DNA of 64,000 nucleotides from Nitrososphaerota archaeon (GTDB lineage Archaea; Thermoproteota; Nitrososphaeria; Nitrososphaerales; Nitrosopumilaceae): NCBI GenBank assembly GCA_028866655.1, contig JAGWHQ010000005.1:1-64000 (forward strand), written 5' to 3'. Positions 1-64,000 of this stretch are shown piece after piece (the stretch's first letter is position 1; each line of letters begins with the position of its first letter). A model generated the notes under the pieces. That model worked only from the letters and a program-made list of their open reading frames with translations. It was not told where the DNA came from and made no database searches. The position numbers and the translations under genes were made by a program.

Positions 1-241
1 GACCAATGCCTTCTCTTTCAAAGTGCTTGTTGAGTTCTGCAACCCATCTTTCTCTTGTGTCGCCACCGAGACCGTGCACTCTGAGCCAGAACGCAATTAC
101 TCCGAGAAGGAATACTGTGAACATGATGGTTGCAAATATGTAGACCATCACATCATAGAATAGCGGGTCGTAGTTTGGACCTATCTGACCTGCAAAGTTT
201 GACAGCATACCTACGAGCATAGTGAATATCGTGCTCATCAT
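1..241 (-). CDS. Small membrane protein, truncated by window edge; possible AMO-associated subunit
   Basis: Reverse strand reads MMSTIFTMLVGMLSNFAGQIGPNYDPLFYDVMVYIFATIMFTVFLLGVIAFWLRVHGLGGDTRERWVAELNKHFEREGIG..., one hydrophobic helix and a charged tail; TATA-like tatatatc about 25 bp upstream. Confidence 0.7.
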   Translation of the reverse strand, partial: MMSTIFTMLVGMLSNFAGQIGPNYDPLFYDVMVYIFATIMFTVFLLGVIAFWLRVHGLGGDTRERWVAELNKHFEREGIG

Positions 242-337
242 GATTCCAAACAATTTAGGTGCGATATATACATTTCTGTAAGAGATGAAAAATAGAGATC
301 TAATACGAGATTAATAAAATAAGAAAAAAGAGAAGAA

Positions 338-637
338 CTAAGCTCTCTTTGCTTTTTCCGCTTGCTTTGCTCTTACGACAAAGGCAATGAAGATTCCACC
401 GAATATTCCACCTGATATGATTGATGCACCGACTACACCGTTTGCATCAAGATATGGAGTACCTGAACCTGCGTGCGGATTATTTTGTACTGCCTGTACC
501 TTAGCTCTTGCCAATGCTAACTCCTGTTCGAGTCCAAGACCACCACCTGGTGTGTATTGAGCTGCTGCAAATGGAGCAAATGTAGAGGCTGCGAATAGAG
601 CCAACAGTACAGTTCCAACAATTATTGGTGTTTTCAT
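338..637 (-). CDS. Secreted/membrane-anchored small protein (signal peptide, Ala-rich helix, C-terminal TM, basic tail)
   Basis: 99-aa ORF with signal peptide (MKTPIIVGTVLLALFAASTFAPFAAAQ) and C-terminal TM helix. Confidence 0.75.
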   Translation of the reverse strand: MKTPIIVGTVLLALFAASTFAPFAAAQYTPGGGLGLEQELALARAKVQAVQNNPHAGSGTPYLDANGVVGASIISGGIFGGIFIAFVVRAKQAEKAKRA

Positions 638-743
638 ATGAATACCTAATTGAGATTCGATTTCGTAGATATTTAACTTTTATGCAATCAACACTTGAAA
701 TGGGTCAAGTAACATTTATGTTTCCTTAAAAAACAAGCGGTTC

Positions 744-1193
744 GTGGGTCGACTCCATTCACATAGACACGGTAAATCACATTCAACAAGGCCGATCACT
801 CCTAGTACACCTACATGGGTAAAACAGAGTTCAGCCGAGATTGAGGAATTAATTGTGAAATATGCAAAAGAGGGTTTGCCTCCAAGCAAGATTGGAATAA
901 AATTACGCGATCAACATGCGATACCAATTACAAGACAAATTGTCAAAAAATCAATTACAGAGATTCTCGAACAGAAGGGAGTCAAAACAGAAATGCCTGA
1001 AGACTTGAATAACTTGGTAAACAAGGCACTTGGTCTACAGAAACATTTGAGGGAGAATAAATCTGATAAAAGAAATGTCAGATCGCTTGAACTCCTAGAG
1101 GCAAAGGTTCACAGATTATCTTCATATTACAAGAAGATTGGAAAGATACCTAAAACCTGGAAATATAAGGCAGTCATTGCTCAACTCGAGTAA
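744..1193 (+). CDS. rps15: 30S ribosomal protein S15 (uS15)
   Basis: GTG start; archaeal S15 pattern MGRLHSHRHGKSHSTRP...SLELLEAKVHRLSSYYKKIGKIPKTWKY. Confidence 0.95.
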   Translation: MGRLHSHRHGKSHSTRPITPSTPTWVKQSSAEIEELIVKYAKEGLPPSKIGIKLRDQHAIPITRQIVKKSITEILEQKGVKTEMPEDLNNLVNKALGLQKHLRENKSDKRNVRSLELLEAKVHRLSSYYKKIGKIPKTWKYKAVIAQLE

Positions 1194-2611
1194 TGGCAAA
1201 GTTAGATCAAGCATTATCTTATTTTCATGACAGAGTTTCTGATTGTATCAAAACAGGTAAGAATATTTCAGTAATCACTCATCTTGACTGTGACGGAATA
1301 ACTTCTGGTAGCATTGTTACAAAATCTTTGATCAGGTCAGGTGCAAAATGTACCGTACGTACTGTAAATGAGTTCAGCAAAAATATTATTGAAAAAATGA
1401 AAAGTGATTCAAGACAGTTTCACATAATCACAGATCTTGGAGGAGGATTTGCAAAGGATATTGACGAAGCATTAGGAGAAGACTGGATAGTAGTTGATCA
1501 TCATCAAATACCAAATGAAGAATTTGACAATCAAAAAGTCATCAATGCTTGGAAATATGATGTAGATGGAGGAAAGGACGTTTCTGCAGGAGGTATGGCA
1601 TACCTTGTTTCAAAGGCACTCCACAAGGAAAACACAGATTTGGCATGGATTGCAGTTGTTGCAGCATTAGGGGATAGACAAGATCAAGGCGAAAAGAAAT
1701 CATTTACAGGATTAAATTTAGAAATTGCATCTACTGCAAAGAAGAATAATCAAGTAGAAATCGATTTAGATATTTTACTTGTTGGTAGAGAAACAAGACC
1801 ATTACCAGATGCACTTGCATTTACCTCACAACCTTTCATTGAGGGACTAACTTGGAATCGCGATGCATGTCTTTCACTTTTAAATTCCTCAGGAATAAAA
1901 TTAAAGGACGGTAGTAGGTGGCGGGTTCCTGCTGAACTAACAGAAGATGAAAAACGTGCACTTCTTCAAACTATATCAAAGTACATTTCAACTAAAAATG
2001 CAAGTGACATACTCGATGAGCTTGTAGGGTACACATACACATTATCTGGCGAAGACAAGAGAAGTTTCCTTCGTGATGCAAGAGAGTTTTCAACTATGCT
2101 AAACTCTTGTGGTAGAATTCGCAAGGCAGGAGTTGGGATAGCAATTTGCATGGGTGACAGAACCAAGATGCTACAAGAGGGCGAAAATATTTTGGTAGAA
2201 TACAGGACATTTTTGAGGACATACATGAACACACTTTCTAGCGAAAGATGGAGAATAACCGATAATGGTCATTACTTGATGGTAAATGGAGAAGGTCTAG
2301 TACCTGAAAATATGACGGGTGCCGTATCATCACTTCTTGGAGGATCACAGAAGAATACAGGAAAGATAATCATACTCAGAACAAACGGTGAAGAGGGAAC
2401 AATAAAGTTCTCTTCACGCAAATCCACAGGTTGTAAATCTGAAGTAAATTTGGGATTATTAATGCGAGAATGTGCTGCAAGAGTATCAGGTGTAGGAGGA
2501 GGTCATGCAGCAGCTGCAGGTGCAAGAATTACAAAAGACAAATTGGATGAATTTCTGGATTACTTGGAAAAAAATGTCTCTAGAATGCAAAGTTCAAGTG
2601 TTTCTGAATAA
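1193..2611 (+). CDS. DHH/DHHA1 phosphoesterase, archaeal RecJ-like
   Basis: Motifs HLDCDGITSG, VVDHHQIP, GGGHAAAAGARI; start overlaps rps15 stop. Confidence 0.88.
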   Translation: MAKLDQALSYFHDRVSDCIKTGKNISVITHLDCDGITSGSIVTKSLIRSGAKCTVRTVNEFSKNIIEKMKSDSRQFHIITDLGGGFAKDIDEALGEDWIVVDHHQIPNEEFDNQKVINAWKYDVDGGKDVSAGGMAYLVSKALHKENTDLAWIAVVAALGDRQDQGEKKSFTGLNLEIASTAKKNNQVEIDLDILLVGRETRPLPDALAFTSQPFIEGLTWNRDACLSLLNSSGIKLKDGSRWRVPAELTEDEKRALLQTISKYISTKNASDILDELVGYTYTLSGEDKRSFLRDAREFSTMLNSCGRIRKAGVGIAICMGDRTKMLQEGENILVEYRTFLRTYMNTLSSERWRITDNGHYLMVNGEGLVPENMTGAVSSLLGGSQKNTGKIIILRTNGEEGTIKFSSRKSTGCKSEVNLGLLMRECAARVSGVGGGHAAAAGARITKDKLDEFLDYLEKNVSRMQSSSVSE

Positions 2612-2816
2612 TCTTTCAGAAAAAAAGGCAGAATCCATAAGAAAATCTTTGGAGCCTGACAATGTAGATTTTCCAGAGAATCTTTCTTTTAGAATTGAAA
2701 AAGATAAGACAATACTGATTTTTACATTCGAGGGTAAAGGAAATATACGAACATTGATTTCTACTATTGATGAAGTTCTTGAACAGACTCAAGTTATACT
2801 CAAAGTGACTAGTTGA
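2574..2816 (+). CDS. pcc1: KEOPS complex subunit Pcc1-like
   Basis: About 80 aa (MSLECKVQVFLNNLSEKKAESIRKSLEPDN...SFRIEKDKTILIFTFEGKGNIRTLISTIDEVL); the in-frame ATG at 2574 is preferred over the track start. Confidence 0.75.
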   Translation: MSLECKVQVFLNNLSEKKAESIRKSLEPDNVDFPENLSFRIEKDKTILIFTFEGKGNIRTLISTIDEVLEQTQVILKVTS

Positions 2817-4078
2817 TGCTTGACCCAAAACTTCTTCGAGACAGTCCAGACAAGATCAAAAACATGTTAGAAGCCAGGGCTATCAGATTTCCTCTTGATG
2901 AATTAATTGCGCTAGATAAGGACAGAAGAGAATTAATTATAAAAACTGACGAGTTTCGAAAAAAAAGAAATGAAGTATCATTAGAAATTGCAAGAAAAAA
3001 GAAAGCAAGGGAGGATGCATCAGGTCTTATAGATCAAATGCAGACAGTTTCAGACAGTCTTAAGAAATTAGAAGAGGATCAGATAACAGTAGAAGAAAAA
3101 TTCACAAAACTTTCACTAACGCTACCCAACATGATACACGAATCAGTCCCTATTGGAAAAGATGAGACTGCAAATAAAGAAATAAAAAAATGGGGCAGCA
3201 TACCTGTTTTTGATTTTGAGGTAAAGGACCACATAGATTTGACACAGAATCTAGATCTTGTAGATTTAGAGAGAGCTGCCAAGGTTTCAGGAGCAAGATT
3301 TTACTATCTCAAAAATCAACTTGTCAGATTAAACCAAGCGTTATTACAATTTGCACTTGATTTTTTGTCCGAGAAAAGCTACACCCCAATACAAACGCCA
3401 TTTTTGATAAACAGAGGAGCCATGGAAGGCGCCATAATTGCCCAGGATTTCGAGGAGGTAATTTACAAGATAGAGGACGAAGACCTCTACCTCATAGGAA
3501 CAAGCGAACATGCGGTGGCATCAATGCATTCAGACGAGATAATCGACGGTAAAAAATTACCCCTGCGATATGCAGGAATTAGTACATGTTTTAGAAAAGA
3601 AGCAGGAGCCCATGGCAGAGACCAGAAGGGAATATTTCGTGTACATCAATTTGAAAAAGTAGAACAGTTTGTATTTACAAGACCTGAAGATTCATGGCGC
3701 GAACATGAGAGAATGCTTGCAATTACAGAAGAATTTTATCAAAAAATAGAGATACCATATAGAATAATGCTATTATCAAGTGGAGATTTGGGCAAGGTTT
3801 CTGCCAAGACCTACGATCTAGAAGCATGGATGGTAGGACAGAAAAACTACAGAGAGATAGTATCCTGTTCCAATTGTCTTGATTTTCAAGCAAGAAGGCT
3901 GAAAATAAGATTTAGAGACAAAACAAATGAGCAACCACAATATCTACATTCTTTGAACAGTACTCTAGTAGCAACCACACGAACAATGGTTGCAATAATA
4001 GAAAATTTCCAGACTAAAGATGGACATATTGCAGTTCCAAAGGCATTGCAAAAATATGTAGGCTCTAGCCTCATCTAA
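2816..4078 (+). CDS. serS: Seryl-tRNA synthetase (class II)
   Basis: MLDPKLLRDSPDKIKNMLEARA...; motif 2/3 region GTSEHAVASMHSDEII, FRKEAGAHGRDQKGIFRVHQFEKVEQFVF. Confidence 0.96.
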   Translation: MLDPKLLRDSPDKIKNMLEARAIRFPLDELIALDKDRRELIIKTDEFRKKRNEVSLEIARKKKAREDASGLIDQMQTVSDSLKKLEEDQITVEEKFTKLSLTLPNMIHESVPIGKDETANKEIKKWGSIPVFDFEVKDHIDLTQNLDLVDLERAAKVSGARFYYLKNQLVRLNQALLQFALDFLSEKSYTPIQTPFLINRGAMEGAIIAQDFEEVIYKIEDEDLYLIGTSEHAVASMHSDEIIDGKKLPLRYAGISTCFRKEAGAHGRDQKGIFRVHQFEKVEQFVFTRPEDSWREHERMLAITEEFYQKIEIPYRIMLLSSGDLGKVSAKTYDLEAWMVGQKNYREIVSCSNCLDFQARRLKIRFRDKTNEQPQYLHSLNSTLVATTRTMVAIIENFQTKDGHIAVPKALQKYVGSSLI

Positions 4079-4121
4079 AATGTCGTACAACTTATATTTT
4101 GGCCTCAGAAGTTCATCATAG

Positions 4122-4736
4122 TTGGCACGTCAAAAGACTGCAAGAGTAAAAGACAAGTGGAGAGAAAAAAAGTGGGTTACAGTACTGCTTCCTGCATCAT
4201 TTGACAAAAAACCAATTGCTTACATTCCAGTTACTGATGATGATAGTGCAATAGGCAGAGTAATCGAGGTCACATTACACGACATACTAAAAGGAGATCC
4301 TTCCCAGCACCAATTCAAATTGTATTTCCAGGTTCACAAAATAGACGGAGAAACTGCAACTACCATTTTCAAGAGATTTGAATATGCAAAGGAGTTTCTA
4401 AGAAGTCTTGTGAGACGAGGCTCATCATTGATTAGTTTTATCGCAGATGTCAAGACCAAAGATGGATACATCTTCAGAATAAAGATAGTTGCATTAACAC
4501 AGAAAAAGTTGAACACTTCACGAAAACATGCAATCAGATTAGTTGCTCAAGAGATAATGTCAAAAACCATTCCAGAGATGACAATAGATCAATTCATCCA
4601 GGCTACAGTATTTGGAAAAATAAACTCAGATATCATGGCTGCTGTCAAGAAAATAGTTCATGTGAGACACGTTGGAATTGAAAAGGCAAAGCTCATAAGA
4701 ACTGCAGAGGGCGAAATTGCTCTATTGCAAGCCTAA
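4122..4736 (+). CDS. rps3ae: 30S ribosomal protein S3Ae (eS1)
   Basis: TTG start; archaeal/eukaryotic S3Ae family pattern (RVIEVTLHDILKGD...RIKIVALTQKK). Confidence 0.93.
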   Translation: MARQKTARVKDKWREKKWVTVLLPASFDKKPIAYIPVTDDDSAIGRVIEVTLHDILKGDPSQHQFKLYFQVHKIDGETATTIFKRFEYAKEFLRSLVRRGSSLISFIADVKTKDGYIFRIKIVALTQKKLNTSRKHAIRLVAQEIMSKTIPEMTIDQFIQATVFGKINSDIMAAVKKIVHVRHVGIEKAKLIRTAEGEIALLQA

Positions 4737-4772
4737 TAGATATAATCCATCTTACTACACATATCATACAAC

Positions 4773-5195
4773 ATGGCACACCAGTTAGAAGTAACGATGG
4801 AGGTAATCTTACACGCTACAGAAGACAGTAAGAAAATCTTTGATCCGGTCTTTGAGCTATTTCAGATAAATGAAGATGAATTCATCATAGAAAGAACTCT
4901 TGGTCACTATGGAAATACAATATTACTTGCCAAAACAACACTAACAAAAAAATGTGCAGAGGAATTTATCAAAAAGATAGCATCCAAGATTCCAAAGACC
5001 CAGATGAAGGAGTTAATAGAAAATATAGACATGTATTTTGAAGACACTTCATTTTTTTTGAGAATAGGCAAAAATGAGATTGTACGAAAAGAAATCAGCC
5101 TACAGCAAAATAATGCAATAAAAATCAAGATAAAAATGCCAGTCTACAAAAAAGACCAAATTGCAAAAAAATACATAGAATTACTTACAGTTTGA
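4773..5195 (+). CDS. RNA-binding protein of the exosome-linked COG1325 type
   Basis: 140-aa ORF; LEVTMEVILHATEDSKKI...ERTLGHYGNTILLAKTTLTKK pattern. Confidence 0.7.
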   Translation: MAHQLEVTMEVILHATEDSKKIFDPVFELFQINEDEFIIERTLGHYGNTILLAKTTLTKKCAEEFIKKIASKIPKTQMKELIENIDMYFEDTSFFLRIGKNEIVRKEISLQQNNAIKIKIKMPVYKKDQIAKKYIELLTV

Positions 5196-5249
5196 ATAAA
5201 ATCTGCAAAGCCAAAGCATGATTTAATAATATTTATCAGCCTAAGAGAA

Positions 5250-5325
5250 AGGGGATGAGGTAATATTTTTGCCGCTCCAGTCTGAGCATCTGCTGTGAGG
5301 AAGCCGCGACGAACCGACCCACAAA
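5250..5325 (+). ncRNA. Unclassified ncRNA candidate (GC-rich island with weak C/D-like boxes)
   Basis: GC-rich block gccgctccagtctgagcatctgctgtgaggaagccgcgacgaaccgaccc in an AT-rich intergenic region; TATA-like taataatattt about 25 bp upstream; repeated TGAGG and one CTGA; T-rich downstream. Strand and ends uncertain. Confidence 0.4.
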
Positions 5326-5382
5326 CCTTTTGATCTATTTTCATACGGTTCTTTTAAATAGAGTGGATCCTGTTTTTTCGCT

Positions 5383-6834
5383 GTGAAAACAGATTATGAT
5401 ATCATAGTAGCTGGAGGAGGGCTTGCAGGAATGATTGCTGCCCAATCAGCCGCGTATTACTCTAAACAGAGATTATCAATTCTAATAATAGACAGAAATC
5501 CAGAACTCACCATAGGAAAGAAGACAATCAATGGATGGGTTTGTGGAGATGCGGTTGGAAAGAACACTGTAGATTACATGACTGAGAGGATCAAAATTGC
5601 ATGGGGCAATCCTGAGATCGAACATCCAGTAAAAGGTGTAATGGCATTTTCCCCCGATAGAGAAACATCAATTCCCTTTGATGGTGATGGATACATGCTC
5701 AATAGACAACAGCTTCCTCAACGTCAGCTTCGCGATGCAAAAAAGGCAGGAATTAACATCCAATATTCTGTAGCACTAAGAGGTTTGCTGTATGATAATG
5801 GAACTGTTGTTGGTGTAGAAGGAACAAATCTAATTACAAATGAGCCATTCAAAAAAACTGCAAAGATAGTGGTTGACGCCACAGGAGTTACTTCGATGTT
5901 AAGAAATGGTTTGACCATAAGTTCAAAGATTGAACGAAAGATAGACCGTGATGATTTAGAATCTACTGGAAGACACATCATGAAATTTGAACAAGGCATA
6001 GAAGATAAGAAAGATTTTGATCCTGACTATTGCATCATCCATCTTGATCAAGACATCGCTCCTGGAGGATACGGATGGGTCTTTCCAAAAGGAAAGAACA
6101 AGGTCAACATAGGATTAGGCGTACAACAAAAAGAATTGATAAAAAGAAATCACAGACTTGGCACACATGATGATGTTACAAAACTGATCAATGATTATGT
6201 AAAGATAAACAAAGCAATCAAGAATCCAAAGCTATCAGACGATGCAATGGATTCTAATAATGTGACAGGCAACTGGCAAGTTTCTGTTAGAAGACAAAAT
6301 GATTGTCTAGTTGCAAATGGATACATGCTTGTTGGAGATTCAGCATGGATGCCAAAACCACTTGATGCTGGAGGAATTGGTCCTGCAATAGTTGCAGCTA
6401 CCATACTAGGTAAAAATGCAGTAAATGCAATTGAGGCAAACGATGTTAGTGAAACAGGTCTTTGGCAATATAATATTGATTTCATAAATGATTATGGATA
6501 CAAAACAGCAGGTCTAGAAGTTTTCAGACGACTACTTCAAACACTTACAAATGATCAGATAAACTATGGAATGAAACACTTTTTGTCAAAACTAGATGTA
6601 GAAGCAATCAGTAAGGGAGAGCATCCAGACTTTGGAACAGTTGGAAAACTAGGCATGTTGATAAGAGGAGCTCTTAACAAAAAGTTGGCAGATTCATTAA
6701 GATTCACTGCACAACAGAACAAAACACTAACAGACCATTATTACAACTACCCCAAAAAGCCAGAGGGTTTTGAAGACTGGCAGAAAACCTTGCATCATAT
6801 TCTAGATGAATCATTTGCAAAGATAGAAGTCTAG
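5383..6834 (+). CDS. Geranylgeranyl reductase family FAD-dependent oxidoreductase
   Basis: GTG start; N-terminal FAD motif DIIVAGGGLAGMIAAQSA and GDSAWMPKPLDAGGIGPA. Confidence 0.9.
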   Translation: MKTDYDIIVAGGGLAGMIAAQSAAYYSKQRLSILIIDRNPELTIGKKTINGWVCGDAVGKNTVDYMTERIKIAWGNPEIEHPVKGVMAFSPDRETSIPFDGDGYMLNRQQLPQRQLRDAKKAGINIQYSVALRGLLYDNGTVVGVEGTNLITNEPFKKTAKIVVDATGVTSMLRNGLTISSKIERKIDRDDLESTGRHIMKFEQGIEDKKDFDPDYCIIHLDQDIAPGGYGWVFPKGKNKVNIGLGVQQKELIKRNHRLGTHDDVTKLINDYVKINKAIKNPKLSDDAMDSNNVTGNWQVSVRRQNDCLVANGYMLVGDSAWMPKPLDAGGIGPAIVAATILGKNAVNAIEANDVSETGLWQYNIDFINDYGYKTAGLEVFRRLLQTLTNDQINYGMKHFLSKLDVEAISKGEHPDFGTVGKLGMLIRGALNKKLADSLRFTAQQNKTLTDHYYNYPKKPEGFEDWQKTLHHILDESFAKIEV

Positions 6835-6977
6835 ATTTAGAAAACTTTCAGGCATTAAAACCACTTACAAAACAATAGGTAGGACAAGACAGGCACAGTA
6901 CAAGATTATTCATTAATAGAATGCCTTTCAAACATTAATTCTCCTATCCCAATACCAGAATAGAAGACATTTTTAAA

Positions 6978-7802
6978 TTGAGGATAAGACTTGAAGCAAT
7001 TGTGCTTGCAGAATCATCATTATACATTGACTGGAATAATTCTTTTGAAGTTTTAGACAAGGCATATGCAGCTAATCTGTTTGTACTCATAATAGGACCA
7101 AAAGGAACTGGTAAGACAACACTGGTGAGACAATTTGCGGCAAAGCGAGGAATTAATCTTGAATCAATTAATTTCAGTTTGAGAACCCGTGAAAGTCATC
7201 TAGTAGGTGCAAAGACATTAGAGAATGGAGCAATTGGATTTGAACAAGGAATTCTAGTCAAGTCCATGAAAGAGGGCAATATGCTATATCTTGATGAAAT
7301 AAATTCTGCTGAAGCAGACGTGCTTCTTCGTCTTGATGAAGCATTAGATGATAGAAGACAACTAGTCCTAAAAGAATCAAGTGGAGAATTGATCAATGCT
7401 GCAAAAGGATGGTTTGTGGTTGCTACAATCAACCCATTATCTCATGTAGGTACAAAAGAGCTTCCACCTCAATTGCTGAGTAGATTTCCAATAAGACTTA
7501 GACTAGATTATCCACCAGAGGAAATTGAATTCCAGATAGTCAAACAGTATTCTTCAGGATCTCATGAAAAAGACATCATGCAAGGAATAAAGTTGGCAAA
7601 TATTTTACGACAGGCAGCCGCAGTTGAAGAGTTATACTATTCTCCAAGTTTGCGTGAAACAATAGCATTTGCAAAGATACTTGATTCAGGTATGAAAACA
7701 AGACAAGCTGCAGAGGTAGTGTTTGCCAATGTATACTTGCAATGGGGCAATGTAGAATTTCAAAAAGTAAACGACATCATAACATCAATGTTTGGTAGTT
7801 AA
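6978..7802 (+). CDS. MoxR/CobS-type AAA+ ATPase
   Basis: Walker A GPKGTGKTT, Walker B MLYLDEIN; overlaps the VWA gene. Confidence 0.88.
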   Translation: MRIRLEAIVLAESSLYIDWNNSFEVLDKAYAANLFVLIIGPKGTGKTTLVRQFAAKRGINLESINFSLRTRESHLVGAKTLENGAIGFEQGILVKSMKEGNMLYLDEINSAEADVLLRLDEALDDRRQLVLKESSGELINAAKGWFVVATINPLSHVGTKELPPQLLSRFPIRLRLDYPPEEIEFQIVKQYSSGSHEKDIMQGIKLANILRQAAAVEELYYSPSLRETIAFAKILDSGMKTRQAAEVVFANVYLQWGNVEFQKVNDIITSMFGS

Positions 7803-9367
7803 TGCAATCATTACATCTCCGAAATGACACATTACTTGAGATAGCTACATTTCTTGTAAGAAGATGGTCTGAAAAAGAATCCGTCACAGTTAGTATATCG
7901 GATCAAAAAGAAGTACAGACCAAGTTGCGAGAAAATAAAGTGATGATGTTCCCATTAGAGAAGTATCAGGGAACAGACTTTCAAAAATATAGACAATTCA
8001 GAACAGCATTATGGTATGAAGCAATGCGAATTAGATATTCAAATAAAATTCTCAGTAATGACCATGCATTTGGCTTTATTCTCAATACTCTTGAGACAAG
8101 AAGAATTGAGATCATAGCAAGAACGGTTTGGCAAGGGATGGATAGTGAAATCATCTTCAGGTATGGTGTTTCGTGGCTTTACAGACCATTATTGAATACG
8201 CTATACGGGAACACTAGAATTGTAGAAGGCTTTTCGCAATATTTCTTGCTAGGAGACATCAAAGGAGAACTTTCACCTAGTGCATTTGAGAAGGTTCAGA
8301 GAGCAAGCAAGTTAGCTATTGAGATAGTTAAAGAGGCCATTGAAAAAAAATATGAAACAGATTGGCTTGAAAAAAAGGTACCAGAAATAATCAAAATTCT
8401 AGAAATTGATCCGCTCTTAACTATTCCAATATCAATACCCAAAATCAGTTCTGGAATGGCACTTTCAGATCAGGAATTTGTAAAGACTTTGAACAAGATT
8501 GCAAAATATCGTGAAAATGATTTTGGCGAACTGGATCCACAAAAAATTACAGAAGGCAGAGAGGTCTTTGAAGAATTCAAGGTTTTACTAGAAGAATCAA
8601 AGAGAACAGAGAACAAAGGGCTAAACAGCGAAGTGATAGGAGTAAACATTCCCACTGCAACAAATGTAGATGAGACAAAAATTGTTGATACAGATCTAAT
8701 AAATCACCTGAAAGCAAAATTCAAAGAATGGAAATCAGGCTGGAAAGAAGAACATGTTTTCACTGGAGATGAATTTGATGAAGAATCACACATGGAAGGC
8801 CACAAGCCATTTCTGTCAGATAGAAAAATTGCAATCAAGACCAAGATTGTGATACTCCTTGATCATTCATCCAGTATAGCAAACCAAGAGATACAGTACA
8901 AAAAAGCAACACTTGCATTATGCGAAGTTTTGGAATATCTAAAAGTAAAATTTTCAGTATATGCATTTAACACAGAACAAAAACAAGTTATTTGTTGGTT
9001 GATAAAACCAGAAAATTTGAAATGGAATAATATTTCTGCAAAGAGACTTGTAAAAATAAAAGCAAATGGTAGTACTCCACTAGCAGAAGTTTACAATATG
9101 TTGCTACCATCTCTTCGATCAAAAAAACCGGACATATTTTTGACACTAACAGATGGTGAACCGTCGGATCCTGATGCAGTTCGTTCCATAATAAGAGATT
9201 TCAAATCAATTGGAATAAAGATGGTTGCAATAGGCTGTGGGCCAGATACAGAAGATGCAATAATGATTGCAAACAATCTCAGAAGACTTGGTTACGAACG
9301 TACTCTTGCTGTAAGTAGACTAAGTGATATTCCAAAAAGAGTTTTGAATGTACTAGGAACTAGTTGA
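7802..9367 (+). CDS. VWA-domain protein, CobT/CoxE-like partner of MoxR
   Basis: C-terminal MIDAS motif DHSSS plus TDGEPSD; N-terminal CobT-like LNTLETRRIE segment. Confidence 0.85.
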   Translation: MQSLHLRNDTLLEIATFLVRRWSEKESVTVSISDQKEVQTKLRENKVMMFPLEKYQGTDFQKYRQFRTALWYEAMRIRYSNKILSNDHAFGFILNTLETRRIEIIARTVWQGMDSEIIFRYGVSWLYRPLLNTLYGNTRIVEGFSQYFLLGDIKGELSPSAFEKVQRASKLAIEIVKEAIEKKYETDWLEKKVPEIIKILEIDPLLTIPISIPKISSGMALSDQEFVKTLNKIAKYRENDFGELDPQKITEGREVFEEFKVLLEESKRTENKGLNSEVIGVNIPTATNVDETKIVDTDLINHLKAKFKEWKSGWKEEHVFTGDEFDEESHMEGHKPFLSDRKIAIKTKIVILLDHSSSIANQEIQYKKATLALCEVLEYLKVKFSVYAFNTEQKQVICWLIKPENLKWNNISAKRLVKIKANGSTPLAEVYNMLLPSLRSKKPDIFLTLTDGEPSDPDAVRSIIRDFKSIGIKMVAIGCGPDTEDAIMIANNLRRLGYERTLAVSRLSDIPKRVLNVLGTS

Positions 9368-9368
9368 A

Positions 9369-9827
9369 ATGAAATGTCTATCAGTATCGCAACCTTATGC
9401 CGATTTGATAATTAGTGGTAAAAAAACAATAGAGCTGAGAACATGGAATACAAAATTTAGAGGTGAATTTCTAATTCATGCACCAATCAAAATCAAAGAC
9501 AGTGCATGCGAGAGATTAGGCATTGAAAAATCTAGTCTTCGAACAGGAGTAATAATAGGAAAAGCTGAGATTTACGATGTAAAATCATACGAATCCATAA
9601 AGGATCTCAAGAATGATTATAACAAACATTTTACAACCGAGGAATTTTTACGTCACAGATATGGATTTCTTCTTAGAAAACCACAGGCTCTCAGAGTTCC
9701 AATTCCATACAAGGGTAGATTAGGGTTTTTTGAAGTTAGTATGCGTGCAGGATTACCATCAAACAATGACATCAAATCAGAATTATTTGATGAAGAATAC
9801 AGATACCAATGGATAGGAAAACACTAA
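9369..9827 (+). CDS. ASCH domain protein
   Basis: MKCLSVSQPYADLIISGKKTIELRTWNTKFRGEFLIHAP is a typical ASCH motif. Confidence 0.85.
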   Translation: MKCLSVSQPYADLIISGKKTIELRTWNTKFRGEFLIHAPIKIKDSACERLGIEKSSLRTGVIIGKAEIYDVKSYESIKDLKNDYNKHFTTEEFLRHRYGFLLRKPQALRVPIPYKGRLGFFEVSMRAGLPSNNDIKSELFDEEYRYQWIGKH

Positions 9828-9841
9828 GTAAAATAAAGAAA

Positions 9842-10507
9842 TTAGATTTTGATATTTGGATTTTCTTTTTTGAGTTTTTCCCAGTCTGCAAGAAAGTTTT
9901 TGAGACCAATATCTGTTAAAGGATGTTTTAACATTTTTCCAAGTATATCAGGCGGTAATGTTACCACATCTGCTCCAATTTTTGCAGCTTCTACTACATG
10001 CATAGGATGTCTTACACTTGCAACAAGAATTTGTGTACTAAATTTGTAATTGTCAAAGACTTGGCGTATCTCTTTGATAAGGTTCATGCCATCTTGTCCG
10101 TTATCATCAAGTCTTCCGATAAATGGACTTACATATTTTGCACCGGCTTTTGCTGCCAATATTGCCTGATTTACAGAAAAACAAAGTGTGACATTTACTG
10201 GAATATTCTCAGATGTCAATATCTTACAAGCCTTTAGACCATCAGGGGTTAGAGGACATTTTACTATCACATTGTTACCATATTTTCTAAGTCTCCTACC
10301 TTCCTCTAACATTCCATTGGTCTCTAAGCTTAGTACCTCCAAGCTAACATCACCTTTGATAATTCGAACAATTTCCTCCATAACTTTTTGAGGATCGCCT
10401 CCCTCCTTTGCCATCAGAGACGGATTTGTAGTGATTCCATCTACAAGACCCATATCGTTGTACATCTTTATTGCTGAAATATTAGCAGTATCCAGAAATA
10501 TCTTCAT
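9842..10507 (-). CDS. tal: Transaldolase / fructose-6-phosphate aldolase-like
   Basis: MKIFLDTANISAIKMYNDMGLVDGITTNPSLMAKEG...NVTLCFSVNQAILAAKAGA. Confidence 0.95.
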   Translation of the reverse strand: MKIFLDTANISAIKMYNDMGLVDGITTNPSLMAKEGGDPQKVMEEIVRIIKGDVSLEVLSLETNGMLEEGRRLRKYGNNVIVKCPLTPDGLKACKILTSENIPVNVTLCFSVNQAILAAKAGAKYVSPFIGRLDDNGQDGMNLIKEIRQVFDNYKFSTQILVASVRHPMHVVEAAKIGADVVTLPPDILGKMLKHPLTDIGLKNFLADWEKLKKENPNIKI

Positions 10508-11472
10508 CTGGTTTGACTCCGAATAGACTTAACGGCATTAGATATATGAATTGATGTAATGCCATGTTTTTCAAGTAAGAGAGGAATCTCACCATCCCTT
10601 GCAGATTCTCCAAACTGATCCTTTGCCCCTATACGTTTTACAAGAACAGGATATGTTTCAGAGACTGTTTCTGCAACTGCAGAACCAAATCCTGCCAATA
10701 CATTATGTTCTTCACATGTTACTATTCCTCCAGTCTCACGTGCTGCCTTTTCTAAAATTTCAGAGTCAAGTGGTTTGATGGAAAACATATCAATGACTCT
10801 ACATGAAATTCCTTCTTGTTTCAAAGAGTCTGCAGCTTCAAGAGCAATACTAACAGTTATTCCACATGCAACAATAGTACAATCAGATCCATCTCGCAGA
10901 ACAATTCCTTTACCCATCTGAAAGTCTTGTTCTTTTGAATGAATTACAGGTGTTTTTGATCTTGCCAATCTCATGTAACACGGACCATAAACTTGTGCAA
11001 AAAGTCGAGTGAGTTTTTCTACAGCTATAGTATCAGCTGGAACAAAGACCTTGAGATTTGGAATGACTCTCATTATTGCAATGTCTTCAATCTGTTGATG
11101 AGAACCGCCATCAGGACCAACACTGAGACCTCCATGGGATACAACCATTTTTACATTTAGTCCATTTTTTCCATTTCTTGAAGGATATGCTATTGCATTG
11201 CGTATCTGGTCAACACATCGACCAGGAAGAAATGCGGCATAAGTACTTGCAAATGGAATTTTACCTTCATTTGCAAGACCTGCAGCCATAGTAACCAAGT
11301 TAGCTTCAGCAATACCAACATTGAAAAATCTATTTGGAAATTTTTTTCCAAATGGTTTTGTCTTTAACGAATCAGTAGTGTCTGCTCCAACTACTACGAT
11401 GTCAGGATTTTCCTCGCCTAGCTTGAGGAGTGTTTCACCATAAACAGTTCTCATATCAGCAAATTCTGTCAT
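10504..11472 (-). CDS. Transketolase C-terminal subunit
   Basis: Pyr-domain pattern DADTTDSLKTKPFGKKFPNRFFNVGIAEANLVTMAAGLA region; ATGA overlap with neighbours. Confidence 0.93.
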   Translation of the reverse strand: MTEFADMRTVYGETLLKLGEENPDIVVVGADTTDSLKTKPFGKKFPNRFFNVGIAEANLVTMAAGLANEGKIPFASTYAAFLPGRCVDQIRNAIAYPSRNGKNGLNVKMVVSHGGLSVGPDGGSHQQIEDIAIMRVIPNLKVFVPADTIAVEKLTRLFAQVYGPCYMRLARSKTPVIHSKEQDFQMGKGIVLRDGSDCTIVACGITVSIALEAADSLKQEGISCRVIDMFSIKPLDSEILEKAARETGGIVTCEEHNVLAGFGSAVAETVSETYPVLVKRIGAKDQFGESARDGEIPLLLEKHGITSIHISNAVKSIRSQTR

Positions 11473-13142
11473 GCAAAACCTGCCTCCTGAGCTATCTGTA
11501 AAAGTTCAGTCTTCTTTTTACCTACCTCATGTAGATCTATCCATTTTTTTACAAGATCACTGCCTCCAAGGCTGTGAGCTTTGTTAATCAAGAGTTTTCT
11601 TCTTGCATGCATTAGCTTCTTTCTAAATTCAATAATTGTAGCTCGAACATCTTTTTGTCCTATTATTGCACTTCCACCTACGAATACCCTAGCGCCATCC
11701 AAGAAACATGATTCTACATTTGTCAAATCCACTCCTCCATCTGCCTCAATCAGACCCTCAAATTTTCGTTCAGACAGGAATTTGGCTATTCTCTGTGTCT
11801 TCTCATGTGTAGATTCAATATATTTTTGGCCTGATTTTCCTGGGATCACTGACATTATTATTAGCTGATCCAAATCTTGAATGAATTTCTCAGACCATTG
11901 AGGCAGTTCAGTATCAGGATTGATTGCAAGTCCTACACTTACAGAATTTGAGCGCAGGATATCATAAATTTCCCCAAAACTTGATTCGTCACAGACTTCA
12001 GCATGTACTGTAATTATGTCAGACCCTGCATCGACATAGTTCTTCACATGTTTTACAGGTTCTGTGATCATAAGATGAGTATCAAAAGGAATTGGAGTGA
12101 TTGGTCTCAGTTGTTTTATTTTTTCATGATCAAATGTCGTATTTGGTACAAAGACACCATCCATCACATCGAGATGAATAAAATCTGCTCTTGCAAGAGA
12201 TGCTCTCTTGACTTCGTTTTCTAAATTCATCATGTCTCCTGCAATTATGGATGGAGATATCAAAAATTGGCAATCTAATTCTAGATCAATTATTGGAGAC
12301 ATCAGGGGATTTGGTGCAACTCCATGCCATTTGGGATTATCTTCCATGTGTTCTACAGATTTGCCTTTGATGGTACGAGATATGATAATTGTTGGAGCTC
12401 CCTTTGTTTGCAATGCAGAATTTACTGCCTTGGAGATTTGTTCTATACGATGGCCATCTATTTCCAAGACATTCCATCCAAAAGATCTCCATTTATCTCC
12501 CACCTTCCATCTTGCAGCATTTTTCCACATCTCAGAAATATCATCACTGACAAGTTCCTCATCTAGAGGCATTACTCTTTCTGTATAGTCATCTTGTTGA
12601 ATGAAGTTCCTATCCAAGAAAACTGTCAGATTATCCACTTTGTATTTAGGTGCAGTCATGGCAGCCTCCCAAACTTGTCCTTCATCAGATTCACCATCAC
12701 CGATTACTGTGTAGATATGATGATTTTTTCCATCAATTCTTGCAGCAAGAGCCATTCCAATAGAAAATGATAATCCCAATCCAAGCGATCCGCCACAAAA
12801 CTCAACTCCAGGACACTTAAAGTCAGGATGACCTTGTAATTTGCTTCCAAATTTTCTCAGAGTCTCCATTTCCGATTTAGCAAAAAATCCAGCTACTGCA
12901 AGATTAGAAAACAAGCCAGGTGAGGCATGACCTTTTGATAACACAAGTCTATCTCGGTCTTCCCAAAGAGGATTTTGTGAGTCATAGTGTAAGAATTTGA
13001 AATACATGCACCCCAGGATCTCTGCCATGGAGAATGATCCTCCAGGATGACCTGAGCCAGCAGTAGTAATTCCTTTAATCACAAGTTTCCTAGCTTCTTT
13101 TACTTTTTTGAAAATATGATAATAATTTAGAGCCATGTCCAT
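11469..13142 (-). CDS. Fusion: transketolase N-terminal subunit + ribulose-5-phosphate 3-epimerase
   Basis: Single 557-aa ORF: TPP domain (GHPGGSFSMAEIL, GDGESDEGQVWEA, KWHGVAPN), then Rpe (ISPSIIAGD...ADFIHLDVMDGVFVPN...MSVIPGKSGQKYI...EADGGVDLTN), then a ~45-aa tail. Confidence 0.93.
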   Translation of the reverse strand: MDMALNYYHIFKKVKEARKLVIKGITTAGSGHPGGSFSMAEILGCMYFKFLHYDSQNPLWEDRDRLVLSKGHASPGLFSNLAVAGFFAKSEMETLRKFGSKLQGHPDFKCPGVEFCGGSLGLGLSFSIGMALAARIDGKNHHIYTVIGDGESDEGQVWEAAMTAPKYKVDNLTVFLDRNFIQQDDYTERVMPLDEELVSDDISEMWKNAARWKVGDKWRSFGWNVLEIDGHRIEQISKAVNSALQTKGAPTIIISRTIKGKSVEHMEDNPKWHGVAPNPLMSPIIDLELDCQFLISPSIIAGDMMNLENEVKRASLARADFIHLDVMDGVFVPNTTFDHEKIKQLRPITPIPFDTHLMITEPVKHVKNYVDAGSDIITVHAEVCDESSFGEIYDILRSNSVSVGLAINPDTELPQWSEKFIQDLDQLIIMSVIPGKSGQKYIESTHEKTQRIAKFLSERKFEGLIEADGGVDLTNVESCFLDGARVFVGGSAIIGQKDVRATIIEFRKKLMHARRKLLINKAHSLGGSDLVKKWIDLHEVGKKKTELLQIAQEAGFA

Positions 13143-13259
13143 GCCAAAATTTGGATCTTAGAATTTCTACATGAATTCAAATTCATGTTTTTTAGCGCAT
13201 TTGGAGTAAATAAAAAGTTATTTCACAAAACATTAATCCAAAGTCAACGTAGAAAAAAT

Positions 13260-13649
13260 ATGGATATAAGAGATCTCTTACCTCTTGTTATTTATGATGA
13301 CAAATGCTACCTTTGTTCTAAATTTGCAAGTGTAGTACATGTCTTTGCTAAAGATAAGATCTTAATTGTTGGTCATTATTCCGACATTGGAATGAAAATA
13401 AAATCAGAGATTTTTGATTGGAATTATGATTCAACCAAAATGTTCTGGTTCATGACAAAGAAGACAGCATATGGCGGAAGAGCAGCAATCCTACCCCTTT
13501 TCTTCAATATTTTAACTGGCAGATCAAGAAAACATCTAGATTATAACTCATCTTCTAATTGTAGTCAAGATTGTAAAACTCCAAAAGCGTTTTTCATGAG
13601 AACTGGAAGCCTATTGTCTAATAGCAAAAAAATAGCCTTAAAGTTCTAA
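13260..13649 (+). CDS. DCC-type (DUF393) thiol-disulfide oxidoreductase-like protein
   Basis: VIYDDKCYLCSKFA motif; internal ATG at 13260 preferred. Confidence 0.7.
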   Translation: MDIRDLLPLVIYDDKCYLCSKFASVVHVFAKDKILIVGHYSDIGMKIKSEIFDWNYDSTKMFWFMTKKTAYGGRAAILPLFFNILTGRSRKHLDYNSSSNCSQDCKTPKAFFMRTGSLLSNSKKIALKF

Positions 13650-13652
13650 AAA

Positions 13653-13781
13653 CTAATATCCTCTACTGTTTCTATCAGGTGTTCCAACATTTGGATTTCG
13701 AAATCCATGTTTTTCCATCATATGGTTTAGAAACCTAATGTCATCAGAGAATTTTTCTCCGCATATACTACAGTTACTCAT
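13653..13781 (-). CDS. 42-aa C2H2 zinc-finger microprotein
   Basis: Reverse strand ATG...TAG gives MSNCSICGEKFSDDIRFLNHMMEKHGFRNPNVGTPDRNSRGY, with CxxC...HxxxxH; below the ORF-track size cutoff. Confidence 0.65.
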   Translation of the reverse strand: MSNCSICGEKFSDDIRFLNHMMEKHGFRNPNVGTPDRNSRGY

Positions 13782-13834
13782 AGTATCAATGACTGATCGT
13801 GATCTTTTTTAGGTTTTGTAAACATATACAGTAT

Positions 13835-14092
13835 ATGACAGATAACCAGAAACTACACAAAATCACATTTACTATAATACCTAATGCAAATGGATATGTT
13901 GTAGGATGCAATGAAATACAATCATTATTCACAGATGTATCTTCAGTTACCGAAATAGATAGAATCGTAAGAGATCTTGTATCAGAATACATCGATAACT
14001 TTCCAGATGAGGTACAAAAACGAGGTTTTGACAAAAATACACCCATAGAAACTACATGGCAAGCGTCTCCCAATTCTGTTGCTTTGGACTAG
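13835..14092 (+). CDS. HicB-like/conserved small protein
   Basis: MTDNQKLHKITFTIIPNANGYVVGCNEIQSLFTDVSSVTEIDRIVRDLVSEYID resembles HicB antitoxin fold order; the in-frame ATG at 13835 is preferred. Confidence 0.55.
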   Translation: MTDNQKLHKITFTIIPNANGYVVGCNEIQSLFTDVSSVTEIDRIVRDLVSEYIDNFPDEVQKRGFDKNTPIETTWQASPNSVALD

Positions 14093-14097
14093 TAAAA

Positions 14098-14214
14098 GGC
14101 GCCAGCACTACTGCTTCCCAAGGGCTCTCGCACCTTAGTAACACAGTAGCGACATTGGGTTTGACTTCCGGGTTCGGTATGGGACCGGGTCGGACCCCAA
14201 CGCTGTGGCCGGCT
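14098..14214 (-). rRNA. rrf: 5S ribosomal RNA
   Basis: Reverse complement contains CCCGGTCCCATACCGAACCCGGAAGTCAAACCC with matching terminal stem (GCCGGCCAC.../...GTGCTGGCGCC). Confidence 0.95.
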
Positions 14215-14283
14215 TAGTTTCTTTGGCTTCTAATGTTATGTATTAATCTTGCTTGATAGAGATATAAATTAAGAAAAGCGGAA

Positions 14284-16074
14284 GTGTGTATGACTCATCG
14301 AGTTGCAGTACTTGATAAGGAAAATTGTCAGACCAAGAAATGCGGTCTAGAATGTATCAAATATTGTCCAGTAAATAAGATGGGTTCAGATTGTATAGTA
14401 CTAAACGAAGAAACTGCCAAGGCTCAGATCGATGAAAATATTTGTAATGGGTGTGGAATTTGTGTCAAGGTTTGTCCGTTTGATGCAATAACAATTGTAA
14501 ATCTAGCAGAAGAACTAAAAACAGACAAGATTCATCAATATGGTCAAAATGCATTCAGGCTTTACAGAATTCCAAGTTTAAAGAAAGGTCAGGTCATGGG
14601 TCTACTGGGAAGAAACGGCATAGGAAAGAGTACTGTAGTTGGCATATTATCTGGAAACCTAAGACCGAATTTAGGAAATTATGCCACACCTCCAGAATGG
14701 AGTCAAATTTTAAAACATTTTCAAGGTACTGAACTTAAACCGCATTTTGAAAAGATAGCAAATAATGAGTTAAAGGCATCCATAAAACCTCAACAAGTAT
14801 ACAACCTGGCAAAAGTATTTGATGGAAATGCAAAAGAACTTTTGGAAAAATATGATGAATGTGGAAAAGCTCAAGAACTAATACGACAACTTGGTTTACA
14901 AAATTCTTTAGAGAATAAACTTACAGACTTGAGTGGAGGAGAATTGCAAAGAATTGCAGTAGCAGTAGCAGCATCAAGAGAGTCAGACTTCTATTTCTTT
15001 GATGAACCATCATCATACAATGATGTATTTCAGAGAATTGGAGTTGCCAGAGTAATTCAGGACCTTGCCAAGGAGGGAAAAAGTGTGATGGTAGTAGAGC
15101 ACGATCTAACATTACTAGATTATCTGAGTGATTTTATCGAGATTTTGTATGGCGAACCTGCAGCATATGGCATAGTTGCAAACATGCTTTCTACCAAAGT
15201 TGGAATTAACGTATTCCTTGACGGCTATCTTCCAAATGAGAACGTCAGGTTCAGGGATGCGGCATTCAAGTTTGATGCATCTACATCAACAGATGAGTTT
15301 GTTACAATTGAGAATATCATAAATTATCCAAACCTAGAGAAAAAATTTGCAAACTTTTCTTTATCAATTGATGCAGGCAGGGTTAAGAAAAGTGAGGTCT
15401 TGGGTATCGTGGGTGCAAACGCATTAGGAAAAACAACCATGATGAAGATGATAGCAGGCGTAGAAAAACCTGATGTTGGAAGCATAGAAGCCAAGGTAAA
15501 GATTGCTTACAAGCCACAATATCTAACAAATGACTTTGACATTGAAGTGATCTCTCTCCTTGAGAAAGCATATGGTGGATCAATACAAGAAACTCCTGAA
15601 GAAGAAGTCATAATCAACCCGATGAAGATAAAAAAACTCTACAACAAATCTGTCAAAAATTTGTCTGGTGGAGAACTTCAAAAAGTGGCAATTGGAGCAT
15701 GTCTTTTGCAAAAAGTTGATGTCTATGCACTCGATGAACCTTCTGCATTTCTAGATGTAGAGGACAGAATTGCAGTAGCAAAACTCATTCAAAGATATGT
15801 GAGATCTTATGGAAAATCTGCAATCATAGTTGATCACGATATTCAGCTTATGGATTTGATCTCTGATTCAATTGTTATATTCCATGGAACTCCTGGAAGA
15901 GAAGGTCATGCCACAACTCCAAAACCAAAGGTGGATGGAATGAATGAATTTTTGAGATCTCTTGACATGACATATAGAAGAGATGAGACTAGCATGAGGC
16001 CCAGGGTAAACAAATTGGAAAGCAGACTAGACAGAGAACAGAAACAGTCTGGAAAGTTTTATTATAGAAATTGA
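14284..16074 (+). CDS. abcE1: ABCE1/RLI ribosome-recycling ATPase
   Basis: N-terminal double 4Fe-4S domain, two ABC cassettes (GRNGIGKST / GANALGKTT; LSGGELQR / LSGGELQK). Confidence 0.97.
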   Translation: MCMTHRVAVLDKENCQTKKCGLECIKYCPVNKMGSDCIVLNEETAKAQIDENICNGCGICVKVCPFDAITIVNLAEELKTDKIHQYGQNAFRLYRIPSLKKGQVMGLLGRNGIGKSTVVGILSGNLRPNLGNYATPPEWSQILKHFQGTELKPHFEKIANNELKASIKPQQVYNLAKVFDGNAKELLEKYDECGKAQELIRQLGLQNSLENKLTDLSGGELQRIAVAVAASRESDFYFFDEPSSYNDVFQRIGVARVIQDLAKEGKSVMVVEHDLTLLDYLSDFIEILYGEPAAYGIVANMLSTKVGINVFLDGYLPNENVRFRDAAFKFDASTSTDEFVTIENIINYPNLEKKFANFSLSIDAGRVKKSEVLGIVGANALGKTTMMKMIAGVEKPDVGSIEAKVKIAYKPQYLTNDFDIEVISLLEKAYGGSIQETPEEEVIINPMKIKKLYNKSVKNLSGGELQKVAIGACLLQKVDVYALDEPSAFLDVEDRIAVAKLIQRYVRSYGKSAIIVDHDIQLMDLISDSIVIFHGTPGREGHATTPKPKVDGMNEFLRSLDMTYRRDETSMRPRVNKLESRLDREQKQSGKFYYRN

Positions 16075-16907
16075 CAAAGATGCTAAAACAGGCAGTAGCT
16101 GGGATCCTCACAGAAGCGGAGGCAGAAGAGCTTTATGGTGCATTTGATCAGATAGGAAATATCATCATACTAAGGGTCCCAGATTCTCTTCTGTCTAAAA
16201 GAAAAATAATTGGTGAAGTTCTTTTAGACAAGGTAAAGACAGCAAAATCAATCTATTGTCAATCATCCCCAGTTGAAGGAGACTATAGAATAAGAAAGCT
16301 GGAGCTTCTTGCAGGAGAGGACAAAACTGAAACTGAATACAAGGAACATGGTTGTAGATTCAAGGTGGATGTGGAAAAGGCCTTTTTTTCACCCAGACTT
16401 TCAACAGAACGTGAAAGAATTGCAGAGATAATCAAAGATGGAGAAATTATAATCAACATGTTCGGAGGAGTTGGAATGTTTTCTATCGTAGCTGCAAAGA
16501 AGAAAAAATGTCACGTATACAATATTGACATCAATCCTGACGCTGCCAGATTATGCTCTGAAAACATATTATTGAACAAACTAAAAGGAACTGTCGAATC
16601 AATAGAAGGAGATGCAGCAAAAATAATAGAAGAAAAATTGCATGACACTGGAGATAGAATCTTAATGCTATTACCGGAAAGATCAGATGAATTTTTAGAG
16701 TATGCCATCAAGGCTGCAAAGAAAAAGGCCGTAATACATTACTATTGTCACATCCGTGCAGAAAAAAAAGACCAAGTCTCATCGTTAGCACCTCAGCATT
16801 TTCTAAGCGTTGTAAATGTAAAATCTGAAATTTTAGGTGCAAAAATTGTACGACCAGTAGGTCCAAGATTTTATCAAGCAGTAGTTGATGCAGCAATATC
16901 CAAGTGA
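16071..16907 (+). CDS. trm5: tRNA (guanine37-N1)-methyltransferase Trm5-like
   Basis: Class I MTase with INMFGGVGMFSIVAAKKKKCHVYNIDINPDA; Trm5 N-terminal pattern; overlaps abcE1 stop. Confidence 0.85.
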   Translation: MTKMLKQAVAGILTEAEAEELYGAFDQIGNIIILRVPDSLLSKRKIIGEVLLDKVKTAKSIYCQSSPVEGDYRIRKLELLAGEDKTETEYKEHGCRFKVDVEKAFFSPRLSTERERIAEIIKDGEIIINMFGGVGMFSIVAAKKKKCHVYNIDINPDAARLCSENILLNKLKGTVESIEGDAAKIIEEKLHDTGDRILMLLPERSDEFLEYAIKAAKKKAVIHYYCHIRAEKKDQVSSLAPQHFLSVVNVKSEILGAKIVRPVGPRFYQAVVDAAISK

Positions 16908-17129
16908 TTACTTGTCATCAGTTACAAGAGATGAAGGAGACGGTCTTGATGTTGCCATATTGTATCCAATCCAGGAAATGACTCCAAGAATTCCCCCTAC
17001 TGCCATAAGTACTGAGAGCTGTAATACTATAGGACTCCATTCAGAGAGCATCAATAGATACGCATATAGAAAAAAACCTACAATTGCCAAGACAAATATC
17101 ATTATTCCGACAGTTTTTTGTCTTGCCAT
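16908..17129 (-). CDS. Small two-TM membrane protein
   Basis: 73-aa ORF with two hydrophobic helices. Confidence 0.65.
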   Translation of the reverse strand: MARQKTVGIMIFVLAIVGFFLYAYLLMLSEWSPIVLQLSVLMAVGGILGVISWIGYNMATSRPSPSSLVTDDK

Positions 17130-17165
17130 AAGGCTAGAGTCTTTTTGTGACTTATTTATTTTAAT

Positions 17166-17666
17166 CTAGTAAGCAAACTCAATTGCCATGAGATATGCAT
17201 CTTCGCCGTCACGATAATATGCTTTTAGTCGTTGTTTTATAATAAATCCAAGTTTTTCATAAAGTCTCACGGCATCACTATTACTACATCTGACTTCAAG
17301 ATACAGCTCATCTGATTTTTTCAGTTTTACTCCAGCAATTGCTTCCTGAACTAGACCTTCTCCAATACCTTTTTTCCTATGTTCATCTAATACAGCAACT
17401 GATACAACGTGACCTTTTTTTACAAAGCCAAGTTTTTTGAAATTTGAAAAACCATATTCAATTTTACACATTATGTATCCCACAAGTTTCTTTTCCACCT
17501 CGGCGACTAGAAATGCTTCAGGTAATTCAGCAAGTAGACTTTCATAGAAATAGTCAGAATAGTGTTCAGGTAGTGTTTTGAGATTTATCTCCATAGTTGG
17601 AATCAAGTCAGATAGATCACATCTACGAATAATGCAATTTCCAATTTCTCGTAATGCTACCTGCAT
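17166..17666 (-). CDS. GNAT acetyltransferase, RimI/Naa10-like
   Basis: VVSVAVLDEHRKKGIGEGLVQEAI acetyl-CoA motif; YLEVRCSNSDAVRLYEKLGF. Confidence 0.88.
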   Translation of the reverse strand: MQVALREIGNCIIRRCDLSDLIPTMEINLKTLPEHYSDYFYESLLAELPEAFLVAEVEKKLVGYIMCKIEYGFSNFKKLGFVKKGHVVSVAVLDEHRKKGIGEGLVQEAIAGVKLKKSDELYLEVRCSNSDAVRLYEKLGFIIKQRLKAYYRDGEDAYLMAIEFAY

Positions 17667-17786
17667 TATTATGATCTGGAATTATTAATTATTTAACTTT
17701 AAGCAAAAATAAAAGAAATAATCAGGTAAAAAACACACAGTCAAGCATCAGGTCTAGATGAAATTTATCAGTGGTTTACACATGTT

Positions 17787-18875
17787 TTATCGCAGTAATG
17801 TATGTGAGCCATCAGGAATAATTGTGATCTTTTGTCTGTCACCATATGTTTTAAGAACATAATCTATTGTTTCCTTTGCGCCACTAAATGGAATCATTTC
17901 GAGTTTATTTTTTGTATAAAGATATGGTAAAATTGATACTATACCTATTCCAAATTTCTTGTGCATTTCTGTCAAGAATAATAAATCTTCCATTCCATCC
18001 ACATATTTAGAAGGATTTTTCAGTTTCTCTAAACTCATTCTACCTTCAACATATTGTTGAATTGCCTCAGAACCCAATCCAGTTTTACATTCTGCAAGAA
18101 GTATTACTAATCCCTCTTCTTTTATTGCACCTGAACAATTCCAGATGGATGAAAGTGATTTACTTAGTGTCTCATTGCTAGTCTCTTTTCCAGTGCTAAC
18201 AATTGCCACCCTATGTTTTTCCGTCTCAGATATTGTAAGAGAGGATAGAGATTTTGATAGTGAGAAGGTTGAGGATGGATGACCTGTGGCAACGTCAATT
18301 ATCCCTGTTTGATTTGCTACAATTTCAATAGAAGATATTTCAAATCCATCAGTAAATTTTTTTGCAACCTGCATAGTTTGCAGATCATAACCAGGTAGTG
18401 GGAGATTCCCTTCTCTTTTTTCATACGCCTCAAGCATGTTGTCTTTTCCAAATCTTCGCAATAGTTTGGTGGACATGGTATTATACCCAAACAGTCCATC
18501 AAACTCCATTTCTCCAATAAAAATCAAATTGGCATTAGAAAATTGAGATGTATCAAATTCAGATATGGAAATTGTAGGATCAGAGAAGACATTTTTTACA
18601 AAATTCAAGTTTGACTTGTTTACCAAGAATTTTGGTTTTGGAAGTGACTTCTTTGTGCACACATCCAATAAAATAGAAATAATTTTTTGAGTTGTTTTAG
18701 AATATTCCATTATAACAAATTCTGTTGGTTTTGACATGTCAAGAGATTCTAATTTTGAAGCAATCTCTGAGTCACTCAAGTTTACACCTCCAGATTCTAT
18801 CTGTTTTTCCAAATTCTCTGCTCTAACATCAAGAACAACGTCAGTAGGTCCATAGCTAAGCCAAATTTCAGGCAT
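17787..18875 (-). CDS. LarA-like (DUF2088) protein, probably lacking the metal/pincer residues
   Basis: N-terminal EIWLSYGPTDVVLDV, central LIFIGEMEFDGLFGYNTMSTKLLRRFGK, C-terminal EEGLVILLAECKTGLGSEAI follow the LarA domain order. Confidence 0.6.
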   Translation of the reverse strand: MPEIWLSYGPTDVVLDVRAENLEKQIESGGVNLSDSEIASKLESLDMSKPTEFVIMEYSKTTQKIISILLDVCTKKSLPKPKFLVNKSNLNFVKNVFSDPTISISEFDTSQFSNANLIFIGEMEFDGLFGYNTMSTKLLRRFGKDNMLEAYEKREGNLPLPGYDLQTMQVAKKFTDGFEISSIEIVANQTGIIDVATGHPSSTFSLSKSLSSLTISETEKHRVAIVSTGKETSNETLSKSLSSIWNCSGAIKEEGLVILLAECKTGLGSEAIQQYVEGRMSLEKLKNPSKYVDGMEDLLFLTEMHKKFGIGIVSILPYLYTKNKLEMIPFSGAKETIDYVLKTYGDRQKITIIPDGSHTLLR

Positions 18876-18924
18876 ACCATAACGAAGGGACAGTTAAAAT
18901 AAATCTACTTCGGTAAATTTTGCA

Positions 18925-19542
18925 GTGGATTTTGTCAAAGAATTTGCAATATTTTTGCAAAAAAGTGGTGCAATCAAGTTTGGAGATTTTAAACTTTCAA
19001 GCGGGAAAGACAGTGCATACTATATCGATCTTAGGATAGTACCAAGTTTCCCACACCAATTCAGAAAGATGGTAAAAGCTGTTCAAAATCTAATATCAGA
19101 AAAAATAGGGTTAGATAGTTTTGATTATATTGCATCAGTTCCAACATCAGGGCTTGTAATAGCATCGGCGTTGGCTATAGAAACCGCAAAACCTTTGATT
19201 TACATCAGACAAAAACCAAAAGACTATGGTACTAGCAGTCTCATAGAGGGAAAAATACCCGAGGGATCAAGAGTAGTACTAGTAGATGATGTCGGAACAA
19301 CTGGTCATTCATTACTTAATGCCATCAGGGCTCTAAAAGATGCCAAAATAATAGTGGAATCGGCATTTGTCATAGTCAATAGACTTGAAGGGGCACATGA
19401 AAATCTAAAGGCTGAAAAAGTAAAATTGTATGAGATTACAGACATACTTGCAATTTCCAATATTTTACACACTGAAAATATTTTGGATGAACAAACTCTT
19501 GATAGAATTAAAAAACAAATGAACTCATTAAAATCAAGTTAG
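18925..19542 (+). CDS. pyrE: Orotate phosphoribosyltransferase
   Basis: VVLVDDVGTTGHSLLNAI PRPP motif; FKLSSGKDSAYYIDLR. Confidence 0.95.
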   Translation: MDFVKEFAIFLQKSGAIKFGDFKLSSGKDSAYYIDLRIVPSFPHQFRKMVKAVQNLISEKIGLDSFDYIASVPTSGLVIASALAIETAKPLIYIRQKPKDYGTSSLIEGKIPEGSRVVLVDDVGTTGHSLLNAIRALKDAKIIVESAFVIVNRLEGAHENLKAEKVKLYEITDILAISNILHTENILDEQTLDRIKKQMNSLKSS

Positions 19543-19548
19543 ATTTAC

Positions 19549-20112
19549 TTAGCTTTCGTAGATCATTAATTTTTTTTCTTCTAAAAGCGTGTGTAGATTA
19601 TGCACTGATCTGTAAACATCAGATTCTTTTTTTGCACCAGTACAAACAAGTTTTCCAGATGCAAATAATAGTATTACAGTTTTTGGATCAAGCATCCTAT
19701 GTATTAAACCTGGAAATTGTTCTGGTTCATACATACTTCGAGGAAGGCTCCTTGCAGCTTGTTCCAAATGTATCTTTCCACCAAGATTAGCAGAAGCAAC
19801 CATATTCTGGATTACAATTATTGCGTCTTTTTTTATCTTGATTCCACCTTTTCTCAATGTCTGAACAACACTCCGTACTGCTTTGATTGCTTGTTCTTCA
19901 GATTTTGCTCCAGTACAAACCATTTTTCCAGAACTGAAGATCAATGTTGCAGTTTTTGGCGACTTTATTCGAAAAACTAAACCTGGAAACTGATCAGGAT
20001 GATACTCGACATCAGGAAATGTTTGAGTTATCACATTGAGATCAATTCGTTGATCAACTGAAGCAGAAGCCACAACATTTTCTATACTTACAATAGGTTT
20101 TGTTTGAGGCAT
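19549..20112 (-). CDS. tbp: TATA-box binding protein
   Basis: Two-fold repeat with FPGLVFRI...TATLIFSSGKMVCTGAKS / FPGLIHRM...TVILLFASGKLVCTGAKK. Confidence 0.98.
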   Translation of the reverse strand: MPQTKPIVSIENVVASASVDQRIDLNVITQTFPDVEYHPDQFPGLVFRIKSPKTATLIFSSGKMVCTGAKSEEQAIKAVRSVVQTLRKGGIKIKKDAIIVIQNMVASANLGGKIHLEQAARSLPRSMYEPEQFPGLIHRMLDPKTVILLFASGKLVCTGAKKESDVYRSVHNLHTLLEEKKLMIYES

Positions 20113-20204
20113 TTCGGTGTTTAAATACGCGCTTTATATATACTCTATAAAATTTCGTGTAGACATTTTTTACATAAAATTTATCAAATTATTTCGAAAA
20201 GAGA

Positions 20205-20270
20205 GGCAGCTCAGACAAATGCCTTCACATCATCGTGTCAGTTATAACTCTGATTCTTCATTGCGGCCAA
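20205..20270 (-). ncRNA. C/D-box sRNA (2'-O-methylation guide) candidate
   Basis: Minus strand: GGCCGCA-ATGAAGA(C)-atcagagttataa-CTGA(D')-cac-GATGATG(C')-tgaaggcattt gt-CTGA(D)-GCTGCC; terminal GGC.GC/GC.GCC stem; TATA-like attttaaaataa about 25 bp upstream. Confidence 0.75.
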
Positions 20271-20437
20271 ATGAAGATAATTTGCTGCTTATTTTAAAAT
20301 TAGTATAGTACAATGAAAAATTTCATTCCAGTACTTTCAGTCATCGTTGATCAATGCAACATCAAAAATTCCAGCAACTAAAGCTAGATGTAACAAACTA
20401 GAGAAACCAAATAATGGATACGCTAAAACAGATAAAG

Positions 20438-20511
20438 TGGGCCCAAAGGGCTTCGATCCCTTGGCTCACCGGTTATGAGCCGGTTACTCTACCAAGCTGA
20501 GTTATGGGCCC
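20438..20511 (-). tRNA. tRNA with CAT anticodon (Met, or Ile2 if lysidine/agmatidine modified)
   Basis: Acceptor GGGCCCA/TGGGCCC; anticodon arm ACCGG-CTCATAA-CCGGT. Confidence 0.93.
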
Positions 20512-20554
20512 TACGAAAGAGCAAATTGACATGCGCTATAAAATAGTATAGAGG

Positions 20555-21193
20555 TTAACAATAAGCATTGTAACAGCTGTCAAGTAAGAGATTTTGAGCA
20601 GCTACTGATTTATTAGCTATTTCTACGAGTTCATCTTCTCTTGATGCAGGAGTTTTTTCTAAGATTTTTCTCCAGAGAGCAGCATGTCGTATGTCAGCTT
20701 CTGCATGAAGTCTGAAATATTCTATTGCGTCATCATCTGATAAACCATAGAATTTTCTCAATCCATCTATTTTTGACAAGCTAATCTTTGGTATTTCTTG
20801 TTCCAAAGCATACATTGCAGCAGCTCCACCCTCAAATGTATTCATTAAACATGAGAGATTTGAAATGGCTTGTTTTGTATGGTCAAGGCCTGCATATTTT
20901 CTTAGTTCATTTTGTGACACACCTAATGCAGATGCAAATTTTATCCACGGTTCAATATGTTCAGATTCTTCATCCATATTTGAGGCAATTGCACTTTTAA
21001 TCTCAGATGGACTTTTCTCCATTACTTGTCCTACAAATGAGGGAACTGATTTTACTAGTTGAAAATATTCTTTTGAATAACCATTAAGAGAGTCTACTGA
21101 TAACTTGCCTTCATTCCACATCACATAGAATTTGTGCTTTAACAAACTCTGATCTTCAATTATTTTGTCAATTCTTGTAATAAGAGAACTCAT
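20555..21193 (-). CDS. CADD-like / PqqC-TenA superfamily heme-oxygenase-fold protein
   Basis: MSSLITRIDKIIEDQSLLKHKFYVMWNEGKLSVDSLNGYSKEYF...NMDEESEHIEPWIKFASALG...FRLHAEADIRHAALW; the ATG at 21193 is preferred because the longer ORF runs through the tRNA-Glu locus. Confidence 0.82.
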   Translation of the reverse strand: MSSLITRIDKIIEDQSLLKHKFYVMWNEGKLSVDSLNGYSKEYFQLVKSVPSFVGQVMEKSPSEIKSAIASNMDEESEHIEPWIKFASALGVSQNELRKYAGLDHTKQAISNLSCLMNTFEGGAAAMYALEQEIPKISLSKIDGLRKFYGLSDDDAIEYFRLHAEADIRHAALWRKILEKTPASREDELVEIANKSVAAQNLLLDSCYNAYC

Positions 21194-21277
21194 AATAATT
21201 ATCACATTCCAGCAATAAAAAAATCTTTGGAATGCCTTCAAAAGGATTTTATGGATATAAAATAGGATGCAATTTGG

Positions 21278-21368
21278 GCTCCAGTGGTGTAGACCGGTCA
21301 AGCATGTGGGACTTTCAATCCTACGACCCGGGTTCAAATTCTTCATGATGAAAATCCCGGCTGGAGCA
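21278..21368 (+). tRNA. tRNA-Glu(TTC) with ~16-nt insert in the T-loop
   Basis: Acceptor GCTCCAG/CTGGAGC, anticodon arm TGGGA-CTTTCAA-TCCTA, T-stem CCGGG/CCCGG with a 23-nt loop TTCAAATTCTTCATGATGAAAAT instead of 7 nt; CCA follows at 21369-21371. Confidence 0.85.
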
Positions 21369-21424
21369 CCACCTTTCAAAAGCATTAATATTCTAACTAT
21401 GGTTACGGTTGCTAGTGTAAATTC

Positions 21425-22276
21425 TTGGATAGAAAGAATTTTGAAATAAATCCGCTCATAAAAGACTTTGAAAATTACATAAACAAGGTTGACAATGCAA
21501 TTAAACAAGAATTAGATCTATATTCTGCTTCAGAATTTTTTGAACCATTACAATATTCCTTGGAAGGCGGTAAGAGAATAAGACCGCTAATTCTTATCTT
21601 ATCTGCAGAAAGTGTAGGAAAGTGTGATGGAAATGCATATTCTGCATCATGTGCGGTAGAGCTACTACACACCGAGTCTGTAATTCATGACGATATTATC
21701 GATAATGAAATTCTAAGAAGAAGAAAAGATCCTTTTCACATAAAGTACGGGTATAACACCAGTATCATAACAGGAGATTTTGTCTTAGGTTTGATTTTGA
21801 ATATTTCATCTCGCCTAGATAATGCAAGAATAGGAAGAGAACTTGCAATTACTGCAATGATGATGAGTGAGGGAGAAATGATTGAAACACGATTAGAGAC
21901 AAGTGAAGATGTTACTTTTGATGACTATGTCAAGGTGATGGAGTACAAGACTGCTACTGCATTTGAAGCAGCGGCAAAGATTGGGGCCATATTAGGTGGA
22001 GGTACCGAGGAACAAATTTTGGCACTTGCAGAATATGGTAAGAACATGGGAATAGCATATCAAATCAGAGATGATTTGCAAGATTGGAATAATGAAGACA
22101 AGTTATTCAATACACTAATCAAGAAAAGCTCTGACCCACGTATTGTATTTGACCGAATGGATGTTATGCTCAATAATTATTCCAAAAAAGCAAAGACAGC
22201 ATTAAGAAAAATTAATGACGGTCCATCAAGAGCAAGATTAGAAAGTCTTCTAGATTTTACTATGCTTAGTGTATAA
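21425..22276 (+). CDS. Polyprenyl (geranylgeranyl) diphosphate synthase
   Basis: GGKRIRPLI, DDIIDNE first Asp-rich region and RDDLQDW second Asp-rich region; TTG start. Confidence 0.92.
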   Translation: MDRKNFEINPLIKDFENYINKVDNAIKQELDLYSASEFFEPLQYSLEGGKRIRPLILILSAESVGKCDGNAYSASCAVELLHTESVIHDDIIDNEILRRRKDPFHIKYGYNTSIITGDFVLGLILNISSRLDNARIGRELAITAMMMSEGEMIETRLETSEDVTFDDYVKVMEYKTATAFEAAAKIGAILGGGTEEQILALAEYGKNMGIAYQIRDDLQDWNNEDKLFNTLIKKSSDPRIVFDRMDVMLNNYSKKAKTALRKINDGPSRARLESLLDFTMLSV

Positions 22277-23753
22277 CTGGCAATCCGCTCATAATAGGAA
22301 CTGCAGATTTTGCAAATTGTATAACTGGATCTGGATAGATACCTATTCCAACTATGAAGATTATTGAGAATATCATTACAGCGATTACGGATTTTGGTTC
22401 CTTTAGTCTCTTGTTTGATTCTCCTTCTTCAAAGTACATTTTTCTAATTATCCAACCATAGTAAGCAAGTGAGAGTGCACTATTAAGAACTCCTGCCACT
22501 GCAAGATATGGAGCCCACCACAAAGTATGACCAGCATCTATTGCAGATCCAAATAACATTAGTTTACTCCAGAATCCATTAAGTGGTGGTACACCAGCTA
22601 ATGCAAGTAATGAAATCGTAAGACCAAGTGCGGTAATGGGCATTCTTTTACCAAGACCTTTTATCTTTTCAATATGAGTAACACCAAGAGTTGTAACTAT
22701 TCCTGCAACAGCAATGAAAGTGGATGCTTTCATTACAGAGTGATTCAAGATGTGGAATAACGAGGCCTGGATTCCAATGGGTGAGATTGGTGCCACACTA
22801 AGACCAATCAGAATGTATCCTGCTTGGCCAATACTAGAATAAGCAAGCATTCTTGTGAGGTTTCTTTGTTTAATTGCAGCCAAGTTTCCTACAGTCATGG
22901 TCACAATAGCAATTACTGCAAGTGCAAATGCCCAATGAAGATTGAGTGCTATTGCACCCATGATTATTACTCTTAGAGCTGCTGCAAAACCTGCTTTCTT
23001 TGTACCAGCTGCAAGTAATGCTGCTATTGTTGGAGGAGCGCCTTCGTATGCATCAGGTAACCACATATGGAATGGGACTAGACCTATTTTAAATCCAAAG
23101 CCAGCTATGAACATACCTACAGCAAGTATTGCAAGTGGCATCATGTCAGGTCCAAGCTTTGAGAACCCAACAATTACTTGCTCGATATTTGTAGAACCTG
23201 TTAGACCATATGCAATCGATATTCCATAGATTATGATTCCAGATGATAATGCACCAAACAAGAAATACTTGATTGCAGCTTCATTTGATGAAGGATCCTT
23301 TTTGAGATATCCAGCCAAGACATATGTTGGAATACTCATGAGTTCCCATGCTATGAATAGCATTACAAGATCAGTCGAGTATGCAATCAGTATCATTCCG
23401 ACTGATGCAAGTAGAATTAACGAATAGTATACCGCAGGATTGGCTCTCTTACGCATATAGTTAAACGAGCCAACTGTTGTCATTATTCCGACAATTAACA
23501 TTGCAATTGCAAAGAATGATCCAAACTTGTCATCAACTAGAACATTTGACGAGAAAATTGCAGACTGGGTTATATGTTTTGTAATTATTTGATAAATAAC
23601 AAATCCAATTGCTGCAAGTAATGCACCAAGGGTTATGGCACCATAAACTGAGGAGCCTTTTTCTTTTCTTGCTACATTAATTACTGGAATTAATACTCCT
23701 ACTGCTCCAAGTATCACAGTTAACATGATTGGTGTTGATGTAAAGTCTATCAT
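22266..23753 (-). CDS. nuoN: Complex I subunit NuoN
   Basis: Antiporter-like membrane subunit, 495 aa, last in the nuo cluster. Confidence 0.93.
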   Translation of the reverse strand: MIDFTSTPIMLTVILGAVGVLIPVINVARKEKGSSVYGAITLGALLAAIGFVIYQIITKHITQSAIFSSNVLVDDKFGSFFAIAMLIVGIMTTVGSFNYMRKRANPAVYYSLILLASVGMILIAYSTDLVMLFIAWELMSIPTYVLAGYLKKDPSSNEAAIKYFLFGALSSGIIIYGISIAYGLTGSTNIEQVIVGFSKLGPDMMPLAILAVGMFIAGFGFKIGLVPFHMWLPDAYEGAPPTIAALLAAGTKKAGFAAALRVIIMGAIALNLHWAFALAVIAIVTMTVGNLAAIKQRNLTRMLAYSSIGQAGYILIGLSVAPISPIGIQASLFHILNHSVMKASTFIAVAGIVTTLGVTHIEKIKGLGKRMPITALGLTISLLALAGVPPLNGFWSKLMLFGSAIDAGHTLWWAPYLAVAGVLNSALSLAYYGWIIRKMYFEEGESNKRLKEPKSVIAVMIFSIIFIVGIGIYPDPVIQFAKSAVPIMSGLPVIH

Positions 23754-23763
23754 TTTCTATCTC

Positions 23764-25848
23764 CTAAATTAACAACAGGAATACTACGATTAGTATACCT
23801 ACTCCAAAGATGTAAAGATAAGATTGAGAAACTCCGGTCTGTGTTGCTTGCATTATTCTTGCACCACCAGCCATAGTCTTCTCTGGAACCACATTGAATC
23901 CCTCTAATACAATGTTCTCAAAGTACTTGTAAAGACCCCTGGCTACGTATAGAGGAGCTACTACAAATCCCCAATAGATCAATGCATTGAGATACCATCT
24001 GTTTAAGAAAAATTTGTGAATAGCATAAAAGAATATGTTTGAATTTACGAATTTTACTGGATCAACAAATCTTCCAATATAGAAGACATATCCTAATCCA
24101 AATCCAATGGCAAATGCAGCTAGTGAGGCCATGAGAGCTATAGGATTGACACCTTCTAGGAAGCCACCAAGTAATGGTTGTCCTCCCATTGCAACAGCAT
24201 CAACATTAGACTTTATTCCAAAGGTTGAACCCAAGTAGTTAACAAATAGATCATGTATCTGGTGTTCAAATGCAAGACCCATCACACCCACTCCAATTGT
24301 CAATGCAGCGAGTATTCCATATGGAACCCACATTGAAGGACTAGCTTCGTGTATATGATGTCCAGCTTTTTCTAATTCTTCAATATGCTTGCTTTTGTTA
24401 CCAAAGAATACTAGTCCTATCATCCTAGTGGTATAGAATGCGGTTATCACTGCAGTAACTACTGCAATTGTAAATAGTGGAAGAGCCCAAGTATTACCAG
24501 ATTGATAAACTGCTGCAAATATTGCATCCTTACTCCAGAAACCTGTTGTGATAAATGGAGCACCCATCAGGCCAAGACCAGCTGCCCACATGAAGACATA
24601 GGTCTTTTTCATGTATTTTCTCAGACCTCCCATATCTGTCATAAACCTAGAACCCACAATGTGTAATACAGAACCTGCAGCCATGAACAGCGATGCCTTG
24701 AACATGGCATGTGAAATCAGATGGAAGAATCCAGCTGTATAACCATCAACAAATTGTTTTGAAAGACCTGCAACACCAAGAGCCATCATCATGTAACCTA
24801 TTTGTGAACCAGTAGAATATGCAAGGACTTTTTTTATTTCAGGATGTACCATTCCTTGCGTGGCAAGAAGAAGTGCAGTTATTGCTCCAACCCATGCTAT
24901 CACCTCAAAGAATTGATCCATATTGATTCCAATTGCAGCAAGTGCAAAGAATAGAGGAGCTAATCTTGCTACCAAAAATACACCAGCCTTGACCATTGTC
25001 GCAGCGTGAATAAGTGCTGAAACTGCGGTAGGTCCGGTCATTGCTTCAAGTAGCCATTCATTTAATGGGAATTGTGCAGATTTTCCTATTGCACCGCCAA
25101 ACAACAAGACAGCAGCTGGAATCAACAAGTGTTGTGCAGCCATAGCAGTTGCCCAGCTAGTATTTGTAGTTAATTCTCTAAATCCAAAAGTACCTGCAAA
25201 TGCAAAGATTAGGAACATGCCAGCCAGCATCATGACATCACCGACCTTGGTCATGATGAATGCCTTCATTCCTGAATGAGTTGGAGAATAATAGTCCATT
25301 AGGCCAAGTACATGTCGTCCTTCTGTTCCAACATAGTCCTTCTTTTTGTCCCTATACCAAAATCCTACCAAGGCATATGATGCAAGGCCTACTCCTTCCC
25401 AACCAAAGAAGAGCTGCAAAAAGTTATCAGATAAAACAATAAGTTGCATAGAACCTAAGAAGAATGCCATCCAGAAAAAGAATCTAGTTAGATCCTTGTC
25501 TCCTTTCATGTATCCAGTACTATATACAAATATCAAAAATGAAATCCAAGCAACAACATTACTCATTATCACAGCAAGTGGGTCAGCTAAAACTCCAGCT
25601 TTGAGTCCAATTGATGAGATCCAAGGAATTTGGTTGTGTATCTCATGATTACTAAGAGCTGATGGAAGAAGAGTTAGGACAGAGATTGCACTTGCAAGAG
25701 CAAATGCTACTGCGACATAACCAGTTGCACGCTTAGAGGCTTTTCCAACAGCTGGTATTATCAGAGCTGCAACAAATGGCAGAATCCAAATTGCCCATAC
25801 TTTAAGATCTCCTAATCCTGGAATAAAATCAAAAGGCAAAATAGTCAT
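23764..25848 (-). CDS. nuoL: Complex I subunit NuoL
   Basis: FFGWEGVGLASYALVGFWY, PLNEWLLEAMTGPTAVSALIHAATMVKAGVFL. Confidence 0.96.
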   Translation of the reverse strand: MTILPFDFIPGLGDLKVWAIWILPFVAALIIPAVGKASKRATGYVAVAFALASAISVLTLLPSALSNHEIHNQIPWISSIGLKAGVLADPLAVIMSNVVAWISFLIFVYSTGYMKGDKDLTRFFFWMAFFLGSMQLIVLSDNFLQLFFGWEGVGLASYALVGFWYRDKKKDYVGTEGRHVLGLMDYYSPTHSGMKAFIMTKVGDVMMLAGMFLIFAFAGTFGFRELTTNTSWATAMAAQHLLIPAAVLLFGGAIGKSAQFPLNEWLLEAMTGPTAVSALIHAATMVKAGVFLVARLAPLFFALAAIGINMDQFFEVIAWVGAITALLLATQGMVHPEIKKVLAYSTGSQIGYMMMALGVAGLSKQFVDGYTAGFFHLISHAMFKASLFMAAGSVLHIVGSRFMTDMGGLRKYMKKTYVFMWAAGLGLMGAPFITTGFWSKDAIFAAVYQSGNTWALPLFTIAVVTAVITAFYTTRMIGLVFFGNKSKHIEELEKAGHHIHEASPSMWVPYGILAALTIGVGVMGLAFEHQIHDLFVNYLGSTFGIKSNVDAVAMGGQPLLGGFLEGVNPIALMASLAAFAIGFGLGYVFYIGRFVDPVKFVNSNIFFYAIHKFFLNRWYLNALIYWGFVVAPLYVARGLYKYFENIVLEGFNVVPEKTMAGGARIMQATQTGVSQSYLYIFGVGILIVVFLLLI

Positions 25849-25851
25849 TTT

Positions 25852-27405
25852 CTAAACTCCCACCAATCCTTTCATGAAAGGAATTATTTGATTAAAGAAT
25901 ACATCTGGATATATTCCAATAACAACACTGAATCCTGCCAAGACCATCATTGGACCTGTAACATACCAATTTGCTTCCTTTGTTTTTTCCAGATTTTCTG
26001 GAAGTTTTCCAAAGAAGATTCGTTTTATCATCCATAATACATATGCCATTGTAATTACAGTTGCAATCAAACCTAGACCAAATGTAACCATTCTTATCAT
26101 TGAGCCCTGTTGAATCGCAGTTTGAAGTGCACCATAGAACATTGTCCATTCTGCCATAAACCCACTAGTTGGAGGGACACCCATGAGAGTAAGAGCTCCA
26201 ATCATTGCACAAACTGCTGTTATCGGCATCTTTCCTGCAAGACCTCCCATCTTTGTTATACTGCGAGTTCCAACTTGCAAAATTATTGCACCAACCATCA
26301 TGAACAAAATTACTTTACCTAGACTGTGAGATACAAACATCATTTCAGAACCAGAAAGACCAAGTGCAGAAGCAGAACCAATTCCAAATAAAATATAGCC
26401 CATCTGACTAATACTAGAATAAGCAAATAGTTTTCTAATGTCATCTTGCACCAGTGCCATTATTCCACCGTAGATCATTGTTACCAAGCCCCAAATGTTC
26501 AAGGCCAGAGCAAAATGTTCGTACTGGGCAGGCATTAGCATTATTATCAATCTAAAGAATCCGTATGCACCAACTCCTAACATAGCTCCAGATGATAGTG
26601 CGTTAAGTGGAGTCGGTGAAGCTTTGTAAACATGTGGTAACCACATGTGTACCACAAATGATGCCATCTTTACTGCAAGTCCAACTATGATTGCAACAGC
26701 AGCAAGTGCAAGAACATGTGGCGGTATACCATGCGTTTTGATATCTGCATAATTGAAGCTGCCAACACTGAGACCAATTGAAAGAAAACCAAGTAAAAGG
26801 ATGACAGCGCCAACATGAGTCCAGAAAAAGAATAACAATGCTACTCTTCGTCTTGATTCGTATCCCCAAATTGCCAACATGAAGAATGCTGGAATAAGCA
26901 TGACCTCAAAGAAGACATAAAATTCAATCAAGTTGGTTGCAAGTACGGTTCCAAGCATACCCATCGCCATTACAAGGAAGAGCGCATAGTATGCTCCAAT
27001 TTGATGATTAAGATGACTTTTCAGAGAAGAAGATTCTACCATTTCAGTTCCGCCTCCCACTAGTTTTTCAGTGTTCATTCGTTCTTCAAACATTGTGGTG
27101 ATTCTTGAAACCATGTACGGCTTTGAGAAAAGTGCTACTACTGTAGATATGAGATATATCATGATTGCAAATGGGGAAGCAAGACCATCAAGTAATAATC
27201 CAAATTCGCCAAATAGCTGAGTCCACTTGTAATGCTCTTCATAACCTCCCGAAAGCACCGGAGCAATAACTAGTACAGTGCAATACGCCAGCAATCCAAA
27301 ACTAAACAATGCTGCTGCAGTAGGCCCAGACTTGCGTCCAATATAGTATGCAACCGGAGAGAGTAATAGAGGCAGTAGCAGAGCCTGCAATAGTACGAAT
27401 TGCAT
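25852..27405 (-). CDS. nuoM: Complex I subunit NuoM
   Basis: YVFFEVMLIPAFFMLAIWG, VHMWLPHVYKASPTPLNALSSG. Confidence 0.95.
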   Translation of the reverse strand: MQFVLLQALLLPLLLSPVAYYIGRKSGPTAAALFSFGLLAYCTVLVIAPVLSGGYEEHYKWTQLFGEFGLLLDGLASPFAIMIYLISTVVALFSKPYMVSRITTMFEERMNTEKLVGGGTEMVESSSLKSHLNHQIGAYYALFLVMAMGMLGTVLATNLIEFYVFFEVMLIPAFFMLAIWGYESRRRVALLFFFWTHVGAVILLLGFLSIGLSVGSFNYADIKTHGIPPHVLALAAVAIIVGLAVKMASFVVHMWLPHVYKASPTPLNALSSGAMLGVGAYGFFRLIIMLMPAQYEHFALALNIWGLVTMIYGGIMALVQDDIRKLFAYSSISQMGYILFGIGSASALGLSGSEMMFVSHSLGKVILFMMVGAIILQVGTRSITKMGGLAGKMPITAVCAMIGALTLMGVPPTSGFMAEWTMFYGALQTAIQQGSMIRMVTFGLGLIATVITMAYVLWMIKRIFFGKLPENLEKTKEANWYVTGPMMVLAGFSVVIGIYPDVFFNQIIPFMKGLVGV

Positions 27406-27710
27406 TACCCTTTCAAGCTCCTAAAGTCTGCAATGTCAATGTTTCTGTACATTCTATATGCAACAATTACAAGTGCCAATCCAACTGCAACTTCTGCTGC
27501 AGCTATCGCTATTGAAAAGAGAGCAAATGTTTGTCCTTGACTATTTGGTATGTATCTTGAAAATGCTACCAAGTTGAGATTGGCAGAATTGATAACCATC
27601 TCTATGCCAAAAAGCATACGTATTGCATTTCGCTTTACTGCTATTCCATAGATTCCAATGGCAAGCAATGCCACTGAAACTAGAACAAAATCAATCAGCG
27701 CGTTGGCCAT
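27405..27710 (-). CDS. nuoK: Complex I subunit NuoK
   Basis: GIEMVINSANLNLVAFSRY; 101 aa. Confidence 0.95.
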   Translation of the reverse strand: MANALIDFVLVSVALLAIGIYGIAVKRNAIRMLFGIEMVINSANLNLVAFSRYIPNSQGQTFALFSIAIAAAEVAVGLALVIVAYRMYRNIDIADFRSLKG

Positions 27711-28221
27711 CTATAACATCCTCCCTTCTTGCTAGTGTCATTGCCCCGATAATTGATGATGCCAAAATTAATGCCATCACTATTAATGCAGGCGAATAAT
27801 ATGTTAGAAAGTCTTCTCCAATTTTTTTGTAATCTACTTCAGCCGAATTTGTATCCATTGTTTTCAGACCAGAACCAATGATTATTGTTCCTATGCCCAA
27901 CATGATCACAATCATCAATGCAATACCAGCATATCTTCGGCGTTTGTCTTCGACTTTATTGAAAATAAGTTCGCGTCTTACCAACATAACTGTGAATAGT
28001 ATAAGAACTGCAATTGAACCGACGTAAACTGAAAGTTGGAACATTGCTACAAATGGCGCATCTAACAACAGAAAGAATCCAGCAACGCCAGATAATGCAA
28101 GCATCAATGCGATTGAACCGTATATCAAAGAGCGTATTTCAAGTGCTGCAATTGCAGAACCAATTGTTAGAACAGAAAGAGCTAGAAATACAGCATCAAC
28201 CATGTGAAGCACCCCTGTCAT
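27691..28221 (-). CDS. nuoJ: Complex I subunit NuoJ
   Basis: FLLLDAPFVAMFQLSVYVGSIAVLILFTVMLVRRE. Confidence 0.94.
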   Translation of the reverse strand: MTGVLHMVDAVFLALSVLTIGSAIAALEIRSLIYGSIALMLALSGVAGFFLLLDAPFVAMFQLSVYVGSIAVLILFTVMLVRRELIFNKVEDKRRRYAGIALMIVIMLGIGTIIIGSGLKTMDTNSAEVDYKKIGEDFLTYYSPALIVMALILASSIIGAMTLARREDVIDGQRAD

Positions 28222-28693
28222 CGATCTTTATTTCAACATCTTGTGAAATCTTTGGCTTTATGGCAAGTTGGGCAGGGGTGTAAATTAGAGCAGATTTTGT
28301 AAAAGATGAAAGCTCATAGTCGTTGGTCATGTAAAGCGCATAAAATGGACATGCATCAACACATAGACCACAGAATACACATTTACCGTAATCGATCTGT
28401 GGCATTATGGCTTTTTTATTATGCTTCCATGTTTCATGAACCTTGACCATGCTTATGGCTTCTGCTATCCCCTCACATGCTACCGAGCAAAGCTGACAAC
28501 CAGTACAGTGCTCATGGAATAGTATGTGTCTTCCTCTTAACCCGGCAATTCCCACTCCAGTTTCTGGATTGAATTGAAAGCCATCACCTACAAATTTTAA
28601 TTTCTGTTCAGGATAACGCAACGTAAATCGTTTTACTGCAAGATGTTTTACACCAGAATTTAGTGCACGTATTATCCCTATTACATTACTCAT
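28196..28693 (-). CDS. nuoI: Complex I subunit NuoI (2x 4Fe-4S)
   Basis: RGRHILFHEHCTGCQLCSVAC..., YGKCVFCGLCVDACPFYAL. Confidence 0.96.
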   Translation of the reverse strand: MSNVIGIIRALNSGVKHLAVKRFTLRYPEQKLKFVGDGFQFNPETGVGIAGLRGRHILFHEHCTGCQLCSVACEGIAEAISMVKVHETWKHNKKAIMPQIDYGKCVFCGLCVDACPFYALYMTNDYELSSFTKSALIYTPAQLAIKPKISQDVEIKIDDRGASHG

Positions 28694-29991
28694 TGCAACA
28701 ATCCTCCCGGTCCCAAGACACCTGCGTATAGCAATCCGAGAGCTATAAAGATGTTAATGAATGCAAGACCAATTAGTTTGTACCAACCAGTGTGCAATAT
28801 CATATCTATTCTAACTCTTGGGAAGACTCCACGAGGTAACAGAATCAAGAGTATTACTCCTACAGTCTTGATCACAAACCACAATGTACCATTGAGCATT
28901 TCCTGATCAAAGAGTGGCAATCCAGGGAACTTGGCAGTCACTGGACCAATTGTAATTCCTTGAGTGATAATATCTTGTGGGAATGGTGGCCAAACCATTG
29001 GACCATTCCAACCGCCAAGGAATAACACTACAAACAATCCTGCAAATGCATATAATTTCAAATAAGTGCCAAGTTGAATTAATCCATACATCATTCCTGA
29101 AAATTCTGTTAGCCATCCTGCAACAATCTCACTTTCTGCCTCTGGAAGATCAAATGGAACTCTTTCAAGTTCTGCCAATATTGTAATGAAAAATACTATA
29201 GCGCCAATTGGAAGAAAAGCTATCCACCAAAAGTGTTCTTGTGACTCTACAATGTGTGAAAGATTCAAACTTCCAGAGAGTATTACAACTCCAAGAAGCG
29301 AAAGTATCAACGGAATTTCAAAAGCAACCATTTGATGAAGTGCTCTGAGACCACCAATGAATGTCCATTTACTATTTGCTGCCCATGCAGTGAGTACAGC
29401 AATTATTGGGAAGAAACCAATGACTGCAAATACGGCTAAAAGTCCAACGTTGGGGTTTGCAACTACCCATCCCGGAGCAACTGGAATAAGAGAAACAAAT
29501 GCACCAGCAGCACCAACAAATAACAATGGACCAAGCCAGAATATGGGCTTGTCAGCTTTTGCAGGGATGATGATCTCTTTGCTCATTAGCTTAAATCCAT
29601 CGCCCATCAGTTGCAGTATTCCTTCAATTTTTCCACAATAGAGAGGACCAACTCTGAGCTGTATTTTTGCAAGGAATTTTCTTTCAACAAATATTGTTGC
29701 AGCAGCAAGTAGAGCAGCAAATCCAAATCCTGGAAATGCCATCACTTTGAAAATAGTAGTATGCATAAAGTTCTTGACAATTGGTAAAGTACGCGATGGA
29801 TCTGCCATCCAAGTCATTGCCAAATAAGGTGTCATCAGTTGGTTGTTGATTACAGGCAGTTTGATGTAGAACAATACGATAAAGACTATCGGCAATCCAA
29901 CTAGACTGAAGATTAGAATAACCCAGAATATCAGATCAAATAAAGAACCTATGAATCGACTTAGTCTAAACTGCGGTGCAATAGTTGACAT
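28690..29991 (-). CDS. nuoH: Complex I subunit NuoH
   Basis: ERKFLAKIQLRVGPLYCG, ERVPFDLPEAESEIVAGW. Confidence 0.97.
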   Translation of the reverse strand: MSTIAPQFRLSRFIGSLFDLIFWVILIFSLVGLPIVFIVLFYIKLPVINNQLMTPYLAMTWMADPSRTLPIVKNFMHTTIFKVMAFPGFGFAALLAAATIFVERKFLAKIQLRVGPLYCGKIEGILQLMGDGFKLMSKEIIIPAKADKPIFWLGPLLFVGAAGAFVSLIPVAPGWVVANPNVGLLAVFAVIGFFPIIAVLTAWAANSKWTFIGGLRALHQMVAFEIPLILSLLGVVILSGSLNLSHIVESQEHFWWIAFLPIGAIVFFITILAELERVPFDLPEAESEIVAGWLTEFSGMMYGLIQLGTYLKLYAFAGLFVVLFLGGWNGPMVWPPFPQDIITQGITIGPVTAKFPGLPLFDQEMLNGTLWFVIKTVGVILLILLPRGVFPRVRIDMILHTGWYKLIGLAFINIFIALGLLYAGVLGPGGLLQ

Positions 29992-31125
29992 TTATCTATC
30001 TGCCTCCACAGGCCAATAATTAAGACCCCAGTAAACTGCAGGCATGTTACCTAGTTTTTCTCCTTTTAGCAAATATGGCATGCAAATCAAATTTCTAAAT
30101 GAACCGACACTTATCTTCACTCTATAAGGTTCTGGTCTGTTGTTAGATACAATGTAATATCCAATTGCACCTCTTCCAGATTCTATTCTACGATAAACTT
30201 CATCATTACCCCCTTTTGGATTTGGTTTTAATTTTGTGCGTACAGAGCCTGATTTTGGCATCTTTCTTAATGCATCTTTTATTATTCTACAACTTTCAAA
30301 CATCTCAAGGTAAGGTACTCGAGATCTTGCATACGAATCTCCTTCTTTCATAACTATTGTTTGAAAGTCTAGGTTTTCATAGACATCGTATGGTTCTTTT
30401 TTTCTTACATCAAAATCAACACCTGATGCTCTAAGTACAGAACCAGTAGTACCAAGTCTGATAGCATCAGTTCTTGATAGTATTCCACTTCCCTCGGTTC
30501 TTGCCTTCAAGAGAGGATTTTGATAGAATACAGCTTCGTATTCTTTTAATCTTTTTTCAAAATATTCAACTTGACGTAAACATCTCTCTTCAAAGTTAGA
30601 TGGTAAATCATTTCTTACTCCACCAGGTACTAGATATGCATGAGTTACTCTAGCACCAGACATTGCTTCTAAAAGATCAATGAAGAGTTCTCTGTCACCT
30701 GCAGGCCACATGAACATAGTAGAGTGACCTAAGAATATTCCATAGATAGCTAACCAGTATAAAATATAGATACAACGATTAAGTTCTGCTGCAATAACTC
30801 GGATGTATTTTGCACGTTCTGGAACTTCAATTCCCAATAATTCTTCCACTCCAAGACAATATGGATACAAGATGTTGGAAGAATCATGTATTACTGGTCT
30901 TTCAAGATGTGGAATGTTTTGAATATAATTTCTATATTCAGCCATTTTTTCTTCTCCTCGATGTACATAGCCTGGATCAGGATCACAAGAAACAATGTAA
31001 TCACCATCAACTTTGATAATTAATCTCATATGTCCAGAACCAGGATGTTGAGGACCTACGTTAAGCGTCATTATTTTATCATCCACTGTTTCAATATTCA
31101 TTCCTGGAGGTAGTTGTGTTGTCAT
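29992..31125 (-). CDS. nuoD: Complex I subunit NuoD
   Basis: MTLNVGPQHPGSGHMRLI...DPDPGYVHRGEEKMAE. Confidence 0.97.
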   Translation of the reverse strand: MTTQLPPGMNIETVDDKIMTLNVGPQHPGSGHMRLIIKVDGDYIVSCDPDPGYVHRGEEKMAEYRNYIQNIPHLERPVIHDSSNILYPYCLGVEELLGIEVPERAKYIRVIAAELNRCIYILYWLAIYGIFLGHSTMFMWPAGDRELFIDLLEAMSGARVTHAYLVPGGVRNDLPSNFEERCLRQVEYFEKRLKEYEAVFYQNPLLKARTEGSGILSRTDAIRLGTTGSVLRASGVDFDVRKKEPYDVYENLDFQTIVMKEGDSYARSRVPYLEMFESCRIIKDALRKMPKSGSVRTKLKPNPKGGNDEVYRRIESGRGAIGYYIVSNNRPEPYRVKISVGSFRNLICMPYLLKGEKLGNMPAVYWGLNYWPVEADR

Positions 31126-31126
31126 T

Positions 31127-31789
31127 TTATCTTCCCTTTATCTTGAAATCTTTTCTGAATGGTGGTATATCTGCCCAATCCTCTGGCAAAAGTAATCGTC
31201 TCATATCAGGATGACCTTCAAAGTATACACCAAACATTTCAAAACACTCTCTTTCATGAAATTCTACACTATAAAACACATCACGTAATGATGGAGTTCT
31301 TGTTGCATCTGAACCAGGATTTGGAATATCTTCTCTTGGAACTCTAGTTGCAAGTGCAAAAATTTGTCTTCCAAGTTTTTCATCAGTATAAGATCCTAGG
31401 TGGTAGATGACTTCAATTTCACTTGAATCAGGATAGTCAACTCCAGATACAGATTCTGCGTGATCATACTTTAGTTCATCTCGTATAAATTTAGCAACAT
31501 CGATTATGTCCTCTCTTTTAGTAGTTACTCTAATTCTGTCAGCTCTTACATAATCTACACGTAACTTATCTCCAAATTTTGACGAAATTTTATCTGCTAA
31601 AGATTTTTCAAATGTTGGAATTGGTTTTGGTTTAACAGGAACATCAGGAGACAAGTCCAATCCTTTTTCTTCATAAAACTTTTTCGCATCACCTTTTGAC
31701 ATTGAATCAGACTTTGTATTTTCAGAATTGTCAGAATGTTCCTCTGTAGTATCTTTAGCTTCTACGTCCTTTTCAATTCCAGAGTTCAT
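31127..31789 (-). CDS. nuoC: Complex I subunit NuoC
   Basis: SVEFHERECFEMFGVYFEGHPDMRRLLLPEDW. Confidence 0.96.
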   Translation of the reverse strand: MNSGIEKDVEAKDTTEEHSDNSENTKSDSMSKGDAKKFYEEKGLDLSPDVPVKPKPIPTFEKSLADKISSKFGDKLRVDYVRADRIRVTTKREDIIDVAKFIRDELKYDHAESVSGVDYPDSSEIEVIYHLGSYTDEKLGRQIFALATRVPREDIPNPGSDATRTPSLRDVFYSVEFHERECFEMFGVYFEGHPDMRRLLLPEDWADIPPFRKDFKIKGR

Positions 31790-31791
31790 TG

Positions 31792-32319
31792 TTATTTAGC
31801 CTTCGTCCGTTTTATTTTTTCTTGAAGTAACATGCATCCTTGAATTAGTGTTTCAGGTCTTGGTGGACATCCAGGAACATAAACATCGACTGGAAGAATT
31901 CCATCAATTCCAGGTAGTACGTTATACGAGTCAAAGTATAATCCTCCAGTTATGGCACATGCTCCCATTGCTATGACATATTTTGGATCAGGCATTTGAT
32001 CATAGACCATTCTTAATCTAGGAGCCATTTTTCTGGTAATTGTTCCCATAACAACTATGAGATCACATTGTCGGAGAGAACCAAATGCCTCAATGATACC
32101 AAACCTTTCAACATCATATCTAGGACTAGATGCCGCACCAAATTCTACACTACAGCATGCGGTCTCAAGGTGTACCGGCCACAAGGAGTAGATTCTACCC
32201 CAGTTGATAGCCATATCAAACGGTTTTCCCACTGCTCTGATGAGAACATCACCAAGCTTTCCAACTAGAACGTTAGTAGCATGAGGTGCAGTGTCTTGGT
32301 TAAGTAGTTCTTTTAACAT
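31792..32319 (-). CDS. nuoB: Complex I subunit NuoB
   Basis: ACCSVEFGAA, MGACAITGGLY, YVPGCPPRPE. Confidence 0.97.
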   Translation of the reverse strand: MLKELLNQDTAPHATNVLVGKLGDVLIRAVGKPFDMAINWGRIYSLWPVHLETACCSVEFGAASSPRYDVERFGIIEAFGSLRQCDLIVVMGTITRKMAPRLRMVYDQMPDPKYVIAMGACAITGGLYFDSYNVLPGIDGILPVDVYVPGCPPRPETLIQGCMLLQEKIKRTKAK

Positions 32320-32362
32320 TATTCTTCCCTATCCCGAATCTTTGTTATATTTGATTTAAAAG

Positions 32363-32779
32363 TTACCAAATGTCTTTTCTCCCCGCTTGGTACAATGCAA
32401 AGGCAAATGCTGCAAAAATTATTGCAAGAAATCCTATTATTGGAAGAGTTGCAGACTTTGGTAAATCAAGAATGCTACTTCCCCAGGCATACAAAAAGAT
32501 CGATGCGACATCAAATACAACAAACATCAAGACAAATGAATAATACTGCATCATGAAATGAGTACGTCCCTCTCCTTGTGGGACTTGGCCAGATTCCATA
32601 GGCAAAAACTTGACTGGATTAGGAGTACGTCTTGGTGCAATCATCCTAGAAAGAATTAGGGTTGGCCCTGTTGCCACAATTGCAAATGTGAATAACAATA
32701 AGATTGGACTGAAACTACTAGCAGCTTCTCCTACCAAAGTAGCTAACAAGCCAGTCGGAGAGTATAAAAATCTATGCAC
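32363..32779 (-). CDS. nuoA: Complex I subunit NuoA
   Basis: FLPMESGQVPQGEGRTHFMMQYYSFVLMFVVFDVASIFLYAW. Confidence 0.94.
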   Translation of the reverse strand: MHRFLYSPTGLLATLVGEAASSFSPILLLFTFAIVATGPTLILSRMIAPRRTPNPVKFLPMESGQVPQGEGRTHFMMQYYSFVLMFVVFDVASIFLYAWGSSILDLPKSATLPIIGFLAIIFAAFAFALYQAGRKDIW

Positions 32780-32860
32780 ATTATACGATCATAATTTTCA
32801 TTGCCAACAAATTTTTCAATAATTTTGTTGAAAATTAACAATATCTTCAATTTTACATAT

Positions 32861-32876
32861 TGATCGATTTCGATCA
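32861..32876. promoter_or_regulatory. 16-bp palindrome TGATCGA-TT-TCGATCA in the nuoA/peroxiredoxin divergent promoter region
   Basis: Perfect 7-bp inverted repeat about 48 bp upstream of the peroxiredoxin ATG. Confidence 0.4.
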
Positions 32877-32923
32877 TTTAATTTCTAAAATGATTGATAT
32901 ATGACAATATCAAAACATACTCC

Positions 32924-33388
32924 ATGGTAAATGTTGGACAGAAAGCACCGCCTTTTACACTAGTAGACACAGAACTAAAAATGCAAAGTCTAGACGACTT
33001 TAAAGGAAAAAAAGTAGTCTTGTCATTTTTTGTAGCCGCAAGCTCTCCTGTATGTACAAAGGAAATGTGCACTTTCAGAGACGAATGGAATCAGATATCA
33101 AAACTCGGTGCTCAAGTAATAGGAATTAGCAATGATGGTCCATTTGCAAATAAAGCATTTGCAGAATCTCAACATCTTAATTTTCCAGTACTTGGAGACT
33201 ATAAGAGTCAGACAATAAGAGATTACGATATCCTAATGCCTGACTTGTTGCATGTAAAGGGATACGACGCAGCAAAGAGATCTGTGTTCATAGTAGATGA
33301 AACTGGAAACATAATTTACAAATGGGTTTCAGACAATCCACTGATAGAACCAAACTATCAAGAGATCATAGACTTTCTCAAGAAATAA
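32924..33388 (+). CDS. Peroxiredoxin (AhpC/TSA-Bcp family)
   Basis: VGQKAPPFTLVDTE...FFVAASSPVCTKEMCTFRD; ATG at 32924 preferred. Confidence 0.93.
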   Translation: MVNVGQKAPPFTLVDTELKMQSLDDFKGKKVVLSFFVAASSPVCTKEMCTFRDEWNQISKLGAQVIGISNDGPFANKAFAESQHLNFPVLGDYKSQTIRDYDILMPDLLHVKGYDAAKRSVFIVDETGNIIYKWVSDNPLIEPNYQEIIDFLKK

Positions 33389-33488
33389 AGTAAAATCTCT
33401 TTTAATTTATTTTTAAAATATGTTACGTATCAATTACGTATTCTTGCAATTACCAAAATCTAAATATTAAGAACAACACTAGGATCAG

Positions 33489-34340
33489 ATGACTACAAAA
33501 CAAAATGATCATAGAGAAAACACATCTAAACTGCAGTCTCATGAATTAAAACAAAAATCTCTAAGACATGAATTTACTAATCTAACAATAAAGGCAATAA
33601 TTGTAGCAATAATAGCTTGGATTAGTTTATCCATTTTTGAAATATTTGTTGCACCAGTAATGGGATTGCAACACATACATATCCAGGTAACAAAGACGAT
33701 TGTTACCATAATACTTGTGTTAGCAATTATTACTGCTATCAGACGTATTCTCAAAAGATTTTCAACGAAGATACCAGCACAATTCTCTGCAAGCATTTCA
33801 TTTTTTTCCATAATAGTGATAGCATTGATGGCAAGCATATCTTTGCTATATGAGTGGAATATAGAACCACAAGAGATTCTAGTTGGTGGAGGAGTTGCGG
33901 CAATCATTGTCGGTATTGGAGTATCAACAGTAGTTGGCAACATATTTTCAGGAGGATTGATGCTTACAACATTTCCAGCCAAGATTGGCGATACAATTAT
34001 GATAGTAAATGACAACATACGCGGAAAAGTTGAAGAAATTAACATGCTATACACAAAGATAATCACAGATCATGATACAGAATACATAGTACCAAACAAT
34101 GCTATAATACAAGGCAATGTACGAATTATAAAAGAAATTCCACTAAATGATCGACTGCCATACAAGAAAGGGGATAAAGTTGAACTGAAAAATTCGTCAG
34201 ACAAATACACTGGGATTATCATCAAGATAACTCCAGAGTTCACAACCATTCTAGATGAAAACAAAGAGGTCACAATTACAAATAACTCCATATTTGACGG
34301 CAAATTTGTTATAACAAAAGATAGTATCAAACAGAGTTAA
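33489..34340 (+). CDS. MscS-type mechanosensitive channel protein
   Basis: GGGVAAIIVGIGVSTVVGNIFSGGLMLTTFPAKIGDTIMI MscS core; three N-terminal TM helices. Confidence 0.88.
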   Translation: MTTKQNDHRENTSKLQSHELKQKSLRHEFTNLTIKAIIVAIIAWISLSIFEIFVAPVMGLQHIHIQVTKTIVTIILVLAIITAIRRILKRFSTKIPAQFSASISFFSIIVIALMASISLLYEWNIEPQEILVGGGVAAIIVGIGVSTVVGNIFSGGLMLTTFPAKIGDTIMIVNDNIRGKVEEINMLYTKIITDHDTEYIVPNNAIIQGNVRIIKEIPLNDRLPYKKGDKVELKNSSDKYTGIIIKITPEFTTILDENKEVTITNNSIFDGKFVITKDSIKQS

Positions 34341-34432
34341 TTCCAAAAGTACAGCACATATGGAAAATTCAGATAGTTAACAAATTTTATTCAACAATAA
34401 AACATGAAATGATTTGTTAATTTTAGAAATAT

Positions 34433-34945
34433 TTATTCAATCTCTGCGAGTACATCACTTTTTGCAACCGATGAACCTTGTTTCATTTTTATTGATTTTA
34501 CAACACCGTCTTTATGAGATTTGATTGAAATTTGCATTTTCATAGATTCTAAAACACAAACTACATCTCCTTTCTTGATATTATCTCCAGCAGTCACATT
34601 TATCGACACAACTCTACCAGGAATTTGGCTTTTTAGATTTATTTGAGAGTCAGAGGCAGAATCAGCTCCAGAGTTTTTATAAACAATTTTGTCCATCTCG
34701 GGACGTTTGTTAAATGTCAGTTTTACACCATCTACTACAAGTGTAATTCTGTTAGTACTGTTTTCAAGATATTTCGTAATGTGATAAACACTATCTAGCA
34801 TAAATTCGATCTTGTCATGTGTCATAGTTACAATTTTGAGATCTCGTTCTTTTCCTTGTATTTTTAGTACAAACTCATTATTCCCAATAGACTTTACAAT
34901 TTCTCCATCCAAATTTTCATCAGTATTTTCTAGTTTGAATTTCAT
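34433..34945 (-). CDS. Biotin carboxyl carrier subunit of acetyl/propionyl-CoA carboxylase
   Basis: C-terminal biotinylation motif VCVLESMKMQISIKS. Confidence 0.92.
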   Translation of the reverse strand: MKFKLENTDENLDGEIVKSIGNNEFVLKIQGKERDLKIVTMTHDKIEFMLDSVYHITKYLENSTNRITLVVDGVKLTFNKRPEMDKIVYKNSGADSASDSQINLKSQIPGRVVSINVTAGDNIKKGDVVCVLESMKMQISIKSHKDGVVKSIKMKQGSSVAKSDVLAEIE

Positions 34946-34946
34946 A

Positions 34947-36440
34947 TCAATGCCTGTCCACTTGTGTTTTCCATCTAATGTTATGTTCTTTGCGTGGTTT
35001 TATTTTGTTTTTTAGAAATTCTGAATGTATGAGTGTTGCAGCTAGTGCAGGTTCTGATTTTTGTGATGCTTCATTTTTCAAATCATTCTGTAACCTGTCT
35101 AGTATCTTGAATCTATCAAGAAAGTCTGTTGACAAGTCACCATTAATGAATTCCTTGCTATTCAGTATAGTCTTGTACAATGGTATAGCAGTTTCAACAC
35201 CTTCAATGTAGAAATCAGATAATGCCAGTGCCATTCTTTGTCTGGCCTCTTCAAAGTTTTGTCCCCATGTGATAAGTTTACCCATAAGTGAATCATAGTA
35301 AGGCGACACAGTGCAACCAGGATAGAGATAGGTGTCCACTCGCACTCCAGGACCTGATGGAATATTAACATCCCATATTTTTCCAGTTGATGGTGCAAAG
35401 TCCAAGAATGTATCTTCTGCATTTATTCTACATTCTATGGAACAACCATTTACTTTGAGATCTTTTTGTTTGAAAGGAATTTCATTTCCATTTGCAATAT
35501 CAATCTGTAATTTGACAAGATCAAGACCTGAAACTAGTTCAGTTACAGGATGTTCAACTTGCAATCTTGCGTTTATTTCTATAAAATAAAAGGTTCCATC
35601 ATCTAATCGTAGAAATTCTGCAGTTCCAGCATTAAGATAATCAACAGCAATTGCTGCATTTACTGCTAGCTCGCCTATTTGGTCACGTGTCTTTTGATCA
35701 ACTACTGGAGATGGAGACATTTCTATGAGTTTTTGGTGTCTTCTTTGAATAGAACATTCTCGTTCAAAGATATGTACTGCATTTCCATGCTTGTCACGTG
35801 CTAGTTGAAGTTCAATGTGTCTTATTTTTGGGAGGAATTTTTCAACAAATAGTGCAGATTTGCCAAATGCTGCTTTGGATTCCCCAGAAGCAATTTCAAA
35901 AGCTTCTCTCAATTCTTTTTCATTGTGTACTAGTCTAATTCCTCTACCTCCTCCACCAAAAACTGATTTGAGTAAAACAGGATATCCAATATCGTGTGCA
36001 ATATTCAATGCTTTTTCAACCTCTTCTACAATTCCTGGACTTCCAGGTACAGTTGGAACTTTGGCTTTGATCATTGCCGCTTTGCATTCCATTTTATCAC
36101 CACATAGTCTCATTGATTTTCCAGAAGGCCCTATGAAATTGAGATTCTTTTTTTCACAAAGATCTGCAAAGTCTGCATTTTCAGAAAGAAATCCATACCC
36201 CGGATGAATTGCATCAGCACCAGAGCTAATTGCAGTCTCTACTATTTTTTCCATGTTCAAATAGCTCTGCGCAGGAGATGCAGGACCTATATGATATGCT
36301 TCACTTGCCATCTTGACATGTTTTGAATTTACGTCTTCATCAGAATAAACTGCTACTGATTTTATTCCTAATGCATTACATGCCTTGATGACACGGATTG
36401 CAATTTCGCCCCTGTTTGAGATTAAAATTTTCTTTATCAT
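34947..36440 (-). CDS. accC: Biotin carboxylase subunit of acetyl/propionyl-CoA carboxylase
   Basis: KILISNRGEIAIRVIKA, GGGGRGIRLV, INARLQVEHPVTE. Confidence 0.97.
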   Translation of the reverse strand: MIKKILISNRGEIAIRVIKACNALGIKSVAVYSDEDVNSKHVKMASEAYHIGPASPAQSYLNMEKIVETAISSGADAIHPGYGFLSENADFADLCEKKNLNFIGPSGKSMRLCGDKMECKAAMIKAKVPTVPGSPGIVEEVEKALNIAHDIGYPVLLKSVFGGGGRGIRLVHNEKELREAFEIASGESKAAFGKSALFVEKFLPKIRHIELQLARDKHGNAVHIFERECSIQRRHQKLIEMSPSPVVDQKTRDQIGELAVNAAIAVDYLNAGTAEFLRLDDGTFYFIEINARLQVEHPVTELVSGLDLVKLQIDIANGNEIPFKQKDLKVNGCSIECRINAEDTFLDFAPSTGKIWDVNIPSGPGVRVDTYLYPGCTVSPYYDSLMGKLITWGQNFEEARQRMALALSDFYIEGVETAIPLYKTILNSKEFINGDLSTDFLDRFKILDRLQNDLKNEASQKSEPALAATLIHSEFLKNKIKPRKEHNIRWKTQVDRH

Positions 36441-36446
36441 AGCTTT

Positions 36447-37994
36447 CTAGAGATTAATATTCCCATGTTTTCGTGGAACTCGTCTTTCCCTTTTATTTGC
36501 CAATGCATCCAAGGCACGAATTAGAGCTGGTCGTGTTTCAGCAGGATCAATCACAGAATCGATTGTTCCGTATGATGCAGCGACGTAAGGATTAGCAAAT
36601 TTTTCTGTAAAATTATCAACAAGTTGTTTTTTTAATATAGCTGGATCTTTTGCAGAATCAAGTTCTTTTCTGTTCATAATTCTCACGGCTGCTTCAGAAC
36701 CAAGTACGGCTATCTGTGCAGTAGGCCATGCATAATTAACATCAGTTCCCAGATTCTTGCTTGCCATTGCAATGTAGGCGCCACCATAGGCTTTACCTAT
36801 GATAAGTGTAATTTTTGGCACTGTAGCTTCACAATAAGCATACAAAAGTTTGCTGCCATGACGGATAATTCCGGCATGCTCTTGTTGGGTTCCAGGCATG
36901 TATCCAGGTGTATCAACTAGTGTAATAATTGGGATACCATAACAATCACAGAATCTGATGAATCGAGATGCTTTGTTAGATGAATCAATATCCAATGCTC
37001 CTGCCAACACCATTGGTTGATTTGCAACAATTCCTATTGTCTTACCATGAAGTCTTGCAAATCCAACTACAACGTTTGGTGCAAATAATTCGTGTATCTC
37101 AAAGAATACATGATTATCAACAATAGATGATATGATTTCTTTCATGTCATATGGTTGTAGAGGATTTTCTGGAATTATGTTTATGAGATTATTGTCTAGT
37201 CTGTTTGGATCATCACCAGTTTCTACAACAGGTGCTTCATCTGTACTATTCTGAGGAATATACGACAAGAGTGTCTTAACAATATCCATACAGTGATACT
37301 CATTTTTTCCTACAAAGTGTGCAACACCACTATTTCTTCCATGTGACATTGCACCACCAAGCTCATCAAAAGATACTTCTTCTCCAAGAACTGTCTTGAC
37401 AACCTCCGGACCTGTTACAAACATGGTAGAGATCTTGTCAGCCATAATTACAAAGTCTGTCATTGCAGGAGAATATACCGCACCTCCTGCTGATGGTCCT
37501 ACACTAATAGTAATTTGAGGAACTACTCCAGATGCAAGTTGGTTATGATAAAATATGCTAGCAAAACCATCAAGGCTCAATATTCCCTCTTGGATTCTTG
37601 CTCCACCTGAATCAATTATTCCAATTATTGGACATCCAACTTTTACTGCATGATCCATAATTTTTGTAATTTTCTTGGCACCCATTTCACTTAGCGTACC
37701 ACCAAGAACTGTAAAATCATAAGCAAAAAGAAAAACTTGTTTTCCGTGTATAGTTCCATATCCTGTTACTACTCCATCACCAAAGAATTTTTTGTTCTGC
37801 ATGTCAAATTCATAATAATGATGAGTTGTCATGGCATCAATTTCTGTAAAGCTTCCCTCATCAAGCAATAGATCAATTCGTTCTCTGGCGGTAAGCTTAC
37901 CCTTTTCATGCTGTCCTTGGATTCTTTCTTCTCCACCACTTTGTTCCGCCTGTCGTCTTTTATGTAAAAAATTCTTAATTTTTTCAGAGTGCAT
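36447..37994 (-). CDS. pccB: Carboxyltransferase subunit of acetyl/propionyl-CoA carboxylase
   Basis: KLTARERIDLLLDEGSFTEID, DSGGARIQEGI, TLVDTPGYMPGTQQEHAGIIRHG. Confidence 0.97.
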   Translation of the reverse strand: MHSEKIKNFLHKRRQAEQSGGEERIQGQHEKGKLTARERIDLLLDEGSFTEIDAMTTHHYYEFDMQNKKFFGDGVVTGYGTIHGKQVFLFAYDFTVLGGTLSEMGAKKITKIMDHAVKVGCPIIGIIDSGGARIQEGILSLDGFASIFYHNQLASGVVPQITISVGPSAGGAVYSPAMTDFVIMADKISTMFVTGPEVVKTVLGEEVSFDELGGAMSHGRNSGVAHFVGKNEYHCMDIVKTLLSYIPQNSTDEAPVVETGDDPNRLDNNLINIIPENPLQPYDMKEIISSIVDNHVFFEIHELFAPNVVVGFARLHGKTIGIVANQPMVLAGALDIDSSNKASRFIRFCDCYGIPIITLVDTPGYMPGTQQEHAGIIRHGSKLLYAYCEATVPKITLIIGKAYGGAYIAMASKNLGTDVNYAWPTAQIAVLGSEAAVRIMNRKELDSAKDPAILKKQLVDNFTEKFANPYVAASYGTIDSVIDPAETRPALIRALDALANKRERRVPRKHGNINL

Positions 37995-38030
37995 TATTCG
38001 AATTAGAGACTAATTACAACCTATATTAAT

Positions 38031-38303
38031 TTAATCAGTTTTAACTTCCCTAATACCATCTCGGCCGCCCTTTGCGTTACGGAAAACATTCATTCCAATA
38101 TGATAATTCTCCCACAGTCCTTCTATAACTTGGAGTTCTTCTCTTGTAGACTGGATGGTTTCCTTTGTAGCCTGTGGTTCTGCCTCTGTTTTTGCAACCA
38201 AATTTCTCTTTTCCACAAGAAGATCTTCTAGTCCTACTTCGTAATTGGATTCCCCATGAAATGCTGGATCTAATGGGGTTATCTTTGTGGCAGGCTTTGT
38301 CAT
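38031..38303 (-). CDS. Conserved hypothetical 90-aa protein
   Basis: Charged, protein-like composition; intergenic on both sides. Confidence 0.55.
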   Translation of the reverse strand: MTKPATKITPLDPAFHGESNYEVGLEDLLVEKRNLVAKTEAEPQATKETIQSTREELQVIEGLWENYHIGMNVFRNAKGGRDGIREVKTD

Positions 38304-38377
38304 TTGCTTTTCAATCTTAGGGGTTAGATTTTAAGGTTTTACAGTATGTTATGAGTTCTAGCCAGAATAGATCTTGC

Positions 38378-38695
38378 TTACTGTTTAAGGTTCAACATAG
38401 GATATCGTTTTAGTACAGAAATTTGATACTGTGAAAAAGCATCTTTTTCTTCACTGCATTTCTTACATATGCACATTTGAGATACTTTGTCTAGATCACA
38501 GTTATCTGCAAATTCACAATCAGGACATCCTGCAGGGCCTCCACATACTATGCATTTTAATTGTTTCACTTCAGCACAAGCCTGATGCTTTACTCCCAAT
38601 CCCTTGGCCCACAGAGCTACCTCATTGATTTCAATTTTCTTATTACAAACAAGACACGTCCCAGGAAATTTCATCGGTATTGAACGCCAGCTCAT
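38378..38695 (-). CDS. Cys-rich zinc-binding protein coupled to rfcL
   Basis: CLVCNKKI...GVKHQAC, CIVCGGPAGCPDCEFADNC, CICKKC; ATGA overlap with rfcL stop. Confidence 0.75.
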   Translation of the reverse strand: MSWRSIPMKFPGTCLVCNKKIEINEVALWAKGLGVKHQACAEVKQLKCIVCGGPAGCPDCEFADNCDLDKVSQMCICKKCSEEKDAFSQYQISVLKRYPMLNLKQ

Positions 38696-39852
38696 TTTAT
38701 CAAAACTAATTCCTTTTGGATAATTGCATTATCAGTCTCGTTTAGATCCATTTCAATAGATTTGTTCTTTATACAATATAGAAGATATGGAAGATAAAAA
38801 GTTGAGAACGTACTACGTGATACGTGCATTTGTCTTGCAAGATTTCCAGTCAATCCCTTGATTGCCATACCATCCCATCTTATTCTATTAAGGGTGGGCC
38901 ATGGAAGATTAAACTTGGAATATTTTATTGCCAATCCTGGTTTGTATAATTTTAATAAAATACTATCTAGATATCGTAAGAGTCGCCATTCTTGTTTTCT
39001 CATTATTTTTCCATACAACATATCAGCTTCAGACAAGACATCTAGCATTTCCTTTAGAATGATTGTAGGTAGTGAGCTTGTTATTATGCTTGAGTAAAAT
39101 GCGTTAATCTTTTCCCTAGGATCAATTCTCAAGGAATAGAGTATTGTCTGAGCTTCTTCAACAGATTTGGCATTAAAAAATAGATTCAGAGACTCCTCCA
39201 CATTATTTGTTGCGTATGACTTGTCAAGTTGAGGCTCAAATCCTCCAGATAATGCTTGAGCAGAATTTAGAATTGACCTAATATCTCCACGTGAGTCAAT
39301 GATCATTTTTATCATGTTACCAATTTTTATTGATGTACCTTCGCGTTTCAGAATTTCTTCAATGTATAATCTCATCAATCTAGGAGGAAGAGGTCTGAGT
39401 TTCACTGTAGTTGTAACTTTTTTTATGGCTTTCATCTTGTCAGACAAGTCGGAATTTGCTGCAAGAACTATTGGTATTGTGGATTCCTTCAGTATGTCAA
39501 CTAGAGCATCTACACCACCAAAGTCAGATCTTCCATGTATTCCATCTACTTCATCAATGAAGATCATTGGATTGCCTAGTACGCTACGATTACCAAGAAT
39601 TGGGTTGAGAATTTCCTGAATCTTCTGTTTGCTTCTTACATCACTTGCATTCATGCTAATTAGATCATAGCCAAACTGCTTTGAACCCAATACGGCCATA
39701 GTTGTTTTTCCTATACCAGGTGGACCAATCAGTAAAAGAGGTTTTGTTCCCTTGATCCATTTGCCAAACCATTTTACAAAGGACTCTTTTGCTTCTTCAT
39801 TTCCAACCATCTCAAGCAAATTCTTTGGCCTATATTTTTCAGACCACATCAT
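38692..39852 (-). CDS. rfcL: Replication factor C large subunit
   Basis: MWSEKYRPKNLLEMVGN, GPPGIGKTT, IFIDEVDGI. Confidence 0.94.
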   Translation of the reverse strand: MMWSEKYRPKNLLEMVGNEEAKESFVKWFGKWIKGTKPLLLIGPPGIGKTTMAVLGSKQFGYDLISMNASDVRSKQKIQEILNPILGNRSVLGNPMIFIDEVDGIHGRSDFGGVDALVDILKESTIPIVLAANSDLSDKMKAIKKVTTTVKLRPLPPRLMRLYIEEILKREGTSIKIGNMIKMIIDSRGDIRSILNSAQALSGGFEPQLDKSYATNNVEESLNLFFNAKSVEEAQTILYSLRIDPREKINAFYSSIITSSLPTIILKEMLDVLSEADMLYGKIMRKQEWRLLRYLDSILLKLYKPGLAIKYSKFNLPWPTLNRIRWDGMAIKGLTGNLARQMHVSRSTFSTFYLPYLLYCIKNKSIEMDLNETDNAIIQKELVLIK

Positions 39853-39858
39853 ATCAAA

Positions 39859-40989
39859 TCACTTGGGTATCTTTGATTGGAATTCATTCCACAATTTTTC
39901 TTTTGAAAGTTGATTAAACCAATACATGTTGTAATGCTCTACAGTCAGAAAGAGAAACTCAAGAAAATCCTTGTGTGAGAAATTCTCAGGTAATAGTTCT
40001 AGAGCAAGTCTTGCCTCTCCTAGGTAAATATCACTTTTTTTCATGGTAAAATCAAATCCCTTTTGAACATCACCTGTAAGAAATGTGTAATATAGAGGCC
40101 ATGAAGGAACTTTAACAAATTTATTTTTTATAGAATCCTCAATTTCATTTCCGCATCCAACAGATTCTGCTGCTTTTGCCATTCCAAGATAAAATATTTC
40201 ACCAAGAGGAAATCTTGCAAGAGTCATGTTCTTTCCCGCAGTCCCCATTACAGCTCTATATTTTTTATAACATTGAATCATCTCTTCTTCAGATATGCTC
40301 TTAGGATTCATTTTTAATTTAAAGTCAACATATTGGCCCACTCTTGCATCTTTGAAACCTCGTTCAAATTCTTCCAATACTTCCTTACCTCCAACAGAAA
40401 TCTTATCTCTTGCAAGTTTCAAAATGTATGGATTCATCAGTTTGTAATCATCTAAAAATTCTATATCTTCATCCTTGTCCATTATTCTATCCATTGGTTC
40501 ACTTAGGTCAATTGCTATTATGTGACCATCAATGATATCAGTTTTTTTCTTGGCATCATTATCGTCGCCAAAATATTGAGTGGAGGCATCATACAATGCA
40601 CTAAAAACTGGAAATGTCATTTTAACAAAATTCGAATTAAGTATTCTCGATACCCTATCTAGGAGAGTATCATAGTTTTCTAGTCTTTTTCTCACTTCAT
40701 GTATCTGTGATTTTTGGAGAATTATCTCAGCAGAACCCACTTCTTTGGCAAATTTTTCTTGAGTTTCAAATGGATTAGGGTCAGATTTTATTTCATTTAG
40801 TAGATCTTCGGTAAATCTTTTGGTGAATTTAGGAAATTCATCTTCTGCTTCCTTTTTATATTTGTCAAATAGTCGATATCCTTTGCTTTTGAACAATGCC
40901 TGTTTGACAATGTCCTTGCCTGGTTTTGTAGACAATAGTGCTTCCTTACTAAAGATGGATTCGTCTTTACTGCTCACACAATGGCACAA
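39859..40989 (-). CDS. Conserved hypothetical 376-aa protein upstream of rfcL
   Basis: Long single ORF, 6 bp before rfcL; no family recognised. Confidence 0.8.
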   Translation of the reverse strand: MCHCVSSKDESIFSKEALLSTKPGKDIVKQALFKSKGYRLFDKYKKEAEDEFPKFTKRFTEDLLNEIKSDPNPFETQEKFAKEVGSAEIILQKSQIHEVRKRLENYDTLLDRVSRILNSNFVKMTFPVFSALYDASTQYFGDDNDAKKKTDIIDGHIIAIDLSEPMDRIMDKDEDIEFLDDYKLMNPYILKLARDKISVGGKEVLEEFERGFKDARVGQYVDFKLKMNPKSISEEEMIQCYKKYRAVMGTAGKNMTLARFPLGEIFYLGMAKAAESVGCGNEIEDSIKNKFVKVPSWPLYYTFLTGDVQKGFDFTMKKSDIYLGEARLALELLPENFSHKDFLEFLFLTVEHYNMYWFNQLSKEKLWNEFQSKIPK

Positions 40990-41063
40990 CTTTTTTGCTA
41001 TTTATGCATTCAGCCTCTTTTTTTATTACTTAAAATAAATTAGGACTGGGAAAAGAAAAACTC

Positions 41064-41876
41064 GTGAAAATAATTGACATTTTAGAAGAGGCTGCAAAGA
41101 GAGTACATGAGAATGTAAAAAACCTAGCAGGAACAAAAGAATCCGGTACAGACCACGGAATGGGAGCAGGTGGAGATATTTCTCGCAAAATTGACATTGT
41201 GGCGGAAAAAACTGTTCTTGATTACCTACGTGAGATAAATTTTGGAGGTACCGTATTTGGAGAAGAATGTGGTATTGTTGAATTTTCACCAAATCCAAAA
41301 GGTTTCATCATAATGGATGCAATTGATGGCTCAACTAATGCAGTAAGAGGTTTACCATTTTTTTGTTGTTCATTAGCATATACACCTGAAGACAAACTAA
41401 GTTCTGTTACAGATGGAGTAGTAATGGATCTACATAATGGAGATTTGTACTCTGCATCAAAAGGCAAAGGGGCATACGTGAATGGAAAAAAAATCCAGGT
41501 CCATAAAGAAAAACCAATTTACTTTGTTGTTGGTGTTGACATTTCAGGAATTTCACCAGATGCACTACCACAATTAGCACCAATTCTTGCAGCATCAAAC
41601 CATGTAAGACATTTCGGAGCTGTTGCACTTGAGCTTGCAATATTTGCTCGTGGACTAGTTGATGTATTTGTAGATCTGAGAAGAAAATTAAGAATCACTG
41701 ATGTTGCAGCAGGATATCTCATAGCGTTAGAAGCTGGAGGATATGTAGTTGATGAAAATGGCATGCCTCTTGACTCAAAGTTAAGTTATGACAAGAGGAT
41801 TTCATTCATAGCTGCTGCAAACGAAGAAACACTTGCTGATGTAAGGAAAAAACTAGGTTTATCACCCAAGATCTGA
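41064..41876 (+). CDS. Inositol monophosphatase / fructose-1,6-bisphosphatase family
   Basis: FGEECGIV, IIMDAIDGSTNAVRGLPFFCCSLAY, LRITDVAAGYLIALEAGG. Confidence 0.9.
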   Translation: MKIIDILEEAAKRVHENVKNLAGTKESGTDHGMGAGGDISRKIDIVAEKTVLDYLREINFGGTVFGEECGIVEFSPNPKGFIIMDAIDGSTNAVRGLPFFCCSLAYTPEDKLSSVTDGVVMDLHNGDLYSASKGKGAYVNGKKIQVHKEKPIYFVVGVDISGISPDALPQLAPILAASNHVRHFGAVALELAIFARGLVDVFVDLRRKLRITDVAAGYLIALEAGGYVVDENGMPLDSKLSYDKRISFIAAANEETLADVRKKLGLSPKI

Positions 41877-41919
41877 GATTTAATTTCTGATTTGTCTCAT
41901 TCCTGAGAAAAATTTATGG

Positions 41920-42026
41920 CGCCCTTGGCGGGATTTGAACACGCGTCGAGGCCGTGACAGGGCCCCATTCTAGACCGGGCTTTACGAGGAATGGAATTAA
42001 CCACATCCCCTCTATACTACAAGGGC
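41920..42026 (-). tRNA. tRNA-Asp(GTC) with ~34-nt insert in the D-loop
   Basis: Acceptor GCCCTTG/CAAGGGC, anticodon arm GGGCC-CTGTCAC-GGCCT, T-loop TTCAAAT, CCA encoded; removing 34 nt between AGAGG and TCTAGAAT leaves a 73-nt tRNA. Confidence 0.85.
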
Positions 42027-42124
42027 GTTGAAATACTGTGAAAGAAAATCTGAGTTTAAAGCTTTCTTTTCTTCAAAAAATTTTGTAAAAGACTAAATTA
42101 TACACAACTATGACCTTTCGCTAT

Positions 42125-42198
42125 GGGTTCGTAGCTCAGCCAGGTAGAGTACCGGACTTTTAATCCGGCTGTCCGGGGTCCGAATCCCCGCGAACCCG
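42125..42198 (+). tRNA. tRNA-Lys(TTT)
   Basis: Acceptor GGGTTCG/CGAACCC, anticodon arm CCGGA-CTTTTAA-TCCGG. Confidence 0.96.
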
Positions 42199-42284
42199 CT
42201 ATTTCATAGGTCTATTTTTGAGACTTGTAAAACTGTTGCAAAATATCATTTCATACTTGATGCCCAAAAATAGAAAAATTCTAA

Positions 42285-42494
42285 CTAACTTAGGTTCAGT
42301 TCTGGAAACTCTGCTTGCTTGATGCCCAAGTCATGCTGGAGTGTTCTGATCTTCTTTGCATATTCAGCCATTCTGGTGTTATCACTCTGCACCTTGGCGA
42401 TTTTGTATCCACGCCAAGCTTTTTTGAGTGCACCCCATGTCTGACCTGCAGTGTAGTTAGGGTTGTTTGTTTGTGGTTGTACGAATTGATACAT
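42285..42494 (-). CDS. Conserved small protein (69 aa)
   Basis: MYQFVQPQTNNPNYTAGQTWGALKKAWRGYKIAKVQSDNTRMAEYAKKIRTLQHDLGIKQAEFPELNLS; coherent amphipathic helices. Confidence 0.6.
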   Translation of the reverse strand: MYQFVQPQTNNPNYTAGQTWGALKKAWRGYKIAKVQSDNTRMAEYAKKIRTLQHDLGIKQAEFPELNLS

Positions 42495-42637
42495 ACTAAA
42501 AGATGAGTTGTAAAAATCAGATATCAGTACATATGTTAAGTAAAATCAATATAAAAGTCAAGTTTCTCACATTAAATTCAAATATTTATTAATTTTATCT
42601 GTAAAAACTTTCAATTTTTGTGTGTTTCTGACATATT

Positions 42638-44107
42638 TTAGGCTTTGTTTTTTATTAAAGCATTTACTACATTTTCCAGATTCCCAATTGCTTCTCTTAC
42701 TTCATTGGTTCTCTTTCTTGTACCTGTTTCATATGCCTGGATCTTTCTTTTCCTATCGGCAACCATTCTTTTCTGTTCATGTGTACCAGAAGATCCTTGC
42801 GAGCGTCTAGTTTCAAGGGATGATTCAGGAGTTGTTGACTGGATAATTTTGTAAAGATCCTTTGAATCAATTTCGTTAGATGGAATTGTTTTCTGTACTT
42901 CAGATATAGATAATTCAGTTAGAGATTTTTTTGAATTAGCAGCTATTTGCACTAGATGTCCAACTATTTTGTGTGACACTCTAAACGGTATTCCTTTTCT
43001 GACCAAATGTTCTGCAATATCAAGAGAGATAGAAAATCCGCCATCAATTGCTTGTCGTAGTTTTTTTTCATTTACAGTCATCGTTTTAAGAAGAGAATTA
43101 ATGACAATCAATGACGATATTACTATTTTTGAAGTTGGCCAAATTGAGACTTTGATTTGCTGAAGATCCCTATTGTATCCAGATGGAAGACCCTTTAGAT
43201 TTGATAATATTGCCATCTGATAGCCTATTACTTGAGCAGTTTTCCCACGGACTAGTTCAAGTATATCAGGATTTTTCTTTTGTGGCATGACACTTGATGT
43301 AGAAGTAAATTTATCTGATAATTCAAGAAAAGAAAATTCTGAAGTAGACCATATGATAAAATCTTCTGCCATCCTACTCAAATTTGTCATCAGGATGGAA
43401 GAGTCACTCACATATTCTGCAACAAAGTCTCTTGATGAAGTTGCATCAATTGAATTCTCAACTAGTCCTTTGAATCCAAGCATTTTTGCAGTAGATTGTC
43501 TGTCAATTGGAATGCTTGTTCCTCCAACAGGGCCTGCACCAAGAGGAGATTCATTGATTCTACCATATGTGCCATAGAATCTGTCAAGATCGCGAAATAG
43601 AGCATCAGCATATGCCAAAAGAACATGAGAGAACAATCCAACCTGAGCCTGTTGTAGATGAGTATACAGAGGCACAATCGTATTCTGATGTTTTTCTGCC
43701 ATTTGTATCAGTGTAGATATAGTTTCGTTTAAGCAAAAACAGACAATATTGATATCATCACGAATCTTCATACGTATGTCAAGTGTGACTTGATCATTTC
43801 TGGAGCGTGCAGTATGCATCTTTCCACCAGCATCTTTTCCGGCTTTTTGTATCACTAGAGATTCAATTAGCTCATGAATGTCTTCTGCTTCTGACTTTGC
43901 AGAAAAATTTTCTTTTTTGAGTTTTTCCAGAGCACCAAGAATCTTTGCTGCTTCTGTTTTTGTAATTATTTTATTATCAAAAAGCATCAGTGTGTGAGCT
44001 TGGCTTCCAAGTATATCATACAATGCAATTTGAAAGTCGTCTGAAATTGATGATAAAAATTCCAATGTGTTTTCATCTAGTTTTCCTTCTAATCTAGATC
44101 TGTACAT
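42638..44107 (-). CDS. argH: Argininosuccinate lyase
   Basis: MYRSRLEGKLDENTLEFLSS, HTARSRNDQVTLDIRM, SSVMPQKKNPDILELVRGK; ATG at 44107 preferred. Confidence 0.96.
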   Translation of the reverse strand: MYRSRLEGKLDENTLEFLSSISDDFQIALYDILGSQAHTLMLFDNKIITKTEAAKILGALEKLKKENFSAKSEAEDIHELIESLVIQKAGKDAGGKMHTARSRNDQVTLDIRMKIRDDINIVCFCLNETISTLIQMAEKHQNTIVPLYTHLQQAQVGLFSHVLLAYADALFRDLDRFYGTYGRINESPLGAGPVGGTSIPIDRQSTAKMLGFKGLVENSIDATSSRDFVAEYVSDSSILMTNLSRMAEDFIIWSTSEFSFLELSDKFTSTSSVMPQKKNPDILELVRGKTAQVIGYQMAILSNLKGLPSGYNRDLQQIKVSIWPTSKIVISSLIVINSLLKTMTVNEKKLRQAIDGGFSISLDIAEHLVRKGIPFRVSHKIVGHLVQIAANSKKSLTELSISEVQKTIPSNEIDSKDLYKIIQSTTPESSLETRRSQGSSGTHEQKRMVADRKRKIQAYETGTRKRTNEVREAIGNLENVVNALIKNKA

Positions 44108-44157
44108 CAATTTAGGAAATAGAATGGTTATATATAGCATAGACGCTTTTTTGATTT

Positions 44158-44478
44158 ATGTCACAGGCATCTCAAGACCTGAGAAGACAAATTTTTGATG
44201 AACTAACAAAAGTAGTTGATCCAGAAATAAATGTCTCAATAATGGAACTTGAACTAGTTGATAACATCGACATTGCAGGATCCGAAGTTAAAATTGATCT
44301 GCATTTGACCAGCCCGTTTTGTCCAGCAATATTTGGATTTAAGATTGCGCAAGACGTACACGACAACTTGCTGAAGATAGATGGAATCAACGATGTAAAA
44401 GTAAACGTTTCAAATCATTTCATGGCAGAAGCCATAAACAATCAAGTAAACACTAGCAAGAATCCTAAAAAGCCTTAA
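44158..44478 (+). CDS. MIP18/DUF59 family Fe-S assembly-type protein
   Basis: LTKVVDPEINVSIMELELVDNIDI...LTSPFCPAI. Confidence 0.88.
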   Translation: MSQASQDLRRQIFDELTKVVDPEINVSIMELELVDNIDIAGSEVKIDLHLTSPFCPAIFGFKIAQDVHDNLLKIDGINDVKVNVSNHFMAEAINNQVNTSKNPKKP

Positions 44479-44482
44479 AATT

Positions 44483-45253
44483 TTATTTTCTAAATCCTAA
44501 AAGATAACCCCTGAGCAATTGTATTGCCATTGCAGGGTCTACACCTTTTGGACAAACGTGACTACAGGATCCAGCAAAGTGACATCGCCATATACCATGA
44601 GAGTCATCCACAATTTTTAGCCGGTCATCTTTTCCTTTATCCCTATTATCTGCCACATACCTATAGGCTTGTGCGAGCCCTTGAGGACCAATAAATGACT
44701 CATCGGTAGCCATTGTTGGACATGCAGAGTTACACAAGCCACATTTTATACAATAAGAGAACTGGAGAAACTTTTCAAGATCTTGTGGTGTTTGTACGAA
44801 TTCCTTGGATTCTGGTGTTACTTCAGAATCTTCTCTGATTATGAAGGGTTTCATTTTTTTATGATTTGAGATTAATTGTTTGAAATCAACTGCAAGATCT
44901 CGTATTATTGGAAAGTTGTTCATTGGTTCAACAGTTATTACATTTGAGTTCAGTTCGGAGATCTTTGTGTAACATGCAAGTGCTGGCCTTCCATTGATTT
45001 TCATTCCACAGGAACCACATGATGCTTGTCTACAGGAATATCTCACTGCTAGAGAGTGGTCAAAGTTTTGCTTTACATACAATATTGCCTCCAAGACTGT
45101 AGTCCATTTCTGAACTGGAATTTGAAATTCTGAAAATGACAGTTCTTGTTCAGCAGATGGATTTGACCTAGCTATTCTAAGAGTGATAGTATTTGGCTGA
45201 CTAGTTTTTGTATTTGATGCCTCAGATGGTTTTGGTACTTCTACAACTGCCAC
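44483..45253 (-). CDS. sdhB: Succinate dehydrogenase iron-sulfur subunit
   Basis: SCRQASCGSCGMKINGRPALAC, CIKCGLCNSACPT, CSHVCPKGVDPA. Confidence 0.96.
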   Translation of the reverse strand: MAVVEVPKPSEASNTKTSQPNTITLRIARSNPSAEQELSFSEFQIPVQKWTTVLEAILYVKQNFDHSLAVRYSCRQASCGSCGMKINGRPALACYTKISELNSNVITVEPMNNFPIIRDLAVDFKQLISNHKKMKPFIIREDSEVTPESKEFVQTPQDLEKFLQFSYCIKCGLCNSACPTMATDESFIGPQGLAQAYRYVADNRDKGKDDRLKIVDDSHGIWRCHFAGSCSHVCPKGVDPAMAIQLLRGYLLGFRK

Positions 45254-45255
45254 GT

Positions 45256-45600
45256 CTAAGAAACCCCCATTCCCGCCATCAATATAGTTCTTGAGCCATA
45301 TGCAATCAATACAGCCATGGCTGCAAGAGATCCATAGTTGATCATTTTTTCATATGTGGAACCTTGCTTTAATTCCAAGAGAATTACTCGAAGACCATTA
45401 AAGCCATGTACTGAAAGCAGAATCAGTATAGCTTCGAGCATCAGTGCATATGGAAGAAAATGATAGTTTGCAATTACATTTTGATATTGTAATGAATCAG
45501 AAAACTTTTGTGACATTCTCATCAATATGTGTACAGCTACAAGTGCCACAGCTCCCAATGCTGTCCCATAATGTATTTTCATGATGATACTTTCGCGCAT
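45256..45600 (-). CDS. sdhD: Succinate dehydrogenase membrane anchor subunit
   Basis: 3-TM protein between sdhB and sdhC; MRESIIMKIHYG start preferred. Confidence 0.75.
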   Translation of the reverse strand: MRESIIMKIHYGTALGAVALVAVHILMRMSQKFSDSLQYQNVIANYHFLPYALMLEAILILLSVHGFNGLRVILLELKQGSTYEKMINYGSLAAMAVLIAYGSRTILMAGMGVS

Positions 45601-45601
45601 C

Positions 45602-46036
45602 TTAATCACCAAGTAGTACAGATGCACCATACATCATGGCTAATGCTGCAAGAGCAATTGAGACCCATATGCAAAGTCTTTGTTTATAGTTAAGTGATGC
45701 TGCTTTGTATGGGTATTCTGGTTGTCCAGGTTTTCCAACCCCTATACCCCCGTGGCCAAGCATGACTCGAATTCCATTTGCAGTGTGGAACACACACATG
45801 CCAATCACCAATGTAAGAAAGATATGTCCTTGTGTAGTTTGTGTAAATTCTAGCATCTTGTCCCAGGCTATTTTTCCATTGACAATAGTGCTGGTTTCAT
45901 AAATGTGACCTATCAAATATGCAAGTAATCCAAGTCCACTTAGTCGTTGTAACCAATATGCAACACGTTCTATCCCATATCGAGTGGGATTTGCCATTCC
46001 CTTTATGCCTTCACGGTTTGACAATCTTTCTGCCAC
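45602..46036 (-). CDS. sdhC: Succinate dehydrogenase cytochrome b-type subunit
   Basis: YWLQRLSGLGLLAYLIGHIYETS, FHTANGIRVMLGHGG. Confidence 0.85.
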   Translation of the reverse strand: MAERLSNREGIKGMANPTRYGIERVAYWLQRLSGLGLLAYLIGHIYETSTIVNGKIAWDKMLEFTQTTQGHIFLTLVIGMCVFHTANGIRVMLGHGGIGVGKPGQPEYPYKAASLNYKQRLCIWVSIALAALAMMYGASVLLGD

Positions 46037-47748
46037 TAGTATTTCCTCTCCACTGGCTTGTATTTAGTAATAGTTACTGGATGTGTCTTTAGAACCGGCT
46101 CCTTTGTATCATAATACACAAGAGTGTGGTGTAGAAAGTTCTTATCGTCCCTATCAGGGTAATCAACTCTTGAATGTGCTCCTCTTGATTCCTTTCTTGC
46201 AATTGCACCCATTAGAATAACTTCAGCAACACGGAACATTGAATCAAGTTCCATGACGTTTGTAAAGTTCGTGTTATACTCTTTGGCTTTATCATCAACG
46301 TGTTTCCAAGTTTTCTTCTGTAGTTGTCTCACTTGTTTTAATCCCTCGACTAGATCATTTTCAGTCCTAAAGACATAAGCCTTTGAATTCATGATATCAG
46401 TTAGTTCTTGACGTACTTCGTATGGATTTACACTTCCACTCCCTCTAAAAATTCCATCATAGATTCTTTTTTCTTCAGTAGCAATCAAATGCATCGGGAA
46501 AGGTGGTTGCGATTTTCCCTCAAGAACATATTTTGCAGCAAGTTCTCCAGTAATCTTTCCCCAAACAAGACACTCTGCTGTTGAGTTTGCTCCCAACCTA
46601 TTTGCTCCGTGTACACTATTACATGCAACTTCTCCAGCTGCCCATATTCCTTGTATCTCTGTTGCACCATCAATGTTAGTATGAATTCCACCCATCATGT
46701 AATGACATACAGGTCTTACGTCAATTGGTTCAGTGATTGGATCTACTCCAGAGAATTTTAGTGAGATTTCTCGAATTGCAGGTAATTTTCCAATGAGCAC
46801 TTCTTTGCCAAGGTGTGTAAGATCTAATTTTAGACACTCCACTCCAGTTTCATTTTTGAATCCTCTACCTTCATTAATTTCAGTCATCATTGCACGAGAA
46901 ACAACATCTCTTGAGGCAAGCTCAAGTTTGGTTGGTGCATATTTTTTCATAAATCGTTCCCCATCCTTATTTATCAGATATCCACCTTCACCTCTTGCAC
47001 CCTCTGTGATCAGAATTCCAGACGGCAATATTCCAGTTGGATGAAATTGAACAAACTCCATATCTTTTAATGCCATTCCAGCACGATATGCCATATCTAA
47101 TCCATCAGGGGTTGAAGCTAATGCGTAAGTTGAAAAACTATAGACTCGTCCAGCTCCACCGGTTGCAATGATTAATGCTTTTGCCTTGAAGGTATAGAAA
47201 TTACCGCTTGCTAGTTCGATTGCTGTAATACCACAGAAACGTTGACCGTCATGAATTACAGATGTGACAAACCATTCATTGTAAAATTCAATGTTATCAA
47301 ATTTCTGACATGTATCATAGAGAGTCTGCATCTCGTAAAAACCAACTTTATCTTGAGCATATGTTGCACGATTAAAGCTGTAACCTCCAAAAGCTCTCTG
47401 ACCAATTCTTCCATCTTCTCTTCTTGACCATGGCATTCCCCAATGTTCTAATTGGTATACTTCAGATGGCATTTCTTGAACAAGTCTTTCGATTACATCT
47501 TGATCTCCAAGAAAGTCACTTCCTTTTACAGTATCATATACATGGGATTCAATAGAATCTCCTTCTTCAGGATATAAAACAGCGGCTGTTCCACCTTCTG
47601 CAGATACAGAATGTGAACGCATGACTTGAAGTTTTGAAACAACTCCAATCTTGATCGTTGAACTTACTTTTGATGCTTGAATTGCTGCTCTAAGACCAGC
47701 AAGGCCAGAACCTACTATCAAGAGATCAAGTTCTATGCTGTTGACCAT
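46036..47748 (-). CDS. sdhA: Succinate dehydrogenase flavoprotein subunit
   Basis: LLIVGSGLAGLRAAI, SHSVSAEGGTAA, GANRLGANSTAECLVWG. Confidence 0.97.
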   Translation of the reverse strand: MVNSIELDLLIVGSGLAGLRAAIQASKVSSTIKIGVVSKLQVMRSHSVSAEGGTAAVLYPEEGDSIESHVYDTVKGSDFLGDQDVIERLVQEMPSEVYQLEHWGMPWSRREDGRIGQRAFGGYSFNRATYAQDKVGFYEMQTLYDTCQKFDNIEFYNEWFVTSVIHDGQRFCGITAIELASGNFYTFKAKALIIATGGAGRVYSFSTYALASTPDGLDMAYRAGMALKDMEFVQFHPTGILPSGILITEGARGEGGYLINKDGERFMKKYAPTKLELASRDVVSRAMMTEINEGRGFKNETGVECLKLDLTHLGKEVLIGKLPAIREISLKFSGVDPITEPIDVRPVCHYMMGGIHTNIDGATEIQGIWAAGEVACNSVHGANRLGANSTAECLVWGKITGELAAKYVLEGKSQPPFPMHLIATEEKRIYDGIFRGSGSVNPYEVRQELTDIMNSKAYVFRTENDLVEGLKQVRQLQKKTWKHVDDKAKEYNTNFTNVMELDSMFRVAEVILMGAIARKESRGAHSRVDYPDRDDKNFLHHTLVYYDTKEPVLKTHPVTITKYKPVERKY

Positions 47749-47821
47749 TATTCGACATTCTCCTTTCCACGCTTCATAAATATGTCTTGTGAAGGATTTT
47801 AATCAGAATATATTACTATTA

Positions 47822-47869
47822 TGCAAGTCTAGAGATAGTTTTGAGCCTCCACTAGAGATTTGACTTGCA
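47822..47869. other. 8-bp perfect inverted repeat TGCAAGTC...GACTTGCA in the sdhA upstream region
   Basis: Seen directly; 32-nt spacer containing two CTAGAG copies. Confidence 0.4.
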
Positions 47870-47990
47870 GAAGATTTTCAATATATTTCACAAGTTGTTG
47901 AAAAATATTTCAATCAGAAAAAGTCATGACTAGAAAAAATGTCAAAGATTGACTAAGCAATAAATAATTGTAGAATGATATAAGCCGCAG

Positions 47991-48851
47991 TTGACAGGTA
48001 TTAGAAAATTATTACTAGACAAATCAAAACCTCTTGTTTTTCCCGGGGTTTATGATGCAATAACTGCAAGAATAGCTCAAAAAGCAGGTTTTGAAGCAAT
48101 GTTTCAGACAGGATATGGAACATCAGCAGCACTTCTTGGCATGCCAGACTACGGGTTCATAGGATCCACTGAGACAATTGAAAATGCAAGAAGAATATGC
48201 AAGTCAGTATCTGTTCCAGTCATAGTAGATGCGGACACAGGCTATGGTAATCCATTAAGCGTGTGGAAACTTGTAAATGAACTTGAATCAGTTGGGGCAT
48301 CTGGTATATTTCTTGAAGACCAAAAATGGCCAAAAAGATGTGGACACATGTCAGGCAAAGAAGTAATTCCGAAAGAAGAATATGCCGAAAAACTTCGTGC
48401 AGCTGTTGATGCTAGAAAAAGTAAGGATTTCATAATTGTTGCCAGAACAGATGCACGGGCAACTGAAGGTCTTGATGCAGCAATAGAGAGAGGTCTACTT
48501 TACAAAGAGATTGGTGCAGATGCAATTTTTGTTGAAGCACCCAAATCAGTTGAAGAAATGAAAAAAATAGGCAAATCAATCAAGGCACCTCTGGTTGCAA
48601 ACATGATAGAAGGTGGAGCGACTCCTGTTCTCTCATCCAAGGAATTACATAAGATGGGATTCAATCTCATTTTGTATCCATTATCTGTGCTCTATGCAAA
48701 TACATTTGCAACGTTAAAGATTCTCAAAGAATTGAAAAAAACCGGAACGACTCTAAAGCTGAAAAAATCTCTTGTAAATTTTGATGAGTTCAATAACATT
48801 GTAGATCTTTCCAGATTCAAGAAAATGGAAGATAAATATTCAACAAAATGA
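47991..48851 (+). CDS. Isocitrate lyase/PEP mutase superfamily protein (methylisocitrate lyase-like)
   Basis: VFPGVYDAITARIAQKAGFEAMFQTGYG, VDADTGYGNP, EDQKWPKRCGHMSGKEV, ARTDARA. Confidence 0.9.
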   Translation: MTGIRKLLLDKSKPLVFPGVYDAITARIAQKAGFEAMFQTGYGTSAALLGMPDYGFIGSTETIENARRICKSVSVPVIVDADTGYGNPLSVWKLVNELESVGASGIFLEDQKWPKRCGHMSGKEVIPKEEYAEKLRAAVDARKSKDFIIVARTDARATEGLDAAIERGLLYKEIGADAIFVEAPKSVEEMKKIGKSIKAPLVANMIEGGATPVLSSKELHKMGFNLILYPLSVLYANTFATLKILKELKKTGTTLKLKKSLVNFDEFNNIVDLSRFKKMEDKYSTK

Positions 48852-48888
48852 GTGACAAAAAAGAAAAGAGTTTTTCAAGGTCTACTAT

Positions 48889-49173
48889 CTAAGAGTTTGT
48901 TCTCTTTACTTCTATTTCTATAGTAGAAACATTCCTAGAGCGTCCATCTTGTGATTGCATTTGTTCTGAACCTATCTTGATGTTTCCTACGGCATAGCCA
49001 GCATTTTCTGTTTTTCGTGCAATGATTTGAGCAACGTCGACGGCATGGCCGATACTAAGTCCTCGTGCCTTGATTGATATTTTTGGTTGGTTTGCCAACT
49101 GTATGAGCGCAGAAGTAACATACGACATAAGTGGCTTTTTTCCAATGTAGATAATGTCTCTAGATTCGGACAT
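48889..49173 (-). CDS. albA: DNA/RNA-binding protein Alba
   Basis: IYIGKKPLMSYVTSALIQLANQPKISIKARGLSIGHAVDVAQII. Confidence 0.95.
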   Translation of the reverse strand: MSESRDIIYIGKKPLMSYVTSALIQLANQPKISIKARGLSIGHAVDVAQIIARKTENAGYAVGNIKIGSEQMQSQDGRSRNVSTIEIEVKRTNS

Positions 49174-49226
49174 GCGCTAACTACCATTTGGGATAATTTA
49201 AATCTAAGAATGAAAAATTCGAGGCA

Positions 49227-49634
49227 ATGAAGTTTTTGATATTCCTAATTTTTGCAATGACAGTAATTGGAGCCAGTTCTGCGTACGGATATGATGAATT
49301 GTCAGCATCAGACTTTAAGATAGTAAACTCTCTTGGTGAGGAAATTAAATCTCCTGTAGTTGATCAACAGCTCAACTTACAAACGTCATTGAAGAATTTG
49401 AGTGAAAAAAATATTGATTGGGCATACATAGTTCAAGTGATTAATTCAGATGGTGCAATTGTTGATCTCAATTATGCAACAGGATCTATTGCAAACAATC
49501 AAACTCTTGCTGCCGCACTGTCATGGATTCCAAGTGAAGCAGGAAACTACAAAATAGAGATATTTGTTTGGGATAATTTACGGGACATAAATCCACTTGC
49601 TCCCATGTCAACACATTCAATTACCGTAACTTGA
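49227..49634 (+). CDS. Secreted Ig-like/hypothetical protein
   Basis: Signal peptide MKFLIFLIFAMTVIGASSAYG followed by beta-rich region. Confidence 0.7.
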   Translation: MKFLIFLIFAMTVIGASSAYGYDELSASDFKIVNSLGEEIKSPVVDQQLNLQTSLKNLSEKNIDWAYIVQVINSDGAIVDLNYATGSIANNQTLAAALSWIPSEAGNYKIEIFVWDNLRDINPLAPMSTHSITVT

Positions 49635-49639
49635 AAAAG

Positions 49640-49713
49640 TGGACCGGGTGGGATTTGAACCCACGATCTCACCCATGCCAAGGGCGTATCCTACTAGGCT
49701 AGACGACCGGCCC
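49640..49713 (-). tRNA. tRNA-Ala(GGC)
   Basis: Acceptor GGGCCGG/CCGGTCC with G3:U70, anticodon arm CGCCC-TTGGCAT-GGGTG. Confidence 0.92.
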
Positions 49714-49847
49714 ATATTCAACCAGAATATTGCATCTGATTTGCATTAACTTTTTTTGAGAGGTTATTAACGTTTAGTGTAAATCAAAAATTTAGAATGT
49801 GAAATAACAGCATAAGATATTTAACTATCTAAATCAAAAATCCTCGC

Positions 49848-50690
49848 GTGGTCGTAGACAGTAAAGCAATAATTTCATACATACAAATTCAGAAAGAAGA
49901 TTTAGCGGTTTTCAGATTCGTACCAAAAGAAGGTGGTGAAGTACCACAGTACAAAGCTGGACAGTTTCTCACACTCGGAGCACATGTACCAGCAGAAAAC
50001 AAGATAATTCGAAGAGCATACTCGATTGCATCAAATCCAGAAAACAGAAAATATATTGAATTATACATCAGATGGGTAAGAAAGCCACTTCCAGGACGTC
50101 TTACTACAGTATTGTTTAGTGCAAAAGAAGGAGATGAGATAATTTGGTTGAAACCTACAGGTCCTTTTACCATCGAAGAAAAAAAACCAGACGGTGAACC
50201 AGACAATAGAAGAATAGTTTGTCTTGGTGGTGGTACAGGTCTTGCACCGTTTCTCAGTTATGCAAAACATCTTCACGCAATAGGAAGTAAGAGAGAGATT
50301 GTAGTGTACCATGGTGCTAGTTATGTTGATGAACTAGGTTACAGAGACGAATTAACCAAACTAGAGGAGGAAAGTCTTGACAGAGGAAAAGACAAATGGA
50401 ATTTCAGATACAGAGCAACCATAAGCAGACCAGATGAATGGTTTAACAGAACATGGAATGGTCACAAAGGCAGAGTAGAAAGTTTCTTACAATCAAAAGA
50501 TGGAGAAACATCACCACTTGAAAAAATGGTCGGTGAGAAAATCACAAAGGATAACACAGTATTTTTCATTTGTGGTTGGCAAGGAACTATAGATGGTTGT
50601 CTAGATGTCTTGACACCAAAAGGTTTTGTAACAGAAAGAAGCAAGAGAGCAGACAAGAGCTTCGAAATAAAGTATGAATCATACGGCTAA
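49848..50690 (+). CDS. FAD/NAD(P)-binding ferredoxin-NADP reductase family protein
   Basis: RRAYSIASNPE, CLGGGTGLAPFLSYAKHL, FFICGWQGTIDG; GTG start. Confidence 0.9.
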   Translation: MVVDSKAIISYIQIQKEDLAVFRFVPKEGGEVPQYKAGQFLTLGAHVPAENKIIRRAYSIASNPENRKYIELYIRWVRKPLPGRLTTVLFSAKEGDEIIWLKPTGPFTIEEKKPDGEPDNRRIVCLGGGTGLAPFLSYAKHLHAIGSKREIVVYHGASYVDELGYRDELTKLEEESLDRGKDKWNFRYRATISRPDEWFNRTWNGHKGRVESFLQSKDGETSPLEKMVGEKITKDNTVFFICGWQGTIDGCLDVLTPKGFVTERSKRADKSFEIKYESYG

Positions 50691-50740
50691 ACAAAATCGC
50701 CTTTGAAAGAATAATATTCTATTACCATAGCGAGTCTTAC

Positions 50741-50814
50741 AGGGACGTAGGTTAGCTTGGTAGACTGCCAGCCTCGGGCGCTGGATGTCGTGGGTTCAAG
50801 TCCCATCGTCCCTA
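50741..50814 (+). tRNA. tRNA-Pro(CGG)
   Basis: Acceptor AGGGACG/CGTCCCT, anticodon arm CCAGC-CTCGGGC-GCTGG, T-loop TTCAAGT. Confidence 0.95.
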
Positions 50815-50882
50815 TCCTTTTAGAGATTCATCACAATTTCAAATAAATGATTGAAATATGACACAAAAATACAGGAAAGCAG

Positions 50883-51479
50883 TTGACAATAGCAATCTAT
50901 CTTGCGCATTTGAATCCGGTTACCAAAGCACATGTGGAAATTATTAACGAATTAAAAAATGAAGGTCAAGTACGGGTTCTACCAGTCATATTCATGAAGA
51001 ACGGCAAGGAAATCAATAGTAGAAGTTTTCCTTTTACTTATGAGTTAAGAAAAAAAATGCTCCATGCAGTATTTGGTGATAGCATCACAGTTGTACCAAA
51101 TTATACATTTTATGCACCATTTGCAAAATACATGCCCCCAATGTTATCACCATATTCTTGGAAAATAAAAGGACAAATTTTGGACGGAGTAAAAACAGAT
51201 TATTTTACATACACTGGAGATAAAGCAGAGGGTTTCGTGCTCAAGTTATACGGTCTAAATCCCAAGGTAGGCAAAAGAAAGGAGACTTCAGCATCATCTG
51301 TAAAACAAAAGATGTTTGATGCAGCAATGGGAAAAGATACAGATTGGGAAAACTATGTTGAACCCGAAGTAGTACGAATCATACGTGAGAGTTGGGATGT
51401 TGTTAAAAAATTTGCAACTGCAGAGGATCTTACGTATAGAGTATTAGGAATGAAATTTCCTAGCATAGGATTTTGGTAG
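50883..51479 (+). CDS. Cytidylyltransferase-like nucleotidyltransferase
   Basis: N-terminal IYLAHLNPVTKAHVEII resembles the (H/T)xGH nucleotidyltransferase motif. Confidence 0.6.
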   Translation: MTIAIYLAHLNPVTKAHVEIINELKNEGQVRVLPVIFMKNGKEINSRSFPFTYELRKKMLHAVFGDSITVVPNYTFYAPFAKYMPPMLSPYSWKIKGQILDGVKTDYFTYTGDKAEGFVLKLYGLNPKVGKRKETSASSVKQKMFDAAMGKDTDWENYVEPEVVRIIRESWDVVKKFATAEDLTYRVLGMKFPSIGFW

Positions 51480-51515
51480 AAATAGATTAATTATAGACAG
51501 ATTCGGTTTTTCAAT

Positions 51516-52433
51516 ATGAAACCTTTTGCTCCAAAATTTGTCTGGTTTGATGGTAAAATAGTGAGAGATGAGTATGCGAAGGTCCCAGTCATGACTCATG
51601 CCATACATTATGGAACTTCGGTTTTTGAAGGATTAAGAGGATATTGGAATTCCAGAAACTTGAATATTTTTAGATTGCAAGATCATATCAAGAGATTTAG
51701 AAATTCTGGTAAAGTATATTCAATTTCTCTTAGATTCACAGACAAAGAAATTGCTAATGCAATAATTCAGATTTGCAAAAAAAATAATGTTAAAGAATCA
51801 TGTTACATACGACCATTTTATTTTGTAGGCAAACATGGGATCAATCTCCACGTAACTGAAAATACTCCAACCCATGCTGCAATAGTCATGTTCCCATTTG
51901 GAGAATTGTTTAACAAAAATGGGATAAAGGTAGGCATATCTTCTTGGAGACGAATTCATGACATTTCTACACCACCACTTGCAAAGATGGGTGGAAATTA
52001 TCTTAATTCCATACTAGCAACACAAGAATCAAAGAGAAATGGTTACGATGAAGCCATCATGTTAGACCATCTAGGAAACATAAGTGAAGCCCCTGGTGAA
52101 AACATCTTTGTTGTAAGAGATAGAAAGTTATTAACACCTCCACCTAGCTCATCAGCATTAGAAGGAATAACAAAAGATTCAGTAATCAAGATAGCAGAAG
52201 ATCTTGGTTATCAGATAATAGAGCGTGAGATTCCCAGAACAGAGATTTATTTTGCTGATGAAGTATTTCTAACAGGAACTGCAGCAGAAATAACTCCAGT
52301 TATTTCAGTAGACAACAAGCTAGTGGGAGACGGTAAAGTAGGAAAGATTACAGGAGACATTAGAAAGATCTACTCAGATATTACCATGGGTAAAAATAAG
52401 AAATACTCAAAATGGATAACACCGGTGTACTAG
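51516..52433 (+). CDS. ilvE: Branched-chain amino acid aminotransferase
   Basis: HYGTSVFEGLRGYW, KMGGNYLNSILATQESKRNGYDEAIMLDHLGNISEAPGENIFVV. Confidence 0.94.
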   Translation: MKPFAPKFVWFDGKIVRDEYAKVPVMTHAIHYGTSVFEGLRGYWNSRNLNIFRLQDHIKRFRNSGKVYSISLRFTDKEIANAIIQICKKNNVKESCYIRPFYFVGKHGINLHVTENTPTHAAIVMFPFGELFNKNGIKVGISSWRRIHDISTPPLAKMGGNYLNSILATQESKRNGYDEAIMLDHLGNISEAPGENIFVVRDRKLLTPPPSSSALEGITKDSVIKIAEDLGYQIIEREIPRTEIYFADEVFLTGTAAEITPVISVDNKLVGDGKVGKITGDIRKIYSDITMGKNKKYSKWITPVY

Positions 52434-52434
52434 T

Positions 52435-53370
52435 ATGAAGATAGTTCAGATAGGTACAGGCGGTTTTGGAAAAAATCATGTAAGAATTTTGTCTCAACTT
52501 GGAGTTCTTTCAGCTATATGTGACATGGATGTTTCTCGTGCAAAAGAGATTAGTGAAAAATATTCTGTGAATCATTATTCATCTCTAGATTCTCTCATGG
52601 ATTCAGAAAAATTTGACGCAGCATTTGTGTGCACACCTACTTCGACTCACTTTGATTTAGCAAAAAAACTCTTGGAACAGAAGAAAAATGTTTTTGTAGA
52701 AAAACCAATGACTTATTTTTCTAATGAAGGAGAAGAACTTCTCAAATTAGCCAAGAAAAACAAGGTAATTCTTACAAGTGGATACATAGAGAGATTCAAC
52801 CCTGCCGTTTCACTTGTCAAAGAATATGTCAAGACCAAAAAGTATGGAGAATTGATCATGCTTGAATTTCACAGAGAAAACAGAATGCCAAATCATATAA
52901 AAGATGTAGGAATTATTTACGACACTTCAGTGCATGACATCGATACTGCCATGTGGTTATTTGACGATGTACCAGAAGTAGTATTTGCAAGGTCTGGAAA
53001 AATAAAACATGAACATGAAGATTTTGCAACAATAATGCTAGGTTTCAAAGATAACAGAGTTGCAATCATATCATCAAATTGGATCACTCCAATTCGTGTA
53101 AGGAAATTTAATGCAGTATGTGGTGATGCCATAATTTCTTCTGATTTTATTACACAAGAAGTAAAAATCGAAACCAGTTCAGGAGCTGAAATACCAAGAA
53201 AGGAAATGGAAGAGCCTTTATTTTTAGAGATAAAAAATTTCATATCTGCAATAGAAGGAAAAGATAACATTCGAGTTAGAGCAGAAGATGCTGTAAACAC
53301 CACCAAGATTGCAGAAGCGGCACTTTTATCTAGTCAGAAAGGAACTCCAATCTATCTGAATTTAAAATGA
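52435..53370 (+). CDS. Gfo/Idh/MocA family oxidoreductase
   Basis: KIVQIGTGGFGKNHVRILSQL, FVCTPTSTHFDLAKKLLEQKKNVFVEKPM. Confidence 0.94.
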   Translation: MKIVQIGTGGFGKNHVRILSQLGVLSAICDMDVSRAKEISEKYSVNHYSSLDSLMDSEKFDAAFVCTPTSTHFDLAKKLLEQKKNVFVEKPMTYFSNEGEELLKLAKKNKVILTSGYIERFNPAVSLVKEYVKTKKYGELIMLEFHRENRMPNHIKDVGIIYDTSVHDIDTAMWLFDDVPEVVFARSGKIKHEHEDFATIMLGFKDNRVAIISSNWITPIRVRKFNAVCGDAIISSDFITQEVKIETSSGAEIPRKEMEEPLFLEIKNFISAIEGKDNIRVRAEDAVNTTKIAEAALLSSQKGTPIYLNLK

Positions 53371-53636
53371 ACCGAAAACTAATGGAGATTCTTGCATGTC
53401 CAATAGACAAACACTTTCCACTAGAGTTGATAGAATTAATTTCAAAAGAAGAGATTATTTCTGAAGGTACAATATTTTGTTCAAAATGTTCTAGGTACTA
53501 TCCAATAATAGAAGAGATTCCCATAATGCTACCTGACGAATTGAGGGATAAGAATCAAGATATAGAATTTTTGAACAAGCACAAAAATACTCTTCCTGAT
53601 AAAATTATTACAAAAGGTCTTCCATGGCACTTGTGA
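53367..53636 (+). CDS. Trm112-like zinc-binding protein
   Basis: MEILACPIDKHFPLEL...EGTIFCSKCSRYYPIIEEIPIMLPDELR; ATGA overlap with upstream gene. Confidence 0.85.
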   Translation: MNRKLMEILACPIDKHFPLELIELISKEEIISEGTIFCSKCSRYYPIIEEIPIMLPDELRDKNQDIEFLNKHKNTLPDKIITKGLPWHL

Positions 53637-53642
53637 TGAGAA

Positions 53643-54119
53643 ATGGTTACAAATTTTATTTCTGAAAAAGCTAAACTTGGGAAAAATGTAAGAATATGGC
53701 ATTTTGCATATGTAGGAGATAATACTGAGATCGGAGACAATGTCAAGATTGGTTCACTTGCACATGTAGATTACAATGTAAAGATAGGAGAAAATACTAT
53801 GATTGAAGGACTTGTCTACATACCACCGCTTTCAAGAATTGGAAAAAATGTCTTCATAGGTCCAGCAGCGTCTTTAACTAATGATCCTTATCCAGCTAGC
53901 AAAAAAATGATAGGAGTAACCATAGAAGATGGAGTAGTCATAGGTTCTAGAGCAGTCATAAAGGCAGGAGTTAGGATAGGAGAAAATAGTGTTGTAGCAA
54001 TGGGAGCGGTGGTCACAAAGGATGTTCCACCCAATTGCGTAGTAGTTGGAGTTCCAGCCAAGGTCAAGTATTCAAGAGAAGAATACGACAAGAAAAAGAT
54101 GAAGTGGGAAAATAGTTAG
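53643..54119 (+). CDS. Left-handed beta-helix (hexapeptide) acyltransferase, WbpD-like
   Basis: Hexapeptide repeats IGDNVKIGSLAHVDYNVKIGENTMIEG...RIGENSVVAMGAVVTKDVPPNCVVVGVPAKV. Confidence 0.9.
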   Translation: MVTNFISEKAKLGKNVRIWHFAYVGDNTEIGDNVKIGSLAHVDYNVKIGENTMIEGLVYIPPLSRIGKNVFIGPAASLTNDPYPASKKMIGVTIEDGVVIGSRAVIKAGVRIGENSVVAMGAVVTKDVPPNCVVVGVPAKVKYSREEYDKKKMKWENS

Positions 54120-54349
54120 TGGCGTATCTGTTGATGAAATATCCAATTTTTTACTTTTGACATTATCAAGATCCAAAGTGCTACAAGTGTAAGTGCGATA
54201 CCTGCTTTTACAACAGAATCTATTACACCACTTAGATTACCGAATCCTTGTATTGAAATATGTGAAATTATTAGTACAACAAGTGCGCCTCCAGCAATAA
54301 TCAATAGCCACATTACAAATATGTAGAAAAAAATTGAGGTTCCCTTCAT
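54116..54349 (-). CDS. Small membrane protein (77 aa)
   Basis: Two TM helices; overlaps the upstream glycosyltransferase gene by 4 nt. Confidence 0.65.
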   Translation of the reverse strand: MKGTSIFFYIFVMWLLIIAGGALVVLIISHISIQGFGNLSGVIDSVVKAGIALTLVALWILIMSKVKNWIFHQQIRH

Positions 54350-55341
54350 AGCCTAATTTCCATCATGAAAGATGTTATTATTGCAAGTGCTGCAGAAAAT
54401 AATGCTAGTCTAAATATCACAAATCCTACTTGTTTTTCAGTAAGAGGTCCATTTGCTAAGATTAATCTCACAAGTGTAACTGGAGCAGATTTATCAGTGC
54501 TGGCCATCAACTTGAAGTCTTCAGTGTGAACAACGGGACTTACTTTTATTTGTCTATGTTCAACTATTCGTTTTACACTAGAGAGAAACAGAAAAGAGTT
54601 TATCACTGCAGGAAGCAATGCAATTGCTGCAACAATTTCAACATGACCTATGATAGACAATGCACCATACATTGCTCCCAGAGTTAATGCACCAGAGTCT
54701 CCGGGGAATATTTTACTAGGAATTTTATGATATTTGTAAAATGCTAACGATACAAAACCAAGAGGTAAACTTGCTAATGCAGTATCATAATGATGTACAA
54801 TGACTAGACAAACAGTAAGGGCAAAACTAGCGATTGTCATAAATCCGCTTGCAACACCATTTAGTACATCAATAGAGTTTACAGTATTTCCCATAACTGG
54901 AATGATAATGACTATCAATCCCAAATACAGTTCTGGAATCTTGACTGAACCAAATAATGGAAATGCAAGATGTGGAGAATACACTCCAAGTAAAATAATA
55001 GGTAATGCAGAAGCTGCAAGAGCAAGTGGTTTGAACCACCCACCAAGTACTTTTCTATCATCAGCAAAACCAACAAGAAAAGCAAGTGAAGTTGTAATGA
55101 TTATTGCAAGTATGCCAGTGGAGGAAAAAAAGGCATAGAGTGTAAGTTCAGAAGCCAGAATTCCTGCAAGAATTGAAGGTCCTCCAGGTCGAGCAACCAT
55201 CGTTGCAACTTCTTTGTTGTAATCTTTTACAACCATATTTCTTTTTGTTAGTACTTTAATCAGACTTGGAGTGATTGCATAAACGGTAACAAACGCTATT
55301 GCTGAAATCAGTATTCCTATAATGGTTTTATCCAGCATCAT
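54346..55341 (-). CDS. GT4-family polyprenyl-phosphate GlcNAc-1-P transferase (MraY/WecA/AglH-like)
   Basis: DDRKVLGG, NTVNSIDVLNGVASG, FPGDSGALTLGA. Confidence 0.9.
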   Translation of the reverse strand: MMLDKTIIGILISAIAFVTVYAITPSLIKVLTKRNMVVKDYNKEVATMVARPGGPSILAGILASELTLYAFFSSTGILAIIITTSLAFLVGFADDRKVLGGWFKPLALAASALPIILLGVYSPHLAFPLFGSVKIPELYLGLIVIIIPVMGNTVNSIDVLNGVASGFMTIASFALTVCLVIVHHYDTALASLPLGFVSLAFYKYHKIPSKIFPGDSGALTLGAMYGALSIIGHVEIVAAIALLPAVINSFLFLSSVKRIVEHRQIKVSPVVHTEDFKLMASTDKSAPVTLVRLILANGPLTEKQVGFVIFRLALFSAALAIITSFMMEIRL

Positions 55342-57461
55342 CTTATCTTTTTCAGATGTGTCTTTATGTTTTCTGCGATAATTGGTCCTATCTTGTCTAT
55401 TTTGGCTAATTTTTCAACAGATATTGAAGTTAGATCCTCTCTAGTTTTTAGGCCATTTTTGAATAGTATCCTGGCTCTCACTCTTCCAATTCCTTTTACT
55501 TGTACAAGATCAACAAGTTCTTCTTTTATGCCATATATCACCCTAGATCTTAGGGAATCAATCTCAGTCAAGATCTCATCTTTTTTTTCTAGTTTTGCAA
55601 TCTCATAGAGAGCATGAATTAGCCAGTCTGCAGTGTCTACCATCCTATGCATATCCCCAGATTCTATACCAAAATTATCAGACAGGAATATTTCGCTTGA
55701 TTCATTTATCCAGGCATGTATTGCAAGAAGACTTCGGTTACAGTCGTATTCAGATATAGGTTCTATTAGCTGATCAGCATAATTTTCAATCAAGGTACCT
55801 ACAAACTCATAATCTTTATTTCGTAATGAAAACTTGGGAAAGAAATCTTCGGAGATTGTAATCAAATGTAGTAAACCAAGAGCATGACCTTTTGTTGTAA
55901 TTAATTCCAAGGATTTTCTAAACAAAACTGCTGTAAGAGGATCGATATACAATGTAGAGGTTTTTTTGCCAAATTCTGTAGCGATATACCTATTTCCTTT
56001 TTGTTTGACAAGTTCTTCTGATTCTAAATATCGCAAAGATATCTGAATGTGGAATTTTATTGTAGTTTTTCTTTCTTGTGAACCAGAAAGAGTCTTTGAA
56101 AAGAACTCTACAATGTCTTCTCCTTTGATACCAGGATTTGTTGATACAAAACTGAGAAGATGAATTCGTAATGCCTTGTCTCCGGTAAGTTTTGAGGATA
56201 TTGGTTCAGGAGTTCCGTTAATGTAATAATCAAAGATCTCGTCGCTATTTGAGTTGCCCACAATTATTGCTTCACCATATTTGTCATATTGCGGTCTGCC
56301 TGCACGACCGCACAATTGTTTATACTCTAATATGCTAATTGGCTTGTTAACACCATATTTTGCATCATATCTAGACACATTAGCAATAACCACTCTTCTT
56401 GCTGGAAGATTCACTCCAGCAGCCAAAGTAGGTGTAGATGCCAAGATCTTTATTCTTTTGTTCCTAAATTCAGATTCAATTAGATCTCTGCAATTAGGAT
56501 TAAGGCCAGCATGATGAAACGCTACCCCATTTTTAACTAGACCTGCTAGTGTTTTAACAAGTTCAGTATGTTCATTATCATCCAAGATTTGTTGTGAAAT
56601 TTTTCCCAATACTTCTTTATCTTCACTGTTTAGAGTCTTTGACACAGCTTCTGATGCCTTTGTAGCAAGAGAGACAGAACGTGTTCTTGTTTCTGCAAAT
56701 AAAATTGCTTGACCCCCGTCATTTAATGAATCAAGGCCAAGGTCAACGGGTGGACCCCTAATGCTTGTTTGAACTTCAAATTTTTTCTTGTCTTGCATTG
56801 TAACGATACCTTGATCATAGACTCCTTCTGATAATGGAACTGGTCTCCACTCACTATGAACTAGTTTACACTCTAACCAATCAGCTATCTCGTCAGCATT
56901 GGTAACAGTAGCGCTTAGAGCAAGTATTTGTGGTTTTTGTGGTAATAGTTTTAGTTTTGTAAGTACAATTTCAAGAGTTGGTCCCCTATCATCATCACCC
57001 AATAGATGTACTTCATCAGCTATTACAAGACTTATTTGATCTAACCATTCTGCACCTTGTCTTATGATAGAATCCATTTTTTCATTGGTCAGTACAAGAA
57101 TATCATTTTGGCCTAGATTCTTGTCAGATATATCAAAATCTCCTGTAGATATTTGGATTTTCAGATTTCCACCAAGACCGTCTGAACCAAGTTTTTTAAA
57201 TTCATTGAATTTTTCTGAGGCCAAGGCCTTTAGAGGACTGAGATAGATGATTTTACCCCTCTTTTCAGATAGATGTTTTATTATTGCAAGAATAGCAAGC
57301 AATGTCTTACCACTTGCTGTTGGAGCAGAGACCAAGATACTTTTTCCTTCAAGTAATCCAGCCTTTACTGTCTTTTCCTGAGGAGGATACAGACTCACAT
57401 AACCATTTTTTTTAAGAAATTCGATTGTGGTAGGAGGAATATCTAGCTGTTCTATTTTCAT
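55338..57461 (-). CDS. hel308: Hel308-type Ski2-like DNA helicase
   Basis: SAPTASGKTLLAILAI, ADEVHLL, QLCGRAGRPQYDKYGEAI, C-terminal HhH VKGIGRVRARILF. Confidence 0.95.
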   Translation of the reverse strand: MKIEQLDIPPTTIEFLKKNGYVSLYPPQEKTVKAGLLEGKSILVSAPTASGKTLLAILAIIKHLSEKRGKIIYLSPLKALASEKFNEFKKLGSDGLGGNLKIQISTGDFDISDKNLGQNDILVLTNEKMDSIIRQGAEWLDQISLVIADEVHLLGDDDRGPTLEIVLTKLKLLPQKPQILALSATVTNADEIADWLECKLVHSEWRPVPLSEGVYDQGIVTMQDKKKFEVQTSIRGPPVDLGLDSLNDGGQAILFAETRTRSVSLATKASEAVSKTLNSEDKEVLGKISQQILDDNEHTELVKTLAGLVKNGVAFHHAGLNPNCRDLIESEFRNKRIKILASTPTLAAGVNLPARRVVIANVSRYDAKYGVNKPISILEYKQLCGRAGRPQYDKYGEAIIVGNSNSDEIFDYYINGTPEPISSKLTGDKALRIHLLSFVSTNPGIKGEDIVEFFSKTLSGSQERKTTIKFHIQISLRYLESEELVKQKGNRYIATEFGKKTSTLYIDPLTAVLFRKSLELITTKGHALGLLHLITISEDFFPKFSLRNKDYEFVGTLIENYADQLIEPISEYDCNRSLLAIHAWINESSEIFLSDNFGIESGDMHRMVDTADWLIHALYEIAKLEKKDEILTEIDSLRSRVIYGIKEELVDLVQVKGIGRVRARILFKNGLKTREDLTSISVEKLAKIDKIGPIIAENIKTHLKKIR

Positions 57462-59539
57462 ACCCGGTTATAATGACCAGGTTTGGATTCATAAATAGCT
57501 GACTCTCTCTGTAATTTTTTAATATATTTTCTTGATTCATCTTCTGTAAATTTACCAGTCTTGATCAATTCTTTGACAAATGCTTTTTCTTCAACAGGTC
57601 TTTTTTCATCTCCTTCAAGTGATTTCATCACATCCATGAATAGTTGCATTTTTGAAACCTCACTATGAGGACGTCCTTGGAGAACTCCAAGATCAACTTT
57701 TCCTGTATTAACATCAACACCCGCATCTTGTAACATACTTTGCATGAGAAAGATTGCACGTTCTGCATCTTCACCATCAACTTGTGTCTTCATCAATAAT
57801 CTAGCTCTTGCTGTTGCCAATCTTACAAGCCCCTCTAATTGTCTTGGTGTTACGGTTATCATTCCTTCAGATTCTACATTTCTCATTGTCATATAGTAAT
57901 TTAGAATCAGATCTTCTGCTTCAGGAGTAAGATTGGGATCGAATCTTTTTGCATATGAGAGATATTTGGTAAGAATATCAACATCAACTAGTGACTTGGT
58001 ATCAGTTCCTGATACCCTATGTAAATTCAATATGTGTCTTGCAATCCTTGTATCTCGTTCTTTTGATGGAATATCTCTAACAACAAAAATAAGATCAAAA
58101 CGAGTTAAAAGCGGAACTGGAAGATTAACATTTTCTGTGATATTCTTGAAAGGATCATATTTTCCAAACATCGGGTTTGCTGCAGCTAAAATTGAAGTTC
58201 TGGCATTCAATGTTGCAACAATTCCACCTTTTGCAATACTTACTGATTGTTGTTCCATTGTTTCATGTAATGCACTTCTATCTTCTGGTTTCATTTTATC
58301 AAATTCATCTATACATACAAGACCTTGATCTCCTAATACTACAGCACCAGCCTCAAGCATCATTATACCAATTTTATCCCTGACAACTGCAGCTGTGAGT
58401 CCTGCGGCAGTAGAACCTCTACCAGATGTATAAAGCCCCCTTGGTGCAATTCTTGCACAAAATTTTAACATCTCACTTTTTGCAGTACCAGGATCACCAA
58501 CCAGAAAGACATTGATGTCACCACGAATTTTAGCTCCATCAGCAAGAATTTTTTGAGTAGATCCTACGATTAGTAACAAAATGGCTTCTTTGATTATATC
58601 ATGTCCACTCACATGTGGTGCAAATGAGGCAACTAATCTATCATAGATATCCGGATTTTTAACAAGTGATTTGATTATTCTTTCTTCATCAAGAGAGATT
58701 TCTTCTCGTTCAGTGCTTCTAGAAGTTTTATTTCCTCGTCCACGATGAAATTCAATGTTATTTCCTTGAATTCTTAATCTATAGATGCCACTTTTTCCTC
58801 TCATAGAAGGTATGTGTTCTTGTTCAATTCTTACAATTCCTGTAAGTATTATACGATCTCCTGGTCTTGCGTTATCAACCAAGTCTTGCAAGACTGTGAC
58901 ATCAAGATAATGAGGTAGTTGACCAGGAGGTAGATCCTCTGGTAATTCTTGCAGTCTCACCATTTGAAAATCAATAAACTTACTTTGTTCTGGATTTATC
59001 TCAAGATCTCGATGGGTACATTTTCCATTATCACATTTTAATGGTTCTTTGAACTCAAGACCTTTCTCTTGAATTCTCACAGTCTTGTGGTTATCAGGAC
59101 AAAAGTAAACTAGTTCTTTTGCAAGTGGTTTGATTTCAGAAGATCTAACAACCATTCCAGATACACTAATTACTTTTCCAATAACCTCTGCGTTTACTTC
59201 ACGTAAGCTTCTCTGTGACGGATAATTTGAAATTCTTACTCTGATATCATGTCGAATTTTTTCTGCATATTGTGGAAATCGTTCTTTAAGAATATCTTTT
59301 ATTGCACCACCAAAGGCTCGAAGTATTTCATCAGGATCAGTTGTAAATATAGATTCAATTTCAGGATACGAAACTAGATCATTATAATCAACTACAATGT
59401 ATTGTGTTTTCTTTGCCATCATTTGATCTATTTCATCAACATATTTGTAAACATCAGATTTGTCTTTGAATTGACTTAGAAAATCTTTTACTTGATCTTG
59501 AAGTTTACTCTTGGAAATCGATTCAGGTTGAGTAGTCAT
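57458..59539 (-). CDS. mcm: Replicative MCM helicase
   Basis: GDPGTAKSEMLKF, VCIDEFDKM, LLTRFDLIFVV. Confidence 0.98.
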   Translation of the reverse strand: MTTQPESISKSKLQDQVKDFLSQFKDKSDVYKYVDEIDQMMAKKTQYIVVDYNDLVSYPEIESIFTTDPDEILRAFGGAIKDILKERFPQYAEKIRHDIRVRISNYPSQRSLREVNAEVIGKVISVSGMVVRSSEIKPLAKELVYFCPDNHKTVRIQEKGLEFKEPLKCDNGKCTHRDLEINPEQSKFIDFQMVRLQELPEDLPPGQLPHYLDVTVLQDLVDNARPGDRIILTGIVRIEQEHIPSMRGKSGIYRLRIQGNNIEFHRGRGNKTSRSTEREEISLDEERIIKSLVKNPDIYDRLVASFAPHVSGHDIIKEAILLLIVGSTQKILADGAKIRGDINVFLVGDPGTAKSEMLKFCARIAPRGLYTSGRGSTAAGLTAAVVRDKIGIMMLEAGAVVLGDQGLVCIDEFDKMKPEDRSALHETMEQQSVSIAKGGIVATLNARTSILAAANPMFGKYDPFKNITENVNLPVPLLTRFDLIFVVRDIPSKERDTRIARHILNLHRVSGTDTKSLVDVDILTKYLSYAKRFDPNLTPEAEDLILNYYMTMRNVESEGMITVTPRQLEGLVRLATARARLLMKTQVDGEDAERAIFLMQSMLQDAGVDVNTGKVDLGVLQGRPHSEVSKMQLFMDVMKSLEGDEKRPVEEKAFVKELIKTGKFTEDESRKYIKKLQRESAIYESKPGHYNRV

Positions 59540-60075
59540 TTTTTATCATCCATTATTTGTCGTTTGAATTCAGCACTATTGTCATGAATATAATCAAACA
59601 GTGTTCTTTCTTCTATGGTCAACTTTTTTGCTAAATCATTAGTCATCTTGGATGAATCTGCCAATCGAATTATCTTTCCTTGTCGTTTACGAATAAGAGA
59701 ATTCAGTAGACTTTCTATTTTATCACGATCTTCTTGTGGAAGTCTACGTGTAAAGGAATTCACTTTGATGTAAAAGTCAAGATCCAACGTAGAGAGATCA
59801 AAATCACCCTGTACATTTTCTTTCATAACTGCCTGCTTCAAGGCTACAATCATATCAGTATCTTGCACCTCAACCAATTTTTCTGAAGATAACACTTCGG
59901 CTATCCATCTAGATATACTCAGCATATCTCCCTGCTTGGCCTCTACGGATGTCAAGGGTGCATCTATTTTCAGATCATGAACAAAATTGACTTTGACATC
60001 CTGTAGACGATATCCTATACTATGAATCTGTATGAGTTCTGAAATGTGCAATTTACTCGATCCTCCTTTGAGCAA
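59536..60075 (-). CDS. GINS complex subunit-like (Gins51-type)
   Basis: 179 aa, TTG start, ATGA overlap with mcm; GINS-like helices (LDFYIKVNSFTRRLPQEDRDKIESLLNSLIRKRQGKIIRLA). Confidence 0.8.
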   Translation of the reverse strand: MLKGGSSKLHISELIQIHSIGYRLQDVKVNFVHDLKIDAPLTSVEAKQGDMLSISRWIAEVLSSEKLVEVQDTDMIVALKQAVMKENVQGDFDLSTLDLDFYIKVNSFTRRLPQEDRDKIESLLNSLIRKRQGKIIRLADSSKMTNDLAKKLTIEERTLFDYIHDNSAEFKRQIMDDKK

Positions 60076-60351
60076 CTAAAGGGATCGATCGATCAATTCT
60101 GTTAACCATTTAGTGCGATCATTTGATCTAGGATCTATCTCTACAAATTTGTTCCTGTTTTTAATTAAAAAATGCATCTTCTCATATAACATGAAATTCA
60201 AGTCACCATTCCAACAATTAGCTCTTTTTTCAACCATAATAACAATCGGTTATAACAATAACACCCAAGAATACACCTTTCATGCGTATTGTAACAATTC
60301 ACATAATTTCTTAAACTTAATTTTATTAGTAAGTGAAAGACGTATGTCCCT

Positions 60352-61305
60352 ATGACTGAATCGTCAATGTGGGTAGAAAAATATCGTCCTACTAAGATTT
60401 CATCAATCATAAACCAAAAAGAAATAGTTGGTAGTCTGCGATCTCTTTTAAAAAATACATCAGAAATGCCACATTTGTTATTCTCTGGCTCCGCAGGAGT
60501 TGGTAAAACTACTACTGCATTGTGTCTTGCAAGAGAGATCTTGGGAGAGTCATGGCATGAGCATACTTTAGAATTAAACGCTTCTGATGAACGTGGTATC
60601 AACATGGTTAGAGAAAGAGTAAAGAAATTTGCAAGATTTTCAGGTTTAGATACTAGCATTCCTTTCAAGCTTATAATTTTGGATGAAGCTGATGAGATGA
60701 CCGCAGATGCTCAAACTGCCTTGAGAAGGATCATAGAAGACACTGCAAAACATTGTAGATTCATCATGATTGCAAATAACATATCAAAAATTATAGAACC
60801 TCTCCAGAGTAGATGTGCGGTTTTTAGATTTACAAGAATATCTGAAGAAGATATAATCATCCATTTGGAAGAGATTTGTAAAAAAGAGAAAATAAAGTAT
60901 ACACAAGAAGGTTTGAAAACTTTATACCAACATTCAGAGGGAGACATGCGTCACTCCATAAACATGTTACAAGCAACAGCAAGTGTCGGGATAATAAATG
61001 AAGACAATGTAAAAACCTCTGCAGGACTTGCTAAGACAAGCGATGTAAGTGTCATTTTGAAACTTGCTCTTGGAGGAAAAATTTCAGATGCCAGAAGCAA
61101 AATGATTGAGCTCATCAAAGTTTATGGAATGTCCGAGTCAGACTTTTTGAAATATCTAAATGAAGAATGTTATAAAATTAAAACTAGCCATTTATCACAG
61201 ATGTTAGAGGCCATAGCAAAATATGATTATAGATTAATCATAGGAGCCAACCCAGAGATTCAGCTGTCTGCGTTATTGGCAGAACTTGGAAATATAGAAA
61301 AATAA
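60352..61305 (+). CDS. rfcS: Replication factor C small subunit
   Basis: WVEKYRPTKISSIINQ, GSAGVGKTTTAL, ILDEADEMTADAQTALRR. Confidence 0.97.
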   Translation: MTESSMWVEKYRPTKISSIINQKEIVGSLRSLLKNTSEMPHLLFSGSAGVGKTTTALCLAREILGESWHEHTLELNASDERGINMVRERVKKFARFSGLDTSIPFKLIILDEADEMTADAQTALRRIIEDTAKHCRFIMIANNISKIIEPLQSRCAVFRFTRISEEDIIIHLEEICKKEKIKYTQEGLKTLYQHSEGDMRHSINMLQATASVGIINEDNVKTSAGLAKTSDVSVILKLALGGKISDARSKMIELIKVYGMSESDFLKYLNEECYKIKTSHLSQMLEAIAKYDYRLIIGANPEIQLSALLAELGNIEK

Positions 61306-61308
61306 TAG

Positions 61309-61392
61309 CGCAGAGAGAGGGATTTGAACCCCCGGGTGCTTGCGCACATAGGCTCTCAAGGCCCACGCCATGCCGGGCTAGGCGACCTCTGC
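61309..61392 (-). tRNA. tRNA-Ser(TGA)
   Basis: Anticodon arm TGGGC-CTTGAGA-GCCTA, long variable arm GTGC-GCAA-GCAC, acceptor GCAGAGG/TCTCTGC. Confidence 0.92.
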
Positions 61393-61501
61393 GAGTTTTT
61401 TTTGTAAGGACTTGTTAAAATTTGTTTAAGATTGTAACTTTTAGAACTAAGACATACTATGTAGAGATGAATAATAAGAAAAAGAAAAGGGACGAAAAAT
61501 T

Positions 61502-62056
<555 letters not shown>

Positions 62057-62076
62057 TTATTTAAACCTAGACAAAA

Positions 62077-62523
62077 CTAAGTGAATTTTGCAATCTCTTT
62101 TTCATGTATATCTTGATTCAACTGATCAACCTTGATTGCTTTTGTAGGACAAACTTCAACACAAGCCATACACCAAATACAATCAGCTTCTTTCACAGGA
62201 TTTGCTTTGTCAGTGTAATCTTTTCTGTCGTTTCTACCGGTCTCACCAGGATTTTTGTACCATTCAAAAACCTTGACAGGGCAGCTCATCAAACATATAC
62301 CATCACCAATACAAGAATCCCAATCTACAGCTACAAATGTACCATGTACACCTATGGGTTTGATTTCTTCACCTGCAGCTTGAGAATCAGCTTTTACTTT
62401 GGGATCAGTTGATGCTTCAGCAAGACGTCCAGGACCCCATACTAGATGATAATTTTCACTTAATGGATCTTTGAACTTTTCAATTACATGATGATTTGCA
62501 GGAAAGTTTGGATCTATAGGCAC
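62077..62523 (-). CDS. 7Fe/Zn-type ferredoxin (148 aa), paralog of preceding
   Basis: CIGDGICLMSCP and [12 protein letters not shown]; shared [15 protein letters not shown] and FVAVDWDSC blocks. Confidence 0.9.
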   Translation of the reverse strand: MPIDPNFPANHHVIEKFKDPLSENYHLVWGPGRLAEASTDPKVKADSQAAGEEIKPIGVHGTFVAVDWDSCIGDGICLMSCPVKVFEWYKNPGETGRNDRKDYTDKANPVKEADCIWCMACVEVCPTKAIKVDQLNQDIHEKEIAKFT

Positions 62524-62598
62524 AATATCTGAGACTATTGTTAGTTATTTAAAGTGTATACAAGATAAATTCATATCTTTCACAAATCGCCCTAGTTT

Positions 62599-63270
62599 GT
62601 GGGAATTTTCAAATATGATGTATATCGTAATCCCAACGTAGGCATCTACGCCAAGTGTAATGACAAATTTGTTTTCATACCAAATGGATTTGCCACTACA
62701 AAAGCAAAAAACTTGGCAGAATTTTTAAAAACGGATTATGTTTTTACGGCAGTTGCAAATACAAGATTACTTGGACCAATGATGGTAGTAAATAACAGCG
62801 GATTATTGTTACCACGCAATTGTCATGAAGAAGAGATCGCACACTTGAAAAAATCAACTGGACTTAATGTTGACATACTTGATACAAAACACAATGCATT
62901 GGGAAATCTAATTTGTGCAAATGACAAGGGAGCAGTAATGTCACCACTTATTCCAACAGAATATGTCAAACAAATTGAAGATGTGCTAAAAGTCAATGTG
63001 ATAAGAAGAAGAGTTGCAGGATATCATCAGACTGGTGCAATGACGGTGGCAAACTCCAAAGGAGGAATTATTCACCCATCTACAGAGGATGAAGATATCA
63101 AGGCAATATCACATGTATTAGGCATAGAGTTAGAACCTGCAACTATCAACGGTGGATCTCCTTACCTATCTGCAGGCATGTTGGTAAATAACAATGCAAT
63201 AGTTGTAGGAGGCCTTACAAACGGTCCTGAACTAGTAATGATTACCAAGGCCTTTAGAGTTGAAGATTAG
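62599..63270 (+). CDS. eif6: Translation initiation factor aIF6
   Basis: NPNVGIYAKCNDKFVFIPNG...VANTRLLGPMMVVNNSGLLLP; GTG start. Confidence 0.96.
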   Translation: MGIFKYDVYRNPNVGIYAKCNDKFVFIPNGFATTKAKNLAEFLKTDYVFTAVANTRLLGPMMVVNNSGLLLPRNCHEEEIAHLKKSTGLNVDILDTKHNALGNLICANDKGAVMSPLIPTEYVKQIEDVLKVNVIRRRVAGYHQTGAMTVANSKGGIIHPSTEDEDIKAISHVLGIELEPATINGGSPYLSAGMLVNNNAIVVGGLTNGPELVMITKAFRVED

Positions 63271-64000
63271 ATTTTACATCATTTAACATAACATCAAGTT
63301 GTATCTGTCTTTCAGAGCCATCTTCCATATTTCGAATTATTACATAGTTATCAGCATACTCTTTTGGTGCTACTATTATGACACGTTTTGAAGCAGAGGC
63401 AATTTCCATCTGTTTTTTCAGAGATTTTCCAGACAGATCTACATCTGTAGGAATACCTTTTAGCCTCAGTTTAGATGCAATGCCAATTGCAATTTTTTGC
63501 ATATCACTATTAACAAAAACTACAGATATTCTAGATTCTAAATTTCTCATAGATATTTGCTGTTTTTCCAACAACAATGCAATTCGTTCTACTCCTCCAG
63601 CTGCACCAGTAGCGCCAAGATCGTTTCTTCCAAAGGCTCTAGTCAATGTATCATATCTTCCGCCACCAACCAGTGCACCTGTACCAAAGTCAGTCTCAAA
63701 CACTTCAAAAACAATTCCAGAATAGTAATCAAGACCTCTCACTATACCAAAATTTATTCTGACATTATTTACACCGCGATTTTTTAGAGTATCAAATAGT
63801 TGTAAAATTTTATCCCAGTTTTTTATTTTGTTAGTATCAATTTGTTTTTCTATTTCATCAGGAAGTCCCTTTATCTCAGAAAATTTAAGAATTTGTTCTA
63901 ATTCTGGTACGGAATAACCTTTTTCTTGATATTCTTTAATGATGTCATGTTTTCTCTTTTTTTGAATTTTATCAACAGCCCTTAGAATATCTCCAATTAC
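63254..64000 (-). CDS. hisS: Histidyl-tRNA synthetase, C-terminal part (runs off window)
   Basis: GIVRGLDYYSGIVFEVF, GGGRYDTLTRAFG; frame continues open to 64000. Confidence 0.95.
   Translation of the reverse strand, partial: VIGDILRAVDKIQKKRKHDIIKEYQEKGYSVPELEQILKFSEIKGLPDEIEKQIDTNKIKNWDKILQLFDTLKNRGVNNVRINFGIVRGLDYYSGIVFEVFETDFGTGALVGGGRYDTLTRAFGRNDLGATGAAGGVERIALLLEKQQISMRNLESRISVVFVNSDMQKIAIGIASKLRLKGIPTDVDLSGKSLKKQMEIASASKRVIIVAPKEYADNYVIIRNMEDGSERQIQLDVMLNDVKSNLQL

Follow-up and report, generated by a model that had tools for sequence, protein, structure and literature searches.

The window, i.e. the whole stretch of 64,000 nucleotides that was analysed, carries on its minus strand a gene in which the N subunit of a split transketolase (TktN) is joined in frame to ribulose-phosphate 3-epimerase (Rpe), followed by the genes of the transketolase C subunit (TktC) and a transaldolase (Tal) (Table 1). 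The fusion gene reads from 13142 to 11469 and contains zero internal stops over 557 aa. ATGA overlaps are present at both junctions, at 11469-11472 between the fusion gene and tktC and at 10504-10507 between tktC and tal, in agreement with the coupling to tktC and tal that had been proposed in the preliminary description. The domain content proposed there, namely TktN plus a complete Rpe, was also recovered, as the Pfam search matched both domains strongly. Upstream of the operon lies a 5S rRNA gene (Rfam RF00001, 76.8 bits).

Table 1. Features of the tktN-rpe locus (positions refer to the window, except where a related locus is named)
Feature	Position	Strand	Remarks
tal, TalC/MipB-type transaldolase, 221 aa	9842..10507	-	start overlaps tktC stop (ATGA)
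tktC, split-transketolase C subunit, 322 aa	10504..11472	-	Transket_pyr + Transketolase_C; start overlaps fusion stop (ATGA)
tktN-rpe fusion gene	11469..13142	-	557 aa; ORF + Pfam
Conserved C-terminal tail, residues 513-557	11472..11606	-	end of predicted long helix 499-536 + helix 541-553
Ribul_P_3_epim (ribulose-phosphate 3-epimerase) domain, residues 295-494	11661..12260	-	Pfam 6e-53, fold
Transketolase_N (TPP-binding) domain, residues 13-276	12315..13106	-	Pfam, 8e-45
18-aa TktN insertion, residues ~196-213	12504-12557	-	next to TPP/metal loop
5S rRNA gene	14097-14216	-	Rfam
PfkB-like sugar kinase-like gene, ~345 aa	L099:2826-3872, L100:673-1719, L098:3474-4505, L132:872-1951		unfused lineages

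The identical fused ORF layout recurs at 62-97% identity in over 50 relatives of other assemblies, single-contig genomes included, and the fusion is thus neither a chance event nor an assembly artefact. The uninterrupted ORF described earlier is open in dozens of genomes, and in none of these is the frame broken by the frameshift or stop between the domains that had been considered at the outset. In Nitrosotalea sp. TS (L090:4001-5672, on what is apparently contig G017:C11) several frameshifts or stops break up the fusion gene, and their scattered placement points to sequencing indels more than to a pseudogene. The nearest relatives of the fused protein belong to Candidatus Nitrosotalea (up to 96% identity), and judged by them the host is a Candidatus Nitrosotalea. 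No relative was encoded on the viral contigs searched.

The fusion is confirmed here yet already known, since 73 of 98 Thaumarchaeota assemblies have been reported to carry the Tkt N-terminus fused to Rpe (cluster 341.1; PMC11237513, mSystems 2024), which that paper took to indicate that the non-oxidative pathway is complete. The window protein is of this published kind, being a transketolase N-terminal half in frame with Rpe in Thaumarchaeota, with domain order and lineage identical to those of cluster 341.1. In the main text of PMC11237513 no discussion was found of the catalytic residues, of how the operon was ordered ancestrally, or of the tail and the TktC insertion; relative to that main text, what our analysis adds is the TktC insertion, the tail and its confinement to fused proteins, and the descent of the fusion from an operon. 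Another paper describes the non-oxidative pathway as conserved and says no more on the subject. The bifunctional Hps-Phi enzyme of other archaea is likewise a fusion of consecutive pentose-phosphate enzymes (PMC11237513), but it involves other enzymes and an alternative route to ribose.

Regarding the transketolase half, the TktN part of the fused protein consists of Transketolase_N without the Pyr and C domains and keeps the TPP/metal residues, while the TktC partner encoded nearby carries the TPP-activating Glu (E56). The best PDB matches of TktN and TktC are the N and C chains, respectively, of the Carboxydothermus split transketolase (3.5e-72 and 1.3e-96). This enzyme of Carboxydothermus hydrogenoformans (6yak, 6yaj) is composed of two chains, like TktN and TktC of the window, and is an active alpha2beta2 transketolase that binds TPP between the N and C chains (PMC7661550). 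The residues named in that study have their counterparts in K70, H72, D149, E151, N179 and probably K259 of TktN, as well as in E56 and F81 of TktC. Unlike the window protein, the Carboxydothermus N chain has no Rpe attached, its contact residue Ile182 is aligned with Gln in the window TktN, and the two chains lack three insertions seen here. The 18-aa TktN insertion, modelled with low confidence by AF2 without TktC, and a 6-aa TktC insertion are found in Nitrosopumilaceae only, while a 3-aa TktC insertion (in FGESARDxEI) is limited to fused lineages. Two genomes of the genus, G018 and G032, additionally possess a split transketolase pair that is more distant (TktN ~41-43% identity) and has no Rpe (L110:2287-4031 and L111:4425-6145), the pair at L111 adjoining genes that resemble NDP-sugar enzymes.

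In the epimerase half, the PF00834 match covers positions 2-198 of the 198-position profile, i.e. a full-length Rpe barrel. Its fold agrees with solved Rpe structures at a TM-score of ~0.87-0.94, normalised by target length, and in comparison with known Rpe (TIGR01163; PDB 2fli, 1rpx, 3ovr) the whole barrel is alike, at ~30-37% identity to the structures that match best, with the metal-binding and catalytic residues in common. Known Rpe is normally a free enzyme, whereas that of the window has TktN at its N-terminus and a 45-aa helical tail. It could be argued that the domain serves mostly a structural or regulatory role and is not an active epimerase, given that it scores below the TIGR01163 equivalog cut-off (187.6 vs 212.6 bits). 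However, the metal ligands and acid/base residues H323, D325, H356 and D468, together with M327 and M358, do not vary across 43 aligned relatives or across a set of 22 sequences drawn from the two fused families, so that the loss of catalytic residues contemplated in the preliminary description was seen in none of the relatives checked. The NF004076 Rpe subfamily cut-off is moreover exceeded (191.4 vs 165), and the genome offers no other rpe. An inactive Rpe domain is, in our opinion, scarcely credible.

As to gene copy number, the PF00834 profile search found no second rpe in the host genome, which is 94.6% complete. The sole other match, a weak one on contig C22, was rejected as a candidate, as it corresponds to TrpA beside TrpB; the standalone rpe for which the preliminary description had suggested looking was thus not found. 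PF00456 matched the fusion gene alone in this genome, with no other Transketolase_N protein, and standalone rpe was also absent from single-contig relatives of families f1 and f8, among the matches listed. RpiA is encoded on another contig of the host and, with Tal and TktC present beside the fusion, the non-oxidative pentose phosphate pathway is complete. An apparent loss of rpe only in three other genomes (G010, G162 and G170) was dismissed; tktC is absent as well, and the pattern is better explained by an assembly gap or by the cluster having been lost as a whole.

In silico analysis of Rpe matches in 200 genomes of the order revealed that in f1 (Nitrosopumilaceae) and in f8, probably Nitrososphaeraceae, Rpe lies within open frames of 545-612 aa in all matches listed. 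In contrast, f2 (probably Nitrosocaldaceae), f3, f9, f10 and f14 have a free rpe of about 220-295 aa, and the remaining families gave weak Rpe matches or none, among the matches listed. A phylum-wide sample, which did not include f8, yielded no fusion outside f1. The fusion is genuine and intact, and almost all ammonia-oxidising archaea have it.

The unfused families are also informative about its origin. Families f2, f3, f9 and f10 have the genes arranged as tktN-rpe-tktC, with tal behind them wherever it is visible in the sequence, and in view of this order a single joining of the neighbouring tktN and rpe genes is the most likely origin of the fusion. The event would have taken place in the common ancestor of the two families, within an already coupled tktN-rpe-tktC-tal operon. 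In the TktN tree one branch separates all fused rows (support 100/99), while in the Rpe tree, which has long branches, the fused set forms one clade in just 38% of bootstrap trees. Unfused lineages usually have a PfkB-like sugar kinase-like gene directly upstream of tktN (Table 1), and this gene is not at the corresponding place in the window. In f2, tktN and rpe already overlap by ATGA, so that one small frame change would be enough to join them. The fusion may then have been neutral, two overlapping ancestral genes having merged and been retained merely as harmless, all the more as the operons of f2, f3, f9 and f10 already co-produce both enzymes. Nevertheless, no re-splitting is found in f1 and f8 among the matches listed, and a conserved tail is specific to the fused form; we consider neutral retention rather unlikely.

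This tail of ~45 aa beyond the normal Rpe, noticed in the preliminary description, proved to be real and conserved in relatives. All fused proteins share a related extension with a conserved Trp, whereas the free Rpe of f2, f3, f9 and f10 either finish with the last helix or shortly beyond it, or run out into low-complexity sequence that is unrelated. The AF2 model of the fused protein (mean pLDDT 77.7, pTM 0.75) was run without TktC on an alignment of 43 sequences from the window and related loci, and for this reason the deeper diversity of f8 is missing from it. In this model the last Rpe helix spans residues 499-536 and is followed by a second helix at 541-553 (pLDDT block means 77-94), while confidence is low in the active-site loops (residues 99-108 and 179-212). 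The tail is thus predicted to form, with the last Rpe helix that it lengthens, a helical hairpin specific to fused proteins. Pfam gave no match for it at E values up to 10, its PDB matches were non-significant (a truncated haemoglobin, E about 0.5), and the host genome has no second copy of it. Against the close relatives L042, L046 and L049, dN/dS is 0.035-0.065 for the two domains and 0.07-0.11 for the tail, more distant pairs being near saturation; purifying selection is strong on both domains and on the tail alike. The helical tail would have emerged together with the fusion and is retained by selection, and its role is probably that of an assembly or docking element.

Taken as a whole, the reading of TktN plus a complete Rpe, forming a TktC-paired transketolase of the non-oxidative pathway, with a single origin by joining within an operon and a selected tail, is in our view very probable. 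It builds on the observed domain integrity, catalytic residues, operon, distribution, tail and selection. As regards quaternary structure, the fused N subunit would pair with TktC from the neighbouring gene into an alpha2beta2-like transketolase, with the TPP active sites formed at the interface of TktN and TktC, and therefore the epimerase would be physically tethered to each active site. A bifunctional N subunit delivering one Rpe per transketolase active site is the best supported interpretation. Together with the coupled transaldolase and the RpiA encoded elsewhere, the fusion would supply the non-oxidative pentose phosphate pathway. The flux in these CO2-fixing ammonia oxidisers would be directed from fructose-6-phosphate and glyceraldehyde-3-phosphate to ribose-5-phosphate; in this ribose-making direction transketolase would yield xylulose-5-phosphate, which the tethered Rpe would convert to ribulose-5-phosphate.

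The tethering might bring a kinetic benefit. Substrate channelling, put forward as an inference in the preliminary description, is possible, and stoichiometric tethering is the safer reading. The fusion and TktC, perhaps with Tal, might form a metabolon that hands xylulose and ribulose 5-phosphate between active sites, with the tail docking the partners: the reactions are consecutive, the fusion and tail are retained in both families under purifying selection, and the 3-aa TktC insertion is restricted to the fused clade. However, the tail and the TktC insertions each go back to one clade, so that their co-occurrence does not constitute independent evidence of interaction. Moreover, Rpe is usually fast and near equilibrium. 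We thus regard such a metabolon as improbable, and a fixed multi-enzyme particle, perhaps including Tal, in which the tail docks with the TktC insertion of the fused clade and pentose phosphates are passed on, as distinctly improbable.

Ammonia-oxidising archaea rank with the most abundant microbes of oceans and soils, and they probably rely on the non-oxidative pathway for ribose. The fusion is a clean marker of two of their families and provides a natural test case of whether tethering Rpe to transketolase raises flux, with the conserved tail as a specific target for study.
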